From positions 1 through 64,000 of the forward strand of contig JAHLLM010000001.1 of assembly GCA_020444175.1 (NCBI GenBank): 64,000 nt of DNA. The letters run 5' to 3'. The notes under the pieces were generated by a model. That model was not told where the DNA came from. It searched no databases and saw only the letters and a program-made list of their open reading frames with translations. Below, piece after piece: positions 1 to 64,000 of this stretch (the first letter of the stretch is position 1; each line of letters starts with the position of its first letter). The translations under genes were made by a program, and so were the position numbers. The stretch comes from Desulfobulbaceae bacterium (GTDB lineage Bacteria > Desulfobacterota > Desulfobulbia > Desulfobulbales > SURF-16).

Positions 1-76
1 ACCATCCGCCAACGCAATATCAACAAGTTACATACTTGTCGGCGGCGGTTGAGGGTTTTTTTACGAAACCGTCAAA
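1..76 (-). repeat. Family C inverted-repeat element, truncated by window start
   Basis: This stretch matches the right two thirds of the roughly 105-bp family C element also found near 28.8, 33.7 and 47.2 kb. It carries the conserved core with ATATCAACAAGTTACA and ends in the terminal motif TTTTTACGAAACCGTCAAA. The left end lies outside the window. It sits downstream of the AEC transporter gene and codes for nothing recognisable. Confidence 0.85.
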
Positions 77-150
77 CTTAAGATGTTCCTGACTTTCCAC
101 GATGACAACCTACCGAAACAACTCTTCCATTAAAAAAATGTAAAAAGGCA

Positions 151-1083
151 CTAATAAAAGAAATTAAAAAGAGATAAAACCAGGGGCATGCTGACTATGG
201 AAAGGCAGGTCTGGGCCGTAATGATTCCCGACATGACCCGACTGTCTCCTCCGAGCTGGCGGGCCAGGATAAATGACAGGGCTGAACCTGGAAGTGCGGC
301 AAAAAGGATGGCCACTGTGGCGGCTTCAGTTTGGACACCGAAAAGGCGGCAGGAGAAAAACATAAGAACAGGCAGCACCAGAAGTTTCATGAGGCAGGCC
401 ATGGCGATGGTCAATCTGGCTGACTGAAAAACCTTAAACTCAAGACCAGCGCCCACGGTGAGAAGTCCGATGGGCAGGGCGGCTTTGCCCAGAATTGCCA
501 TAAAATCCGCCAGAGGCGAAATAATTTTCACCTGCAAAAAATTAAGAGAAATCCCCAGAACACAGGCAATGACGATTGGATTTTTCAAAATGGACACAAC
601 AAGCGTGCCCCATCCATTGCTGCCACCAGATTTCCTGCCAAACCGCAAAAGCACGGCAACGCATAACACATTGACCAGAGGTATGAGTGTGGCCATGATG
701 ACTGCGGCAACCAGCATGCCGGAGTCACCAAGAGCAAAGAGAATAATCGTCAGACCGATATAGGTGTTAAAACGTATGGTGCCCTGGAAAACGGAAGTAA
801 AAGCCGGTCCGTCCCTGGTTATCTTTTGACCGAACAGCACCAGCAGGGCGCTGGTCAGAAGAAAGCAGCAAAGCACGGCAGCAATGAGGGTCCATAAATC
901 AAAGCCAGCCGTCTTTGCCGTGGAAATCTTCAAAACAAGAAGAGCAGGAAAAAGAATATAATAGGTTATCTGCTCTGCCGCAGGCCAGAATCTTTCCCCC
1001 GGAAACCCTGAACTTCTCAATACAAATCCCAGTAAAATTATGCCGAAAATGGGCGTATATGTCTGCAGAAGAGGGATTTCCAT
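151..1083 (-). CDS. AEC (auxin efflux carrier) family transporter
   Basis: A 310-residue, very hydrophobic protein with about ten predicted membrane segments arranged as two halves. This is the length and pattern of the AEC family (PF03547), inner-membrane carriers of small organic acids such as malate or malonate. The opening residues MEIPLLQTYTPIFGIILLGF and the C-terminal ALPGSALSFILARQ stretch fit the family, in which a conserved Asn/Gly-rich region lies near the end. The start ATG at 1083 gives a typical N-terminus. It is divergent from the operon at 1246. The substrate cannot be told from sequence. Family assignment is firm, physiological role unknown. Confidence 0.88.
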   Translation of the reverse strand: MEIPLLQTYTPIFGIILLGFVLRSSGFPGERFWPAAEQITYYILFPALLVLKISTAKTAGFDLWTLIAAVLCCFLLTSALLVLFGQKITRDGPAFTSVFQGTIRFNTYIGLTIILFALGDSGMLVAAVIMATLIPLVNVLCVAVLLRFGRKSGGSNGWGTLVVSILKNPIVIACVLGISLNFLQVKIISPLADFMAILGKAALPIGLLTVGAGLEFKVFQSARLTIAMACLMKLLVLPVLMFFSCRLFGVQTEAATVAILFAALPGSALSFILARQLGGDSRVMSGIITAQTCLSIVSMPLVLSLFNFFY

Positions 1084-1245
1084 CTACTGTTTCTCTTTCC
1101 ATTTATTACTGCTGTTTCAGTTGCATTAGACATTCAATTTAGCATCATGATATGATGCCACTATAAACACTCTCTTTATGGAATATCAAAATTTATTTGT
1201 ATTTCCAAGTAACTAAAAGCTGCACCTCAATCCAAAAGGCACCCA

Positions 1246-1860
1246 ATGAATGACCGGCTCCAAGAACTGCTCTTGAAAATAAAGCAGCTTGAAAATGAAC
1301 TCCTTGTTGAAATCCAGAAAAAAGAAAAAGAGTACTTCTACGAAATCAGGGACAAAAAAGTTTATTTTGAGAAGGAAATCAAGAAGCAGAACAGGAAACT
1401 GGTAAAAAAGATTCACCGTTACCTGCGCGACGCTCCCCTTCTCAACATTCTCACCGCCCCTTTTATCTGGTCATGCGTGCTTCCCGCTCTGTTGCTTGAT
1501 CTTTTTGTCACCGTCTACCAGGCAATTTGTTTTCCGGTCTATTCGATTCCAAAGGTCAAACGGGATGATTACATTATTATTGACCGCCAATACCTCAGTT
1601 ATCTGAATTTAATTGAAAAAATAAATTGCTGTTACTGCGGCTATTTTAACGGACTCATTTCCTATGTTCAGGAAATAGCAGCGCGCACGGAACAGTACTG
1701 GTGCCCCATTAAACATGCCCGCAAAACCAAGGTTATCCATAGCCGCTATAAAAAATTCTTCGATTATGGAGATGCTGCCCATTTCCGGCGGGAAAACAAA
1801 AAGGTGAGGAAATCATTTAATGATGTAAAGTTACAACAGGGTAAATATAACCTCCAATGA
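1246..1860 (+). CDS. Conserved hypothetical, coiled-coil and Cys-containing membrane-associated protein
   Basis: A 204-residue protein of no family I can name. Residues 1-60 are highly charged (Glu/Lys/Gln rich) and predicted to form a coiled coil. Residues 65-100 are hydrophobic with one or two possible membrane passes (LLNILTAPFIWSCVLPALLL). Next come a cysteine pair region (NCCYCGYFNGL) and a further CPIKHAR motif, which could bind metal. The basic C-terminus ends at a TGA that overlaps the next gene's ATG by 4 bp (ATGA), so translation is likely coupled to the antiporter gene. An accessory role to the antiporter is an inference from this coupling only. Confidence 0.75.
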   Translation: MNDRLQELLLKIKQLENELLVEIQKKEKEYFYEIRDKKVYFEKEIKKQNRKLVKKIHRYLRDAPLLNILTAPFIWSCVLPALLLDLFVTVYQAICFPVYSIPKVKRDDYIIIDRQYLSYLNLIEKINCCYCGYFNGLISYVQEIAARTEQYWCPIKHARKTKVIHSRYKKFFDYGDAAHFRRENKKVRKSFNDVKLQQGKYNLQ

Positions 1861-3128
1861 ATTTTGCATCTCTGGATATCTCGGTACTGACTCTGCTGGG
1901 ACTTGTTGCCCTGACAGGTTTCTATATGGGCCGTGGAGCGCAACATCTGAAGCTGCCGGCCCTGATAGGATATCTTTTTTGCGGCGCTGTGGCAGGACCT
2001 TCCGTTTTGGGCATAATGACGTCGCACGCAATGGAGACTCTGTCTTTTCTTCCCCAGCTTGGCCTTGGTTTTGTTGCCCTTACCATTGGCTCGGAACTCA
2101 GCATATCATCTCTCAAACGATTGGGAAGCGGCATAATCACCATCATTCTGGCTGAATCCTTTCTTGCCTTTCTGCTTTGCGCAGCCCTGCTTTTTCTCTG
2201 GACACGAGACCTGCCGCTGTCAATTATTCTGGGGTCCCTCGCCCCTGCCAGCGCCCCTGCCGGCACTGTTGCCGTTATTCAAGAGGTCAGGGCGAGAGGC
2301 AGCCTCACCAAGGCACTTTATGCCGTGGTTGGTTTTGATGACGGCCTTGCTGTTATAATCTTCGGATTTGCCATGGCGATTGCCAAAATGGTGCTTCTGT
2401 GGGAATCAAGCAGCCTTTCCCCGCATTTTTTCCAGGCAGATCTGCTTTATCCGGTTGTGGAGATTTTTTTCAGTCTTCTTCTCGGACTCATGGCTGCCTT
2501 CCCCTTTTGCTGCCTGGTCAAGAATCTTAGAGATTCCAGAGATATACTTATCATTCTTGTCGGCTTCATCTTCCTGACCACCGGCCTGGCAATCCGTCTT
2601 GACCTGTCTCTTATTCTTGCCAATATGACGGTCGGCTTTATTCTGGTCAACAGCAGAGAAGGAACCCTTGTGCAGAGGGTACGCGAGCCGCTCATGACAA
2701 TCATGCCACTGGTATATGTTTTCTTTTTCTTCCTGGCAGGCGCCCACCTTGACCTGAAGGCGCTTTCCGCCCTGGGCGGCATAGGCATGCTTTATATAGC
2801 AGGGAGAGTTATCGGGAAAATAATCGGCGTCCATCTTGGAGCCACATGGGGCAATGTTGATCCGAAAATAAAAAAATATCTTGGCCTGGGCATACTTTCC
2901 CAGGCAGGAGTCGCCATAGGCCTCTCTTTAATAGCCAAAAGCAAACTGACGCAACTTGCCGTGGCAAATGATTTCAGCCGGGCCATGTCGCTTGGAGTCA
3001 CGGTCTTGACAACCATAACGGCAACATCACTTTTTTTTGAAATTGCCGGACCCATTTGCACCAGATTTGCCCTCTTCAAGGCTGGAGAAATCCCGCACCC
3101 ATCCGGAAAAGGAAAGAAAAAACAATGA
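1857..3128 (+). CDS. Kef-type cation:proton antiporter (CPA2 family)
   Basis: A 423-residue polytopic membrane protein with about twelve hydrophobic segments and the Na+/H+ exchanger fold (PF00999). Family-like features are GYLFCGAVAGPSVLG near residue 37 and FDDGLAVIIFGFAMA around residue 162, an acidic pair in a membrane helix as expected for the ion site. The KefB-type TrkA-N/RCK regulatory tail is absent. The gene overlaps both neighbours by 4 bp (ATGA at 1857 and ATGA at 3125), so the three are probably one translationally coupled operon. The downstream CBS protein may supply the missing nucleotide-sensing function (inference). Ion specificity (K+ or Na+) cannot be decided. Confidence 0.88.
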   Translation: MNFASLDISVLTLLGLVALTGFYMGRGAQHLKLPALIGYLFCGAVAGPSVLGIMTSHAMETLSFLPQLGLGFVALTIGSELSISSLKRLGSGIITIILAESFLAFLLCAALLFLWTRDLPLSIILGSLAPASAPAGTVAVIQEVRARGSLTKALYAVVGFDDGLAVIIFGFAMAIAKMVLLWESSSLSPHFFQADLLYPVVEIFFSLLLGLMAAFPFCCLVKNLRDSRDILIILVGFIFLTTGLAIRLDLSLILANMTVGFILVNSREGTLVQRVREPLMTIMPLVYVFFFFLAGAHLDLKALSALGGIGMLYIAGRVIGKIIGVHLGATWGNVDPKIKKYLGLGILSQAGVAIGLSLIAKSKLTQLAVANDFSRAMSLGVTVLTTITATSLFFEIAGPICTRFALFKAGEIPHPSGKGKKKQ

Positions 3129-3598
3129 GCGCATCACCACAAAAAAACAGTTACGGCACCATAGAGGAGATTATTGGGCAACAGCCCGAGCGTCCGCTTC
3201 CCCTGATCAATGCGACCTCGTCTGTGGCCGAGGTTATTGACGCCTTCATCACATCCTGCCACTCAAGACTGCTCTATGTGGTCGACGATCAGAACAAACT
3301 GCAGGGTGTTATTTCCCTCGGCCACCTGGCACGACATATCTTTTTCCACTATCACGACCATCATGTTGACACAAGGCACCTCATCAGCATGGCGGTATCA
3401 GAAACTGCCGGCGACCTCATGCAGAGGAAACCCCTTTATGCAGAGCTGGCAGAAAATGTTGAGGATGTACTGCAGCGCATGATCAGCCACAATGTCAAAG
3501 AAATCCCTATTGTGGACACCGATCATAAGGTTAAGGCAGATCTCACCATGGTTGACATACTGAAACAGCATAAAGCCCGCAAAGGCTCTGAATTCTGA
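3125..3598 (+). CDS. CBS-domain pair protein
   Basis: A 157-residue soluble protein made of two CBS motifs (roughly residues 15-70 and 95-150), for example LLYVVDDQNKLQGVISLGHL and KEIPIVDTDHKVKADLTMVD. CBS pairs bind adenine nucleotides or related ligands and gate transporters or enzymes. The frame is open further upstream, to 3056. The ATG at 3125 is preferred because it follows a purine-rich GGAAAGAAAAAAC and overlaps the antiporter stop (ATGA). The context suggests it senses energy state for the antiporter encoded just upstream. The two proteins together resemble a transporter with a split-off regulatory domain. Confidence 0.85.
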   Translation: MSASPQKNSYGTIEEIIGQQPERPLPLINATSSVAEVIDAFITSCHSRLLYVVDDQNKLQGVISLGHLARHIFFHYHDHHVDTRHLISMAVSETAGDLMQRKPLYAELAENVEDVLQRMISHNVKEIPIVDTDHKVKADLTMVDILKQHKARKGSEF

Positions 3599-3720
3599 AA
3601 CATTTTACGACTAACACTGTTTGCATGGAAAGTTCGTCTCAAATGCAAATCCAAAACCGTGTTCAATGATTAAATTATATTGTTTGTTTTTTTGTGGCTT
3701 TTAATTTCGTATTTGCCTCT

Positions 3721-3863
3721 ATACAATTCTCAGTAGCCCCCCTAGACTCCCGCCTCCGCGGGAGTGACGGCGGGCTTGGTTATGTCATTCCCGCGGAGGC
3801 GGGAATCCAGTATTGGAAACTTGGCAACAGGAAAGTGGCAATTTTTAACTGAGAATTGTTTAT
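3721..3863. repeat. Nested inverted-repeat element (GC-rich hairpin inside AT-rich ends)
   Basis: The ends are inverted copies of ACAATTCTCAGT (3723-3734 and 3848-3859). Inside lies a near-perfect GC-rich hairpin (3746-3768 against 3784-3807) built on CCCGCCTCCGCGGGA, of the common bacterial Cys/Gly-free extragenic palindrome type. The rest of the 3599-4084 intergenic space shows no gene. The outer 12-mer recurs at 28982-28993, which suggests that a mobile element ends there too. Confidence 0.7.
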
Positions 3864-4084
3864 AAGCATAATTTCGTATTTGTTTCGTTTTTCGATATTC
3901 ATGCATGAAATTTGAACAATTTCCACTCCTTCAAATTCGGCAGATCATCACCGACAAACATCGATTTTAACCTTGCCGCTTCATCCTATCTAAAACTTGT
4001 GTATTTTGTTTTCTCCTGTGATAAAATGAAACATAAGCAACCTGCAAATCAAGGATAAATACATGTGCACTTTGCCTTTTACCA

Positions 4085-5896
4085 ATGAATCTTGGCGACT
4101 ATTTAAATAAAAACGACTTTTTCAAGCACCTGAACCTGACTCAGGAAGAGCGGGATGAACTTATTCGCCTCATTGAAAAAGATTATCTTCTCGATTTTCT
4201 TTCTTCGCTTATCCAGCAATCCGAAGAAATTCTTGCCATTGATCCGCACCTTCCCAGGAAAAAAATCCTGGAGATTGCCGCCGAAAACATTGTGCGCGAT
4301 CTCGCTGCCGAGGCTGCTTCGATTCGCCTCTTTGACCCGAAATCATTTAAAATGCTTACTTTCGGGGCCGCCAACCTGAAAGAATGTGAACGCACTGTGG
4401 CCATACCGGTAAAAAAATCAATTGCCGGCAGGGTTGTGGAGGAAAACAGAAGCATCATAGTGCCAAGCATCATGAAAAACCCTCTTTACAAAGAAAAAAA
4501 GATCGTGGTCCAGAAAGGCTTTCACTCCTTAATTGCCGTACCGCTCCGAATGCCGAGCTTTGTTGGCTCAAGTGACGATCTTTTAGGATCACTGCAGATT
4601 TATTATAAAGAAGATGACCGTCATTTCAGCAAACACGAAATCATACGAGCAGAAGCGCTTGCCCGCCGCGTAAGCTATGTCATGGCCAAAAAACGTATCA
4701 TCGACATGAAGGCCTTAAATGACAAAAAAGAGGCAATTACCGATAAGATTTTTATCAAACTCAGCAACAGGGAAGGCGTCAAGCTGAAGGACATCTTTAA
4801 TCTGCTCATCCCTGAACTTGAAGAACTGATTCAATTGCACAGCTGCTCACTCTTTACCCTTTCAAGCGACCAGAAGAGTATCCGGCAGGAAGCGGCATAC
4901 CCCCAGGACCGTGCCTATCACGAAAGCAGCCATCTCTTTACCCTGGACCATCATGACTACTTCTGGGCCACTGTACACGGCTCAAAGCAATATGCCGATA
5001 TGCCCTATGAGAGAATTGATACCTCGTATGTGCTCATTAAAGACCCGTTCAAAAGTACTTTGGTCAGCCCCGGCCTGAAGGAGTTTGTCAAAAAAGAACA
5101 GATTCATTCCATCCTGCTGGTGCCCATGCGGGCTGCAACCGAAACCCGCCATATTCTCTGCTATTTTGCCACCCAGCAAAAACAATATTTTAGCGAGGAC
5201 GAAATTGAACTTCTAACTTTTTTCGGCAAGGAAATCATGAAGGCCTTGCGGCTTGAATTTCTGGGTGACATGCTGCATGACTTTAAAAATCCGGCAGTGG
5301 CAGTGGCAGGGCTCGCGGCCCGCAGCCGGAAACTGCTTGACAGCGAAGACTTGAACAAAATTCGAGACAAGCTTATCTCCTACCAGGATGTTGTTGTCAG
5401 AGAAACGGCCAGGCTGCAGGACCTGATGGCCCTGACAATGACTGAAGAGGGGCGCAAAGAAGAAATTGACCTGGGAAAAATTGCCGCGGAACGCTTTGAC
5501 CTGAATCGCCATGTCATCGAAGAGACAAAGAACAACTCTATTCGTGTCGAACCACCCGCCTGTGAAGACAACCTCATTATACTCTCCAGCCGGCAGGGCC
5601 TTGAGCGGATACTTGACAATCTCCTGAGCAACGCCACAAAAGCCATTCCCGAAACCGGAGGCTATATTGAGATGCGTTGCTTTTCAGCAGAAAAAATGGC
5701 GGTGCTGGAAATAAAAAATTCAGGTGAAATCCCCCAAGACCAGCTGGCCCTGATTAAAAAGGGAACCGTCATAGGACGCGGCCTGAACATCATCTCCCGT
5801 TTTACCCACAATAATCAGGGCAATTTCGATATTTCATCGGAACACGGTTTAACGACCATTTGCATAAAGCTGCCTCTTCATCGCACCTCATCCTAG
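4085..5896 (+). CDS. Soluble GAF-domain sensor histidine kinase
   Basis: A 603-residue cytoplasmic kinase with no membrane segment. An N-terminal GAF domain (about residues 50-200) holds SIRLFDPKSFKMLTFGAANL and SIAGRVVEENRSIIVPS. A second GAF-like region follows (about 220-385), then a HisKA-type H-box HDFKNPAVAV with the phospho-acceptor His near residue 398. The C-terminal HATPase has an N-box (LDNLLSNATKAI) and a shortened G-box region (GRGLNIISRF). It autophosphorylates in response to an unknown intracellular or gaseous ligand. No response regulator is adjacent, so it is an orphan. The nearest candidate partner in the window, a stand-alone receiver at 59.8 kb, is far away. Confidence 0.87.
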   Translation: MNLGDYLNKNDFFKHLNLTQEERDELIRLIEKDYLLDFLSSLIQQSEEILAIDPHLPRKKILEIAAENIVRDLAAEAASIRLFDPKSFKMLTFGAANLKECERTVAIPVKKSIAGRVVEENRSIIVPSIMKNPLYKEKKIVVQKGFHSLIAVPLRMPSFVGSSDDLLGSLQIYYKEDDRHFSKHEIIRAEALARRVSYVMAKKRIIDMKALNDKKEAITDKIFIKLSNREGVKLKDIFNLLIPELEELIQLHSCSLFTLSSDQKSIRQEAAYPQDRAYHESSHLFTLDHHDYFWATVHGSKQYADMPYERIDTSYVLIKDPFKSTLVSPGLKEFVKKEQIHSILLVPMRAATETRHILCYFATQQKQYFSEDEIELLTFFGKEIMKALRLEFLGDMLHDFKNPAVAVAGLAARSRKLLDSEDLNKIRDKLISYQDVVVRETARLQDLMALTMTEEGRKEEIDLGKIAAERFDLNRHVIEETKNNSIRVEPPACEDNLIILSSRQGLERILDNLLSNATKAIPETGGYIEMRCFSAEKMAVLEIKNSGEIPQDQLALIKKGTVIGRGLNIISRFTHNNQGNFDISSEHGLTTICIKLPLHRTSS

Positions 5897-6014
5897 TTCT
5901 GTTCCGGCAGGCCGGTTTCCCTTAAAGGAACTGGGTGGGGCCAAATTTTAGGGATCATATTCTGGCCGCACCCCGTTTTACATCCACTCTTTCAATAAAA
6001 ACGAAGAATACAGC

Positions 6015-9000
6015 TTATTCCCCAATTTTGCCAAAGTCACCGACAAAGGCGGCAATGTCTGCCGCATCAACCACGTTGTCAAGGTTGATATCCGCGGCTG
6101 AACTTTCGCCAGGTCCAAGGGGTCCGTAATCACTGGCATAAGCCGAGATGAAGAGGGCGATATCCTTGCCGTCGTGGTCGTTGTCAGCATCAATATCGGA
6201 AAACACGTAACAGGACGCTTCATCAACCAGTCCGTCACAGTCATTGTCTTCACCGTCGCAGACCTCCTGTTCAGGCGCAATAACCCCGGCATCACAGACC
6301 ACATCCATGCCGTCGGGCTGACAGGCGTAATATCCCGTATCAAAACAGATCCCGGTTCCCTGTGAGCATGGCTGGCCAAGCAGAGGAAAATCTTCATCCG
6401 TGTCGCCGTCGCAATCATTATCCGCCCCATCGCACAACTCAGCCGCAGGAGAGCCGGGAACAGCATCGCAAAGAACGTTGAGTCCGTCGCCACTGCAGAC
6501 CCAGGTCCCGGATTCAGCGCAGGAACCGACGCCTTCGGTGCAGCTCTGGCCGAGTGACGGAAAAGCATCGTCACTGCCGCCGATACAGTCGTTGTCACGG
6601 CCGTCGCAGACTTCCGTAGCTGCCGGGGAGACAGAGCTATCGCTGTCATCGCAGTCACCGCCTGCGGCAACATAGCCGTCCGGTTGTTCGCAGGCCCGGA
6701 TGAAGTCAGCCGGGTCTCCATATGTATCAAGATCACTGTCCCGGTAATAGGTCTGCAGGGCGCAGAAGCTCGCTGAAACTGCTCGGGCCTCCTGCATGGA
6801 CATCGTGCAGGTCAGTTCCGTGCCGCTGCAGGCATCGCTCCAGCCGACAAACTGCGAATCAGGGTCCGGGGCAGCAGTCAGGGTCACATCAGCACAGAGA
6901 CTTAACTCAACCGAGCAGGAGGAATCGCAGAGGAGCTCTCCCGGTTCACTTGTGACAACACCGCGCCCACTGCCTTCCACCGTCACGTCAAGGGGCAAGG
7001 TATCGCCGCTGCCTCCCTGATACTCAAAAGCCCCCATGTCACAGTGAGAATAACTGCCCGAACCGCTGTCCATTGTATTGGGATCATCAAAACGGCCATT
7101 GCCTCCCATGTCAAGGGAGGGAGCCGTGCTGCCGAAGCCGGCATCAATGGCTGCGGAGCACTGCAGCAGGAAGAAATCCCCTGCCGTCGGATCCTGGTAG
7201 CGGGGGTCGGCGGCAATATTGCCGTCCGTTCCGGTTGGGTCCGTGAGCCCCAGGTAGTTCAGGCCGCTCGCAAAGACATTGTTATGGGAGAAGACACTGG
7301 TTGAACCAGTATTATCAAGCTGGATACCGGTCAATGTCGAATCACTGACAATATTGTTGACAAAGCTGTTTCCCGATCCTGCTTCATAAATGCCCACACT
7401 GTTTGCCCACAGTGTGTTGTTGATAAAAAGAATGGACTCCCAGCTGTAGTCGACGGAATAGGCGCAGCTCAACCCCACGGAACTCTGGGACACGATATTG
7501 TTATACACCCTGCAGTCCTGACCGCCGTATTCGAACAGGATACCGCCGTGCTGATGATCGGTGGAAATCTGACTCAAGATATTATTTTTGACAACAAAAC
7601 CCGTGGCGCTGAAATCCCGGGTATCTTCAATAAGACTGATGCCGTCCCCCTTAAAACCGATTACGTTGCGCATCTCGTTGCCGTCAACCTGGGAGTTGAG
7701 CACATTGCCGTAAAAGGTAATTCCCAGCATGGAGTAATTGCTTTCAACGAGCGAAGTCTGCAGATTCTCCAGATGATTCGCCGAGACAAAGGTTTCAGAT
7801 GTATCATCTTCAAAGAGAATGCCGGACCACTTGAGAGACTGACCATTTGCCGTGTCATCGCTTAAATCGCTCAGAATGTTGTTGCTGACAGTCACCGTGT
7901 CGGCCGGAGAATAAAAGATAACACCGGAATATTCTCCGGACAGATCGGTAAAAGAGTTCTCCTTGACCTCCAGATTAAAGACCGAATCCCAGAAGAGAAG
8001 ACCGTTGTAACCCAAATCCATTCCTGAAAAGCTGTTGCCACTTATCTGGCCCGTGGCGACCTCATCCCAGAAGATGAGCCCTGTTTCCCAGCCGCTCAGA
8101 TTACTGAAAATATTATCAGACACTGTAATGCCACTGACGTCTCCCCAGATGTGCATGCCACCACCACCGTCAAGATCGGCAAGGGTATTGCCATGGATGG
8201 TGAGGGAATCAGAATTATCCCAGAACATGATACCGTGTCCGCCTTCATAGAGGAAATCCGAAATCTCGTTTCCTTCCATGCCGACACCGCTTGCCGTATC
8301 CCAGAACTGGATGCCGGCGTACCACCAGTCATTATCTGTTCCGTCACCAGTGACCTGATTGTTGTTCACCCAGATGTCCGAGGCCGGGCCATACCAGTGC
8401 AGACCGGTCCAGGAGTCTATGAAAATATTGTTTTCCGCCGTAATGCCGTCAGCTTCCTCATTAAACTCCACACCACTGCCGCTGTCGTTGCCGATAAAGG
8501 TATTATTTCTGAAGCTGACGCCCAGGGCTTTATTATCAAACCAGACACCGCCGTAGTCATTGCCTGTCACCCTGTTTTCCTCAAAGATCAGGCCGGTGAT
8601 ATCCATATTGGCGATGAGTGCGCCCCAGGCGGCATTGGTGAAGGTAAAGCCGCGGATGGAAATATTTTCACTGCCGAATCTGCGCCGCCACTGAACGCCG
8701 TCCCAGCTTATAGGATTCAGAGCTGAGCCCATGACAAAGATAGTCGACTGACCGAATCCCCAGATGGAATCGATATGCTCATCATCAGGTGCTGTCATCT
8801 GAGTCCAGTCGGTGCCGTCATAATGGAGAATCGTGCCGTTGTTACCCACGGCATAGACATCATCCGCTGCCGTGCCCCAGACGTTGCGGAGCCACTCCGC
8901 AGTCGGGCAGGTCATGGCGGTCCAGGAGCTGCCGTCATAATGGAGAATCGTACCGTTGAGGCCAACGGTAAAAATATCGGAGCCTCCCGTGCCCCAGAGG

Positions 9001-10937
9001 GCGCTGAGCTGCTCGCTGTTATCGCTGGTCATCTGGGACCAGGAAACACCGTCGTAATGCAGAATCTTGCCCCAGACGTCAACGGCGTAAACATCATCAG
9101 AGGCTGTGCCCCACACGGCGTTCAGGGAATCGGTAAAGCCGTGGGACATCTGCGACCATGAGAAGCCGTCATAATGGAGAATCGTGCCATAGCCGCCCAC
9201 GGCAAAGACATCATCCGCCGCACTGCCCCAGATATCATAGAGGAAGCTAGTGGTGTTGCTTGTCATCGCACTCCATGAGCTGCCATTGTACTGCACGATG
9301 CGGCCCAGGGCACCCACCGCCATGACATTATCCGAAGCCGAGCCCCATACTCCATAGAGCTGAGCAAGCGGAGTGGTCTGCCTGCTCCAGAACGTTCCGT
9401 CATAATGGTAAATATTTGACGAGGTACTCACAGCGAAGATGTCGTCCTCGGCCAGGGCAAAGACATCCAGGATGCCGTCGCCATAGCCGCCGCTTGACAT
9501 GGCATAATCCTCGCCACCCGCATCAAGCACCGCAGGATGGGCCACAGGATCCCTGCCGCTGACATCTGTTCCGGTATTTGCGGCAGGATACCCACCCACC
9601 AGATCAAGTCCCTGGCGCAGGGCAACAATCTCGTTGTAGGCACCCTCCTTGACATGGATGGTCTGCAGGGTGACTCCGTCCACCTCATTGATGGCAGCCT
9701 GGATTGTTTTCTTGGCCGCATCCCAGGAGATGCCGGAGTTTGTATCATCACCGCCAGCCTGATCCACAAAGAGATCCGCACCGTTCAAATCAAAGAGAGC
9801 GCTCACTGACAAGGCCCTGGTCATTGTCACCACGCAGTCGCCTGATCCATAGCAGCCGCCGCCGAACCAGCCCCTGAAGCCTGAGCCTGCATCCGCAGCG
9901 GCGGACAGGGTGATTTGTGCGCCGACATCATATACTTCCTGACAGTCCCCGCCGCAGTCAATGCCCGCCGGACTGCTGGTTATGGTGCCTGTGCCGCTGC
10001 CTGTCCTGGAGACGGAAAGCGTGTTGTTCAGTTTGGTAAAGGTCGCTGTCACCGAACGGTCTGCGTTGATGACAGTCGTGCATTCCCCTGTACCGGAACA
10101 GTCCCCGCCGCTCCAACCGCTGAAAGCCGAACCCGCCTCGGCAACGGCAACAAGGGTTACCTCGTTTCCCTCGTTGTAAGACTCACCACAGTCAGCGCCA
10201 CAATCAACAAAACCGTCGGTGCTGACAACCGTGCCGGTGCCGGTACCCGCTTTGGACACAGTCAAGTCATGCTGAATAAGGTTAAAATTAAAATATACAT
10301 TCCCAGTACTCCAGCTAACCGTATAGGAAAACTCTTCGCCGCCCACTGCATAGGAGCCCTGATCCGGAATCAGACTAAAGGTTATTTCCGTTCCTTCAAC
10401 AAAAGTTTCCTGGCAATCCTCACCGCAATCGATTCCCGGAGGATCGCTGGTCACCGAACCGCTGCCTGAACCTCCGAGTATGGCGGTGAGAACTCGTGTG
10501 CGGGTAAATGTGGCGCTGACGTCGATCGGATTAGCAGTGATTTCGATCTGGCATGATCCGGTCCCAGAGCAGTCTTCTCCGGACCAGCCCATGAAAGCGG
10601 CGTTGGAATTAGGGGTAGCGGTTAGTGTCACCGTGGTTCCCAAAGGATAGAGGCCCAGGCAGTCGTCTCCGCAGAAAATGCCGGCAGCATCGCTTGTCAC
10701 CAATCCATCACCGCTGCCGATTTTCGTGACTGAAAGGGGAAACTGTTTGACGATCTCGTTTTCCATGTTACCCGAGCCGTCAAAGTCATAGGATATCCAG
10801 TCATCCCCGCCGTAATCGGCCTTCATGAGACGTCCGCTCTCATCATAGGTGTAGGTGACGGTTGCGCCATGGGCCTGAACAGCGAACACGGCCATAAAGA
10901 GGAGAAGTAAAATCGCGCGTGACAGTCGATAGTGCAT
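6015..10937 (-). CDS. Giant secreted beta-helix protein with propeller insertion, MopE-like and dockerin-like repeats
   Basis: A 1640-residue exported protein. The start at 10937 is chosen because it has a strong GGGAGG site; an upstream ATG at 10991 lacks one. Order: a Sec signal peptide; a short YD-repeat remnant (VTYTYDESGRLMKADYGG); four divergent InlB-B-type repeats with paired cysteines (for example GWSGEDCSGTGSC) to about residue 400; the start of a DUF1565-like beta-helix; about seven blades of 43-residue repeats with VWGTASDDVYAVG and GTILHYDG (about 480-750); a long parallel beta-helix (about 750-1250); a fifth InlB-like unit; MopE-type CDGxDNDCDGxxDE calcium or metal loops (about 1400-1580); and a dockerin-like EF-loop end (ADINLDNVVDAADIAAF). 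It probably acts at the cell surface. It lies 21 bp after the RHS gene, probably cotranscribed. Confidence 0.85.
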   Translation of the reverse strand: MHYRLSRAILLLLFMAVFAVQAHGATVTYTYDESGRLMKADYGGDDWISYDFDGSGNMENEIVKQFPLSVTKIGSGDGLVTSDAAGIFCGDDCLGLYPLGTTVTLTATPNSNAAFMGWSGEDCSGTGSCQIEITANPIDVSATFTRTRVLTAILGGSGSGSVTSDPPGIDCGEDCQETFVEGTEITFSLIPDQGSYAVGGEEFSYTVSWSTGNVYFNFNLIQHDLTVSKAGTGTGTVVSTDGFVDCGADCGESYNEGNEVTLVAVAEAGSAFSGWSGGDCSGTGECTTVINADRSVTATFTKLNNTLSVSRTGSGTGTITSSPAGIDCGGDCQEVYDVGAQITLSAAADAGSGFRGWFGGGCYGSGDCVVTMTRALSVSALFDLNGADLFVDQAGGDDTNSGISWDAAKKTIQAAINEVDGVTLQTIHVKEGAYNEIVALRQGLDLVGGYPAANTGTDVSGRDPVAHPAVLDAGGEDYAMSSGGYGDGILDVFALAEDDIFAVSTSSNIYHYDGTFWSRQTTPLAQLYGVWGSASDNVMAVGALGRIVQYNGSSWSAMTSNTTSFLYDIWGSAADDVFAVGGYGTILHYDGFSWSQMSHGFTDSLNAVWGTASDDVYAVDVWGKILHYDGVSWSQMTSDNSEQLSALWGTGGSDIFTVGLNGTILHYDGSSWTAMTCPTAEWLRNVWGTAADDVYAVGNNGTILHYDGTDWTQMTAPDDEHIDSIWGFGQSTIFVMGSALNPISWDGVQWRRRFGSENISIRGFTFTNAAWGALIANMDITGLIFEENRVTGNDYGGVWFDNKALGVSFRNNTFIGNDSGSGVEFNEEADGITAENNIFIDSWTGLHWYGPASDIWVNNNQVTGDGTDNDWWYAGIQFWDTASGVGMEGNEISDFLYEGGHGIMFWDNSDSLTIHGNTLADLDGGGGMHIWGDVSGITVSDNIFSNLSGWETGLIFWDEVATGQISGNSFSGMDLGYNGLLFWDSVFNLEVKENSFTDLSGEYSGVIFYSPADTVTVSNNILSDLSDDTANGQSLKWSGILFEDDTSETFVSANHLENLQTSLVESNYSMLGITFYGNVLNSQVDGNEMRNVIGFKGDGISLIEDTRDFSATGFVVKNNILSQISTDHQHGGILFEYGGQDCRVYNNIVSQSSVGLSCAYSVDYSWESILFINNTLWANSVGIYEAGSGNSFVNNIVSDSTLTGIQLDNTGSTSVFSHNNVFASGLNYLGLTDPTGTDGNIAADPRYQDPTAGDFFLLQCSAAIDAGFGSTAPSLDMGGNGRFDDPNTMDSGSGSYSHCDMGAFEYQGGSGDTLPLDVTVEGSGRGVVTSEPGELLCDSSCSVELSLCADVTLTAAPDPDSQFVGWSDACSGTELTCTMSMQEARAVSASFCALQTYYRDSDLDTYGDPADFIRACEQPDGYVAAGGDCDDSDSSVSPAATEVCDGRDNDCIGGSDDAFPSLGQSCTEGVGSCAESGTWVCSGDGLNVLCDAVPGSPAAELCDGADNDCDGDTDEDFPLLGQPCSQGTGICFDTGYYACQPDGMDVVCDAGVIAPEQEVCDGEDNDCDGLVDEASCYVFSDIDADNDHDGKDIALFISAYASDYGPLGPGESSAADINLDNVVDAADIAAFVGDFGKIGE

Positions 10938-11012
10938 CCCGGCCTCCCGGAGTATATTCTTTTTTCTTGTCATTTGTATCTGGTTCATCATTTGACTTCA
11001 GCCCTGCCCTGC

Positions 11013-14000
11013 CTATTTCGGGATAAACTTAAGCCCGTCGCCGTAATCAGACGACGAACCAGATGAATTCATTTCCTTCAAATCGCGGAGCAGTTCGTCA
11101 AGTTCTGCTGAAAACTCATCTGCTTGTTGTTTTCCCTTGAGATAGCCTTCCTTCCTGGCCTCCATGACCATGGCCTCATATTCGGCTTCATGGGCATAAC
11201 CGTAGTAGACCATGTCATAGAAATAGGTCTCAGCCGCATCGTTCATCAGGGATATACCGGTTCCGAGCAGGGGGTTGCCGAAACCGTTGGTGGCGGAATT
11301 CGCCATCATCACCTCGGCGTTTAAAGCCTCCCAGGCCTTGATATCACCCTTGGCCAGATCAACAACCATCATGCCGGGAATAAAGGACGTCGGCCCCTTT
11401 GATGAATGGTAGGCATATTCCTTTTCCACCAGATTGACGGCGTTTACCCCGTAGTCGATGACCTGCAGGGTGTCTCCCATCATTTTGGTGGCCTTTAGTC
11501 CTGTTTCAGCGGCATCCAGTCCGACCGAGGTGAGTCCGGATGGTTTCACGGTATTCATGACAATACCGCTGTTGGTTGTGGTACTGCTTACCACCTTGGA
11601 GCTCTCGACCCCATACTTCCAGGCCTCTTTCAAACCAACCTGGGTAACGTCGTTGACTATGCCCATGCCATCGCAGCGGGCACCATTGGTCCAGAACGAC
11701 TGATCTTCCTCCATGCCCATGGGGTCAAGCCAGTTAACCGGATCACCGGAGGTATAAGAATAGAGGTTGGAGGCTGCCATAACACCGATGGGATCGGGGC
11801 TGATAAATCGCTTCAGGCCGGGATCATAGTAGCGGGCCATCATGGACGAGAGCCCCGTCTCGTCATATTCCACCCCGCGTGTACCGATAAACTGGAACGG
11901 ATTATCTATGCTGCCGGTGCCGGACAGCACCTTGCCGTAGGGCGAATACAGATATGAAGCGATAAGGGTCTCGGAATTGTCACTCACCGAAAGAACACTG
12001 CCCCGTTCATCATCATGATAGACGTACATGTTGCCGGACCCGTCCAGGCTGTAGAGCAGCTTGCCGGCATGGATGAAGTAGCGGCTGATCGTGCCGTCGC
12101 TGCCGTAGGTGCAAAACAACCTGCTGCTGTCCCGCAGATAATTCGTCATCACACCGTTATGATTTTTCGCTACCCGTCCACCTTTGCCGTCATAGGCGTA
12201 GGTGGTGGTATTCGTGCCCTCGGAACGGGAAAGAAGGCGACCCATCGCATCATAGCTAGAGGTGGTTGTTGCGCTTCCTGTTGTCTGGGAAACAAGGCGA
12301 CCGTTTTCATCCCAGAGGTAATCGGTCTGCACTCCGCTCAACTCGGAGCCTGTCACCTGATTCAGGGCATTAACCGTGTAGCTTGTATTCTCATCAGCCA
12401 GGGTGGCAGGCACCTCAACGCCGTCCACCGTGGCAATCTGGCCTGCTGCGTTATAAGTATAGGTAAAGCTGTGGAGCACACTATCATCTGATTTCAGGTG
12501 ATTCATGGTCTGCAGGCGGCCGGTTGCATCATAGGTGAACAAAGTTTTGGTCGCGTTGACATTGGTCACCTGCTCCACCCGGTTCAGTACGTCATACTGA
12601 TAGGTCGTCTGATTGCCAAGCCAGTCGCTCATGGTAACAAGACGCCCCAGGGTGTCATAGTCATAGGTCAGCACCTTGTCACCTGGATAGGTTATGGTTT
12701 TCACCCTGCCTGCCGGGGTATAGGTAAAGGAGACGGCTTTGCCGTTCCTGTCGGTGAGCGATGTCCTGCGGCCCAACAGGTCATAGGTCATAGTCGTGGT
12801 GCCGGATGGATCCTGCACGGAAAGCATATTTCCGGCCCCGTCATAGCCATAGGAAAGGGTATTCCCTTCGCCCCAGGAAATCTGCTGCAGGCGGCCGGCG
12901 GCATCATAGCCATAGGTCAATTCCTCGCCGGAACGCAGGATTTTACTGACCAGGCGGCTCAGGACGTCATAGGAAAATGACTCCTCTCGTCCCAGGGGGT
13001 CGCGGCTGGTGCTCAACCGGTTCAGCGCATCGTAACGGAAATGCCAGGCCGCCAGATTGCTGTCCGTCAGCATGATAAGCCTGCCGTTGAGTCCATAGGT
13101 CGAAGAAAGCCGCCCCTGTCCGGCATGGGAAATTTCTTGCTGCTGACCGAGAGCGTCATAGCTGAAATTAAGCATCCTGCCCTCCCCGTCTTCCGCGCCG
13201 GTGATGCGATCAAGTTTGTCATAGTAATAGGTGCTCACGTCTCCGGCCGGGTCAGTGACCTTCTGCAGCCTGTTTCCCTCGTCATAGACAAATGTCCAGG
13301 TATGACTCAGATTGTCCGTTATGCTCGTCATATTGCCATTGGCGTCATAGCCGTAACTCTTTGCCTGTCCCAGTCCGTCCGTGACTGCAGTGAGCCGGTT
13401 TGCCTTGTCGTAGGTAAAGGTGGAGGTGACATTGTCAGGGTCGGTCACAGTATTGAGATTACCGTCTGCATCATAGGTATAGATGGTCTCTCCTGCCAAG
13501 GGATCAATAATTTTCGTTATCCTGTTCAGCAGATCGTATTCGTAGGAAGTGACGGCCCCGGAAGGCTCAAATGTCCTGGTCAGCAGATTGTTGTTATCAT
13601 CATAGGAATAGGAGGTCACCCGGCCGGCCGGGTCGGTCCTGGTCAGCACATTTGACCGGCTGTCATAGGAAAACTGATAATCTCCCTGATCGTCGGGCAA
13701 GATCATCCGGGTCAGACGACCGACATCATCTCTTTCAAAAGTAGTTACATTACCCAGCGGGTCGGTTGCCGTGCTGACAAGACCTGCCGCATCGTAGGTA
13801 AAGGTCCGGCGATTGCCCTTGGCATCGGTAAAGGTGAGCGGCAGCCCTCTGCTGTCGTGGCTCATGGAGACGGCACGCCCCAGCACATTGGTCATTGAGG
13901 AGAGATTTCCCAGTCCGTCATAAGTCAATGAGGTAACAGAGCCCTCATCATTGGTCAGATTGACGGGCAGGTTCAGAGTAGTATCATACGTGACACTGAC

Positions 14001-15998
14001 ATCGACACCATGCCGTTTTTTTGAAAAAGTGAGACCGCCCTTGTCATCATAGCTCTGCAGCGAATCAACACCCTTTTTATCTGTCTGGCCAAGGCGTTGC
14101 CCCTTGTCGTTGTAGCGAAAATCTGCGACTCCCCCCTCTCCGTCAATAATTTTTGTGATGTTATGAGCCGTATCATAATAATGAAAAACATAATTGCCGC
14201 TGGGCGGGGTCATTTTCACCACGGTTTCAGAAGGGCTCACCGTGTATTCATAGGTGGTCACCTGGTCCAGGGCATTTGTCTGCTCCTCCACCCGTCCCTC
14301 GGCATCATACTGGTTGCGAATAGCGGGATGGCCCAAGGCATCGGTATAGGCCAGGACCCTGTGCTCGTTGTCATAGGAAAACTGCCTGCTCTTGCCGCCG
14401 GCGTCAATTATTTCTATAAGATCCCCTAAACCATCATAAATAAATGAGGCTGTATTGCCCGAGACATAGGGACTGGTTACGGCAATGAGTCTGCCCCCGG
14501 CATAATGAAAGAAGATCTCCCGTCCGGCAGAATCGGTAATCTTGTCAAGCTGACTGGAATGATTCAGAACAACTTGATTGTTATTGCGGTCCTGTATGGT
14601 GACAAGGCGGCCACTCCCGTCAAACAGATAACTTATCCCTCGAGGCAGGGCCAGGATAGAGCTGTCGGGATCAGGATGGGTGAAGACCGCGCCAGGCGTA
14701 TTACCGCCGTTTGCCTGATAGGTGCCGGAACCTGTGTCCAGAAAGGATTCAGTACGGCCATTGCCCCACTTGACTGTGGCAATGCCGTTTTCTTCCGTAA
14801 CAACAATATCATAGGAATGGCTCCAGCCGAACCCAAGCGTTCTTTCAGAGGCCGCGTCCTTTGAGTTATAGATAACCTTGAAGGCAAAGGGCAGAATAAC
14901 TCCTGGAAAAGAGAAAAGATTTCGGGAATAGACATAATTGCCGATACCGGGATGGACAGGATCAAAGGTATAGGGAATATCGCGGTCATCGCCAAAGGCC
15001 GTGCTTTCCGGAAGATCTGGTGGATCAACCGGGGTGAAGTAGACCGAAACGTTGTCGGTCGGACCGTTGGGGATGGCGGCCTGCACCGTAACATTGCCGG
15101 CAAGCCCACCGGAATGCAGGGAGGATTCCACATTGCCGTCTGCATCGCTTTTTTCGGAATCAGGCGAGACAAAGCCGCCGCCGGTGGTGATCTCAAAATC
15201 GACCTGCTGGTCTGGTATCTCCACTCCAGAGTCAAGATCATAGACCGCGGCGGTTAAATCAATGGAATCATCGGAACTGGTTGTGCCCGGATCGGCCGTG
15301 AGCCGCAGGCCGAGCTCGCAGGGCTGAGTGGTGCCGCTCACGGCATAGTAATCCGTTGCCGTGTCGCTCCAGCCAAGGGCGCCGAGCCCCCCTGAAAAAC
15401 CTGCCCCAAAAAGGTTCCAGGTGCAGGTGCCGCCTTTGGCCCGCAGGTGCAGAACAAAACCCTGATGACTGAACTCTTCAAGATTATCAGGCACATCCTC
15501 CCTGGTGTTGCAGCTGCCGGCGCCACCCCAGTAGAGGACGGAACAGTAACAGGTATCGGATATTCTGCTTCCCCAGCCCAGGGCAGGCTTTTCATCGATC
15601 TTCACCTCCCAGCGCACTGCACTGGCTGAGACAGACACATCCCAGGCCGAACTTGCCTTGGGCTCATAATCAACAAGCTCAAACAGACTGGAATCAAAAC
15701 CGATGCCGACACTGCCGGTACCTCCGGTCATCCAACCCCACTGGGTGCAGACCCAGCGCGGCAGCCCCACTCCGCCACCGACAATTTTCGCCGTGGCAGT
15801 AAGAATCTCGCCTTCCTGAACAATTTTCGGACTGATAGTAAGGGTTCCCCAGATCTGCTGCCACCAGAGCGCATTTTTAGTTTCAGGCGGAGGCCCCAGG
15901 GCCAACGAAGGTTGTACAGAAATGAACAGATTGATAAGTGTGAGAAGAGAAACAAAGGAGAATCGATAGAAAAAAGACGAAAAAAAGCTCTTTATCAT
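11013..15998 (-). CDS. RHS/YD-repeat secreted protein
   Basis: A 1661-residue protein with a Sec signal peptide (about residues 1-34). Residues 45-230 are a cohesin-like beta domain (VGIGFDSSLFELVDYEP). An Ig-like Big_1-type domain follows (about 240-335), then a DUF6531-type RHS entry domain (HPGIGNYVYSRNLFSFPGV) and some forty YD repeats of the form YDxxGRL. The RHS core lies near residues 1366-1426, including MARYYDPGLKRFISPDPIG and the closing DPMG. The 230-residue tail after the core is the variable region that carries the effector in polymorphic toxins. I recognise no nuclease or protease motif there, and no immunity gene follows. It is the first gene of a likely two-gene operon with the beta-helix protein. 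Function could be adhesion, toxin delivery or matrix. Confidence 0.88.
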   Translation of the reverse strand: MIKSFFSSFFYRFSFVSLLTLINLFISVQPSLALGPPPETKNALWWQQIWGTLTISPKIVQEGEILTATAKIVGGGVGLPRWVCTQWGWMTGGTGSVGIGFDSSLFELVDYEPKASSAWDVSVSASAVRWEVKIDEKPALGWGSRISDTCYCSVLYWGGAGSCNTREDVPDNLEEFSHQGFVLHLRAKGGTCTWNLFGAGFSGGLGALGWSDTATDYYAVSGTTQPCELGLRLTADPGTTSSDDSIDLTAAVYDLDSGVEIPDQQVDFEITTGGGFVSPDSEKSDADGNVESSLHSGGLAGNVTVQAAIPNGPTDNVSVYFTPVDPPDLPESTAFGDDRDIPYTFDPVHPGIGNYVYSRNLFSFPGVILPFAFKVIYNSKDAASERTLGFGWSHSYDIVVTEENGIATVKWGNGRTESFLDTGSGTYQANGGNTPGAVFTHPDPDSSILALPRGISYLFDGSGRLVTIQDRNNNQVVLNHSSQLDKITDSAGREIFFHYAGGRLIAVTSPYVSGNTASFIYDGLGDLIEIIDAGGKSRQFSYDNEHRVLAYTDALGHPAIRNQYDAEGRVEEQTNALDQVTTYEYTVSPSETVVKMTPPSGNYVFHYYDTAHNITKIIDGEGGVADFRYNDKGQRLGQTDKKGVDSLQSYDDKGGLTFSKKRHGVDVSVTYDTTLNLPVNLTNDEGSVTSLTYDGLGNLSSMTNVLGRAVSMSHDSRGLPLTFTDAKGNRRTFTYDAAGLVSTATDPLGNVTTFERDDVGRLTRMILPDDQGDYQFSYDSRSNVLTRTDPAGRVTSYSYDDNNNLLTRTFEPSGAVTSYEYDLLNRITKIIDPLAGETIYTYDADGNLNTVTDPDNVTSTFTYDKANRLTAVTDGLGQAKSYGYDANGNMTSITDNLSHTWTFVYDEGNRLQKVTDPAGDVSTYYYDKLDRITGAEDGEGRMLNFSYDALGQQQEISHAGQGRLSSTYGLNGRLIMLTDSNLAAWHFRYDALNRLSTSRDPLGREESFSYDVLSRLVSKILRSGEELTYGYDAAGRLQQISWGEGNTLSYGYDGAGNMLSVQDPSGTTTMTYDLLGRRTSLTDRNGKAVSFTYTPAGRVKTITYPGDKVLTYDYDTLGRLVTMSDWLGNQTTYQYDVLNRVEQVTNVNATKTLFTYDATGRLQTMNHLKSDDSVLHSFTYTYNAAGQIATVDGVEVPATLADENTSYTVNALNQVTGSELSGVQTDYLWDENGRLVSQTTGSATTTSSYDAMGRLLSRSEGTNTTTYAYDGKGGRVAKNHNGVMTNYLRDSSRLFCTYGSDGTISRYFIHAGKLLYSLDGSGNMYVYHDDERGSVLSVSDNSETLIASYLYSPYGKVLSGTGSIDNPFQFIGTRGVEYDETGLSSMMARYYDPGLKRFISPDPIGVMAASNLYSYTSGDPVNWLDPMGMEEDQSFWTNGARCDGMGIVNDVTQVGLKEAWKYGVESSKVVSSTTTNSGIVMNTVKPSGLTSVGLDAAETGLKATKMMGDTLQVIDYGVNAVNLVEKEYAYHSSKGPTSFIPGMMVVDLAKGDIKAWEALNAEVMMANSATNGFGNPLLGTGISLMNDAAETYFYDMVYYGYAHEAEYEAMVMEARKEGYLKGKQQADEFSAELDELLRDLKEMNSSGSSSDYGDGLKFIPK

Positions 15999-16032
15999 TT
16001 AGGTGCCCCTTAAGGAGAATAGATATTATCAT

Positions 16033-16132
16033 TTGACGGTCTCGGAAAAACCCAGTCAACTGCTCGCGGAACGCGTGTAACTTGTCGAGATCGCGTTGGC
16101 TGATGGCCAGCTTCAGGGCTTGCGAATGCATC
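16033..16132 (+). repeat. Family C element, degenerate copy
   Basis: It starts with TTGACGGTCTCGGAAAAA and keeps the order of conserved blocks (CTTGTCGAGATCGCGTTGGC, then TGATGGCCAGCTT) with many substitutions. The element lies in the 780-bp gene-free space upstream of the RHS gene. Confidence 0.6.
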
Positions 16133-16146
16133 ATCATTTCGTAAAC

Positions 16147-16255
16147 GTAACTATTCAGCTGCACCTCATCTTTGAACGATCAGGCCTGCTCACATAGACG
16201 GGCTATAGCCTCGCAGGCCTGCTTGTCCAAATCTAAGGCACATCTGAATAGTTAC
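16147..16255. repeat. Inverted repeat element with GTAACTATTCAG ends
   Basis: A perfect 12-bp inverted repeat, GTAACTATTCAG at 16147-16158 and CTGAATAGTTAC at 16244-16255, bounds about 109 bp without coding capacity. A related GCTGAATAGATAC occurs just downstream near 16288. It directly abuts the degenerate family C copy, so this intergenic space looks like a landing site for small elements. From 16300 to 16700 I see only AT-rich non-coding sequence. Confidence 0.55.
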
Positions 16256-16705
16256 GGCCTGGAGTTGAGGCCCATTTCGAGCCCTCGCTGAATAGATACT
16301 CGTAAACAGACATTATCATTTCAGGTTAGTTATTAAAGAGCAATTTTCAGACCAGATCTGCCATATTTTTTTTCTTATTTAAATTTAATAAGTTAGCAAC
16401 TCAACCTCTTTTTTCCTGCCACAGAAACCCGTTTGCTTTCCGGGAAAATGTGCTTTTTTTTCCAAAAAACCGGAATACTTATCCAACAGAAAAAGCTCCC
16501 CTAAAGAATCATTTTTACCTTCATCGACAAGTCAGTTTTCCAATCAATGTCATGGAATAAAATTGCAGAGAGAATCGGAAAGATTTCCGCAAAGTCGACA
16601 TCACCACAGTGAGGGGAAAAATCACTGATTGCTCATTCCGTTTGATATTCATTATTGTCACCTGCCAATAAAAATGGTACTCGTTTTCTTTGACAAGGAA
16701 CTATC

Positions 16706-16783
16706 ATGAATTACAAAATTTTTCTGGTTAATGTTGAAAAAAAACCCTCCCATCACCTAAAAAAACAAGAGGTACCTTCGTGA
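16706..16783 (+). CDS. Possible 25-codon leader ORF upstream of thioredoxin
   Basis: An ATG at 16706 preceded by AAGGAACTATC opens a 25-residue frame (MNYKIFLVNVEKKPSHHLKK and five more). It stops at TGA 16781-16783, overlapping the GTG start of the thioredoxin gene at 16780. The overlap and its own ribosome site suggest translational coupling. The peptide has no family, and the ORF could be chance. Confidence 0.35.
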   Translation: MNYKIFLVNVEKKPSHHLKKQEVPS

Positions 16784-17217
16784 ATAGTGTGATTATTTCC
16801 TGCTCGTCATGCGGCAAAAAAAACAGAATACCGGCAAAGAAACAACACCTTCGGCCCCAATGTGGACATTGTAAGGCCCCTATCAACATGACCAATCAGG
16901 CTGTTCCTGTTGAGCTTGGAGATCAGGACTTCCATGATTTTGTGAAACAGGCCCCATTGCCGATTATGGTGGATTTTTTTTCTCCAACCTGTGGCCCTTG
17001 CCAGATGATGTTGCCCATTGTCAACGCCATGGCCAGGGAGCATATAAATAAATTTATCATAGCAAAGGTCGACACGAGCAAAAATAACCAGATAGCTTTA
17101 TTCTTTAATATTCGAGGGGTTCCAAGCTTCATGTTCTTCAAGGATGGGAATCTCATCGATCAAATTTCAGGTGCTGTTTCTCAAAATGTCCTGGAGCAGA
17201 AGTTAAGGAGTTTATGA
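16780..17217 (+). CDS. trxC: Thioredoxin with N-terminal zinc ribbon (TrxC type)
   Basis: A 145-residue protein. Residues 1-35 hold two CxxC pairs (CSSCGKKNR and CGHCKAP) forming the zinc ribbon typical of thioredoxin 2. The thioredoxin fold follows, with the active site FFSPTCGPCQMM near residue 69 and the cis-proline motif GVPSFMFFK near 118. It reduces cytoplasmic disulfides, and the TrxC type is associated with oxidative stress. The start is GTG at 16780 with AAGAGG upstream; no in-frame ATG precedes the zinc ribbon. The first CxxC spacing and total length agree with E. coli TrxC (139 residues). It is distinct from the canonical trxA at 44.9 kb. Confidence 0.88.
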   Translation: MNSVIISCSSCGKKNRIPAKKQHLRPQCGHCKAPINMTNQAVPVELGDQDFHDFVKQAPLPIMVDFFSPTCGPCQMMLPIVNAMAREHINKFIIAKVDTSKNNQIALFFNIRGVPSFMFFKDGNLIDQISGAVSQNVLEQKLRSL

Positions 17218-17380
17218 GGGAATTACTTCAGTTGCCATTCTTACCCGCGCCACAAGAACACCGAAACCGACAATAGTTTCATCGTCATCTCCGGGGGGTA
17301 TTCTTCCTTCAAAATCCCCAATACAATATGTTTGCGTGGTAAATGATCCAAAGGAATACATCCCTTTCTGGAGGTGGGCG

Positions 17381-17635
17381 ATGGATAAAGCAAAAATTAT
17401 GGTAAGGGTCTCTTGTTATGCAGGCTATCGAGGCGAGGAAACACCGAGATATTTTCATATAAAAGAGCGCCGCATTGATATTGCAGAAATTCTCGACCGT
17501 TGGCTCTCCCATGATCATCGCTACTTCAAAGTCAAAGATGACCATGGGACTCGGTACATTCTGCGCCACGATACTGCTTCCGGCCAATGGGAACTGACGC
17601 TGTATGACATCACACAGTCCAATGTCTCGGGTTGA
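17381..17635 (+). CDS. Small conserved cytoplasmic protein of unknown function
   Basis: An 84-residue protein. The frame opens at 17336, but the ATG at 17381 has a GGAGG 7 bp upstream and is taken as the start. The sequence contains RVSCYAGYRGEETPRYF, then IDIAEILDRWLSHDHRYFKV and YILRHDTASGQWELTLYD. From memory this matches a widespread family of small proteins in Desulfobacterota with a DRW...DHRYF...YILRHD signature, of unknown function. No signal peptide or membrane segment. It follows the thioredoxin gene by 160 bp on the same strand. Confidence 0.7.
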   Translation: MDKAKIMVRVSCYAGYRGEETPRYFHIKERRIDIAEILDRWLSHDHRYFKVKDDHGTRYILRHDTASGQWELTLYDITQSNVSG

Positions 17636-17732
17636 GGTTCCCCCAGCTCACAGAGATGACTGAAAATGATGAAGCAAGCTGAAGAGTTTCAAATACAAAG
17701 GGAATTTTACATCAATTGTTCGCAGAACGAAC

Positions 17733-19835
17733 TCAATACATTTTTTCTTTCCACATCTCACCACTGAATTGAATGGCGCAATTTCGGCCTGAATCCTTGG
17801 CATTGTACAGGGCAACATCGGCCTGCTTTATTACCTCCCAGATTCCTTTAGCCTTGACGTCCGGGTATTCACTCACCCCGATGCTCACGGTCTTTTTAAT
17901 ATCCGCCCCGGCAAGGTGGAACTGGTGCTCCTCCACAGTAATTCTGATTTTTTCTGCCACAGGCAGAGCCCTATCTTTTTCAATATCCTGAAGCAGGATC
18001 AAAAATTCTTCCCCGCCGAAACGAATTACCATGTCGGATTCCCTCACGCAATTCACCAGGATGGTGGAAAGTTCGCTTAAAACCTGATCTCCGGCGTCGT
18101 GCCCATAGGTGTCATTAACCTGTTTGAAAAAATCCATATCGCACATCAGGATGCCGAGGTTGGTTTTTCTGCGGTTGATACCGGCCAGTATCTGACTCAA
18201 GGAGACCTCAAGATAGCGACGGTTGTAAAGTCCTGTCAGCTGGTCCTTGGTAGCCATTTCTTCAAGTTTTCTGGCAAAGCGTTTTGCCTGAAGAACAGGG
18301 AGAGCCTCTTCAAGGTAATTCTGTGCCTCCAGGAGCCGCTGAGCATTGTTACGCTGTTCTGTTTTTTCCTCAGTAAACGGCAGCAGAAACTGGACCACGC
18401 CGATAACATGCCCCCCAACCAGCATTGGGATACAGAGGTAGTTCATAACATTGCCAAAAGGGCACACACGGCACATATCAGAATCGGCAAAGGAGGATAC
18501 AATACCACCGGTTCTTTTTGCCCGGCAGGTATCGGACACAGTAAACTCCGGCAATTCTTTTTCCAGCTCCAGCGGACAGGAGTAGACAGGCACCAGAGAA
18601 TCGTCAGAATCTATTTCGTAAATCACAAAGGTGCGCAGATCAAGCTGTTCCGTAAAGACCTTGGCAAGCCTGAAATAAACCTCTTCGCAAGAGCCGTCAG
18701 CCTCAATCTTTTGCCGGAAACCTGAAATCTCCCGCATGCGCTCCATCAGTTCCTTGGTTGCCCTGACAACATCACCTATTTCATCATGCCTCTGAAGGAC
18801 CAAGGAGTTGAGGATCTCATAACACTCACTTTCTTCCACAGTCTGCTTGTTAACACTGGCGAGAATTTTTGAAAATTTCTTCAGAAGATAGACCAGTGAA
18901 ACCAGGGGGGTGACAATACCCCGCGACATAAACCCTCCCAGGCTTAGCAGGAAAAGAGTAATAACAGCCAGGCTGACAAACATGAGAAGTGCGTAGCCGG
19001 AGGCAAGTTCCAGGCTTTGCCCCATGAGACTTGACGCTTTCTGGCTTTTTGCTATTGAGGTAGAAGCAAGCTGTGACTCCATGGACCGCAGGTCACCAAA
19101 AACCTTTTTCTGGTTATCCAGAACCTTTTGCCGGATGGCCGCGACAGTTGAGATTCCGTCATCAAGTTCGTAGAAAAGCTCTATTATTTCTTTTATATAG
19201 ATCATCTCAGCCTCGGGAAGGCTTGGGATAATTGCCAGAAGGTTGGCCTCAAGGCTTTCCATGATCAGGGTAATATTGCGCCGGGCATTCCCCAGGGTTT
19301 CATCCTGGCCATTTAAAATTCCGGTTATATAGATTGGCTGATAATCTCGAAAACCCTGGCCGGCAACTTTTAATGCCTTTTGATAATTTGTATCATTATT
19401 GCAGATGCCGACCTGTTCAATTCTGGCAAGTATGGCATTTCCAGCCTCAAGGGCCTTGAGATTATTTGCCCGCAGACTATTCATCCTGATTTCAAGAGTG
19501 CTGACTTTATCGAGAAAACTCGCCAGGGTGGGACGCGCTTCAGGAGGCAAATCAAGCAAGACGTGTTGTGATTTCCTCTCCACTTCTTTAAGGAGTGCAG
19601 GTGAGCCTGTTTCCATAAAAGCTGTAAGATCTGCCTGGATTGCTCCTATCATCTGGGTAGTGGAAAAACTGTTTTCCAGCTCAGCCAGGAGTTGAGTTGA
19701 TGCACCCTGGATAAGAACTTTATTGCGGTTGAATTGCACATATCGCCAGAGCCCAATACTGGTTACCAGCAGGATAATAAGAGCAGATCCAGCAGCTATG
19801 GCCCTGAACTTATCCTTTAAACTCCATCTTTTCAT
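17733..19835 (-). CDS. Membrane diguanylate cyclase with periplasmic four-helix sensor and GAF-like domain
   Basis: A 700-residue protein. The ATG at 19835 is preferred over 19925 because it has an AAGGG site and gives a normal basic start before TM1 (about residues 13-30). A 240-residue mainly helical periplasmic region is closed by TM2 (about 278-302). A HAMP-like linker, a GAF-like domain (VPVYSCPLELEKEL...CRVCPFGNVMNYLC) and a C-terminal GGDEF domain follow. The active-site motif is GGEEF near residue 605. An RxxD inhibitory site (RESD) stands five residues before it, so product inhibition by cyclic di-GMP is expected. The cysteines in the GAF-like part could bind a cofactor. Confidence 0.9.
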   Translation of the reverse strand: MKRWSLKDKFRAIAAGSALIILLVTSIGLWRYVQFNRNKVLIQGASTQLLAELENSFSTTQMIGAIQADLTAFMETGSPALLKEVERKSQHVLLDLPPEARPTLASFLDKVSTLEIRMNSLRANNLKALEAGNAILARIEQVGICNNDTNYQKALKVAGQGFRDYQPIYITGILNGQDETLGNARRNITLIMESLEANLLAIIPSLPEAEMIYIKEIIELFYELDDGISTVAAIRQKVLDNQKKVFGDLRSMESQLASTSIAKSQKASSLMGQSLELASGYALLMFVSLAVITLFLLSLGGFMSRGIVTPLVSLVYLLKKFSKILASVNKQTVEESECYEILNSLVLQRHDEIGDVVRATKELMERMREISGFRQKIEADGSCEEVYFRLAKVFTEQLDLRTFVIYEIDSDDSLVPVYSCPLELEKELPEFTVSDTCRAKRTGGIVSSFADSDMCRVCPFGNVMNYLCIPMLVGGHVIGVVQFLLPFTEEKTEQRNNAQRLLEAQNYLEEALPVLQAKRFARKLEEMATKDQLTGLYNRRYLEVSLSQILAGINRRKTNLGILMCDMDFFKQVNDTYGHDAGDQVLSELSTILVNCVRESDMVIRFGGEEFLILLQDIEKDRALPVAEKIRITVEEHQFHLAGADIKKTVSIGVSEYPDVKAKGIWEVIKQADVALYNAKDSGRNCAIQFSGEMWKEKMY

Positions 19836-20212
19836 AGACACCCTTCTCTTTCTGGAAAAATCATGCTCACCTTTCACTTCATACAAGTTTTTTATCATTA
19901 TGTAGCAAATAATGCGAAATATCAAACATTTAACCAGTATTATCTGAAGAAATGAAAAAACAGAGAAACAGGAAAATCAGGACATCTGTGTCAGTTTGAA
20001 ATAAAATCCAAAACAAATACAACAAAATCAAAAGGATACATTGTGCCACCCAGGTTTTTCAAAAAAATTCCGGCCCAAAATAAACAGTGTGTCCGCACAG
20101 AAGCGCACCTGTTGAATCATGGCGCAATCCCCCCGCAGGGGAGGAATAAGGAAATATTCTCTCCGTTCCGGAAGCCGCTTATTGACGAGCCTGGACATAT
20201 TTTCCCACATGC

Positions 20213-20241
20213 TTGACAACTTTTTCCAATTCCGTTAGAAA
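20213..20241 (+). promoter_or_regulatory. Putative sigma-70 promoter of the cobalamin riboswitch transcript
   Basis: A perfect -35 TTGACA (20213-20218) is followed after 17 bp by TAGAAA (20236-20241), a moderate -10. A start near 20248 would place the transcript's 5' end just before the riboswitch aptamer. Confidence 0.5.
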
Positions 20242-20252
20242 GAGAAAAGTTT

Positions 20253-20415
20253 ACTGGTGCCCTTAACCGGGCTTAAAAGGGAACCCTGTGCAAATCAGGG
20301 ACGGACCCGCCGCTGTAACCGGGGACAAAAACCACATAGAAAAGCCACTGTTTATGGAAATAAACGGGAAGGCGTGGTGAGTAGAACGATCCGGGAGTCA
20401 GAATACCTGCCTGTA
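20253..20415 (+). ncRNA. Cobalamin (adenosylcobalamin-type) riboswitch aptamer
   Basis: The conserved blocks of the cobalamin riboswitch occur in order: GGTGCCCTTAACCGGGCTTA, then AAGGGAACCCTGTG, GACGGACCCGCCGCTGTAAC, GCCACTG (20345-20351), GGGAAGGCG and the closing GAGTCAGAATACCTGCC. It binds cobalamin and controls the downstream expression platform. It is on the plus strand, whereas the nearest full gene is on the minus strand. The only ORF directly downstream has 48 codons. Confidence 0.95.
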
Positions 20416-20478
20416 AATGGAGATTAACTGCTTCCGTGGACCAGAAGCGGCTATCGTATCTGAGGAAAAACAGGGAAT

Positions 20479-20515
20479 CCCCGGATCAATTTACATTGGT
20501 CCGGGGATTTTTTTT
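20479..20515 (+). terminator. Riboswitch-linked intrinsic terminator
   Basis: The stem CCCCGGATCAA (20479-20489) pairs with TTGGTCCGGGG (20496-20506) with one wobble, and is followed by A then eight T. The upstream segment GGACCA (20439-20444) is complementary to TGGTCC (20497-20502) in the terminator's right arm, offering an antiterminator pairing. The platform therefore looks intact and able to switch transcription. Confidence 0.85.
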
Positions 20516-20557
20516 GTCCGCGGGCCATGATCATCTGCTTTCAGCAAGGAGGACAAA

Positions 20558-20704
20558 ATGGCTTTACGCGAACAATCATTCTGTAAAATCACCCTTTTTC
20601 TCATCAAGGACTGGGATTCCTTTCAAATGGCCATGCGCGGCTGTCTTTACAGCCCACGGAGCTATCTGCCTCTACCGTCAGCCGATCCAGAGGTTGCAAA
20701 TTAA
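20558..20704 (+). CDS. 48-codon ORF under the cobalamin riboswitch
   Basis: An ATG at 20558 has an excellent ribosome site (AAGGAGG, 5 bp spacing) and encodes 48 residues (MALREQSFCKITLFLIKD and onward) ending at TAA 20704. It lies directly after the riboswitch terminator, so its expression should fall when cobalamin is abundant. I recognise no family. The last 27 bp overlap the 3' end of the opposite-strand spmAB-like gene. It may be a real small protein, or the remnant of a longer cobalamin-repressed gene lost by deletion. Confidence 0.45.
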   Translation: MALREQSFCKITLFLIKDWDSFQMAMRGCLYSPRSYLPLPSADPEVAN

Positions 20705-21976
20705 CACGGAGACAACAATGCCGACGGCATCGGCACAGAGTGCTGCCGGCAGGGCATGGCGGGTTCGCCTGATACCCACACTGCCGAAATAGACGGCCAG
20801 CACATAAAATGTTGTCTCTGTGGAACCTTGCATGGTGGAGACGAGAAAGGAAAGAAAACTGTCCGGGGCCTGATTGACCATTTCGCTCATGATGCCAAAG
20901 GCCCCGCTGCCGGAAAGAGGTCGCATGAGAGCCATGGCCAGGGCCTCGGCCGGCATACCCACGGCCTCGGTGACAGGCGAAAGCACAGAGATCAGGATAT
21001 CCATGGCTCCACTGGCCCGAAACATGCCGATGGCCACAAAAATGGCCACCATGAAAGGGATGATGCGAACGGCGGTATTAAATCCTTCTTTAGCTCCGTC
21101 GGTGAGGGTTTCGTAAATTTTGACACCACGGAAATAACCGAAAATAAGCAGCGCTGATATGAGTACAGGAATAAGCCAGCTTGATATACTGTTCAGGGTT
21201 TCCGATGAAAGAAGGGACGCCGGAGGCGCCTGGACCCATCGATAAACAACAGCACCCAGAAAAGCGGAGATAAGCAGCCAGATGAAAACCCTTCCCGATC
21301 TGCCGGGGGGAAAAAGATCTGTGTCATCGTCGCTTGCCTCCTCTGTCTCGCTTATTGCCTCATAGTGCCTGGGCCGGACAATATCCTGTCTTTTGGCCAG
21401 CATCTTGGAGACGATAATTGCCACGCAGGTGGAACAGGCCGTGGCAATAAGCGAAGGAATAAGGATAGCAGCCGGGCTCGTGGCACCTGCCGCGGCACGA
21501 ACGGTGATGACTCCCAGAGGAAGGAGGGTCACACTTGATGTATTGATAGCCAGGAAGAGACACATGGCATTTGTGGCGGTTCCCTTTTCCTCAGAAAGCT
21601 TGTCAAGTTCCTGCATGGCCTTAATACCCATGGGCGTCGCTGCATTGCCAAGGCCAAGGGCATTGGCGGCCATATTCATGATCATGGCGCTCATGGCGGG
21701 ATGGTCATGGGGTACGTCGGGAAAAAGTCTGACCATAAGGGGCCTGACTCCCCGGGCAATGATGCGCATGAGCCCTCCGGCCTCTGCAACTTTCATGATG
21801 CCGAGCCAGAGCGCCATGGGGCCGATGAGTCCTATGGCCAGGGTCACGGCGCCTTTGGCTGACTCAAAGGATGCCTTGGTCACGGCGTCCATTCTGCCGG
21901 TGTAGGCAGCCGTCACTGTGGCAATGAGCACCAGGGAAAGCCAGATGATATTGATGGCTGAGGGCTTTTGTTTCAT
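20678..21976 (-). CDS. Nucleoside-recognition (Gate) domain membrane protein, fused SpmA-SpmB
   Basis: A 432-residue polytopic membrane protein with two Gate/nucleoside-recognition domains. The first half is SpmA-like (NMAANALGLGNAATPMGIKA near residue 105, then NTSSVTLLPLGVI). The second half is SpmB-like (AVRIIPFMVAIFVAIGMF, then RPLSGSGAFG and STETTFYVLAVYFG). In spore-formers the two are separate genes; fused forms occur in many non-sporulating bacteria, with unknown substrate. The gene is convergent with the riboswitch-ORF transcript and divergent from cbiK. Transport or membrane signalling is inferred from the family only. Confidence 0.87.
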   Translation of the reverse strand: MKQKPSAINIIWLSLVLIATVTAAYTGRMDAVTKASFESAKGAVTLAIGLIGPMALWLGIMKVAEAGGLMRIIARGVRPLMVRLFPDVPHDHPAMSAMIMNMAANALGLGNAATPMGIKAMQELDKLSEEKGTATNAMCLFLAINTSSVTLLPLGVITVRAAAGATSPAAILIPSLIATACSTCVAIIVSKMLAKRQDIVRPRHYEAISETEEASDDDTDLFPPGRSGRVFIWLLISAFLGAVVYRWVQAPPASLLSSETLNSISSWLIPVLISALLIFGYFRGVKIYETLTDGAKEGFNTAVRIIPFMVAIFVAIGMFRASGAMDILISVLSPVTEAVGMPAEALAMALMRPLSGSGAFGIMSEMVNQAPDSFLSFLVSTMQGSTETTFYVLAVYFGSVGIRRTRHALPAALCADAVGIVVSVLICNLWIG

Positions 21977-22122
21977 GGATTTTACGAAAGATTTTTTTGT
22001 GAGTGCCTGTCCAGGATGAAATTCATGTAATTGAGAAACGGTGTACCATAGGACAAATCAAACGGAAAGCAAATCGCTTCATTTATTTATAAAATATCTC
22101 ATTATTCACGAGGAAAGACATC

Positions 22123-23100
22123 ATGTATAGAAAAATTACCCAAATTCTTTTATTTTTTCTTTTTTTCAGCATTACGACACAATCCTTTGCTACTGCAGGG
22201 CAGAACAAGGGCGAAACAGCCATTGTGCTGGCAAGCTTCGGCACCACGGTGCCCGAGGCCGTGACAGCCATTACCAATATTTCGGACAAGATAAAACAGG
22301 CATTCCCAGGTGTGGAGGTCAGGACAACCTTTACCTCGAATATTATCCGCTCCATCTGGAAAAAAAGACGCGCAGAGCCGCAGGAATGGCTTGACATGGG
22401 GGTACCGGAGGAAATTCTCTATGTCAAAAATATCATCTCCACCATTGGCGACCTGCGGGAAGACGGTTACCGCAACATAATTGTCCAGCCGTCCCATATG
22501 TACTTCATGGAACAATCGCAGGATCTGCAGAGTTATGTCGATGCCTTGGGCTCAATCCGAACCACCAAGGACAAATGGCGCCCCTTTGACAAGGTGGTGA
22601 TGGGCAGGCCGGCTCTGGGAATGCCGGGCGACAGGTATGACTACCATGAGGACATGGAACACGTTGTCAAAATTCTTGCCCGGGACATTGAACTGGCCAG
22701 AAAAGAAAATGCCATGCTCATCTACATGGGACACGGCAACGCACACTGGTCAACCGGGATTTACCAGGAAACCCAGAAAAAATTCCGGGAAATCTACCCT
22801 GATGTTCAAACCTTTATCGGGGTTGTGGAAGGATATCCGGCACTGGATGATTTTATCAGCCATCTCTCCCATGGTAAAACTTCAAAGATCATGTTGAAGC
22901 CTTTCATGATTGTTGCCGGGGACCATGCAGTAAACGACATGGCCGGAAATGATGCCCACTCATGGAAATCAATTCTTACAGAGGCCGGCTACACGGTCGT
23001 CCCTGTTTTGGAAGGCCTTGGAGCCAATGATTTTTTTGCGGAAATATTTACAGATCACATAAGGGATGTTGCCAAAGAGAATGGTATTGCCCTTGACTAA
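22123..23100 (+). CDS. cbiK: Sirohydrochlorin cobaltochelatase CbiK with signal peptide
   Basis: A 325-residue class II chelatase that inserts Co2+ (or Fe2+) into sirohydrochlorin in the anaerobic cobalamin pathway. Family features: ETAIVLASFGTTVPEA near residue 30, IIVQPSHMYFMEQSQDLQ with the metal-binding His near 126, and IYMGHGNAHWSTGIYQ near 205. Residues 1-25 form a Sec signal peptide (FFLFFSITTQSFA), so the mature enzyme is probably periplasmic, as known for CbiK-P of Desulfovibrio vulgaris. The ribosome site GAGGAAAG precedes the ATG. It is divergent from spmAB and lies 1.4 kb beyond the cobalamin riboswitch on the same strand. The stop TAA lies immediately before a family B element. 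Confidence 0.92.
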   Translation: MYRKITQILLFFLFFSITTQSFATAGQNKGETAIVLASFGTTVPEAVTAITNISDKIKQAFPGVEVRTTFTSNIIRSIWKKRRAEPQEWLDMGVPEEILYVKNIISTIGDLREDGYRNIIVQPSHMYFMEQSQDLQSYVDALGSIRTTKDKWRPFDKVVMGRPALGMPGDRYDYHEDMEHVVKILARDIELARKENAMLIYMGHGNAHWSTGIYQETQKKFREIYPDVQTFIGVVEGYPALDDFISHLSHGKTSKIMLKPFMIVAGDHAVNDMAGNDAHSWKSILTEAGYTVVPVLEGLGANDFFAEIFTDHIRDVAKENGIALD

Positions 23101-23240
23101 CAGGCTGTTGAAAAATGTAGCGAGCGAAGCGGAGACAAGGAAAAATGAGGCGAAAAAGCGCAGTTTACATGGAGTAAATGAGCATTTTGAGCCAAATTTT
23201 GACGCAGTATCAGCAAGCGCAGTAGTTTTTCAACAGCCTG
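23101..23240 (+). repeat. Family B inverted-repeat element, copy 1
   Basis: A 140-bp element with perfect 15-bp terminal inverted repeats (CAGGCTGTTGAAAAA at 23101-23115, complement at 23226-23240). CTAA lies directly outside both ends. It is 136/140 identical to the copy at 36538. The left flank CTAA includes the cbiK stop codon. The element carries an open frame through its length. It is likely a non-autonomous transposon. Confidence 0.88.
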
Positions 23241-23324
23241 CTAAGCTTTTTCCCGCCTCGATCTTCATGCAGTTCGAGGCGGACTAACTTGTTTTTTACA
23301 TGTTTTTTTTGCTGAAAAGAAAAA

Positions 23325-23714
23325 TCAGGTGGAGGTGTCGAATAAAAGACCGGTCTGTTCCGAGGGAGAGGTGGACAAAAAATCCTCAACGCTTTTTTTC
23401 AGGTCAAATGTCTGCCCTGCCTGGGGATCGACAAGCTGCACAGCGGGTTGCTCTTCCCCTGAAATCTGAAACTGCGCCTCTGAGTTCCCAAGTTCGTCCA
23501 ATTTTTTATTCAATTCGCGAATCTTGGACTCCAGCTGTTGACGGATTTTGGTGATTTCGGTATTTTTGCGGATGGTGGTCTTTTTCGAGATTTCGGTACG
23601 TGCGCCCTGCTCGGTTCGGACCTCTCTGGAAACTTCTACCCGCTGGCTCTGCTCATACTCCCTGGTTCTGCTGACTTGTGCTGATGCGGGCAGCGTGGTA
23701 TCGATGTTATTCAT
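23325..23714 (-). CDS. Small coiled-coil protein, possibly FlaG-like
   Basis: A 129-residue hydrophilic protein without signal peptide. The ATG at 23714 is chosen for its GGAG site six bases upstream. The middle (about residues 50-85) is a predicted coiled coil (IRQQLESKIRELNKKLDEL). It is followed by FQISGEEQPAVQLVDPQ, which loosely resembles the FlaG pattern of a beta strand plus VxVxDxxTGE. The FlaG suggestion is weak because no flagellar gene is nearby. Otherwise unrecognised. It is divergent from mntP with an 87-bp gap. Confidence 0.6.
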   Translation of the reverse strand: MNNIDTTLPASAQVSRTREYEQSQRVEVSREVRTEQGARTEISKKTTIRKNTEITKIRQQLESKIRELNKKLDELGNSEAQFQISGEEQPAVQLVDPQAGQTFDLKKSVEDFLSTSPSEQTGLLFDTST

Positions 23715-23801
23715 GGTGACTCTCCTCAAAGTTCGCCAAAAAAACTATCTCCATAAAACATAGCAACGCTTACCAGCAGGGTCAACCCGGAAATAAAAAT
23801 A

Positions 23802-24365
23802 ATGGAACCACTTACCCTTCTCTTCATTGCCGTTGCTCTAGCCATGGATGCCTTTGCCGTGGCCCTGGCTGCAGGTGTAACCCTGCATCCGGTCAGCAAA
23901 AGACAGCTTTTCAGACTCGGCTTTCACTTCGGTCTTTTCCAGGGTCTGATGCCTATTATTGGCTGGCTGGCCGGTGTAAGCGTGCAATCAATGATCAGCG
24001 ACTATGACCACTGGATTGCCTTCGGCCTCCTCTCCTATGTCGGCGGCAAAATGATCCACGAGTCATTTGAAAATGATGACGAAAACGCCAAAACAGATCC
24101 CACCCGGGGAGCGACAATGGTCATGCTTTCCATTGCTACGAGCATAGACGCCCTTGCCGTTGGCCTTTCCCTGGCGGTCATCGGGGTCAGCGTCTGGACA
24201 CCGGCGCTGATAATCGGCATCACGGCATCAGCCTTCACTGTCACGGGAATGCTTCTGGGCGGCAGAATCGGCATGGTCTGGGGCAAAAGGGTCGAGGTCA
24301 TCGGCGGACTGGTGCTCATTGCCATAGGCCTGAAAATACTCTTTGAACATCTTCTGTCAGGGTAA
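23802..24365 (+). CDS. mntP: Manganese efflux pump MntP
   Basis: A 187-residue protein with six membrane segments in two repeats, the size of E. coli MntP (188). The conserved membrane aspartates are present in ALAMDAFAVALAAG (about residue 16) and in IATSIDALAVGLSLAV (about 108), and also FGLLSYVGGKMIHES. It exports Mn2+ across the inner membrane. No yybP-ykoY manganese riboswitch fits in the short upstream space. Its 3' end overlaps the 3' end of the opposite-strand E2-like gene by 9 bp. Confidence 0.93.
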   Translation: MEPLTLLFIAVALAMDAFAVALAAGVTLHPVSKRQLFRLGFHFGLFQGLMPIIGWLAGVSVQSMISDYDHWIAFGLLSYVGGKMIHESFENDDENAKTDPTRGATMVMLSIATSIDALAVGLSLAVIGVSVWTPALIIGITASAFTVTGMLLGGRIGMVWGKRVEVIGGLVLIAIGLKILFEHLLSG

Positions 24366-26360
24366 AACCCATTTCCCTGTTTTCATGTCGTAATGGTAAT
24401 CCATCTCCAGCGTAAACCGCTGTCTTCTGTTTTGCTCCTTGCACTGCATTTTAAAGACAAGATTATCACCTTCAACCTTCACAAATTGAATTGTCGGCTC
24501 AGAGAGTTCCGAGTTTGCAGAGGAAGGAAACTTCTTTCTGAAAATCTCTTCAAAATTTCTGTTGAGATAGGCAATTTTTTCCTGCATATCCTTCATGAAT
24601 CTATTTGTAGCCATTCTGTCACTTGCTTCTTTTCTTTTAGAGGCAAATTCCGTGTCATGGGCAAACGGACTGTTGTCAATCATGTCAACAAGTACCTGGG
24701 AAGCTCTGATGGCTTCTTCATAACGCTCCCCGGCCATAAGTTGAGCCTCCCGTTTCTCTTCCCTGTTGATCGCTGCGGTTAATTTTTTCTTCCTGATTTC
24801 ATTAAGGGATACCCCCTGAGCTCCACCAGCTTTCCGGGCTCGCTCAAAAAGCATTTCACTCTGATTCAGATTACTGATTGCGCTGTCCCATCGCTCTGCA
24901 CTAAAATCCTGCACAGCGGCCAGATAGGTGGAGTTGAACTTGGCCACATCGCGATACCTCTTTATTTCTTCAAGACGTCCTTTCAAATCTATTCCGGCCT
25001 TGGAGGAAATTTCTATGGCACTCTCATAATTCTTGACAGCATCACTCCATTTTTTTGCCTTGAAAGCCATATCGCCGCGCTCACAGAATGACAAAAACTC
25101 AGCTTTTCCCATTGATCTCCGAATTTCTTCTTCCAGGGACCGAACTGAAGAATCTTTTATAATAACAAGCAGACTCAAGGCTTTCTGATAGAGGGCTATG
25201 GCCTCATCCCATTTTTTTTCAGTTAGTTTGAGCGCACCATTGTCCATCATTGCCCGCATCCTGGCGGAGTGAAGTAATTCCTCAAGACCATCTACCGGGA
25301 AAGGAGAAATTTCAGGGCCCAATTTTTTTATTTTAGCCAAAGCCTTTTGAAACTCTTCTGCCGCTTCCATCCACTTTTCCTGGGCAGCTTTTTCTTTTCC
25401 CGAGGCGATCAATTCCATGGCGGCTTTACTCTCCTTCTGCTCCAGCGGAGTCATGTATTTGCCGTCAACCAGAACAGCTCCCTTCATTCCCTTTACAAAT
25501 TTCTCCGTGCTGGCTGCTTTTTTGATTTCAGTCAGCATCGCCTTTTTTTCCTGGCCCCGGATAAAACGCACACCAGCCAACATGGCTTGTGTTTTTTTCA
25601 TCAAAACATCAGCTTCTTTGAACTGATTCTGAGCGAGCAGGGTCTTGGCCTTTTGCCAGTTATCTACAGCACTGTCATAACTGCGCATATCAAGATAAAA
25701 AAGTCCTCCGGCCAGCAACCCAGACACGAGAACAACAGAGACACCGATAAAAAGTTTTTTCCCCCTCTTCCCCTGTTGTGCCTCTTGGGGAACGGCAGGC
25801 TCACTTTTCCGAACAGCATCTTTTTTTTGTTCTACAACAGGTCCGGCATCCTCCTCTTTTCCAGTACCCGCACTATCATCCTCCTTCTCTTCATGGGGCT
25901 CCTGATAGGTAAAATCAACATCATCCAGAGGCAACTGATCAGCATTGCCCTGCACCCATTCAAGAGCCTTGGCGTTGAATACGTCTTCGGTACTGAAACT
26001 CTGGTACGTGATGAGCTTTCCGATGTGAATAATCAGGTCAGCCAGGGTAAGGGAGGGATTCCAGAAATCCCCTATGCAAATGGCATCAGGATCAAAATCA
26101 GGATGCAGTATGGGCGTGAGAGGTTTACAGTTGGGAGGAAAATGCGGATAGCCAAACGGCACCACAATCTGAACCCGGTGCGAACTTACCCTGATGACAT
26201 TCCCTTCATCATCATAGTTGAGTCCTTTTGCATGAAATTCAATCTCATAATTATTGGGCGGCTCTCCATCGGTGGAAATAATATGGATAGAGGGGGAATG
26301 TAAAAATTTTGCCTGGATATTTTCATATTCTTTGGCAAGCTGGTCTGTGGAAGTCGGCAT
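24357..26360 (-). CDS. Membrane-anchored E2 (ubiquitin-conjugating)-like protein with TPR-like periplasmic region
   Basis: A 667-residue protein. Residues 8-125 follow the UBC/E2 fold: strands around NYEIEFHAKGL and HRVQIVVPF, then YPHFPP (71-76), an HPD (86-88) in place of the E2 HPN, and AICIGDFW with Cys95 at the place of the catalytic cysteine. WNPSLTLADLIIHIGKLI then matches the E2 helix after W-x-P. A charged, low-complexity linker (about 150-200) leads to KRGKK and one membrane segment (about 203-222), predicting a cytoplasmic E2 domain and an extracytoplasmic C-terminus. The latter is about 400 residues of Lys-rich TPR-like helical repeats (EKKWDEAIALYQKALSL, AKKWSDAVKNYESAIEI) with a small beta-rich end. 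No E1, ubiquitin-like, JAB or RING gene is adjacent. Confidence 0.82.
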   Translation of the reverse strand: MPTSTDQLAKEYENIQAKFLHSPSIHIISTDGEPPNNYEIEFHAKGLNYDDEGNVIRVSSHRVQIVVPFGYPHFPPNCKPLTPILHPDFDPDAICIGDFWNPSLTLADLIIHIGKLITYQSFSTEDVFNAKALEWVQGNADQLPLDDVDFTYQEPHEEKEDDSAGTGKEEDAGPVVEQKKDAVRKSEPAVPQEAQQGKRGKKLFIGVSVVLVSGLLAGGLFYLDMRSYDSAVDNWQKAKTLLAQNQFKEADVLMKKTQAMLAGVRFIRGQEKKAMLTEIKKAASTEKFVKGMKGAVLVDGKYMTPLEQKESKAAMELIASGKEKAAQEKWMEAAEEFQKALAKIKKLGPEISPFPVDGLEELLHSARMRAMMDNGALKLTEKKWDEAIALYQKALSLLVIIKDSSVRSLEEEIRRSMGKAEFLSFCERGDMAFKAKKWSDAVKNYESAIEISSKAGIDLKGRLEEIKRYRDVAKFNSTYLAAVQDFSAERWDSAISNLNQSEMLFERARKAGGAQGVSLNEIRKKKLTAAINREEKREAQLMAGERYEEAIRASQVLVDMIDNSPFAHDTEFASKRKEASDRMATNRFMKDMQEKIAYLNRNFEEIFRKKFPSSANSELSEPTIQFVKVEGDNLVFKMQCKEQNRRQRFTLEMDYHYDMKTGKWVLP

Positions 26361-26697
26361 ATAAAAAAAATCCTTGAATATTTGACGGGTTCGCAGTTAT
26401 GCCCCTTGAGGATAAAAAACTCTGAAGCGTATCAAGACAGGCAATATAAAAAAACGATATGCGTGTCTGCAGTAATTATGTTTTTTTAGCGGAACTTGCA
26501 GAATTTGAACCAAAGAGGGTCACACATCTCTCTGAACAGATAGAAGCAGCTATAAAAATAATAGCCAATGACAGGAGTGAGAACAAGAGTTAAGGATAGA
26601 AACAACTAAAAAGAATACCTGATATCTTAAGAAAAATATGTTTTAGTAAGAGACTAAGCATGAGATTCCACATACCCAATCAAGCAGACAATGAATA
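26361..26697. other. Intergenic region between divergent E2-like and CNB-DUF4388 genes
   Basis: This 337-bp AT-rich space should hold both promoters. Apart from a possible 44-codon ORF (26459-26593), I see no repeat element or clear operator. Confidence 0.5.
26459..26593 (+). CDS. Possible 44-codon small ORF
   Basis: The frame ATG 26459 to TAA 26593 encodes 44 residues with protein-like composition (VFLAELAEFEPKRVTHLSEQ, then an amphipathic IEAAIKIIAND). No good ribosome site precedes it and no family is recognised. It points in the same direction as the CNB-DUF4388 gene. It could be a small protein, a gene remnant or chance. Confidence 0.3.
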   Translation: MRVCSNYVFLAELAEFEPKRVTHLSEQIEAAIKIIANDRSENKS

Positions 26698-27795
26698 ATG
26701 AGTTCCTTTAACGCAATATTCCAGATTATTGAAAATAAAAAATGTCCTCTCTATAAACTTGATGACATTCTCCGCCTCACGGACAAGGCCCTCTTTCCGC
26801 CGGGCAACAAACCTGTCTGCCTCATCCTTGCCAGGGAAATGACAGAACTGCTCTTTTCTCTCCTCTCCCAAAAATTTGACGATACGAGCAAGGATCTTAT
26901 TTTCAGCTGTTCAGGCTGCTCAGGGCTCATAAAATTCAAGATGAACCAGAGTGAAGCCGTGAGTGAGGACGAAGCATCCTTATCGATTTCCGAAATTTTC
27001 GGCAAGCGTATCAATGTACCACCCAATGCTGCGGAAGGAATAGATAAACTTCCCCTTTTCCAGGCCATGGAACGGAAAAATCTGGCCACTATTCTCTCTT
27101 ATTTCACCTACAGGCAACTTGAACCTGGTGTTGAGATATTCAGAAAGGGAGAAAAAGGCGACGATGTTATTATTATCCTGTCCGGCCGGGTAGCAGTGCT
27201 TGATGGCAATTTGAACATTGCCACCCTGAGCAGGGGTGAAATTCTTGGCGAGATGAGTCAGTTGACCTCACAGGCCGTCAGTGCAACGGTCAAGACCGTG
27301 GAAAAAACTGAAGTGCTGAGTATCAGCGGTGAAAACTTCAGAAAGGTCCTTGAAGAAAATCCATCTCTTTACCTCTATTTCCTCCGTCTGTTCAGTGAAC
27401 GGCTTACCAAAAGCAATGCGGCCCGTCTCCAGGAGGTTGCTTCCGCCATGAGCGGCACCCTTGATGAAATGCCCCAGGTCGAACTCTTCCAGGTCTTTCA
27501 CATGAATAACAAAACAGGCGTCCTGACCCTGGAACTCCCCAAGGGGGAAGCCACCATCGCCTTCAGGGAAGGTGGAATCATCTATGCCAGTTATGCCCGG
27601 GAAAAAAATCAGGATGCGATTTACGATATCATAGCCGAGAACAAGGGAGGGCGATTCAAATTCATCGCCGGTCTTTCAGTCCAGGATATGCAGACAGACG
27701 AAATCGGCGATTTTATGAAACTGCTGATGGATGGCCTGCGCAAGGTTGACGAGAACAACAGCCCTGCTGAAACAGAAGAGGACGACTCTCTTTAA
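26698..27795 (+). CDS. Cyclic nucleotide-binding and DUF4388 (PatA N-terminal-like) protein
   Basis: A 365-residue soluble protein. The N-terminal 110 residues are helical with a CSGCSGLIKF motif. Residues about 120-235 form a cyclic nucleotide-binding domain (FRKGEKGDDVIIILSGRVAV, then GEILGEMSQLTS; the phosphate-binding Arg is replaced by QAVSATV, so ligand binding is uncertain). Residues 250-350 are a DUF4388 domain (SGTLDEMPQVELFQVFHMN and GVLTLELPKGEATIAFREG). DUF4388 is common in Desulfobacterota and Myxococcota signalling proteins, often beside small GTPases or receiver domains. There is no DNA-binding domain. It overlaps the convergent next gene by 4 bp and is divergent from the E2-like gene. 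Confidence 0.85.
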   Translation: MSSFNAIFQIIENKKCPLYKLDDILRLTDKALFPPGNKPVCLILAREMTELLFSLLSQKFDDTSKDLIFSCSGCSGLIKFKMNQSEAVSEDEASLSISEIFGKRINVPPNAAEGIDKLPLFQAMERKNLATILSYFTYRQLEPGVEIFRKGEKGDDVIIILSGRVAVLDGNLNIATLSRGEILGEMSQLTSQAVSATVKTVEKTEVLSISGENFRKVLEENPSLYLYFLRLFSERLTKSNAARLQEVASAMSGTLDEMPQVELFQVFHMNNKTGVLTLELPKGEATIAFREGGIIYASYAREKNQDAIYDIIAENKGGRFKFIAGLSVQDMQTDEIGDFMKLLMDGLRKVDENNSPAETEEDDSL

Positions 27796-28616
27796 ACCCT
27801 TCCGGCAGGCCGCTTTTCTTTTCTGCGGAGGACGATCACGCCTAAGGCCCCGGAGCCCAGAAACCAGATCGCTCCGGGAACCGGGATTGCCGCCGGAGGC
27901 GGAGGATTGACGATACTTTCAAGAATAAAAGTTGAGCCATAGGAATTTCCAAGCCCCTGTCCTCCGTAATCAAGGACAAAACTTCCACTTCCCGTCATGA
28001 TATCGACCTGGAAAATTGTTGTCTCGGAAACACCGTAAAGGATACCGTTTTCTGCCGTAGCCAACCCAAAAACATCCTCATACCCAAAGTCTGTCCCGAT
28101 CACCGTCCCAGCAGCATTAGCGGTCAAGTCAATTTTTATGAGTTGTCCCAAATAGGATGACAGGTAGAGGTCTCCCTGGTAGAAAGCAAGGTCTCCGGCA
28201 GAACGATGACCGATTTCCCCATATACGGATGACGCTGCAGATATCGGGTCAATGGTATGCAGATACCTGTCTCCGGTTCCGGCGGCATACAGAGTTCCGT
28301 CATGGCCGAAAACAAGGGCATTGGCGTTTGGGATCCCATGGGGCCCGATGAGTTGACTTGCCGCATTATTTTCCGGATTAATCAGATACATATCAGTAAA
28401 GGAAATCCCGTAAAGCTCACCGGAAGGGGAATAGGCGATGTCCGTCATAATTACCGGCATCTGCCCGATAATTGCAACATCACCTGTGGCAATATCAACC
28501 GTTGCCAGTTTACGGTTGGCATCATGAACATAAAGATACGGGGCAGCAAAAAGCTCTCCGATGTAAGAGAGTGGAAAAAGGACAACAAACAGCAGGGCCA
28601 GCAATATTTTTTTCAT
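27792..28616 (-). CDS. VPLPA-CTERM-type exported protein with beta-propeller-like body
   Basis: A 274-residue protein. The start is ATG 28616 with GAGGAAGGGAAA upstream, giving a clean signal peptide (KKILLALLFVVLFPLSYIGE). The body holds repeated YSPSGELYGIS / GHDGTLYAAG / ENGILYGVS motifs, as in six- or seven-bladed DUF4394- or SMP30-like propellers. The C-terminus AIPVPGAIWFLGSGALGVIV followed by LRRKEK is a PEP-CTERM-class (VPLPA-like) sorting signal: motif, membrane segment, basic tail. Such proteins are processed by an exosortase, none of which is encoded here. The role is probably in extracellular matrix or surface. Confidence 0.85.
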   Translation of the reverse strand: MKKILLALLFVVLFPLSYIGELFAAPYLYVHDANRKLATVDIATGDVAIIGQMPVIMTDIAYSPSGELYGISFTDMYLINPENNAASQLIGPHGIPNANALVFGHDGTLYAAGTGDRYLHTIDPISAASSVYGEIGHRSAGDLAFYQGDLYLSSYLGQLIKIDLTANAAGTVIGTDFGYEDVFGLATAENGILYGVSETTIFQVDIMTGSGSFVLDYGGQGLGNSYGSTFILESIVNPPPPAAIPVPGAIWFLGSGALGVIVLRRKEKRPAGRV

Positions 28617-28815
28617 TTTCCCTTCCTCGCATGAATACTGTAACAAGATTAGTTACATTAAAATTATAATAATTACTCACAAAAGAAAAGAAAATTTTCA
28701 CTCACAGCTCCTACTATCAAATAGATAGAACTGTTTAAATATACGCCTTTATTTTTTGCTTTCCTGCAAGAAAATCAAAGGGAAGGATATGAAAATAAAG
28801 AACTCCTCTTTAATT

Positions 28816-28920
28816 TTGACGGTTTCGTAAAAACCCCCTCAACCGCCGCCGACAAGTATGTAACTTGTTGATATTTCGTTGGCGGATGGTCAGCTTGAGA
28901 GCTTTTTGCGAGACCATCAA
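28816..28920 (+). repeat. Family C inverted-repeat element
   Basis: A full copy of about 105 bp. Its ends are TTGACGGTTTCGTAAAAA and, reversed, TTGATGGTCTCGCAAAAA, an imperfect 18-bp terminal inverted repeat. The interior has an ACAAGTATGTAACTTGT palindrome and the GCGG-rich block. It lies between the VPLPA-CTERM gene start and the pgi 3' end. Confidence 0.88.
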
Positions 28921-28994
28921 TTTTGGACCAGGAAATTAACTCATGCTAAGGGTGTGTGCATGTATTTTTCCTGCCTGCAATCAATTCTCAGTTA

Positions 28995-29036
28995 GTGTCT
29001 GTCCAGAAATAGGTCATTTTGTTCGAGATCAAGGAT
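28995..29036 (+). repeat. Family A element, truncated copy at pgi stop
   Basis: Forty-two bases (GTGTCTGTCCAGAAATAGG and onward to CAAGGAT) match the right-hand end of the family A element at 44674-44814. The match ends exactly at the pgi stop codon. The preceding CAATTCTCAGTT (28982-28993) equals the end of the nested element at 3.7 kb. Confidence 0.8.
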
Positions 29037-30655
29037 CAGCGCTTTAATGCTCCCGAAGCCTGCAACAATGCCCAACCACTTCCATCCGGCACATTTCCAT
29101 CGTACGTATTGTCTTTCCGACGGGCTGCAAAATGATCAAGAAGTTGGTTCGCAAGTTTTTTGCCGAGTTGCACTCCCTCCTGATCAAATGAATTGATATT
29201 CCACAAAAAACCCTGAAAGGCGATTTTTGCTTCATAAAGAGCGAGAAGAGCTCCCATTGATCCGGGAGTCAGCCGGTCTGCCATTAAAACGGAATTTGGA
29301 CGATTTCCAGGAAAACGCTTATTGGGATTTTCATGCTCCTGTCCGGTAGCAAGCGCCAGTGACTGGGCGAGCAGATTGGCCAGCAATTTCTCCTGGGAGG
29401 AGGTTTCCTTAATAAGTATATCATTGTCGTACTGCGATTTCCGGAAACCTATAAACTCAACAGGGATGACAGTGGTACCCTGGTGAATGAGCTGGTAAAA
29501 AGCATGTTGGCCGTTTGTGCCGGGCTCCCCCCAGACAATAGGCCCGGACTGATAGGAGAGATCCGCCCCCTGCCGGTTAATGGACTTGCCGTTACTCTCC
29601 ATGTCACACTGCTGCAGATGGGCAGTGAAACGGATAAGCCCCTGGCTGTAAGGAAGGACAGCCACTGTTTCACAGTTTAAAAAATTATGATTCCACACCC
29701 CGAGCAGCGCCATGAGAAGCGGAATATTTTTTCGAATATCTTTTTCTTCGGCAGCAGCATCAACTTCGGCAGCCCCTCGCAGGATATCCTCAACCCCTTG
29801 ATAGCCAAGGGCAAAACCGAGCATCACACCGCCAACCATGGATGTTGCACTGTAGCGGCCGCCAATATAATCAAACATATAAAAGGAACGGAGATAGGAC
29901 TCCGGATTGTCCATGGGGCTCCCTTCCCCTGTGACGGCAACAAAATGTTGCTGCGGCTCAAGACCTTCTCTTTTGTAAGCCTCGCGAACCAATTCCTCGT
30001 TGGTCAGGGTTTCCAGCGTGCTGCCGCTTTTTGAAACAACATTGACCAGAGTGCGGGAAAGATCCAGCCCTTTCAAAACAGAGGCAGCGTCATCCGGGTC
30101 AACATTGGAGATAAAATGAACCCGTCGACCGGAAATCTTGAAAGCGGATAAGGCATGGTAAAGGGCTCGCGGCCCTAAATCAGAGCCACCGATACCCACT
30201 TGCACCATATCGGTGAAAGCTTCGCCATTCTTGTTGACAATGGCGCCGCTCTGTAAATCAGCCAGAAACAGACGCAGCTTTTGCAGTTCTTTGACTGCCT
30301 GGCCGGCAGCATTGGGTTCTGCCGGAGAATCGGAGAAAACATCCCGGGTGGCGGTATGCAGAACCTGTCTGTTTTCAGAATCAAACCCTTCTATGCGATT
30401 CATCACCGCACCACTCTTCATGGTCTTGAACTGCTCCGTCACCCGGCATTCATCGGCAAGAGCCTGTAAGGCATCAAGCACGTCATCATCAATCCTCTGG
30501 GTACTGTACAGGAGGTCAAATCCGGCCATTGAAGAAACGTATTTTTTAATACGGTCTGCAGCAACAACTCTGGAGGAGGCGAAATTAAAGGGAGCCTGAG
30601 CCAATTCCTTTAACAGGGCAAAAGAAGGATGCTTATCAAGGTCAACAGGGTTCAT
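29036..30655 (-). CDS. pgi: Glucose-6-phosphate isomerase
   Basis: A 539-residue enzyme interconverting glucose-6-phosphate and fructose-6-phosphate; E. coli Pgi has 549 residues. Motifs: GIGGSDLGPRALYHAL near residue 153, VVSKSGSTLETLTNEE near 208 (phosphate-binding loop), and GGRYSATSMVGGVMLG near 274. The catalytic Glu region and a C-terminal His-Lys pair are also expected in place (INSFDQEGVQLGKKLAN with the catalytic Lys). It functions in glycolysis/gluconeogenesis in the cytoplasm. It is followed by a truncated family A repeat that begins at its stop codon. Monocistronic by spacing. Confidence 0.96.
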   Translation of the reverse strand: MNPVDLDKHPSFALLKELAQAPFNFASSRVVAADRIKKYVSSMAGFDLLYSTQRIDDDVLDALQALADECRVTEQFKTMKSGAVMNRIEGFDSENRQVLHTATRDVFSDSPAEPNAAGQAVKELQKLRLFLADLQSGAIVNKNGEAFTDMVQVGIGGSDLGPRALYHALSAFKISGRRVHFISNVDPDDAASVLKGLDLSRTLVNVVSKSGSTLETLTNEELVREAYKREGLEPQQHFVAVTGEGSPMDNPESYLRSFYMFDYIGGRYSATSMVGGVMLGFALGYQGVEDILRGAAEVDAAAEEKDIRKNIPLLMALLGVWNHNFLNCETVAVLPYSQGLIRFTAHLQQCDMESNGKSINRQGADLSYQSGPIVWGEPGTNGQHAFYQLIHQGTTVIPVEFIGFRKSQYDNDILIKETSSQEKLLANLLAQSLALATGQEHENPNKRFPGNRPNSVLMADRLTPGSMGALLALYEAKIAFQGFLWNINSFDQEGVQLGKKLANQLLDHFAARRKDNTYDGNVPDGSGWALLQASGALKR

Positions 30656-30861
30656 ACGGTTATCCTTTTTTTATCAGATAAATTTGTTGGTAATATTGTG
30701 AAACTACATCAAAAAAGTATGGTGGAATTAAAGCGAAATGTCAAAAGGGATAATCTTGCCCAAAGCCTCTGAACGAGCCGGAGCAACACGCTCAATCAGC
30801 AATTTACGAAGCCTGAACCTGTCGAAATCGTATTTTTTACGATTTCATCACAAGAAATGGT

Positions 30862-31170
30862 TTATATCTTTTTCCGCTCCTGTCCCAGATCGTCCGGGCC
30901 TTTTATCTGATAAATACGCACCTTTCGACTTCTCGGGAACTCTCTTTTGGCAATGGATTTCAATAATTTCGCGAGTTCATCGACCGTGACCTGAAATTCA
31001 TTTTCCTCATAGCCCCTCTCCTGCACTGCAAGGTTCTTGTCGTCCAGTTTCATAACGGAAACACCCCTGTTTCTCTTGTAGGTCAAAATTTCAACCCCGG
31101 CGGGCGCATCTATTTTGCGGACAATCACCAGAACCAGTTTTATAGCCGTCTCTATGTTGATTAAAGCCAT
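30862..31170 (-). CDS. Hypothetical 102-residue protein
   Basis: No family recognised. A hydrophilic protein with a slightly hydrophobic start (INIETAIKLVLVIVRKI), beta-rich middle (GVEILTYKRNRGVSVMKLD) and helical second half (VTVDELAKLLKSIAKREFPR), ending in a charged tail. It lies between pgi and the phosphomannomutase gene, all on the same strand with gaps of about 90-200 bp. The opposite-strand frames here look like shadows. Real coding is supported by composition and ribosome-site-like AAAGAAAAG upstream. Confidence 0.6.
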   Translation of the reverse strand: MALINIETAIKLVLVIVRKIDAPAGVEILTYKRNRGVSVMKLDDKNLAVQERGYEENEFQVTVDELAKLLKSIAKREFPRSRKVRIYQIKGPDDLGQERKKI

Positions 31171-31261
31171 TTAACTTTTCTTTATCATTCGGACATTGAC
31201 TGTTTACTCATATCAGGACAGATATTATGGGAATTTTTTTTATTCAAAAAACAATGGGAAA

Positions 31262-32620
31262 TCAAGATGATGATTTTATTATATCCAGAAGCTGCGCAGT
31301 CTTGCTCTGCAACAGTTCCAGGTCCCCGCGAGTTTCCACATTAAGCCGCAGCAGAGGTTCTGTGTTGGATTTTCTGATATTAAAACGAAAGGTGTCGCAC
31401 CCCATGCTGAGGCCGTCAACAAAGTCTTTTTGCGGGCACTCTTCGGCAAAAATGGCTTCGACCTTTGCTATAACCGCATCGGGGTCATCAACCCGGTTGT
31501 TTATCTCGCCGCTGACCGGATAAGCGGCCTTCCTGTCATGAATAAGAGCAGACAGGCAAGACTCTGATGTACTTAAGAGTTCAGCAACAAGAAGCCAGGG
31601 AATCATACCAGAATCACAATAGGCAAAATCCCTGAAATAATGATGGGCACTCATTTCCCCGCCATAAAGGGCATCTTCGGCCCGCATGCGCTCTTTAATA
31701 AAGGCGTGTCCCGTCTTGCTCATCACAGGATTGCCGCCGGCTTCTTTGACCAGCTCTCTGGTATTCCAGGTCAGGCGCGGATCATGGATAATTTTTGCCC
31801 CCGGTGTTTTACTCAGCATTGCCTGGGCCAGCAGACCGACAACATAATAGCCTTCTACAAACTCACCTTTTTCATCAAAGAAAAAACAGCGATCAAAATC
31901 TCCATCCCAGGCAATTCCCATATCCGCCCCATTGTCACGGACAGCCTGAGAGGTGAGCTGTCTGTTTTCAGGAAGAAGAGGATTGGGAACCCCGTTTGGA
32001 AAAGCCCCGTCCGGCTCATGCAATATCTTGACAAAATGAAAGGGAAGTTCCTTTTCAAGCAGATCAATTATCGGGCCGGCACAGCCGTTTCCTGCGTTGA
32101 CAACAAGTCTCAGTGGTTTCAGATTGTCCGGGTTCACATAGCTGAGCAGATGCGACACATACGAGGTCTGATTATTCAGTTTCTGCAACCTACCCGCAAC
32201 CTTTGCCTCTATAGTGTCTCCGGCGGCTGCCAGCTCTTCAATATCACGCAATCCCGTATCTCCGCTTACCGGCACAGCGCCTTTTTTTACGAATTTCATT
32301 CCATTATAATCAGCAGGATTATGGCTTGCAGTCACGATGATGCCACCGTCTACATCAAGATCAAAAGAAGAAAAATAAATTTCCTCTGTACCGCAGAGGC
32401 CAAGATCAATAACATCCACTCCTGCGGTAAGAAATCCCTGGGCCAGAGCTTTTGACAAAGCAGGACCGGACAACCTGATATCATGCCCCACAGCAATTTT
32501 TTTGGGTTTAAAAACTGCAGAAAATGCCTGACCAATTGAAAAAGCCAGGTCCTCATTTAATTCATCAGGCACTTTTCCACGAATATCATAGGCCTTGAAA
32601 CAGGTGAGTCGACTGGTCAT
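31262..32620 (-). CDS. Phosphomannomutase/phosphoglucomutase
   Basis: A 452-residue alpha-D-phosphohexomutase. The ATG at 32620 starts the protein with [20 protein letters not shown], the usual N-terminus; the frame opens 66 bp earlier. Hallmarks: the phosphoserine loop [16 protein letters not shown] near residue 100, metal-binding DGDFDR near 240, sugar-binding GEMSAHHYF near 320 and the phosphate-binding [14 protein letters not shown] near 418. It makes mannose-1-P or glucose-1-P for surface polysaccharide and pairs logically with pgi nearby. It is closest in type to AlgC/ManB; the exact sugar preference is not decidable. Confidence 0.93.
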
Positions 32621-32770
32621 ATTGTATCCCCTAAAAATAAAATAAAATTTATTCGACTTTGAGACTAATAAAAGCACCTTGCTCATTACAGTTTATAATC
32701 CACAAAAACAGTAAAAAAATTGACAGCACGCTTTTTATTGACCATTATCTGCCAAGTTGTCAAATCAATT

Positions 32771-32866
32771 TTGACGGTTTGGCAAAAACCGACTCAACCG
32801 CCGCCGGAACACCCGTAACTCCCTGATATTCCTTTGGCGAACGGTCAATCTCCGAGTTTTTTTTAC
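32771..32866 (+). repeat. Family C element, diverged copy upstream of the YkgJ-type gene
   Basis: It begins TTGACGGTTTGGCAAAAAC and keeps the AACCGCCGCCG block and TTTGGCGAACGGTCAAT, but its right end has decayed into a T-run. Orientation is opposite to the intact copy at 33669, so the two flank the gene 32945-33550 as inverted copies. Confidence 0.75.
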
Positions 32867-32944
32867 CTTCAAGAGGCAGAAATGCAGATTCATCAATTTT
32901 CCATGTTCCCATGGCAGGAATCATACACACGCTAAGGAAATATA

Positions 32945-33550
32945 ATGACTCAGAAAATATTACCACCCGACATCTCCAACCAGATTGCCACACTTTATCA
33001 TGACATGGAAAGCGCCTATGATGACCTGGCAAAATCACTCGACTTTACCTGCCAGGGATGCCCGGACAACTGCTGCGACAGCTACTTTCAACACCACACG
33101 TATACGGAGTGGGCCTATTTATGGGAAGGCATGGAGGAGCTGCCGGAAGACAAGAAAAACCGTTTTTTGCAACGAGCCGAGGAATATGTGAAAGAAAGCA
33201 AGAAAATGCTTGCTCGCGACGAAAGACCCAATATCATGTGTCCCATTAATGAACAAGGACTTTGCGGCCTTTATTCACACAGGTTAATGATCTGTAGACT
33301 GCACGGCATTCCATCGGCAATGACACGACCGGATGGAAAGAGAATGGAATTTCCCGGTTGTTTTCGATGCCAGGAAATCGTTGAAGGCAGAAAGGATATA
33401 ACCCACCTTGACCGGACAAAGATGTACCAGAGACTGGTGCTCCTGGAGATGGAGTGGCTTGGCCCCAAACGTCATGTTCTGCCGAGAGTAAAAATGACTC
33501 TTGCCGAAATGCTCGTTAAGGGACCGCCAAGCCTGGATTTTTGCAGATAA
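32945..33550 (+). CDS. YkgJ-family cysteine-cluster protein
   Basis: A 201-residue protein with the CxxCxxxCC-type cluster of the YkgJ/CxxCxxCC family (PF03692): TCQGCPDNCCDSYF near residue 37, further cysteines in MCPINEQGLCGLYSHRLMIC near residue 100, and GCFRC near 138. The conserved cysteines and His probably bind zinc or an Fe-S centre. It is cytoplasmic with no signal peptide. Family members are of unknown function, some linked to protein or flagellin modification. The gene is isolated, with family C repeats on both sides. Confidence 0.85.
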   Translation: MTQKILPPDISNQIATLYHDMESAYDDLAKSLDFTCQGCPDNCCDSYFQHHTYTEWAYLWEGMEELPEDKKNRFLQRAEEYVKESKKMLARDERPNIMCPINEQGLCGLYSHRLMICRLHGIPSAMTRPDGKRMEFPGCFRCQEIVEGRKDITHLDRTKMYQRLVLLEMEWLGPKRHVLPRVKMTLAEMLVKGPPSLDFCR

Positions 33551-33562
33551 CTTCACTGAAAT

Positions 33563-33667
33563 TTGATGATTTCGCAAAACATTTCGAAGCTGTCCTTCCG
33601 TTAACGCACTATCAACAAGGACATACGGGTCACAGCGACGGTTGACTGGTTTATTATGAACCATCAA
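33563..33667 (-). repeat. Family C element, degenerate copy
   Basis: It runs from TTGATGATTTCGCAAAA to CCATCAA, about 105 bp, with the core ACTATCAACAAGGACATAC still recognisable. It directly abuts the well-preserved copy at 33669 in tandem, showing two independent insertions or a duplication. Confidence 0.6.
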
Positions 33668-33668
33668 A

Positions 33669-33775
33669 TTTGACAATCTCGCAAAAAGTCCTGTAGCTGA
33701 CCATCCGCCAACGCAATATCAACAAGTTACACACGTTCCGGCGGCGGTTGAGAGGGTTTTTACGAAACCGTCAAA
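33669..33775 (-). repeat. Family C element, well-preserved copy
   Basis: A 107-bp copy with ends TTTGACAATCTCGCAAAAA and TTTTTACGAAACCGTCAAA. It differs from the copy at 47181 by a single base (A/G in the CCGCCAACGC block), pointing to recent spread. Confidence 0.9.
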
Positions 33776-33785
33776 TTTCGGAAAG

Positions 33786-34157
33786 CTAAAGAAGCGAAGT
33801 TAGAACGTCACACTCCTTGCAAACCTCCATCTTATTTTTACAGTTTTGTACTGTACTGCAGCAATCGCAGAGAGTCCCGCAAAGAAACCAGCAGAGATGA
33901 CCGGCTTGAAATTCCCAGGCCGGACATTCTTCTTTCCGCTCACATTTTTTTCGATCCCAGCACATTTCACGATTCTGATCATTACGCCGCTGGCTTGAAA
34001 GCAGGAAATACAACTGCCTTTCAATATGGCTGGGAATTGAACGCCATCCCTGCTCATAGCTGTGGATGGCCTTTAAGGACACACCCAGTAGCTGCGATAG
34101 TTGTTTCTGTGTTTTCCCCAGTTTTTTTCTTGCTACAGCAAATTCTTTTTTTTCCAT
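33786..34157 (-). CDS. XRE-type HTH protein with C-terminal Cys-rich (two-CW-like) domain
   Basis: A 123-residue protein. Residues 8-52 are a lambda-repressor-type helix-turn-helix (KTQKQLSQLLGVSLKAIHSY). Residues 65-115 carry about a dozen cysteines in MCWDRKKCERKEECPAWEF and GHLCWFLCGTLCDC, resembling the two-CW metal or Fe-S motif found in Desulfobacterota, ending KMEVCKECDV. It is likely a transcription regulator whose Cys-rich part senses redox state or metal (inference). The 323-bp region upstream should hold its own promoter; the next gene on that side is aroG-like and transcribed towards it. Confidence 0.75.
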   Translation of the reverse strand: MEKKEFAVARKKLGKTQKQLSQLLGVSLKAIHSYEQGWRSIPSHIERQLYFLLSSQRRNDQNREMCWDRKKCERKEECPAWEFQAGHLCWFLCGTLCDCCSTVQNCKNKMEVCKECDVLTSLL

Positions 34158-34480
34158 GATTCCTTTTTGATTGAACTTTTTTGGTTCCTATTCAGCGCCT
34201 GAGATCATTGAACTCATCAACCAGGGGACAAAACGGCCCTGCTTTTGAAAGAGAGACTCATTTGGAGCTGAAACCTTCTGACTCTGGTGCAATAAATTTT
34301 TTTGACACCAATATGCCCTATCTGACTCTCTAAAAGCGAGAGAAATGCTCATTTCATGCTGAATAGTTAATTTTTTTTATCCTTCGCCGGAACAATGTTG
34401 CACACTGTAACATCTTGCTTATGAAAAAAACAAGCATTACCGCTTTTCTTAATGATAACTCTTTTCAACTACAAAAAAAA
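34158..34480. other. Intergenic, no gene seen
   Basis: This AT-rich space holds the presumed promoter of the XRE-type gene and ends at the terminator at 34481. No repeat family copy or ORF with protein-like composition was found. Confidence 0.5.
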
Positions 34481-34513
34481 GAGCGGCCATGGCATTATCT
34501 GCCATGGCCGCTC
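34481..34513. terminator. Strong bidirectional intrinsic terminator
   Basis: A perfect 14-bp stem GAGCGGCCATGGCA / TGCCATGGCCGCTC with a 5-base loop has an A-run on the left and T/A-runs on the right. On the minus strand it ends in eight T after the DAHP synthase gene. Confidence 0.92.
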
Positions 34514-34536
34514 TAAAAAAAAACAGAATAAAAAAA

Positions 34537-35874
34537 TTAGCTGCGGATCATTTCCGCGATTTGAAAGGCAAGCTCCAGACTCTGCTCAGCATTAAGCCGA
34601 GGGTCGCAGTTTGTCAGATAATTGCGCTGGAGATGCTGATCAAGGATATTCCGGCCACCACCGGTACATTCAGTAACATTTTCTCCGGTCAACTCGAAAT
34701 GGACACCACCGGGAATTGATCCTTCAGCCCAGTGAATTTCGAAGAAACATTGAAGCTCCTGGAGAATATCATTGAAATTTCTCGTTTTATGGCCGGTTTC
34801 AGCGGTATAGGTGTTGCCATGCATGGGGTCGCAGCTCCAGACAACCTTATACCCCTCTTTCTTTACTTCGCGGATCAGGTTCGGCAGGTATTTTTCAACA
34901 TCCTTCGCACCAAAACGAGTGATCAGGGTCAACCTGCCCGCTTCATTTTCCGGATTCAATTTTTCAATAAGCTGTTTTACCACCTTAATATCATGCTTAG
35001 GTCCAACCTTCATGCCTATGGGGTTTAAAACACCACGCAAAAATTCGACATGAGCCCCTTCAAGCTGCCTTGTCCTATCGCCAATCCAAAGCATATGACC
35101 GCTGCAATCATACCATTTGCCGGTGATGGAGTCCTGTCGAGTCAAGGCTTCCTCATAACCAAGCAAAAGCGCCTCATGGGAGGTAAAAAAGGAAGCTTGA
35201 TTGAGCTGGGGAGTATCCGTGTCCAGACCGATCACCTCCATAAAATGCAATGCCTGATCAATATTCCGAGCCAATCGCTCATAGGACCGGCCCATTGGCG
35301 AGGCCTTGACAAACTCCTTATTCCAGGCCTGAACACGATTTAAAGCCGCGTATCCTCCCCTGGTAAAAGCACGGGTAATATTCATAGTGGCGGCAGCAAG
35401 ATAATAGCCTTTAAGCATCCTTTGCGGATCAGGTATACGCGCCTCCGGGGTTGGTTCGAGGCTGTTTACCATGTCGCCCCGATAGCTGGAAATCTCCTTG
35501 CCATCCACAACCTCGGTGTCAGAAGAACGGGGCTTGGCATACTGGCCGGCCATGCGGCCCACTTTGACAACAGGCTTTCCACCCGCATAGCTCAAGACAA
35601 CAGCCATCTGCAAAATAACCTTAAGGGTTTCCCGAATTCCGGGAGCGGTGCAGTTGTCAAAATCCTCGGCACAGTCACCACCCTGAAGAAGAAAAGCCTT
35701 GCCTTCAACAGCCTTGGCCAGCTGTTTTTTCAACTCGCGGATTTCCCCGGCAAAAACAAGAGGGGGAAGCTTGGAAATAGTATCCACTGACTCCTGATAA
35801 GCTTTCTGATCAGGCCATTTTGGTTGCTGCAGTGCTGTAAAATTCTGCCAGCTTGATTTTGTCCACTCAGACAT
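34537..35874 (-). CDS. Class II 3-deoxy-7-phosphoheptulonate (DAHP) synthase
   Basis: A 445-residue first enzyme of the shikimate pathway (phosphoenolpyruvate + erythrose-4-P). It belongs to class II (plant/mycobacterial type, PF01474), not the AroFGH type. Signatures: LLQGGDCAEDFDNCTAPGI near residue 62, KVGRMAGQYAKPRSSDTEV near 105, and VVWSCDPMHGNTYTAETG near 345. The metal-binding Cys (GGDCAEDF), His and Glu are present. The following sequence forms a strong terminator, so the gene is probably monocistronic. The N-terminal tryptophan start MSEWTKSSWQNF is typical of the family. Confidence 0.94.
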   Translation of the reverse strand: MSEWTKSSWQNFTALQQPKWPDQKAYQESVDTISKLPPLVFAGEIRELKKQLAKAVEGKAFLLQGGDCAEDFDNCTAPGIRETLKVILQMAVVLSYAGGKPVVKVGRMAGQYAKPRSSDTEVVDGKEISSYRGDMVNSLEPTPEARIPDPQRMLKGYYLAAATMNITRAFTRGGYAALNRVQAWNKEFVKASPMGRSYERLARNIDQALHFMEVIGLDTDTPQLNQASFFTSHEALLLGYEEALTRQDSITGKWYDCSGHMLWIGDRTRQLEGAHVEFLRGVLNPIGMKVGPKHDIKVVKQLIEKLNPENEAGRLTLITRFGAKDVEKYLPNLIREVKKEGYKVVWSCDPMHGNTYTAETGHKTRNFNDILQELQCFFEIHWAEGSIPGGVHFELTGENVTECTGGGRNILDQHLQRNYLTNCDPRLNAEQSLELAFQIAEMIRS

Positions 35875-35934
35875 CAGTTTTCTCCATAATTAGAAATCCA
35901 TACTCTTATCCGGGTCAATCACCCGTATTCGAAT

Positions 35935-36519
35935 CTATCCTCTTCCCTCAGGAGCCTTTGGCAATGCACAGGGACTTCCAACGCAGCAGAGCTCGACATC
36001 AAAGGCATTCAAAATCCGCAGCTCCCTTTCCCTTTTCTTGTCATCAGCAAATAAAGCAAATTGAGCGTGCTCAAACATCTTGAGGGCGTCTTCTCTGGAA
36101 GGGATAGCCTCAAGCCCTGTGCCAATCACCTCGCCACTCAACGTATCCATTATTTCCGCATCTTCGCCATTGGTAACAATAGCAAAAGGAATCCGGTACT
36201 CTTCATCAAATACCCGGGCCGCTGCAATGGCCGAACGCTCCCTTGTTACCAGGGAACCCGGACCATAACGTAAAACCATGAATCGTTTTCCGTTACAATG
36301 AATGATTATATCAATTTTTGAGGTAACAAACTGTTGAGCAAAAAGCGTCTCAATGGTACGCCTCATTTCCAGCTCGTCTTTGGCAAAGCCTTTTCCCTCC
36401 ACCAGAAGCCGAGCCAGCCCCTGGCGAATCCGCTCATCATCCGTATCCGTTATTGTTTCACCTGTAACATAGTCCTTACATGTTCCATAAACAATGTGAT
36501 GCTGAGGGATATCGCTCAT
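35935..36519 (-). CDS. Stand-alone HsdR N-terminal (type I restriction R-like nuclease) domain protein
   Basis: A 194-residue protein matching the HSDR_N_2 domain (PF13588). It has an N-terminal helical part, DDERIRQGLARLLVEGKGFAKDE, and then a PD-(D/E)xK-like core with KIDIIIHCNGKRFMVLRYGP. In that core the Asp and the loop are visible, but the expected ExK has become VLRYG, so nuclease activity is doubtful. Later blocks include AIVTNGEDAEIMDTLSG. No HsdM, HsdS or helicase part is nearby. Such solitary proteins are common in Desulfobacterota and their role is unknown. Confidence 0.75.
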   Translation of the reverse strand: MSDIPQHHIVYGTCKDYVTGETITDTDDERIRQGLARLLVEGKGFAKDELEMRRTIETLFAQQFVTSKIDIIIHCNGKRFMVLRYGPGSLVTRERSAIAAARVFDEEYRIPFAIVTNGEDAEIMDTLSGEVIGTGLEAIPSREDALKMFEHAQFALFADDKKRERELRILNAFDVELCCVGSPCALPKAPEGRG

Positions 36520-36537
36520 AGTCTTCTCTCATTCTAA

Positions 36538-36677
36538 CAGGCTGTTGAAAAATGTAGCGAGCGTAGCAGAGACAAGGAAAAATGAGGCGAAAAAGCACAG
36601 TTTACATGGAGTAAATGAGCATTTTGAGCCGAATTTTGACGCAGTATCAGCAAGCGCAGTAGTTTTTCAACAGCCTG
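36538..36677 (+). repeat. Family B inverted-repeat element, copy 2
   Basis: A 140-bp element with the same perfect 15-bp terminal repeats as the copy at 23101, four substitutions in total, and CTAA directly outside both ends. It lies between the HsdR-N gene start and the acsE 3' region. Confidence 0.88.
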
Positions 36678-36747
36678 CTAACCAAACAAGGAGCCGTGAG
36701 GCCCCTTGTCTATACATCTCATACTTTTTCTCACTGTTGCTTGAGCA

Positions 36748-37644
36748 TTACAGTTCAAGCCATGATTCGGAGAAAACTGTCTGTCCGGAAAGAACTTTAT
36801 AGGTTTTATAGTGTTCAAGTGCGGTTCCTGTCAGTCCGGCAGGATCAGGATCATTGCCGTCCATCATGCCGTGGACCATATCAACGAGGTCTTGTCGTTC
36901 TCCTTTACAGATAGCCATCAGCTCGGCATCGTAGGAATTGACAATGGCTGTCGTTATGCCGTGTTTCATCAGCATAATCAGGTAGGTGCGGTCAAGGTAC
37001 TTCCGAAGGTGCTCAGCCACGCCATTGGAAACATTGGAAAGACCGACAGTGGATCCTGCGCCCGGGGCGATATCAGCCAGCATGCTCATAAACTCAAGGC
37101 CGGAAGCAATCTGGTCGGCGCCCAGGGTAATGGGGGTGCCGATAGGGTCAAAAAGCATTTTCTCATTGGGAATTCCTGCTTCCATGAGAGCCATCATCAG
37201 ATCAACGGCCATAGCTGCCCTTTCATTTGAATCACGGGGCATGCCATCCGGTCCCCAGAGAAGAGCAATCACGTTACAGCCAGCTTCAGCAGCCACAGGA
37301 ATCAACTTTTCCATTCTCTCGGGCTGAGCTGAAATAGAATTCATGAGAGCATCGGCTTTATTCTTTACAGCTTTAAACCCGGCTGCCATGGCATCAGTAT
37401 TTGTGGTATCAAGACAAAGCGGTGTATCGGTCACAGCCTCAACAGTCTCAACAACCCAGGGCATCAATTCAGTACCGTCTTTACGGGCAGGCCCAATATT
37501 CAGATCCAGATAAGCAGCACCGGCTGCACTTTCTTCCTTGGCCATTTCCTGAACAGGACCGGGATTTCTTTCCTTCATGGCCCCGCCGCTTCTTTTTCCC
37601 ATAATATTAATGCTTTCAGCGATTGCTAATACCTTCTGAGACAT
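36748..37644 (-). CDS. acsE: Methyltetrahydrofolate:corrinoid protein methyltransferase (AcsE-like)
   Basis: A 298-residue TIM-barrel pterin-binding methyltransferase. The ATG at 37644 has an AAGGAG site and gives MSQKVLAIAESINIMGKRSG, the usual N-terminus. Blocks: AAYLDLNIGPARKDG near residue 45, DTPLCLDTTNTDAMAAG near 73, NSISAQPERMEKLIPVAAE near 103, and STVGLSNVSNGVAEHLR near 208 with the conserved Asn for pterin N5. It transfers the methyl of CH3-H4folate to the corrinoid Fe-S protein in the Wood-Ljungdahl pathway. The corrinoid protein itself is not in the window, but a RACo-type activator is 5 kb away on the same strand. Confidence 0.88.
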   Translation of the reverse strand: MSQKVLAIAESINIMGKRSGGAMKERNPGPVQEMAKEESAAGAAYLDLNIGPARKDGTELMPWVVETVEAVTDTPLCLDTTNTDAMAAGFKAVKNKADALMNSISAQPERMEKLIPVAAEAGCNVIALLWGPDGMPRDSNERAAMAVDLMMALMEAGIPNEKMLFDPIGTPITLGADQIASGLEFMSMLADIAPGAGSTVGLSNVSNGVAEHLRKYLDRTYLIMLMKHGITTAIVNSYDAELMAICKGERQDLVDMVHGMMDGNDPDPAGLTGTALEHYKTYKVLSGQTVFSESWLEL

Positions 37645-37662
37645 GGAATCTCTCCTTATCAA

Positions 37663-38142
37663 AATATATTTTTATTAAAAGGGGTTATTTTCGCACAGAT
37701 GCCCTGGCTATTCAACTATGAACGTTACAAAATAGCGTGATTATCAGACCTTGTCAACACGCAAAACTACCTATGAAACAACCATACATCATGCGCATTC
37801 AATGCTTCTGCAAATCAGACAGAAGAATTGCATTTTGCAAGAGCTCTTTCACACCTGTGCCCAAACAAGATGACATTGCCTGAAGAGCTTTGTTTTGCAT
37901 GGCAATCTATTATAAAAATTCGAATGCTGAATTTCGAAATGAGAAACAATATCAAAAAAGACAAAATTATTTAAACGAACTCCTCTCTTTGCCCAAATCG
38001 AGATAAGAGAAAATCACATTTTTTTAAATAATCATGATTTTCGGAATGGAGAAAAAATTGTTTTGCAGGCTTGATATTATGACATAATTTTCACTTTGGA
38101 GCGTGCCACAACACTGTTTAATGGTTGGCCATTTTTTTTGTG
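37663..38142. other. AT-rich intergenic region
   Basis: About 480 bp without an ORF of protein-like composition or a recognised repeat. It separates acsE from the methyltransferase pair and is more AT-rich than neighbouring DNA, a possible island boundary. Confidence 0.4.
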
Positions 38143-39096
38143 TTAGCTACGTCGGCAGATATAAACGACCCCGGCAGGATTGCCTTGTGCATCTACTTTA
38201 TTGACTGAGTACCCGGTCTTAGCTAACACATCCAACAAGTAGCTTTCACGGAAAACTAACTCCATCCAGCCATTGGTTCTAATCTGCCACAGAGCTTCTC
38301 CTGTCGGATTTATACCCCAGGAGTAGGGCAAATTATTTTTGATAGGCTCCCCAGCAAGGAGCAGTACGGAATCACTTTTCATTACAAGGGGAAGCTCGCG
38401 CAAGAGTCGAACGTGGTCGTGACAATGGTGAAAAGACTCGAAAAACAGAATCCCATCAAACCTGGAAGCCATTTCGGGTACAGAAAAAAAATCCCCACAG
38501 ACGTATTCAATCTCGACGCCCAGCCGCTCGGCCCGTCGTTTAATCAGGGTTCCGTACTTGTCGTTAATGTCGACGACCGTCACACGATAACCCATTTGCG
38601 CCAGCAACAGACTTGTATTTCCCCAGCCAGCTCCAAGCTCGATGATAGATGCCCCGGCAGGAAGCGCCATTGACGAAATGATTGAGCTATATGCCTGCAG
38701 TTGGCGTGCAACAGTTTGAGGGTCCTGCGTGCAGAAGGGATATGGGTTTGTTACGTGGTGGTCGAGATCAAAATCCCATTTTTCATTTGCGACGGAATAG
38801 GGTCGATTCGCAAGCTGGACATACATGTTGTGCCAATAGTCGGTAAATTCCTGACTCATTGGATCAACCTTAGGCGGAGAGAACTCGTACCAGAAACCGG
38901 CTAGAGCTTGAACAAACTGCGCCTCCGAGACCTGTCGCATTTCCTGCGCCCTAATAAGTGCCCGATCAAGTTCCTGAACGTCGCGCATACCACCAGTTGG
39001 CCAAGGTTGTAAAGAGCTGGATTTTGGCGCCAGGATGGACATAAGTGCAGCTTTTTTACTGACCAGCCTGCGGACAAGAGACATCATAATATTCAC
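38143..39096 (-). CDS. Class I SAM-dependent methyltransferase (second of pair)
   Basis: A 317-residue protein with a Rossmann-type methyltransferase core at about residues 140-260: IIELGAGWGNTSLLLAQMG (motif I), VTVVDINDKYGTL (acidic end of beta 2) and GDFFSVPEMASRFDGILFFE (motifs II/III). The N-terminal 130 residues are unassigned. The start could be GTG 39096, overlapping the previous stop (GTGA), or ATG 39087. The substrate is unknown; sugar or lipid-linked glycan methylation is plausible because a glycosyltransferase lies 2.4 kb away. It is likely cotranslated with the upstream methyltransferase. Confidence 0.82.
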   Translation of the reverse strand: MNIMMSLVRRLVSKKAALMSILAPKSSSLQPWPTGGMRDVQELDRALIRAQEMRQVSEAQFVQALAGFWYEFSPPKVDPMSQEFTDYWHNMYVQLANRPYSVANEKWDFDLDHHVTNPYPFCTQDPQTVARQLQAYSSIISSMALPAGASIIELGAGWGNTSLLLAQMGYRVTVVDINDKYGTLIKRRAERLGVEIEYVCGDFFSVPEMASRFDGILFFESFHHCHDHVRLLRELPLVMKSDSVLLLAGEPIKNNLPYSWGINPTGEALWQIRTNGWMELVFRESYLLDVLAKTGYSVNKVDAQGNPAGVVYICRRS

Positions 39097-40086
39097 TCTA
39101 ATTCATTGGCTGGATAACTTCGGTATAGCCAAGCAGGCCGCTTTAGTGCGTCAGTCTGGGCTGTTTTAGTCGCCTTCAAAAAAATGTATTGCCCCAGGTC
39201 ATCCGCTCGAAACCGCACCAACGCTTCAAGCCGATTCAGGTCAACGTAACCTTGCGCATGATTTTCGTGAACATCGGCCGTGAAATGCTTATTAATAGCA
39301 AAGCCCTCATGCTGTAAGAGCTGGACGAGATCATGTCGGTTGTATTCTCGGTTATGCCGTCCATATGGACCGTAACCGGAATAAGGGTCGTAGATGTTCT
39401 CTCCCGAAATCAGCCGAGCCACATTTTCAAGACGAGCTACATTGGGTGTTGTAAGAATCATCACCCCACCAGGTCGCAGCACGCGTTTGATCTCTCGTAA
39501 CACTTTGCATGGATCTTTAAGCAGGTGTTCGATAATCTCGGCAAAGATGACCAGATCGAATTCCGCGTTGCTGTATGGGAAACGATCATCCTCGATGTTA
39601 AAATGGCGGTAATCGAATTGAACGGTGGATCGTTTGCCCGTCTCAAAATCTTGATAAAAACAAGTTTGTTTTCCTTCGTCTGGATGAGATGGGTCGAAAT
39701 AATTGCCTAAGGCGAGTTCTAGTGGCGTAAACTGCTGAAGTAGCATTGTTGTGAAGTAGGGGTTAGCCCCGAGCTCCAAACATTTTCCACTCATTCCATC
39801 TGTCAAGCCTAAAGTATACACAAAGCGCCGGAAATCGTGTACAGCATAGTTGCGCATTTCCTGTTCAGGGCCGTCCTCGACACGTACTGAGGTGACGAAA
39901 TCAAACAATTGCGCTTCTGACAGACCAGAAGGCAACGGAAGGGGGGGGGCTCAGTTCAGAAATACCCGTTGTTTGATGGATCGAGGCCAATCGTAGTCGC
40001 CTAGTCACTTTCCGCACCAAAGACAGGTTTGGGTGGGAGGAAATTGCTTTTCGGAGGGAGGAAAAGGATATGGGATTCATATGCAT
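39093..40086 (-). CDS. Class I SAM-dependent methyltransferase interrupted at a C9 tract (first of pair)
   Basis: The methyltransferase domain is intact from 39935 downstream: CLELGANPYFTTMLLQQF (motif I), FPYSNAEFDLVIFAEIIEHL (motif II) and LRPGGVMILTTPNVARLE (motif III). Within it, though, the only starts are weak (TTG at 39935). An upstream frame from ATG 40086 (NPISFSSLRKAISSHPNL) runs into a G9 tract (39941-39949; C9 on the coding strand) and ends at 39901. With one base fewer in the tract the two frames fuse into a single 330-residue protein. This is either slipped-strand phase variation or a sequencing or assembly error. Confidence 0.72.
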
Positions 40087-40601
40087 TTTTTCCAGAAATC
40101 AACTTGTAAAAAATCGGAAATATTCATTGCCGGTAATTGACAATACGTGTCATCTGCATCAATAACCTAAAGCCAGTTATTGATATTTAAACAAATAAAA
40201 CATGGGAAGGATGTATTTGCATAACAACTCGATACCATTTGCAAGCATATTTGTCAATTTGAAGAAAATTGTTTTGACTGAAAGCTAGAAAGAATGAGAG
40301 CCTTGCGATGAGAGCGCTTTTCAAAACAGTTAAATCCCACATTCCCCATTAATGATGATTGGGAAACAAACATATCTACACAGACCGTTAAATCCATTTT
40401 TATTGGATTTCGATATTCGAGCATGAGCATTCTAACAATTACCCCTCAAATCCTGCACAAGATCAACACAGAGCACCACCTTTGACCTTCCCTTAAAAAT
40501 TGTGTCAGTGAACTGGAAATTAAAAAATAAATCCGATAAGATAACTGCATCTGTACATATTTCTCTACCAGTTCACCTAAAAATTATCCGGGAAAACCAA
40601 A
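40087..40601. other. AT-rich intergenic region between divergent genes
   Basis: About 515 bp without coding signal or a known repeat. It should contain the promoters of the methyltransferase pair (minus) and the ZIP gene (plus). Confidence 0.4.
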
Positions 40602-41417
40602 ATGATCGACTTTTTTCTCCAATTCAGTCCGGTTATGCAGGCGTTCATTGCCACACTCTTCACTTGGGGCGTTACTGCTGCAGGTGCTTCACTCGTTTTT
40701 TTCACACGCACTATCAATCAGAGGCTCCTTGATTCAATGCTTGGCTTTGCCGCAGGCGTCATGATTGCGGCAAGTTTCTGGTCGCTTCTTGCCCCCGGAA
40801 TTGAGATGGCCGAACAGCTGGGAGACATTCCATGGCTAACAGCGGTCATCGGCTTTATGGGTGGAGGAATTTTCATGAGACTGACGGACAAATTTCTGCC
40901 GCACCTGCATCCCGGCCTCAGTTACGACAAAAAGGAAGGCATAAAAACATCATGGCAACGAAGCACCCTGTTGGTCCTTGCCATAACTCTCCACAACATA
41001 CCTGAAGGACTTGCTGTCGGTGTCGCTTTCGGGGCCGTGGCAGCCAATCTTCCGTCTGCCACCATCGGAGGGGCAATTGCCCTGGCAATCGGCATCGGAA
41101 TCCAGAATTTTCCGGAAGGGACTGCCGTATCAATGCCGCTCAGAAGAGAAGGCATGGGGCAGTGGAAAAGTTTCCTCATGGGTCAGGCTTCCGGCTTGGT
41201 GGAACCCATTGCCGGAGTGCTCGGAGCTCTCTTTGTCCTGAAAATGCAGCATGTCCTGCCGTACGCCCTCTGCTTTGCCGCCGGGGCCATGATTTTTGTC
41301 GTGGTGGAGGAACTTATTCCGGAGTCTCAAAGAACGTATGCCAACATCGACATAGTTACAATGGCGACAATGAGCGGATTTTCTGTCATGATGATTCTTG
41401 ATGTGGCCTTGGGATGA
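40602..41417 (+). CDS. ZIP-family metal transporter
   Basis: A 271-residue inner-membrane protein with eight predicted helices. The ZIP metal-binding motifs are [15 protein letters not shown] in helix 4 (about residue 130) and [15 protein letters not shown] in helix 5 (about 167). A cytoplasmic loop holds [13 protein letters not shown], and the tail has [10 protein letters not shown]. The second motif has Asn in place of the usual His (H/QNFPEG), as in GufA-like members. It probably imports Zn2+ or another divalent metal. It is isolated between methyltransferases and the glycosyltransferase, and is the only plus-strand gene between 36.7 and 44.3 kb. Confidence 0.9.
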
Positions 41418-41477
41418 AGGGTTATCTCAATAGCGACTCGCAAGGCCAGGAGCCGACGCATTGCAATCCCCTGCAGC

Positions 41478-42224
41478 TCACCGACCAAAAGATTTTAATT
41501 TTAGCAAAAGAGCCTCCCACAACCGCAAAGGGAAAAAATGCATTCCAGGCATCATTATTTTTCGCCAGCCAGCCAGAGAGCCAACAATTTGTGCATCCTG
41601 AAGATAATGAACATGCCAGCCAGCCTTTCTGGCCCGCAGGCAGAATTCTATAGGCCAAAAAAGAGAAAAAGACCGATTCAGGCCTCCGATATCCCCAAGA
41701 AGATAACGGCTGACCGTCATACCTGAACCGGCAAACCAATCCGTTTCACCACCGGCGTATTCACTCCACCCGGCCATGTCCTTTCCCGGCAGATTTCTCC
41801 CACAGGCTAAAAGAGACAAAAACGAAGGGAAACAGCGGGCAACATGCTGGATGGTCCCCTTCTCACTCCGAATCTTGGGACCTGCAATGCCCGCTTCCGG
41901 CACATCGTCAAGGAATTCAACAAGCCTGGTAAGACAGTGGCTGGTCACCACGGACTCATGATCCCAGAACGAAACATAGCGTCCTGTTGTCTGGGGCAAG
42001 ACCTTGTTGATCTTATCGCAGACATTTTTTTGCCCGCCACATTCACAAACACGAGCTTCGGGAAACTCCCTGGAAAGGAGATCAAAATCCCCGTCAATGA
42101 AATCAACGAGGACGATGACATCCAGGGAAACATGATCCGCATTTTCAAAAACAGACGCCAGAAAACGCCTGGAATGTTCCGGCTTACCGGCAGCCAGGAC
42201 ACAGATGGAAAGATCAGGTTCCAT
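41478..42224 (-). CDS. Glycosyltransferase family 2
   Basis: A 248-residue GT-A-fold enzyme. LSICVLAAGKPEHSRRFLAS opens the nucleotide-sugar-binding half. VVTSHCLTRLVEFLDD and AGIAGPKIRSEKGTIQHVAR follow, then GWSEYAGGETDWFAGSGMTV and a FWPIEFCLRARKAGW block, as in rhamnosyltransferase-like GT2 proteins. The metal-binding motif is represented by WDHES. It has no membrane segment. It probably adds a sugar to surface polysaccharide and could share a pathway with the two methyltransferases. It ends 60 bp from the convergent ZIP gene. Confidence 0.85.
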   Translation of the reverse strand: MEPDLSICVLAAGKPEHSRRFLASVFENADHVSLDVIVLVDFIDGDFDLLSREFPEARVCECGGQKNVCDKINKVLPQTTGRYVSFWDHESVVTSHCLTRLVEFLDDVPEAGIAGPKIRSEKGTIQHVARCFPSFLSLLACGRNLPGKDMAGWSEYAGGETDWFAGSGMTVSRYLLGDIGGLNRSFSLFWPIEFCLRARKAGWHVHYLQDAQIVGSLAGWRKIMMPGMHFFPLRLWEALLLKLKSFGR

Positions 42225-42353
42225 CGCTTCTCCTTTGCCTGTTCAAAATCAAAGTGCCCATGAGCAAAAGCCGTATTTAACGCTCTCACAAAACAACCTC
42301 GACCACCGCAGGTACGTCCGGCAATCGACGCGGAGGTCAGTTCCAGAGCTTTA

Positions 42354-44303
42354 TCAGCCTCCATCTCCTTTGGCGAGTTCCGCAAACTTATCCCGCATTG
42401 TCGGGAAGAGACTTAAATCGGTATGCGGCAGAAAAAGTGCCGCCATATAATGACTCATGAAATCCGGATTGTCGCTCAATTCCATATTGGTGATCAGCTT
42501 GCTGACTTCCCCTCTCTCCCGGAACCGCTTATGATCATCCAGACTGATCTGGGCACCCAACAATGAGCCGTTTCCGAGATAATAGAATTTGTCTCGGTCA
42601 ACATCCGGCAGCAGACCGATGCTGATAGCCCTCTCAAGATCAATATAGGCCCCGAAGTTACCGGCCAGCACAATACGATCAAGATCAACAAAGGTCATGC
42701 CGACAGCGTTAAGCAATGTCTGGTATCCGGCGTACATGGCCCCTTTTGCCCTGACCAGATTTTCAATATCAACCTCGGTAATGACGATATCCTCGCCAAT
42801 CAGGGAATCTTTGGCCCAGGCAAGGACATACTCATAACCATCCTGGCCTTCCCTGATGCGGGGATGGTCAATCTTTGCGTTAAACTTACCCTGCTGGTCA
42901 ATGACCCCGGCCTCAAGCAATTCCGAAACAATACTGATAAGACCTGAGCCGCATATGCCGCGAGGCTTGGTGCGGTCTATGGTGACAATCATCGGATCAT
43001 AAGTTATTGGATGGATATGAAAACTCTCAATAGCTCCGGAACTCGCCCGCATTCCGAACTTGACACCACCACCCTCGAAGGCCGGCCCTGCAGAGCAGGC
43101 GGTACACATCATCCAATCCTTGTTGCCCACCACGATTTCACCGTTGGTGCCGATATCTATAAACAATGTATAGGCAGAGCTCTTATGCATCTGAAAGGCG
43201 TGGACACCGGCAACGATATCACCGCCCACATAACTGGCGATGGAAGGATACAGAAAAAGACGCACTGACGGGTGGGCCATAACCCCGAGTGAAGCCGCCC
43301 TGGTCAGAGGGAACTGGCTGCAGGCCGGAACATATGGAGCTTCCCTGATATACTTGGGGTCTATCCCCAGAAGCAGATGAGACATTACGGTGTTGCCGGC
43401 AGCCATAATATAGCTTATGTCGCTGGGGCTGATGACCATCTTCTTGCAGACCGAGTGAATAATCTCGTTAATGGTATGGACCACCTTATCCTGAAGGTTT
43501 TTCAGGCCCCCAGGCCGCTGGGAATAAATAATACGGGAAATAACATCCTCACCGTAGCGAATCTGCCCGTTATAGGAAGAGTATTCGGCAAGGACCTCGC
43601 CGGAATTCAAATCCATCAGAATACCACTCACCGTCGTGGTGCCGATATCAACGGCAAGACCGTAAAGCCTGCCGGTCGTATCTCCGGGCTCCACGGCGAT
43701 TATCCTGTCCGGCTCCCTTTTCCTTTTACCGCGCAGCATGAGAACCGTGACTTCCCAATTCGCCTCCCTGAGAGTAAAGGGCAGCTCCTGCAGCATCTCG
43801 GGATGATCGTAGGTCGGCTCCTTACACTCAAAACACCCCCCCTTTATAGCCCGCAAAAGGCGCTGTAAATCAGGCACATTATCCTCCAGGGAGGGAGGGT
43901 CGATCTTGACAAAACGTTTTTCCACCGGTGGCGAGACATCCCATTTACCGATCAGCGCATCAAGGGAACGAGCCGATATAGCCCGTGTTGTCTTCGGCTT
44001 GCGCTTAAGCGCCCTGCCATCTTTACTTATTGCCTCAGGAACCTCCACAACAAGATCGGACTGAATGCTCGCCTGGCAGGCAAGCCTGACTCCCTGATCA
44101 TACTCCTCCTGTTTCAGATGTTGAGCCTTACTGGAGAGAACCTCTCCCTCCTTTATTTTGACCTTGCATTTCCCACACACCCCGTCCCCGCCACAAAAGG
44201 CATGGATATAAACACCGGCCTTGGCAGCGGCGGCCAACAGATTCTCCCCATCGTCTACGGTGATGGTGGCGTTATCAGGCAAGAATTTTACTGTTTTACT
44301 CAT
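42354..44303 (-). CDS. ASKHA-domain corrinoid activation protein (RACo-like) with N-terminal ferredoxin domain
   Basis: A 649-residue protein. Residues 1-90 are a plant-type [2Fe-2S] ferredoxin domain with cysteines in AFCGGDGVCGKCKVKIKEG and LACQAS. After a linker, an ASKHA ATPase core (DUF4445, about 210-600) shows LAVDIGTTTVSGILMDL, TLFIDIGTNGEIVVGN and GICGSGLISIVSELLEAG. These reductive activators return Co(II) corrinoid proteins to Co(I) at the expense of ATP. With acsE on the same strand at 36.7 kb it supports Wood-Ljungdahl metabolism. An MtvA-type or other corrinoid target is also possible. Confidence 0.88.
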   Translation of the reverse strand: MSKTVKFLPDNATITVDDGENLLAAAAKAGVYIHAFCGGDGVCGKCKVKIKEGEVLSSKAQHLKQEEYDQGVRLACQASIQSDLVVEVPEAISKDGRALKRKPKTTRAISARSLDALIGKWDVSPPVEKRFVKIDPPSLEDNVPDLQRLLRAIKGGCFECKEPTYDHPEMLQELPFTLREANWEVTVLMLRGKRKREPDRIIAVEPGDTTGRLYGLAVDIGTTTVSGILMDLNSGEVLAEYSSYNGQIRYGEDVISRIIYSQRPGGLKNLQDKVVHTINEIIHSVCKKMVISPSDISYIMAAGNTVMSHLLLGIDPKYIREAPYVPACSQFPLTRAASLGVMAHPSVRLFLYPSIASYVGGDIVAGVHAFQMHKSSAYTLFIDIGTNGEIVVGNKDWMMCTACSAGPAFEGGGVKFGMRASSGAIESFHIHPITYDPMIVTIDRTKPRGICGSGLISIVSELLEAGVIDQQGKFNAKIDHPRIREGQDGYEYVLAWAKDSLIGEDIVITEVDIENLVRAKGAMYAGYQTLLNAVGMTFVDLDRIVLAGNFGAYIDLERAISIGLLPDVDRDKFYYLGNGSLLGAQISLDDHKRFRERGEVSKLITNMELSDNPDFMSHYMAALFLPHTDLSLFPTMRDKFAELAKGDGG

Positions 44304-44929
44304 TTTTTTTATCCCATTAGAACGTAGTTTGGAAAAGAGCGCAGCTCTCGGATACCATATATATTTTCAATCTAAAATCAACACGTTAGCAAAGAAAGAG
44401 AACTTCACACAGCTTTTATGCATTTGCACAATATCAGGAACAATTATCTTGTCAAGAACAAGAGCCCAAAGGCCACTGGAATTCTTTTTTCTGCCTAAAG
44501 ACAATGCATGCAGGTAAAGTACTGACCAAAAACAAAATTATCTTGTCATCGGCAGGAAGTCCCGTTAGAATATCTTGGATATATTACTCAATTTTTAACT
44601 TTATCACTATGAGCTTGTGTCTTCCCGAAAAGAGGATAATTTACGTCAACCTCTTCCGGAGCGGAGCTATCTGGTGCCTGTCCAGAAATAGGTCATTTTG
44701 TTCGAGATCAAGGATTGCGCAAAAAATTACCGGAGGCATATATACGATATTCCGAGGATAATTTTTTAAGCATGACGCAGATATCGGTCAAAAGGTCCAT
44801 TTATGGACAGGCACTATCTGGACTCCGCACGATCAGATTTCACAACGGGCGGACACGCGCTCAAACAAAACACTGACAACCTACACATTTTTATACTGAA
44901 TTTTAAACGAGGTAAGGGAGGAAGAAAAA
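44304..44929. other. Intergenic region with family A element
   Basis: About 625 bp between divergent RACo-like and trxA genes. The only feature recognised is the family A element (44674-44814). Its insertion lies about 115 bp upstream of trxA, so trxA promoter sequences must be in the short remainder or within the element. Confidence 0.5.
44674..44814 (+). repeat. Family A inverted-repeat element, complete copy 1
   Basis: A 141-bp element with imperfect terminal inverted repeats (GTGCCTGTCCAGAAATAGG left; GTGCCTGTCCATAAATGG when the right end is reversed). It is flanked by a perfect 6-bp direct repeat TATCTG (44668-44673 and 44815-44820). It is homologous, inverted, to 60364-60504 and partly to 28995-29036. 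No ORF, so it is a non-autonomous mobile element (MITE-like). Confidence 0.92.
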
Positions 44930-45253
44930 ATGGCTGACGAAAAAGTGATCCATGTGACTGACGGAGATTTTCAAAAGGAAGTACTACAATCCGACATCCC
45001 GACTTTGGTGGATTTCTGGGCGCCATGGTGCGGTCCCTGCAAAGCTATCGGTCCCATGATCAATGAACTTGCCGGTGAATTCGAAGGCAAGGTTAAAATC
45101 GTCAAGATGAATGTTGACGAAAATCCGGAAACTCCAGGCAAATACGGCATCCGTGCTATTCCCACACTCATCTTTTTCAAAAACGGTGACGTTGCCGACC
45201 AGATTACCGGCGCTGTGGGCAAGACACAGCTTGTGGCCATGCTGGAAAAATAA
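44930..45253 (+). CDS. trxA: Thioredoxin
   Basis: A 107-residue canonical thioredoxin. The active site is VDFWAPWCGPCKAIGPM (Cys at about residues 32 and 35), with cis-Pro in AIPTLIFFKNGD near 75. GAVGKTQLVAMLEK closes the fold. It is the general disulfide reductant in the cytoplasm. A strong GGGAGG site stands 8 bp upstream. The stop overlaps the trxB start (TAATG), so the thioredoxin and its reductase are translationally coupled. Confidence 0.96.
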   Translation: MADEKVIHVTDGDFQKEVLQSDIPTLVDFWAPWCGPCKAIGPMINELAGEFEGKVKIVKMNVDENPETPGKYGIRAIPTLIFFKNGDVADQITGAVGKTQLVAMLEK

Positions 45254-46182
45254 TGGCGGCAACAGACTATCAACTTATTATTGTCGGAGGCGGACCAGCC
45301 GGGCTTACTGCCGGGCTCTACGCCTCTCGCGCCAGGCTGAATGCGGTCCTGCTCGAAAAGGGTGCTTCAGGGGGACAGGTGATGAATACAGATTGGGTTG
45401 ATAATTATCCAGGATTCCCGGAAGGTATTTCCGGTTTTGAACTGGCTGAAAAATTTGCCGCCCAGGCAGCCCGGTTTGATCTTGAAACCAAACTCTGCGA
45501 AGTTTCCTCCATGAACCTTGCCGGTCCGCTGAAAAAAATCTTTCTGAGCGACGGGCAGGCTCTTACCAGCCAGGCAGTTATCTTGACCACCGGAGCCCGC
45601 CCAAACGAACTGGGAGTACCTGGAGAAAAAGAATTGACCGGAAAAGGCGTGTCCTATTGCGCCACCTGTGACGGCCCTTTTTACCGGGATCTGGAAATTG
45701 CCGTTGTCGGCGGTGGCAATACTGCCATACAGGAGGCCATCCACCTGACCAAATTTGCCAGCAAGGTTCTTGTCATTCATCGCAGGGACGAATTGCGGGC
45801 AACGCAAATTATTCAGGAAAAAGCCTTTGCCAACGACAAGATAGAATTTGTCTGGAATTCTGTTGTTACCGGAATTACCGGTGAAAAAGAGGTGGAAGGC
45901 GCTGTCGTTAAAAATACGCAAACAGGCGAAGTGTCAACCCTTCCTCTCAAAGGTGTCTTTGTTCTCATCGGTATTCGTCCGAACAACGAACCCCTTCCCC
46001 TGGACCAGCTGGACAATGACTATGGCTTTATCAAGACTGACATTGAAATGCAAACATCGCAGCCGGGCGTCATGGCAGCCGGCGATATACGCAGTAAAGA
46101 AGTACGACAAATCGTCAATGCTGCCGGCGAAGGTGCGGTTGCCTGCCTTTCAGCAGAGCGCTATTTAGAAAGTTTAAAATAA
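45253..46182 (+). CDS. trxB: Thioredoxin reductase
   Basis: A 309-residue low-molecular-weight flavoprotein. The N-terminal FAD-binding motif is IVGGGPAGLTAGLYASRA. The redox-active disulfide is CATCDGPFYRD near residue 136. The nucleotide-binding VVGGGNTAIQEAIHL is near 155, and the second FAD motif PGVMAAGDIRSKEVRQ near 273. It reduces TrxA with NAD(P)H. The HRRDELRA region supports NADPH preference, although this can differ in anaerobes. Coupled to trxA by a 1-bp overlap. Confidence 0.95.
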   Translation: MAATDYQLIIVGGGPAGLTAGLYASRARLNAVLLEKGASGGQVMNTDWVDNYPGFPEGISGFELAEKFAAQAARFDLETKLCEVSSMNLAGPLKKIFLSDGQALTSQAVILTTGARPNELGVPGEKELTGKGVSYCATCDGPFYRDLEIAVVGGGNTAIQEAIHLTKFASKVLVIHRRDELRATQIIQEKAFANDKIEFVWNSVVTGITGEKEVEGAVVKNTQTGEVSTLPLKGVFVLIGIRPNNEPLPLDQLDNDYGFIKTDIEMQTSQPGVMAAGDIRSKEVRQIVNAAGEGAVACLSAERYLESLK

Positions 46183-46387
46183 ACCGTGTCCCAGCGGTTT
46201 TCCTTTCCATTCAATCTCACCCAGCTTCACTTGATAAAGTTATCGGTTTCAGGTAATACGATAGAACTTCACACAACTATAATTCTGGAGAGACAACCTC
46301 TCTGACCAGACAGGCAAGCCTCGTTAAGAAATGACTCTGATCAAGAACGCACACATTTAACAATCAAAGCCCGAGCACATAAGACAA

Positions 46388-47164
46388 ATGCATAAGCTCC
46401 TTCACACATTTATCCTCATTGCCATGGCCGCAGGGCTCCTGTTTCTGCCTGGCTGCTCCATTTTTAATGACATCAAAGGCATGTTTGGCGATGACTCGAA
46501 TTCAGTTCAGTCAACACCTGAGTCCCTGGCCATGGATGCCCTGGACAAATTCAACCACGGCCAATACAGTTCAGCCCTGAAACTGTTCAATGAAATAGAG
46601 GAACGTTTTCCGTTCAGCAGTTTCAGCCTCATGGCAGACTTAAAGTCTGCGGACTGTCATTATTACCTGAAACACTATGCCGAAGCGATCAGCACCTACG
46701 AAGAATTTATCACGAATCATCCTACCAACGAGGCTATTCCCTATGTCCTCTTCCAGATCGGCATGTGTTACTACAAGCAAATAGACACCATTGACAGGGA
46801 CCCGGGAAGCGCCCTTGATGCGGAAAGTGCTTTTGGCAAATTGCTTCGTCTCTACCCGCAAACACCGTACACAGAGGAAGCCCGTGCCAGAATCCAGGCC
46901 GCCCGCGACTTCCTGGCCAACCATGAAATGTACGTGGCCAGCTTTTATCTCAAAACAGACAAATTAAAACAGTGTACCGGCCGCCTGGAATACCTGCTCG
47001 ACAATTACCCGGACACATCTGTCGCCCCGGAAGCGGAAAAGCTCCTTGCCCTTGTGCAGGCAGGTACTCCACCCAAAAGCTCATGGAAGGACTGGATTCC
47101 AGAAATCGGCTTGCCGGACTGGCAGATCTTTAAGGATATCGGGGTAATGAAACCAACAATGTAA
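46388..47164 (+). CDS. bamD: Outer membrane assembly factor BamD
   Basis: A 258-residue lipoprotein. The signal peptide ends in lipobox LFLPGC (Cys near residue 27), followed by five TPR-like helical hairpins (ALDKFNHGQYSSALKLFNEI, AEISTYEEFITNHPTNEAIP-type, then YALFQIGMCYY-like blocks). The family hallmark YPQTPYTEEARARI and the C-terminal LLDNYPDTSVAPEAEKLL are present. It is anchored to the inner face of the outer membrane and works with BamA in beta-barrel assembly. This confirms a Gram-negative envelope. It stands 200 bp after trxB. Confidence 0.92.
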   Translation: MHKLLHTFILIAMAAGLLFLPGCSIFNDIKGMFGDDSNSVQSTPESLAMDALDKFNHGQYSSALKLFNEIEERFPFSSFSLMADLKSADCHYYLKHYAEAISTYEEFITNHPTNEAIPYVLFQIGMCYYKQIDTIDRDPGSALDAESAFGKLLRLYPQTPYTEEARARIQAARDFLANHEMYVASFYLKTDKLKQCTGRLEYLLDNYPDTSVAPEAEKLLALVQAGTPPKSSWKDWIPEIGLPDWQIFKDIGVMKPTM

Positions 47165-47180
47165 AGAATACGCCTCAATC

Positions 47181-47286
47181 TTTGACAATCTCGCAAAAAG
47201 TCCTGTAGCTGACCATCCGCCAGCGCAATATCAACAAGTTACACACGTTCCGGCGGCGGTTGAGAGGGTTTTTACGAAACCGTCAA
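47181..47286 (-). repeat. Family C element, well-preserved copy
   Basis: A 106-bp copy differing by one base from that at 33669. It is placed 17 bp after the bamD stop codon. Its TTTGACAATCTCGCAAAAA end faces bamD. Confidence 0.9.
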
Positions 47287-47310
47287 TCTTTACTTCATTC
47301 ACCACTCATT

Positions 47311-47333
47311 GCCTATCTCCATCGGAGATAGGC
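47311..47333 (+). terminator. Possible intrinsic terminator after bamD
   Basis: A perfect 10-bp stem GCCTATCTCC / GGAGATAGGC with a 3-base loop, followed by ATCTTTACT. The T-run is short, so efficiency is uncertain. It follows the family C insertion. The rest up to 47525 shows no gene. Confidence 0.5.
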
Positions 47334-47525
47334 ATCTTTACTGTGCCATGTCCGGACACGGAAAAGTCAATTACACGTCTGTTGTCAATTGACCCATATG
47401 AAATTCAATGCCAGCGGACAGGCTGCAACCAGGTATTTGATATAATGGAGCAAAAAATACTGCCTCAGATATGAAACCTGCCTTCGGTGCGCTCCACCCT
47501 CATTATCAGCAGGGAACCGATACCT

Positions 47526-50279
47526 CTACTCCAAAGCCTTGCGTACCAGATGAACTAATTCATTTTTATTGAAAGGTTTCAGGCCAAATTGACGGATGCC
47601 GATATCCAATGCCGTTTCCTTGGTGATCAGGGCATTAAAGCCGGTCAGGAGGACAATCGGCAAATCCGGCCTGATTGCCAGTAATTTTTTGGAAAGTTCG
47701 ACTCCTGTCATTTTGGGCATGGTCATATCGGTTACCACCAGATCGAAATCATCCGGATTTTGTTCAAAGATCCGCAGGGCCTCGAGGCTGTTTGTTGTTG
47801 CCGTAAGCCGGTAACCGAGTTTTTCCAGCAGCAACTTTTCTGTTTTGAGGAGATATTCCTCGTCATCCACAATCAGGATGCGTTCATTCCCTGTCGCAGG
47901 AACATCTTCTCTCTTCTCCTTTTCAACCGCGCCAGAAGTTTCACAACAGGGGAAGTAAAGATTGAAAACAGTACCTTTGCCGGGTTCACTGTAGACCGTA
48001 ATATGCCCATTATGGCTTTTGACAATACCATGTACCACGGAAAGCCCCAGGCCGGTACCCTCATTGACCGGCTTGGTGGTAAAATAGGGTTCAAATATCT
48101 TCTCCACCTCCTGCGGCTTGATGCCGCTGCCCGTATCACTCACTGATAGTCTTATGTAGGTTCCGGGCTGCAGTTCCAGATCGGCAATATACTCATCACG
48201 GCCTATTTCGACTTGTCGCAGGCAAACCTCCAGAACTCCGCCTTTTTCCCGCATGGCGTAGTAGGAGTTAACGCAGAGGTTCATCATCACCTGATGAATC
48301 AGGGTCGGATCGGCAAGCACGGCTTTGCAGGAGGAATCAATATCCTGGCGGATTTCGATGGTAGTCGGAATGGAAGACTGTAACAGCTTCAGTGTTTCCT
48401 TGATGATCACCTGGAGCAGTAAAGGATTAAAGGTATGTTCTACCTGGCGGCTGAAAGCCAGAATCTGTTTCACCAACTCTCTGGCACGGCGGCCGGCATT
48501 GATCACTTCCTTCTGCAGCTTGCAGCTTTCGCTATTGGGCTCAAGACCCTCCAGCACCATATCCGCGGATATGAGAATTGCTGTCAAAATATTGTTGAAA
48601 TCATGGGCAACACCTCCTGCCAGAGTTCCCAAAGATTCCATCTTCTGCGCCTGGCGCAGCTGTTTTTCTATCTCCTTCCTCTCTTGCTCTGCTTTTTTGC
48701 GTTCAGTGATGGGTATGACAACCTCAAGCGCCGCAGACACATTGCCCTCTTCGTCCTTTAGCGGTGTTACAATAATTTCGGACCACACTTCATTGCCATG
48801 AACATCTATTGCTTTTTTCTGATGGATAACCGGCCCCTTGCCCGTGGCAAAAACCTCTTTCACGCCACAATCAGAGCAGACATGGTGCAGTTCATGGAGA
48901 GCTTGGTAGCAAATTTCCCCTTCAATATCTCCAAACTCTTGCTTAAAAATCTGGTTCGCCCAGAGAATACGGTATTCTTTTGAAATTATATTCAGGCCGG
49001 CTCCAATGTTGCGAGTTACCGTTTCAAGCTTTTCTTTTTCAGTACGAAGCGCTATCTCGGCTTGCTTCCGTTCGTTGATATCAATTGCATGTTCCACCAC
49101 ATAGAGGACCTTTCCGGCCTCGTCAAATACCGGGAACGTCCTGACCTCTTTATACGTTCCATGGACGGTATTAAAGACCTCCACTGTACATGGTTTGGAT
49201 GTCTCATAAACTCCCTGAACGTGACAGTCCGGACAGGGCTCGTCCTTGCGCAGAAAAACCTTATAACATTTGGGATTACTTGCCCGCTCCTTCTCTGTTA
49301 CATATTCATGACCATGCCAGTTGCTGTAAATGATGTTCAGGTCTTTATCCAGTATATTGATCAGACCAGGAATCGCATTGAACAGGCTCTGTAACAGGCT
49401 CTGCGATTGCCGGAGTTCTCCCTCGTCCCTTCTGCGCTCGGTGACGTCCCGGAAAAGTCCCTCAATGGCAACAGGGGTGCCATTGGTATCATGCACCAGG
49501 TGGACATTGCAGGAAACGATAATATGATTACCGTCCTTGCGCCTGAACTCCAGATCACAGTCATCCAACCTGTCTTTCTGCAGGAGGCTTGATTTCACTT
49601 TTTCCCGCTCGGAAGTGTGGGCATAGACGTGTGCAGCCATATTCCTGCCAATGAGCTCCTGCGCGTTTTCGTAGCCCAAGATCCGAGCGCAAGCTGGATT
49701 GACAAGCAGAATGGTGCCGTCCATATCTGCCATGATGTACGCATCCTGGATGTTCTCGAAAATTGTTTTAAACTTCCGCTCACTTTCCAGCAGTTTCTTA
49801 TTCGCCTGGGAAAGTTCCGCCGTGCGTTGCCGCACTTCAATTTCCACCTTATCATAGGCCTGTTTCATCTGAAGTTGCAGGCGCCGCAGTTCCAGGTGGG
49901 TTTTGACACGGGCAACCACCTCTTCAACCTGAAACGGCTTGGTGATGTAATCTACACCGCCGGCATCAAAGCCCTTGATTTTTTCAGAAGTAGCACCGAG
50001 GGCGCTGATAAAAATGACCGGTATTTCGCGGCTTGCCTCATCTGCTTTGAGACGACGACAAATCTCATATCCATCCATGTCCGGCATTTTCACGTCAAGA
50101 AGGATCAAATCAGGCATGTCAGCAGCCACTGATCTGAGGGCCAGCCTGCCACTTGAGGCCGACCGCACCCGACAGCCCCGGCTTCCGAGAATATCGCAGA
50201 GCAACTGCAGACTTTCCGGAGTATCATCCACAACAAGAATTTCCTGCTGCTCTCTTTGGTGCTTTCCATCATTAATCAT
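47526..50279 (-). CDS. Hybrid sensor kinase: REC-PAS-PAS-PAS-HisKA-HATPase-REC
   Basis: A 917-residue cytoplasmic protein. The start is ATG 50279 with GGGGAAA upstream; the frame opens 51 bp earlier. Order: an N-terminal receiver (LILLDVKMPDMDGYEICRRL, phospho-Asp near residue 55), three PAS domains with PAC-type ends, one of which contains several cysteines (CYQALHELHHVCSDCGV), a HisKA H-box GGVAHDFNNILTAIL near residue 560, and a HATPase (GTGLGLSVVHGIVKSH). The last domain is a second receiver (DLVVTDMTMPKMTGVELSKK). The cysteine-rich PAS could hold haem or Fe-S. There is no membrane segment, so it senses the cytoplasm. No output partner is adjacent. Confidence 0.9.
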   Translation of the reverse strand: MINDGKHQREQQEILVVDDTPESLQLLCDILGSRGCRVRSASSGRLALRSVAADMPDLILLDVKMPDMDGYEICRRLKADEASREIPVIFISALGATSEKIKGFDAGGVDYITKPFQVEEVVARVKTHLELRRLQLQMKQAYDKVEIEVRQRTAELSQANKKLLESERKFKTIFENIQDAYIMADMDGTILLVNPACARILGYENAQELIGRNMAAHVYAHTSEREKVKSSLLQKDRLDDCDLEFRRKDGNHIIVSCNVHLVHDTNGTPVAIEGLFRDVTERRRDEGELRQSQSLLQSLFNAIPGLINILDKDLNIIYSNWHGHEYVTEKERASNPKCYKVFLRKDEPCPDCHVQGVYETSKPCTVEVFNTVHGTYKEVRTFPVFDEAGKVLYVVEHAIDINERKQAEIALRTEKEKLETVTRNIGAGLNIISKEYRILWANQIFKQEFGDIEGEICYQALHELHHVCSDCGVKEVFATGKGPVIHQKKAIDVHGNEVWSEIIVTPLKDEEGNVSAALEVVIPITERKKAEQERKEIEKQLRQAQKMESLGTLAGGVAHDFNNILTAILISADMVLEGLEPNSESCKLQKEVINAGRRARELVKQILAFSRQVEHTFNPLLLQVIIKETLKLLQSSIPTTIEIRQDIDSSCKAVLADPTLIHQVMMNLCVNSYYAMREKGGVLEVCLRQVEIGRDEYIADLELQPGTYIRLSVSDTGSGIKPQEVEKIFEPYFTTKPVNEGTGLGLSVVHGIVKSHNGHITVYSEPGKGTVFNLYFPCCETSGAVEKEKREDVPATGNERILIVDDEEYLLKTEKLLLEKLGYRLTATTNSLEALRIFEQNPDDFDLVVTDMTMPKMTGVELSKKLLAIRPDLPIVLLTGFNALITKETALDIGIRQFGLKPFNKNELVHLVRKALE

Positions 50280-50505
50280 AATGTTTCCCCGACTGCTGCG
50301 CTTTCCAGTAGCGAGAGAAGGTGGTCGCAATCAAGCCTGGCGTCCAGCTCTGCTTCTCAGAAAAAAAGGCAACCTTGCCTGGTGCCGCCACAAGACATTT
50401 TACCCAGGATCGAGCAACCGCATCGGCAAGTCCCATGGCCTGATGAAAATATTCCATGAATTCCCGGAGTTGCTTGACATCAACCCGTTCACTGAACCCA
50501 CACAC
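50272..50505 (-). CDS. Possible small ORF overlapping the hybrid kinase start
   Basis: A 77-residue frame with GTG start (50505) ends at 50272, overlapping the kinase ATG by 8 bp, as in coupled operons. The interior contains VDVKQLREFMEYFHQAMGLA and AFFSEKQSWTPGLIATTFSR. No family is recognised and there is no convincing ribosome site. Opposite-strand frames also cross this region. Treated as tentative. Confidence 0.25.
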   Translation of the reverse strand: MCGFSERVDVKQLREFMEYFHQAMGLADAVARSWVKCLVAAPGKVAFFSEKQSWTPGLIATTFSRYWKAQQSGKHYD

Positions 50506-51012
50506 CCTAACTCACCCATGAGCCTCACCCTTGAAATTGCCCGGATTCTTCCCGTAGCTCATTCCTCTACCAGACAAGGAAAATCAGCCCTTTATTACTT
50601 TTCCAAACAAGAATATGTGTGTCTTCAGGAATTCTCTCGAAATAATTCTATCATCTCATGGAGGCAAATTCCATTCCTTGAATCAAGGAAGTAATATTTC
50701 CTTGATTATCGAATACCTTTAAAGGTCAGGAATAAAATTTTGCCTGAATCCTTTGAGGAAAAATCCCCCTCAAAACACTCAATCAAAAAGACAGGAACCA
50801 GTGGTACTGAAACAAAAGATTAGAACAGTGTTGATTACCAGGTCATGGTTTCATATTCGACCTGTATGTGTGTGGGGGGGCACACCAACGAAAAAGGGGG
50901 TACGAGATATAGTCGCCCCCCCCCCTTTCTCTTCGGTGATTCAGATGATTCAGATCCTGCAAAAATACTTCTCTGCACTAAGGAATGTGGTTTGTCATAA
51001 CGGGTAACACTT
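50506..51012. other. Intergenic region with homopolymer hairpin
   Basis: No gene seen with confidence; a 58-codon plus-strand frame at 50518-50694 has no support. Features are an overlapping TTCCTTGA/TCAAGGAA palindrome near 50676-50691, a G7 run (50874-50880), and a C10 run (50916-50925) that can pair with AAAGGGGG (50893-50900) to form a hairpin downstream of purL. Confidence 0.45.
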
Positions 51013-54000
51013 TCACCTCATACACCACTCATAGGCGTTCTGAAACATTTTCAACCAGGGAGACACCTCAAGGCTTTTCATTTCCTCGGGCAGCCAGTGG
51101 CACTGCCAGGGCAGAAATGCTCTTTCCGGATGGGGCATCATGGCAAGATGCCTGCCGTCCGGAGAACAGAGCCCTGCCAACCCGGCAGGAGAACCGTTCG
51201 GATTAAAGGGATATAACTCTGTCGGGTTGCCTGAATCATCCACATAAACTACGGGCACGAGCCTGTCGGACACAACCTTGTCCAGCATTGCCGGCTCGGG
51301 AAAATGCAAGCGCCCTTCTCCATGATCCACATGAATGCCAAAGGTGAGCTCATCCATGCCCTGCAGCATGATGGCTTTACTCTCCAGCACTTTTACCGTG
51401 GTCCACCGAGACTCAAAACGCCCTGATACATTATGTACAAATCGGGGCTGTTTTTCAGGCTCGATTCCCTGCCAGGGCACCCAGCCCAGGAGCCCGAAAA
51501 GCTGGCAGCCGTTACAGATACCCAGGGTAAAGGTATCAGGCCGCTCATAAAAATCCTGGAACATTTTTTTGAGTTTTTCATTAAAAAGAATGGTGGCAGC
51601 CCATCCCTTGGCGGATTCGGGAACATCTGCGTAGGAAAATCCTCCCACAGCCGCAAGCCCCCTGAAGTCATCCAGATTCTCTATTTTCCCTGACAGCAGA
51701 TCGGTCATGGCAATATCCCAGGGCTCAAAGCCTGCCGCATAAAAGGCATTGGTCATCTCCCTGTCAGAGTTAGATCCTTCATCACGCAGAATTGCCACCT
51801 TGGGCTTCGTTGTTTGATCCATGATAGCAGACGCAGTTGGCTGCGGGGTAAAAGGCATTTTATAGCCAGGCCCGGGCCGATCATGGATGTTTTTCTTTTC
51901 TTCGTCAGCGCAGGCAGGATTCACCTGCAACCGTTCAAGCTGATAACTTGTTTCCTCCCACCAGCTCCGCAGAAGACGCATATCCTCTTCCAGAACAACA
52001 GTACCATTTTGGCGAATCCGAATCTGTTTTTCTTCCACGGTTTTACCAAGAGCCAGACAGGGAACATTGCGCTTTTCAAGAATTCCCATGACGGCATCGA
52101 CCGTATCGTCACGACACTCAATGACCAGCCCCAGCTCCTCATTAAACAAGGCCTCAAGCGAAGAACACTCTGCCTGAATATCCAGATCAAGTCCGCAATT
52201 GCCGCTGAATGCCATTTCCAAAAGAGTAGTGACCAGTCCGCCGTCACTGCGGTCATGGCCGGCAAGTACAAGATCCTGGTCAATGAGTTCCTGTACTGCC
52301 AGAAAGGCCTCTTTTACCAACTCCGGCTTATCCATATCCGGTGACTGGTTGCCGAGTTTTCCAAGAACCTGGGCCAGGGCCGTGCCGCCGAGACGACTTT
52401 TGCCGCCACTCAGATCAATGTAAAGAAGCGCGCTTCCCGGCTGCTTGATGTCCGGGGTGACCACCTTATTGATGTCGGACATGGCGCCATAGAGCGAGAC
52501 AACCAGTTCCCGGGGAGACTTGACGATTTCATCATTGACCATGGTTGCCATGGACAGACTGTCCTTGCCGCCGTCCACAGCAACGCCCACGCTGATCATG
52601 GCATCTGACATGGCCCGGGCGGCATCATAAAGGGCTGCCCCTTCGCCCTCCAGCTTCGGAGCCCACATCCAGTTTGCCGAACATTTTACTTGATGCAGAT
52701 CATCAACCCTGGCCCAGACCAGATTGGTCAGTGACTCTCCCACAGCCATCCGCGCTCCGGCTGCAGGATCAACCAGCATCTTAATAGGCTGTTCACCAAT
52801 GGCTGTTGCCGCACCGGATTTGGAGAGATAGCTCTGGGCAATAACAGCCACATCGCTCACCGTAAGCTGCAGAGGGCCGCAGCATTGCTGTTGAACAATA
52901 AGCCCTGTGACTGCTCGGTCCACCTTATTGGTGAGAAAGCGCTTTGAGCCGACGGAAACAAGACGCAGCACGTCATGCAGGGCCTCGCGCACTGAAATAT
53001 CCGGCAGAGCAAAGGGGGCAAACTGGGATTTTGAACGACTGTCCTCAAAGGTTTTGATCGGTACGTTGCCGAGCAGCTCATTTATTTCGATATCCACCGG
53101 TGTGGAGTCATCCCGGCTGTCATGGACAATAAAACGCAGATCTCCGGTTACCTTGCCAAGCACCTCGCAGGCCACCTTCTCGCGGTCACATATGGCCTGG
53201 AAACGCTCAATATTCTCCGGGCGAATCAGAAAACCGTTACGCTCCTGATATTCGGCAACGTAGATCTCCAGAACGCTCATGGTCGGATCGCCTACCCGAA
53301 TATTGCGAATCTCAATCCTGCCGCCCGATTTTTCCACCAGCTCCTTTAACACATTGGCCGGGCCGCCTGCCCCCTGATCATGGATCACATCGATCAAGGT
53401 CTTGTCACCCATCTCGTTACAGGCGCGAATAACGCGGTTCATTTTCTGCTCCATCTCGGCATCACCGCGCTGCACGGCATCAAAGTCAAGATTTTCGGCA
53501 TTCTCGCCCTGCAGCATGCTTGAGGCGGCGCCTCCACCGAAACCGACACGATAGGCCGGCCCACCCACCTGCACGATGATCATGCCCTTTTCTTCAGCCG
53601 CCTTTTCCGTATGGCGGGCATCGATCTGGCCCAGCCCGCCGGTAAACATAATTGGCTTTAAAAAGCCCCAGCGTTCACCGTTGTCAAGACGCATATCAAA
53701 TGAACGGGTAAAACCCTGAATCAAGGGCTCTCCGAACTTGTTGCCATAATCGGAAGCACCGTTGCTTGCCTCGATTTCAATGGTCAGGGCGCTGGCCAGG
53801 TTGGAGGGGCAGGGATACGAGACCTCCCAAGGAAGTTCGTAACCGGGAATATGCAGGTTCGCCACGCAATAAGCGGCCGTACCGGCTCCGACAAAACCTC
53901 CCTTTCCGGTGCCCTGCACATCACGAAGCCGCCCACCTGTCCCTGTTTCCGCTCCGGGAAAAGGGGCAACCCCAGTGGGGAAATTATGGGTCTCAGCCGT

Positions 54001-54813
54001 CAGCAGCACATGATAGAATGCTTCCTGGTTAACAAAGCGAGACGGCTCTCCGGGGCTTTCCGGCAAAATGGTGCGAATGGCATGGCCTGTGACAGCACTG
54101 GAATTATCCTTAAAGGCAATCTCGCTGCCTGCCGGATGGGCTGTCAGAGTTGATGTAACAAGCTCAAAAAGATTTTTATCCTGGGCTTCACCGTCAATGA
54201 TCTGTTTTCCACGAAAAAAACCGTGCCGTGAATGCTCGGAATTGGCGTTGTTGAGATCCATAATCTCAACAATGGTCGGATTGCGGTCATGCTTTTTGAC
54301 AAAATAATCGTAATAAAAATTACGATCCCACTCATCCATGGAAATACCGGGTATCTCAAGGAGCCCATCCGGCCCCTTGCCCTTTAAGTCAATTTCATAG
54401 ACTGCCTCCGGAGTTACTCCGGTCTCAAAAGTGGTCAAAGGTTCAGGATAGAGACATTCCGTCATCCGGTCATGGTTGTCCGCAATAAAGGCATCCCTGT
54501 CCTGTCCCTTTGGAACCACGTAGCGCCTGGAGCGCTCCACACGGGTGACCTTGCCGAGCCCTATGGCCTGGCAGATTGAAACCATATTGGACGACCAGGC
54601 AGTGGCAAAGTTGAGCCGGGGACCCAGTTCAACAACATCTTCTCCAATTAATACAGGGGAAAGAGAAACGGTATCCAACAGAAAACCATCGGCCAGGACC
54701 AGCCGGAGATGGGTTAACTCCTCTTCGGTCAAAGGCGAGTTTGACTCTACGTTGAAACAGTATGCCTTTGAATCGTTTATTTTCCGGTAAAGCCTGCTGA
54801 TTGTGGTACCCAT
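51013..54813 (-). CDS. purL: Phosphoribosylformylglycinamidine synthase, single-chain
   Basis: A 1266-residue large-type PurL for the fourth step of purine synthesis (FGAR + Gln + ATP to FGAM). It comprises an N-terminal PurS-like part, two AIR-synthase-like halves (HNFPTGVAPFPGAETGTGGR, VKCSANWMWAPKLEGEG) and a C-terminal class I glutamine amidotransferase from about residue 1000. The nucleophile elbow there is LGICNGCQLFGLLGW, with catalytic His/Glu in MMPHPERAFLPWQ. It is of the proteobacterial single-polypeptide type (about 1290 residues), not the split PurLQS. Monocistronic by spacing. Confidence 0.95.
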   Translation of the reverse strand: MGTTISRLYRKINDSKAYCFNVESNSPLTEEELTHLRLVLADGFLLDTVSLSPVLIGEDVVELGPRLNFATAWSSNMVSICQAIGLGKVTRVERSRRYVVPKGQDRDAFIADNHDRMTECLYPEPLTTFETGVTPEAVYEIDLKGKGPDGLLEIPGISMDEWDRNFYYDYFVKKHDRNPTIVEIMDLNNANSEHSRHGFFRGKQIIDGEAQDKNLFELVTSTLTAHPAGSEIAFKDNSSAVTGHAIRTILPESPGEPSRFVNQEAFYHVLLTAETHNFPTGVAPFPGAETGTGGRLRDVQGTGKGGFVGAGTAAYCVANLHIPGYELPWEVSYPCPSNLASALTIEIEASNGASDYGNKFGEPLIQGFTRSFDMRLDNGERWGFLKPIMFTGGLGQIDARHTEKAAEEKGMIIVQVGGPAYRVGFGGGAASSMLQGENAENLDFDAVQRGDAEMEQKMNRVIRACNEMGDKTLIDVIHDQGAGGPANVLKELVEKSGGRIEIRNIRVGDPTMSVLEIYVAEYQERNGFLIRPENIERFQAICDREKVACEVLGKVTGDLRFIVHDSRDDSTPVDIEINELLGNVPIKTFEDSRSKSQFAPFALPDISVREALHDVLRLVSVGSKRFLTNKVDRAVTGLIVQQQCCGPLQLTVSDVAVIAQSYLSKSGAATAIGEQPIKMLVDPAAGARMAVGESLTNLVWARVDDLHQVKCSANWMWAPKLEGEGAALYDAARAMSDAMISVGVAVDGGKDSLSMATMVNDEIVKSPRELVVSLYGAMSDINKVVTPDIKQPGSALLYIDLSGGKSRLGGTALAQVLGKLGNQSPDMDKPELVKEAFLAVQELIDQDLVLAGHDRSDGGLVTTLLEMAFSGNCGLDLDIQAECSSLEALFNEELGLVIECRDDTVDAVMGILEKRNVPCLALGKTVEEKQIRIRQNGTVVLEEDMRLLRSWWEETSYQLERLQVNPACADEEKKNIHDRPGPGYKMPFTPQPTASAIMDQTTKPKVAILRDEGSNSDREMTNAFYAAGFEPWDIAMTDLLSGKIENLDDFRGLAAVGGFSYADVPESAKGWAATILFNEKLKKMFQDFYERPDTFTLGICNGCQLFGLLGWVPWQGIEPEKQPRFVHNVSGRFESRWTTVKVLESKAIMLQGMDELTFGIHVDHGEGRLHFPEPAMLDKVVSDRLVPVVYVDDSGNPTELYPFNPNGSPAGLAGLCSPDGRHLAMMPHPERAFLPWQCHWLPEEMKSLEVSPWLKMFQNAYEWCMR

Positions 54814-54941
54814 GATAAAATCCTAATAAAAATATATTTTAAATTCGAAAGAAGAAGTATGAAACACTAAACAATGACAAAATCGCCAAAACTCAACCAG
54901 GCCGGCGATTTAAATCCCAAATATCTGAATCAAAAACAGCT

Positions 54942-55502
54942 TTAGCCTTTTGCTTTTTTCTGTCTTTTTTTCCACCTGTTATCAAAACGTTCCTGTTCAC
55001 TGTAGATACAGCCGCAATAGGGTTGACGATAAAGCCCCATTGCAATGGATGCGTCAATCCCTTCCTGCCATCCCTGACGGAAGTCTTCATAATAAAAAGG
55101 GACGCCGAACTGTTCGGCAAAAGCCTCAGCCTGTTTACGGATCAGAGTATGATTCTGGTATTTACTATAAAGAAGAGTGGTTGAAAAGGCATCGGCTCGC
55201 AAAGCCGCTGCCCGCTCTGCTGTTGCAGCAAGACGCATCTCATAACAGAATGCGCATCGTTCCTGCTCATGAAAAACCGTTTTCCGCAGAAATTCCCTCA
55301 GACCATAGTCCCGATCAATTTCCACCTGCAATTTTTCCAGTCCGGCAAAATCTTCAACTGTTTCCAGTCTACGCTTAAACTCTTTATAGGGATGAATATT
55401 GGGATTATGAAAAAAACCAACAACCTCAATCCCCTTGGCTCGCAACTCGGCAACAGGATAGATTGAGCAGGGCGCACAGCACACATGCAGAAGAATTTTC
55501 AC
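54942..55502 (-). CDS. queH: Epoxyqueuosine reductase QueH
   Basis: A 186-residue protein of the QueH (DUF208) family, which performs the last step of queuosine synthesis in tRNA instead of QueG. Metal- and cluster-binding cysteines are in ILLHVCCAPCSIYPVAEL near residue 8, ERCAFCYEMRLAATA near 82, and QPYCGCIYSEQERF near 160, consistent with the Fe-S plus Fe centre of the family. It is cytoplasmic. It begins 13 bp after the sigma-54 activator gene on the same strand, so the two are probably cotranscribed. Confidence 0.93.
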   Translation of the reverse strand: MKILLHVCCAPCSIYPVAELRAKGIEVVGFFHNPNIHPYKEFKRRLETVEDFAGLEKLQVEIDRDYGLREFLRKTVFHEQERCAFCYEMRLAATAERAAALRADAFSTTLLYSKYQNHTLIRKQAEAFAEQFGVPFYYEDFRQGWQEGIDASIAMGLYRQPYCGCIYSEQERFDNRWKKRQKKAKG

Positions 55503-55515
55503 ATCAGAAACCTTT

Positions 55516-57066
55516 TCAGGCCCTCACCTTAAAATCATCCGGATCAATGCCGTATTTATGAATTTTATAGTTCACAATACGTAGACTCGTATCGAGCATT
55601 TTGGCGGTTTTGGTCTGATTCCCTTTGGCTTTTTTCAAGGCATCAATAATAAGTTCCCGTTCAAAATTTTCCACTGCAGCAGAAAGAGAAAGCGGATTTC
55701 TATCAGTGGTGTTCTCCGCACTTTGCAGTGTGGGTGGCAGATGATAGCTTTTAATCGCATCTTCGTCGCAGATCAGGACCGCCCGCTCCATGCAGTTCTG
55801 TAATTCCCGGACATTGCCGGGCCAATGATACTGCATGAGAAGATCAATGGCAGGAGTTGATATGCGACCGATATTCTTTTCATTTTCGTCGCAGAACTTT
55901 TTGAGGAAATATTCGGCAAGAAGTAATATATCAGTTCGTCTTTCCCGAAGCGGGGGAAGATAAACGGGAAAGACATTGAGACGATAGTAGAAATCTTCCC
56001 TGAAGTGACCGCTTTCCACCGCTTTTTCCAGGTCCTTGTGGGTAGCGGTAACCAATCTGACATTGCATTTTATGGGTTTTACCCCACCGAGACGCTGAAA
56101 CTCCCGGTCCTGAACCACATTGAGCAGTTTAACCTGCACGGCATGACTGAGATCGCCAATCTCATCAAGGAACAGCGTTCCGCCTTCGGCCTGCTCAAAC
56201 CGTCCCTTTTTCATTGTATTTGCCCCGGTAAAGGCCCCTTTCTCATGTCCGAACAATTCACTCTCAAGAAGGGTTTCGGGCAAAGCCGAGCAATTCACTG
56301 CAACAAAGGATTTTTTGGCACGCTTACTGTTGTAATGAATAGCCTTGGCTACCAGGGTCTTCCCGGTTCCGGATTCACCTCGCAAAAGAACGGTGGCATT
56401 GGAATCAGCCACACGATACATCATTTCAAAAACTTCCTGCATGCGACTGCTGTTGCTGATGATATTGCCAATCTGATATTTACCCCGCAGTTCCTTCTTT
56501 AACAGGGTGTTTTCACGCTCAAGCCTCTTTCTTTCCTCGTTAACGGCGAGAATCCTGGTGACCGACTGAGCCAGAAGACCACTTAAGATGGTAAGAAAGC
56601 GCAAATCCTTATCAAAATCAAGGCCCTCATGGTATTGCCGGTCAACACTTAAGGCCCCGATAGGCTGCTGGCCCTGCTTGATGGGGACACAGAGAAAAGA
56701 GACCATTTTCTGCTTAATATCCCCTCTGGAGCGGGTCCTGTTCAGAAACAGCGGCTCTTCGCTTATCTGGGGAACGACAATGGGTGCGCCACTGGCAACA
56801 ACACGCCCTGTTATACCCTCTCCAACCTGGTACTTGCCACGCTTTCTGGCCTCGGCTGTCATGCCCTGGGCAATTTCAATTTCCAGATTGGCTGTAACAG
56901 GGTTGACAATACTTACCGTCCCATTCAGCATCCCTTTTTTTTCAGCCAGAATATCCATCACCTGCTTTAAGCAGCTGCGGAGATCCATGGACGAGGCCAG
57001 CACCTTCGTTATTTCATAAAGGGTAGTTGTTTCTGCTAATTCATATTCTGCGGTATTTATGTCCAT
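55516..57066 (-). CDS. Sigma-54-dependent activator with GAF sensor (NifA-type architecture)
   Basis: A 516-residue protein. The ATG at 57066 with AGAGAG upstream is preferred to 57186. Order: a GAF domain (about 20-165; [20 protein letters not shown]), then an AAA+ sigma-54 interaction domain with Walker [13 protein letters not shown] near 229 and the sigma-54-contacting GAFTGA near 278. Its [14 protein letters not shown] Walker B and [14 protein letters not shown] follow. A Fis-type HTH ([20 protein letters not shown]) ends the protein. It resembles NifA in layout, but the interdomain cysteine motif of redox-sensitive NifAs is missing. No nif genes are in the window; targets unknown. Confidence 0.9.
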
Positions 57067-57186
57067 TCTCTCTTTTCCAGCCAGCCCATTCCGGCAGAAA
57101 TTTACAGGAAAACCTGCGGCAATGACAATTGAGTGTTCTTTATTCTGATAAATATAGACGTTTTCAAAAACAGCTTGCCACTTCAA

Positions 57187-57565
57187 TATTCCGGAAGAGG
57201 CAGATGACTTCTTTGAAATTTATTACGAAATTGTTTTAGTTTTTCCGACAAAATAAACGAAAAGGAAAAAAAAGACAATTGATCTTGCAGGGATGTTTAT
57301 GGATTTATGGAGATATCAACCGGCAGCAAAGGGGGGATGAGGGGAGGCTTTTTTCTGAGAATACCCTTCCAAAGCTTACGATTATCCTCCCAACTCATTC
57401 GTTATACTCAAAAAATTATCCATAGAGCAGCAAACTTGACGCCCGGCCCCTGCGCTCTGCAATAATTGAATATTACAGAATAACTGCGGTAATTTTTTTC
57501 GTATCCCTCGACTTGAGAAAAAATTGCTCTTCTCGGCAGAGTCCCAGGAAACTGTCTGAAAAACG
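57187..57565. other. Intergenic, no gene seen
   Basis: About 380 bp upstream of the sigma-54 activator. No ORF with protein-like composition and no copy of families A, B or C. It should carry the activator's promoter. Confidence 0.4.
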
Positions 57566-57823
57566 CTATTCTATGGCATCCGACGCGGGAAAAATCAGGG
57601 CAATGTTTTGTCTGTTTAAACTCAGAAATTTTGTTTTTGCAATGAGTGTCCCCTCTTGAAGGGTATAAACAGAGGCATCGGTAACCGGCAGGTTGCGCAC
57701 CTGCTCATCACTCATAAAATCTATCAGCCTCTCCTGGGGAAGGGTATAAATAGTGCCGACGATTTTAAGAGATTCCGTCATGATGACGACTTCAAACGAT
57801 TCCTTATCAATCTTCACATACAT
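57566..57823 (-). CDS. Small conserved hypothetical protein
   Basis: An 85-residue protein. ATG 57823 is used, as the frame's upstream GTG at 57829 has no better site. The sequence is beta-rich: FEVVIMTESLKIVGTIYTLP, a RLIDFMSDEQVRNLPVTDAS block and FLSLNRQNIALIFP. The order of strands, TDA motif and terminal strand resembles the small DUF6812-type fold; this is a recollection and not a verified match. No signal peptide or membrane segment. Confidence 0.65.
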   Translation of the reverse strand: MYVKIDKESFEVVIMTESLKIVGTIYTLPQERLIDFMSDEQVRNLPVTDASVYTLQEGTLIAKTKFLSLNRQNIALIFPASDAIE

Positions 57824-57989
57824 ACGCACACCACATCAGGCTACGCCTGATAAGCAATTTACAAAATTATCCTTACGGTCCGAGTCAATATCCTTGATAT
57901 AAGAAACTGTATTCCTATTCAGGAATCTGCAAAAAAGAGTATCATCGCTCCGGAGAAATAGCAAGAAATCTCTCCCCAAAAACCTCTTT

Positions 57990-58508
57990 TCAAACTGCCG
58001 GAAACAGATAACCTTTCATCACTCCCAGCCAGGCCGCATACCCTGCAGCGGTCAAATGCACCCCGTCACTGAGGAAGAGAGCCTTTCCAGCAGACTCGCC
58101 TCGGCAAAACGCGTCATGGACATCCAGAAAATCAGATCGGGTACGCTCTGCCAAGCCCAGCAATAAATCATTGAGGCGACGAACGGCATCAGGAGCAAGC
58201 CAGGGCAGTCGGATCGGCAGAAGACTCGTAACAACAACAGGGATATCAGGCCATTCCTCTTTCAATTTTTTAACAATTTTTTCATAATCCGGAAGAAAAA
58301 AATAGTCATCCATCACAAGATTATTGGTCCCCGCCATAATCATGACACAGTCGGGCATTGCGCTGTCCGCCACTTCATCAGGAATTCGCTCCAGAAGACC
58401 AGAGACCGTCTCCCCTTCAATTCCCCGGTTGATCACCGAAACATGAGGCAAGGCCTGTCGCCGGTCGAAATATGCAACAAGCGAATCTCCCAGCATTACA
58501 ATTTCCAT
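57990..58508 (-). CDS. SGNH/GDSL-family hydrolase
   Basis: A 172-residue esterase-type protein with the SGNH blocks in order: MLGDSLVAYF (Ser in GDS, residue 8), NRGIEGETVSGLL, IMAGTNNLVMDD (block III Asn), and LSDGVHLTAAGYAAW (Asp and His of the catalytic pair). It lacks a signal peptide, so it is cytoplasmic. The substrate is unknown; family members include lysophospholipase/thioesterase and acetyl-sugar esterases. The ribosome site AAGGAGG is strong. It stands alone between convergent small genes. Confidence 0.87.
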   Translation of the reverse strand: MEIVMLGDSLVAYFDRRQALPHVSVINRGIEGETVSGLLERIPDEVADSAMPDCVMIMAGTNNLVMDDYFFLPDYEKIVKKLKEEWPDIPVVVTSLLPIRLPWLAPDAVRRLNDLLLGLAERTRSDFLDVHDAFCRGESAGKALFLSDGVHLTAAGYAAWLGVMKGYLFPAV

Positions 58509-58745
58509 CTGCTTCTCCTCCTTTTCAAGATTCCTGTTGCATTCACTACGTCAAACCATAACACAAGCTGGCCACGAAAGATCACCTCAAAAAAATCAAC
58601 ACGGCTATAAAAAATATAAATAATTACTATTTACTTTTTATACCTGTTTAGCTATATTATCAAAAAGAGAATTATGACACATTGTAGGAAATGTCGATTT
58701 TTTCCCAACCCACGAAACGAACACCACAACCAGAGAGGAGTTACC

Positions 58746-59690
58746 ATGGGCTTATTTCAGAAACTTGGATTCACAGGTGCCGTTACCCCCGCCATTGACT
58801 GGGATCTTCACCCTGCCGAAACTTTTGCCATCTTTGAAAGTTGGGGAGGGAAAACCCGTGTAACGAGCTCAAAAGAACGATTCTATTATTTTTTCATCAA
58901 CCTGTGGGAAAAACCGGCATCCCTCTGCCTCATGGAACGAGGTATTAAGTTTGCCCGGGTTCTGGCAAAAATTGATGCGCCACAGAAGTTGATTGACGAC
59001 GCCACTGCCGGCCAGGGAAAAACAATGGGCATGGACAGACATTATGGAATTAACGCTCCATTAAAAGACTGGCTAAAAAAACATGTCGTAAATAACGATG
59101 ATGCATCAAAAGTTATTCCCCTGGAAATAGATCAGGACAAAGAATCCATGATCAGCGGCCTTCCCGGCAGGCATACGCCTTTACCAGCAGCGTTTACCAA
59201 AGTTTCGCTCGATACACGTCCCACTGCAGTTCTGGAGGACGAGGTAAAAGGCATCGTGAAAACAAAAAATTACTTTGACAGCCAGCATAATCCTGACGGC
59301 AATTTTACTAATTTTCTGGTGGATAATAACGATGAACAGACTATTACCGACAAAGTAACCGGTTTGATGTGGCAGCGTGGTGGTGCAGATATTACCAGTC
59401 TTCGCAAAATGCTCGCCTATGTCCGGAAATGCAATGAAGAAAAATTTGCCGGCTATACCGACTGGAGACTGCCCACCATGGAAGAGGCGCTTTCTCTCCT
59501 GGAGCAGAAACAAAATGACAAAGGGCTTTTTCTGCACCCTTGCTTTTCAAGGGAGCAACCATTTATCTTTCTGGCTGAAAAACGGGAACCGGGCGGTTAC
59601 TGGTTTTGTGATTTCAAACAGGGCACCCTTTTCTGGGCATCAGGAACGATCCCCGGAGGCTTTGGTCGACTCTGCAGGAACGCGGAGTAA
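58746..59690 (+). CDS. DUF1566 (Lcl C-terminal) domain protein
   Basis: A 314-residue protein. ATG 58746 follows GAGAGGAG and is preferred over 58674. The N-terminal half (about 1-190) is unassigned, with FAIFESWGGKTRVTSSKERF and a LMERGIKFARVLAKIDAPQK stretch. The C-terminal half carries DUF1566: TDKVTGLMWQRGGAD, YVRKCNEEKFAGYTDWRLP, TMEEALSLLE and FWASGTIPGGFGRLCRN. In this family the C-type lectin-like fold is usual. No signal peptide is visible although many relatives are exported. Function unknown. Confidence 0.8.
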   Translation: MGLFQKLGFTGAVTPAIDWDLHPAETFAIFESWGGKTRVTSSKERFYYFFINLWEKPASLCLMERGIKFARVLAKIDAPQKLIDDATAGQGKTMGMDRHYGINAPLKDWLKKHVVNNDDASKVIPLEIDQDKESMISGLPGRHTPLPAAFTKVSLDTRPTAVLEDEVKGIVKTKNYFDSQHNPDGNFTNFLVDNNDEQTITDKVTGLMWQRGGADITSLRKMLAYVRKCNEEKFAGYTDWRLPTMEEALSLLEQKQNDKGLFLHPCFSREQPFIFLAEKREPGGYWFCDFKQGTLFWASGTIPGGFGRLCRNAE

Positions 59691-59712
59691 ATCCTGCTTT
59701 TTTTGGTTGACT

Positions 59713-59785
59713 GTTTACAGTTGCCGGCAACGCAAAGAGGGAGGAGGTGCAGCGGGATCCTCTTTATAACCCGGCAACTGTAAAC
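59713..59785. repeat. Inverted repeat hairpin between convergent genes
   Basis: A perfect 15-bp inverted repeat GTTTACAGTTGCCGG (59713-59727) / CCGGCAACTGTAAAC (59771-59785) with a 43-base spacer. It sits between the DUF1566 gene and the receiver gene, which converge. It may be a small mobile element or a bidirectional terminator, although no T-run follows. Confidence 0.6.
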
Positions 59786-59820
59786 CGTTACCAACATATC
59801 AAAAAAATCGTTCATCACCC

Positions 59821-60186
59821 TCAGTCGGCAAGAACGCTTTCAAAAAGTTTAACAATCTCCTCATTCGAGAAAGGCTTACTTATACAGTTGCTTGCCCCCA
59901 AGGCTTTTGTCATGGGCAGAAAATCAATTCCACTCCGGTCTCCACCTGACATCGCAATAATCTTGACAGAAGGGAAATCCCGTTTAATTTCCATAATTGT
60001 TTCCATGCCCTCTTTTTCCGGCATGAAAATATCAGTTACAACCAGGTCAAAAACTTCCTGATGTAAAATTTTAAGCCCCACGGAACCATTTTCAGCTGTA
60101 ACTACAGTGTGCCCTAATTTTCCAAAGACACGCTTCAGCAAATTACGTATCTGCTCCTCATCATCAATGATAAGAATGTTGGCCAT
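59821..60186 (-). CDS. Stand-alone response-regulator receiver (CheY-like)
   Basis: A 121-residue single receiver domain. The acidic pair is in ILIIDDEEQIRNLLKRVFG, the phospho-Asp is in FDLVVTDIFMPEKEGMETI near residue 54, the Thr/Ser switch in IIAMSGGDRSG near 82 and the Lys in CISKPFSNEEIVKLF near 104. There is no output domain, so it acts by protein contact or as a phosphorelay shuttle. No kinase is adjacent; candidates in the window are the orphan GAF kinase (4.1 kb) and the hybrid kinase (47.5 kb). Confidence 0.92.
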   Translation of the reverse strand: MANILIIDDEEQIRNLLKRVFGKLGHTVVTAENGSVGLKILHQEVFDLVVTDIFMPEKEGMETIMEIKRDFPSVKIIAMSGGDRSGIDFLPMTKALGASNCISKPFSNEEIVKLFESVLAD

Positions 60187-60363
60187 CCATCTGCTCCATA
60201 TTTAACAAAACTTTCCCTGGAAACGTCCTCAAACGTTTCCCCTCTCGCAGCATGGAAAAACAGGCTGCATAAAATCCTGCCAGGCGGCTCTCTTGTTTCT
60301 CCATATCACAATGTCTTATTATCACCTCATCATTAGTCGACATATTTCATTTTCATTTAGATA

Positions 60364-60504
60364 GTGCCTGTCCATAAATGGCCCTTTTGACCGATATCTG
60401 CGTCATGCTTAAAAAATTATCCTCGGAATATCGTATATATGCCTCCGGTAATTTTTTGCGCAATCCTTGATCTCGAACAAAATGACCTATTTCTGGACAG
60501 ACGC
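60364..60504 (-). repeat. Family A inverted-repeat element, complete copy 2
   Basis: A 141-bp element, inverted relative to the copy at 44674, with the same terminal motifs. It is flanked by a perfect 6-bp direct repeat TAGATA (60358-60363 and 60505-60510), distinct from that of copy 1. The different duplications show separate insertions. The remaining 60187-60772 space is gene-free and holds the moxR promoter. Confidence 0.92.
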
Positions 60505-60665
60505 TAGATAAAAAACTGCTGCTTTTGGCAAAGGTATCTTTATTACTCAGACCCGCAATCGTTTCTGAAGTCGATCCTATTGCCATAAATACTAGCACAA
60601 ACGTCTCACGAGTTCCTCTTTTTTTCTGTCAGAAATACCCCGACAGGAACAACAGAATTTTGCGG

Positions 60666-60693
60666 TTGACAAAATAAATCTTCTTTTTATAAA
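60666..60693 (+). promoter_or_regulatory. Sigma-70-type promoter of the moxR operon
   Basis: A perfect -35 TTGACA (60666-60671) and TATAAA (60688-60693), 16 bp apart, 80 bp upstream of moxR. Transcription would start near 60700. Confidence 0.65.
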
Positions 60694-60772
60694 AAAAATC
60701 GCAACTTTCAGTCATAAAACATATCTATTCATAAAAAAGTTCCGAGGTCAACAGGCCTTTTCAATTTTTCAA

Positions 60773-61777
60773 ATGGATGGGAAAAAAATGGTAGCAGATG
60801 TCGAGCAACTGACTAAAAACGTAGAAGCTGAATCTCTTCTTCTTGAACAGATACGTCGTGAAATAGGCAAAAAAATCATCGGGCAATCGACATTGGTTGA
60901 ACGCCTCCTTGTGGCGCTTCTCTGCAACAACCATGTCCTTATAGAAGGGGTTCCCGGACTTGCCAAAACCCTGACAGTGACCTGCCTGGCCGAGGTCATA
61001 AAGGCCTCCTTCCAGCGCCTTCAATTTACGCCGGATCTCCTCCCCGGCGATCTTATCGGCACTCTTATTTACAATCCGAAAACAGGTGAATTCAACACAA
61101 AAAAAGGACCGATTTTTGCCAATGTCATCCTGGCTGACGAGATCAACCGCGCCCCGGCCAAGGTCCAGAGCGCCCTGCTTGAAGCCATGCAGGAGCGACA
61201 GGTAACCATCGGAGAAGAGAGCTTCCCCCTTGACGAACCGTTTATGGTACTGGCCACCCAGAACCCCGTGGAACAGGAGGGCACATACCCCCTTCCCGAA
61301 GCCCAGGTTGACCGTTTCATGCTGAAACTGAACATTACCTATCCATCAAAAGAAGAGGAACAGCAGATTCTCAAACTCATGACATCGGCGGTCGCCCCAC
61401 CACCGATTTCTCCAATAATCAGTCCTGAAGACATTCAAAGGTTACGCCGCAAAACCGCGGAAATATATCTGGACCCACGCATTGAAGAATATATTGTCAA
61501 CCTTGTTGATGCCACCCGCAACCCAACCAACTACAAACTGAACATCCGTCATCTCATTCAATATGGCGCCTCGCCCAGGGCAACGATCTTTCTGGCGATG
61601 GCTGCCAAGGCCTGCGCCTTGCTCGCCGGTCGCGGCTTTGTCACTCCGCAGGATGTAAAAACAATTGCCATGGACGTTCTCAGGCATCGCGTTATAGTCA
61701 CCTATGAGGCGGAAGCCGAAGAAAAATTCAGTGAAGATATTGTACAGATGATTCTTGACACCATTGAAGTCCCATGA
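60773..61777 (+). CDS. MoxR-family AAA+ ATPase
   Basis: A 334-residue MoxR-type chaperone ATPase. Walker A is IEGVPGLAKTLTV near residue 56, Walker B is ANVILADEINRAPAKVQSAL near 116, and LATQNPVEQEGTYPLPEAQ (sensor I) is near 158. A C-terminal AAA lid follows. The start could be ATG 60773 or ATG 60788; neither has a clear ribosome site. It works with VWA-domain proteins to mature or assemble protein complexes. It is the first gene of an operon whose next members overlap by 4 bp. Confidence 0.92.
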   Translation: MDGKKMVADVEQLTKNVEAESLLLEQIRREIGKKIIGQSTLVERLLVALLCNNHVLIEGVPGLAKTLTVTCLAEVIKASFQRLQFTPDLLPGDLIGTLIYNPKTGEFNTKKGPIFANVILADEINRAPAKVQSALLEAMQERQVTIGEESFPLDEPFMVLATQNPVEQEGTYPLPEAQVDRFMLKLNITYPSKEEEQQILKLMTSAVAPPPISPIISPEDIQRLRRKTAEIYLDPRIEEYIVNLVDATRNPTNYKLNIRHLIQYGASPRATIFLAMAAKACALLAGRGFVTPQDVKTIAMDVLRHRVIVTYEAEAEEKFSEDIVQMILDTIEVP

Positions 61778-62649
61778 TCAGCGAAGAGCTTGCCAAAAAA
61801 ATTCGCACCATACGCATTTACACCAACAAAGCTGTTAATGATGTTCTGGCCGGGGAATACGAAAGTGTTTTCAAGGGCCGGGGCATGGAGTTTGACGAGG
61901 TGCGCGAATACCAGCATGGTGACGACATCCGTACCATTGACTGGAATGTGACGGCCCGGACCGGCCACCCGTACGTGAAAAGGTATGTGGAGGAAAGGGA
62001 GCTGACCGTTTTTTTTCTGGTGGACCTGTCGGCCTCCGGCTCCTTTGGCAGCATTCGCAATATGAAAAATGAAGTAGCGGCAGAACTCTGTGCCCTGCTG
62101 GCCTTTTCAGCCATTAAAAATAACGACAAGGTAGGTCTCATTGCCTTTACAGATAGCGTGGAGATGTTTATCCCGCCCAAAAAAGGAGCTACCCATGTTT
62201 TGCGGCTTATCAGGGAAATCCTGACTTTTTCACCGGAACGGGGAAAGACGCGTATCCGCTCTGCCCTTGATTTTTTCGGCAGGATCAACAGGAAACGCTC
62301 TGTTGCCTTTCTTGTTTCTGATTTTCTGGATTCAGACTTTATCAGCCCCATGAGAATAGTTGCACGCCGCCATGATCTGATAGCAGTCTCCATAACCGAT
62401 CCAAGGGAACGGGAACTGCCGAATGTCGGGCTGGTTGACCTTGAAGACGCCGAAACCGGCAAACAAATTCTCATCGATTGCGGCAGCCAAGAGGTTCGCC
62501 GTGCCTTTTCAGCATCATCCCGCCGGAGGGCGGCTGAGCTTGAGTCGCAATTCGCCGCCATGGGTGTCGACCACATCCCTTTACAGACAAAGCATGATTA
62601 TGTTCAGGATCTGGTACGTTTTTTCAAAATGCGGGAACGACGACGCTAA
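61774..62649 (+). CDS. DUF58 (VWA-like) protein
   Basis: A 291-residue soluble protein of the DUF58 family. The hallmark EYQHGDDIRTIDWNVTARTG is near residue 47. A VWA-like FFLVDLSASGSFGS (MIDAS Asp-x-Ser-x-Ser) is near 84, and VAFLVSDFLDSDFISP near 170. Such proteins accompany MoxR ATPases. The ATG overlaps the moxR stop (ATGA). In the BatABCD-type operon this slot is typical, and it supports a joint function in envelope integrity or complex assembly. Confidence 0.92.
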   Translation: MISEELAKKIRTIRIYTNKAVNDVLAGEYESVFKGRGMEFDEVREYQHGDDIRTIDWNVTARTGHPYVKRYVEERELTVFFLVDLSASGSFGSIRNMKNEVAAELCALLAFSAIKNNDKVGLIAFTDSVEMFIPPKKGATHVLRLIREILTFSPERGKTRIRSALDFFGRINRKRSVAFLVSDFLDSDFISPMRIVARRHDLIAVSITDPRERELPNVGLVDLEDAETGKQILIDCGSQEVRRAFSASSRRRAAELESQFAAMGVDHIPLQTKHDYVQDLVRFFKMRERRR

Positions 62650-62672
62650 CCTCATACTCTTTTTTGGGCTCC

Positions 62673-63761
62673 ATGAAATTTCTGAGAAAACATACACATC
62701 CGCCCTTTTCCCTCTACGGGGAGTCGCGCAGCACCCTGCCATCTGCTTCGCAATTTCTTGTTTTTTATAAGCTTATTGCGATTCTTTGCCTTCTTTCTTT
62801 TTGCCTTTGCGCTGCAGGTTGCAACCGGACACAAAGCGACGATGTATCGACAAAACTCGCTCCAACCAGCAAAGAGAGCGCAAGCAGCGGACCCTTGACC
62901 GTTACCCTCTCTCTTTCGGCGACAAGCATCTCCCTTGCCGAGACATTGACGCTCACCCTTGAGGCTGTGGCCCCTGAAGAGTCGGAAATAACTTTCCCTG
63001 ATTTTGCGGCAAGTGTCGGAGATTTCACCCTTGTTGACACAAAGGTTCTGCCTAAGAAATTAACGGGAAAAGGGGTCAGCATGGGCCGCATCTGGTTTCT
63101 TTCTCCATTTTTAGCAGGTGACTACGTCATCCCGGACCTCGCGGTCAAGGCCCAAAGTAACGGCAAACTTTCTGAAGTTTCTTTTCCGGGACAAACCATC
63201 ACTGTCACCTCTTTTCTTGATCCCAAAGATAAGGAGATGGCGCTTGCCGATATTCAGGCGCCTCTTTCTCTTCCCGTTCCTCCTCTTTATTATCTGCTGG
63301 CGGGTTGCGCTCTTTTTGTTGTGCTGGCACTGCTTGTTTATATAGTGCGCAGGAAAAAGACCCCTCAAAAACTGCCTCCTCCCATTGCAGCCCACCTGCA
63401 GGCCCTTGAAAAAATAAACATGCTGCTTGGGGAAAATAAAAACATCACAGACTATTCCCTTTTTTACAACCGTCTTTCTCTTATCCTGCGGCGCTATATT
63501 GAAAAACGGTTCGGCATCAAAGCTCCGGAACAGACAAGCGAGGAGTTTCTGCAGGCGCTTGGGTCAGCCTCCATGTTTTCCGATCAGCAGAAAAATCTGC
63601 TTAAACATTTTCTCCTGCACAGTGATTTAATCAAATTTGCCCAAATGACTCCAACCGACTCCGAAATCATGGAAAGCGTGGAACTGTGTCGGAACTTTAT
63701 CAGCGCTACAGGGGATGAAGGCCTGCCTGGAAACAACAAACAGAGAGGAGAAAAGACATGA
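62673..63761 (+). CDS. BatD-like membrane protein with possible lipobox
   Basis: A 362-residue protein. ATG 62673 is preferred over the TTG at 62664. After a long n-region, a hydrophobic segment ends in LCLCAAGC-like (CLCAAGCNRT), a possible lipobox. A beta-rich domain follows (ISLAETLTLTLEAVAPEE, then FLSPFLAGDYVIPDLAVKA), as in BatD or Oxy-type beta-sandwiches. A membrane helix lies near residues 205-225 (YYLLAGCALFVVLALLVYIV), and a cytoplasmic helical C-terminus carries LILRRYIEKRFGIKAPEQTS. The lipobox and an internal membrane helix are an odd combination. It is third in the moxR operon and ends in a 4-bp overlap with the next gene. Confidence 0.8.
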   Translation: MKFLRKHTHPPFSLYGESRSTLPSASQFLVFYKLIAILCLLSFCLCAAGCNRTQSDDVSTKLAPTSKESASSGPLTVTLSLSATSISLAETLTLTLEAVAPEESEITFPDFAASVGDFTLVDTKVLPKKLTGKGVSMGRIWFLSPFLAGDYVIPDLAVKAQSNGKLSEVSFPGQTITVTSFLDPKDKEMALADIQAPLSLPVPPLYYLLAGCALFVVLALLVYIVRRKKTPQKLPPPIAAHLQALEKINMLLGENKNITDYSLFYNRLSLILRRYIEKRFGIKAPEQTSEEFLQALGSASMFSDQQKNLLKHFLLHSDLIKFAQMTPTDSEIMESVELCRNFISATGDEGLPGNNKQRGEKT

Positions 63762-64000
63762 AATTCGCGTCCCCTCTGGCCTTTATCGCTCTGCTTATTA
63801 TTCCCGTTCTTATCTGGACGGAGTTGCGGAAAGGCAAATCGCCCTCCCTCACATTCTCTGACATTAGCCTTTTGCGGCCAGCGGGCATTTCATTCCGCCA
63901 GCGCCTTTTCCGGCTCCCCCTCATTTTGCGCCTCCTCTCCCTTCTTCTGCTGATCATCGGTCTGGCCCGGCCTCAGCAGGGGATTGAAAAAGTATATGAC
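63758..64000 (+). CDS. BatA-like VWA-domain membrane protein, partial (runs off window)
   Basis: The first 81 codons of a gene whose ATG at 63758 overlaps the previous stop (ATGA) and follows GAGAGGAG. It has a membrane-spanning start (ASPLAFIALLIIPVLIW), then a basic loop (TELRKGKSPSLTFSDISLLR) and a second membrane segment (LPLILRLLSLLLLIIGLARP). This is the N-terminal two-helix pattern of BatA/BatB, in which a VWA domain follows. The VWA part lies outside the window. It is the fourth gene of the moxR operon. Confidence 0.85.
   Translation, partial: MKFASPLAFIALLIIPVLIWTELRKGKSPSLTFSDISLLRPAGISFRQRLFRLPLILRLLSLLLLIIGLARPQQGIEKVYD

Follow-up and report, generated by a model that had tools for sequence, protein, structure and literature searches.

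Comparison with described E2 folds

Eukaryotic UEV or pseudo-E2 proteins (UBE2V, TSG101 and AKTIP) have a UBC fold without a conserved catalytic cysteine and act by non-covalent binding. Among bacteria, the E2 fold is found in the Bil (BilABCD) and CBASS (Cap2) systems, and inactive E2/RWD-like domains with a predicted protein-binding role have been described within operons for JAB, E1 and polyUbl proteins (Iyer et al. 2006, PMC1779556, row 6e). A literature search of limited scope retrieved no paper on a membrane-anchored family that combines an E2 domain with TPR-like repeats.

Such a protein of 667 aa is encoded by an intact ORF in the window, i.e. the whole stretch of 64,000 nucleotides analysed here (Table 1), and its gene is single-copy in the genome of 5.4 Mb. 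The protein shares the bacterial E2 fold with Bil and Cap2 and differs from these systems by the absence of a linked Ubl, E1 or DUB gene and by its motif, which in BilB is CEHH. The domains described by Iyer et al. are operon-borne, whereas the window family is encoded apart from such genes and beside a gene for a DUF4388 protein. Similar to the UEV proteins, the family has a UBC fold without a conserved catalytic cysteine and is here proposed to have a binding role. In contrast to them, it is bacterial and membrane-anchored, some of its members possess the cysteine and no ubiquitin is known for it. The protein is probably a transmembrane adaptor that works with the product of the divergent gene and whose binding arm is a non-catalytic E2 domain of Ubl-operon descent.

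Table 1 Features of the E2-TPR locus (positions within the window)
Feature	Position	Strand	Evidence or remark
E2-fold/TM/TPR gene, 667 aa	24357..26360	-	E2-domain homologues in 23/58 related genomes, own included
UBC (E2) fold domain, residues 1-150, predicted cytoplasmic	25911..26360	-	Pfam UQ_con, AF2, Foldseek/VIA matches to E2s
HPD, residues 86-88, where E2s carry HPN	26097..26105	-	Asp for the oxyanion Asn in 82/84
Cys95, E2 catalytic position	26076..26078	-	Varies across the family: C/R/K/A/H
Linker, residues 151-200, acidic, low-complexity	25761..25910	-	Many relatives with a 200-300 aa acidic/TPR-like insert instead
TM helix, residues about 203-222, predicted N-in	25695..25754	-	Lys/Arg-rich N-terminal flank
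TPR-like helical solenoid, residues 223-610, predicted periplasmic	24531..25694	-	Pfam TPR; AF2 pLDDT 91.3; Foldseek TPR matches
C-terminal beta-strand domain, residues 611-667	24360..24530	-	Common to E2-less paralogues
Intergenic stretch separating the E2 gene from the divergent partner gene	26361..26697		Divergent arrangement conserved
Candidate partner, 365 aa: four-Cys N-domain, cNMP-binding-like, DUF4388	26698..27795	+	Pfam DUF4388 4.7e-21, cNMP 2.8e-17; neighbour in 61/77
Partner N-domain, residues 1-105	26698..27012	+	C16, C41, C71 and C74 conserved without exception (62/62 partners)
Partner cNMP_binding-like domain, residues 139-221	27112..27360	+	Canonical phosphate-binding Arg absent
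Partner DUF4388, residues 252-353	27451..27756	+	Pfam

Elsewhere in the window, two adjoining giant ORFs lie on the reverse strand (6015-15998), one for an RHS-repeat protein (17 RHS, DUF6531, Big_1) and the other for a protein with beta-helix, MopE metal-binding and InlB-like repeats. A DUF6923 protein with a PEP-CTERM-like end is encoded at 27792-28646, also on the reverse strand.

Fold and catalytic residues of the E2 domain

The N-terminal domain is certainly a true UBC fold with a match far above chance, as had been proposed in the first-pass annotation from sequence patterns. The whole protein matched Pfam UQ_con with an E-value of 1.1e-5, and the isolated domain exceeded the curated cut-off of this family. 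Searches of PDB sequences retrieved UBE2M (1.2e-5 with phmmer, 8e-8 with the family profile), and the best 60 matches of the phmmer and profile searches were almost all E2 enzymes. An AlphaFold model of residues 1-150, calculated with 19 homologues as input, reached a pLDDT of 92.5 and a pTM of 0.89. Fold searches with this model yielded an E-value of 2.5e-7 in Foldseek and, for UBE2S, a Z-score of 13.8 in VIA-align, with E2s throughout among the matches listed. Residue Cys95 was aligned by phmmer to the catalytic cysteine of E2 enzymes (HPDFDPDAICIG versus HPNIDLEGNVCLN in UBE2M), and the motif upstream of it is HPD, which in canonical E2s is HPN.

The same first reading had taken the retained cysteine as a mark of conjugation and had named its invariance as the point to be examined. 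Homologs maintain the fold, not the cysteine, an outcome that the first reading had listed as refuting its proposal: across 84 distinct E2 domains, mostly from Desulfobulbales, position 95 is occupied by Cys (44), Arg (30), Lys (7), Ala (2) or His (1). Arginine occurs even in two proteins (L038 and L039) that belong to the clade of the window protein and have the same architecture. In 82 of the 84 domains HPN is changed to HPD, by which the oxyanion Asn is replaced by Asp, and residues P34, G70, P72, P76, H86, P87, W100, N129 and A132 are invariant. In a tree for which positions 78 and 95 had been masked, five changes are required at position 95 and at least three between Cys and other residues, all of the latter forced by starred branches. 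Within clades the position is nearly fixed (Cys in 36/37, Arg in 28/30, Lys in 7/7; in the window's clade Cys in 7/9), a pattern more readily expected of a binding surface than of a thioester site. Since it is constrained by clade and yet variable, residue 95 does not qualify as a family-wide thioester nucleophile. The family hence has neither the conserved catalytic cysteine nor the HPN of active E2s and resembles UEV proteins in its UBC fold without a conserved cysteine, while the window protein itself retains Cys95. A disulfide or metal pair formed by C78 and C95 was considered and rejected, as C78 occurs without C95 throughout the Lys clade and in two of the Arg members.

Membrane topology, architecture and distribution

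A single TM segment is predicted for the window protein, at the site where the first-pass annotation had placed it, and 79 of the 81 TM-bearing homologs likewise contain one. Lysine and arginine are enriched on the N-terminal side of the segment in 67 of these 81 proteins, which implies an N-in orientation with the E2 domain predicted as cytoplasmic and the remainder as periplasmic. The proposed layout, in which a single TM helix connects a cytoplasmic E2 domain with a periplasmic scaffold, is supported accordingly, the periplasmic location of the TPR and beta part being predicted from charge statistics. The TPR-like repeats already recognized by eye were confirmed by Pfam, the AF2 model and Foldseek. 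In the model of residues 200-667 the helical solenoid is followed by a terminal four-strand beta domain that had been missed. Fold searches with this part gave generic TPR or helical matches (Z about 9) and no more specific relative.

Two architectures were distinguished: one with a short linker, to which the window protein belongs, and one with an acidic/TPR-like insert of 200-300 aa before the TM segment. In addition, the TM, TPR and C-terminal beta region of the E2 form recurs in paralogues that lack the E2 domain; the annotated neighbours of these paralogues (FtsH-like, NrfD, cytochromes, U32 peptidase) provided no functional lead.

A gene with the E2 domain is present in 23 of 58 related genomes, including the window's own, and at 153 loci in public genomes. 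The 80 loci kept came mostly from bacteria with a name or bin of the Desulfobulbales type, and members occur in cultured Desulfofustis, Desulfogranum and Desulforhopalus as well as in cable bacteria (Electrothrix). The family is one of sulfur-metabolising bacteria, widespread within one bacterial order; a phylum-wide scan detected it in 12 of 395 genomes, two distant members (L156 and L157) among them. A search of plasmids gave no match to the whole protein and one marginal match to the E2 domain alone (E = 0.8), and the viral contigs searched contained no match to the E2-TPR protein.

The divergent gene as candidate partner

The divergent gene upstream of the E2 gene, passed over in the first-pass annotation, is the sole conserved neighbour among the mapped E2 loci. 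It occupies this position in 61 of the 77 loci for which 1.5 kb or more of sequence upstream of the E2 gene was available. Judged by strong N-domain matches in the 58 genomes, both genes are present in 19, the partner alone in none, the E2 gene alone in four and neither in 35 (Fisher p 9e-12, a value that ignores phylogeny). A conserved divergent neighbour can mean mere co-regulation, and from synteny and co-occurrence the encoded protein is a candidate partner.

The four-Cys N-domain showed a weak match to TIGR04076 in one member (E = 0.005) and no convincing relative in the PDB. The C-terminal DUF4388 is taken by us to correspond to the PATAN domain. A cNMP_binding domain is present in some partners only. 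CRP-type cNMP sites carry a phosphate-binding arginine; this residue is missing in the partner domains wherever the motif is readable, and binding of cAMP or cGMP by the partner is therefore doubtful. A second copy of the four-Cys/cNMP/DUF4388 protein is encoded in the window's genome (L189:9448-10545) next to genes that look like those for a molybdopterin-type oxidoreductase, a Rieske protein and cytochrome b. Such paralogues also occur in genomes without the E2 gene, and no E2 or TPR relative was found in the neighbourhoods of the partner paralogues.

The type of partner varies with residue 95. Where a partner was found, Cys95 proteins are accompanied by a long, cNMP-containing form in 34 of 35 cases and Lys/Arg95 proteins by a short form in 24 of 26. 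The count of partners is ambiguous at L037, which ends at a contig edge, and at L081, which is a long branch. This pattern reflects two or three evolutionary events and is confounded by phylogeny; as it comprises two independent pairs, no significance is claimed.

The same observations bear on a simpler explanation, in which the E2 domain serves in the cytoplasm as a plug or folding domain without a dedicated partner and the divergent gene is merely co-regulated from a shared promoter region. The link between the two genes consists of synteny and co-occurrence, the TM-TPR part has E2-less paralogues, and the partner is absent in some members, among them the two Ala95 members (G031 and G057), which keep the E2 gene. 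Against it stand a non-enzymatic surface that is strongly conserved (FGxPHFPP, HPD, W100, N129, A132) and the clade-by-clade match of residue 95 with partner architecture, and we regard this explanation as fairly unlikely.

Search for conjugation machinery

No E1, ubiquitin-like or JAB gene adjoins the E2 gene in the window, in agreement with the first reading. A defence effector is likewise missing beside it, and the locus differs in these respects from Bil, CBASS and other defence systems with an E2. The genome-wide search that had been suggested yielded one UQ_con protein and neither Prok-JAB nor YukD in the window's own genome, where divergent Ubls could escape such searches. Two clear ThiF proteins were detected, one encoded beside thiG and the other a MoeB/ThiF-like protein of 280 aa, and both look metabolic. 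No YukD-type modifier was found across the 58 related genomes, and PADLOC reported no defence-system match. Prok-JAB was also considered as a gene that accompanies the E2 gene across genomes, and this was discarded: strong JAB matches show a scattered distribution and are absent from the own genome and from several others with Cys95.

The near-invariance of Cys95 in the large clade (36/37) and its presence in most of the window's clade (7/9) make activity in these lineages possible. Their proteins could be active membrane-anchored E2s that receive a divergent Ubl from an unlinked E1, the Arg and Lys lineages having lost activity. The E2 fold is intact in the AlphaFold model, ThiF-like proteins exist in the own genome, and some active E2s lack HPN, since BilB has CEHH and UBE2Q is without the HPN triad (PMC11354881). 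Nonetheless, an active enzyme is distinctly unlikely in view of HPD in 82 of 84 domains, of Arg in sister lineages with the same architecture, of a genome devoid of YukD and Prok-JAB whose strong ThiF matches are the thiG-associated and the MoeB/ThiF-like protein, and of mapped loci at which no conjugation gene adjoins. A more elaborate version, very unlikely in our judgement, has the Cys95 lineages employ an active tethered HPD-E2 together with a hitherto unrecognised modifier and an E1 that is either unlinked or metabolic, the E2 activity being gated by the cNMP partner that nearly all of them keep. Between the two options left by the first-pass annotation, the evidence favours a protein-binding relative of E2s, and the loss of the cysteine in many relatives, the HPD motif and the lack of YukD-type modifiers in the genomes searched speak against conjugation.

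PATAN proteins of cyanobacteria bind the pilus motor PilB (PMC10519157; PMC7690835). On this model the pair would control type IV pili or another machine of the cell surface and couple the motor to the envelope TPR scaffold; we consider this highly improbable, and no pilus genes were present among the annotated neighbours.

Operon-borne relatives and proposed origin of the E2 domain

Two E2 proteins encoded in bacterial Ubl operons belong to the same E2 subfamily as the window family. In the first, from another genome of the same phylum (L156), HPN and the cysteine are kept; the second, also with HPN and Cys, is encoded on the Crinalium plasmid pCRI9333.03 (L216). The profile of the window family scored 133 bits for L156 and 56 bits for L216 versus 35 bits for the highest-scoring eukaryotic E2 of the PDB, and the signature N129, A132, W135 and P144 is common to both proteins and the window family. 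Unlike the latter, they are not membrane-anchored TPR proteins and are encoded together with Ubl, E1 and JAB.

The operon in the first genome (L156:3904-17842) comprises genes for a YukD-like modifier, a ThiF E1, JAB, FHA and prokaryotic RING proteins, an E2 with zinc ribbon, DnaJ, AAA, a subtilase and a trypsin-like protease, to which inspection by eye added a Ser/Thr kinase. On the plasmid (L216:7239-10716), ThiF, two near-alike small ORFs that we read as YukD-like, the E2 and an MPN protease follow in a row.

The other distant member (L157:7254-10418) is an E2-TPR-TM protein of 1054 aa in which the TPR-like repeats precede the TM segment. It has kept HPN and has no cysteine at the catalytic position, where a Val stands at or beside the Cys site or, in another alignment, an Asp. 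Membrane forms lack HPN, Cys or both, whereas both operon forms possess the two. This pattern points to an operon E2 as the probable ancestor of the membrane forms, which would have lost the catalytic residues piecemeal, with a rooting that depends on long branches.

Proposed role and implications

For the non-catalytic adaptor favoured here, the E2 fold of an operon family with YukD-type Ubl, E1 and JAB would have been converted from an enzyme into a cytoplasmic binding module. The periplasmic TPR and beta domains would bind an envelope protein or assembly, and the E2 domain the four-Cys/DUF4388 partner or a target of this partner. In this manner, the adaptor may link the state of the envelope with cytoplasmic signalling, presumably in this direction.

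The candidate partner and the variation of residue 95 with partner type make the adaptor idea directly testable. The fold or a retained cysteine is a poor ground for annotating E2-TPR proteins as ubiquitin-conjugating enzymes. If the proposed role is true, a bacterial E2 fold has left Ubl conjugation and now forms the cytoplasmic portion of a membrane-spanning protein, in parallel to the eukaryotic UEV proteins.
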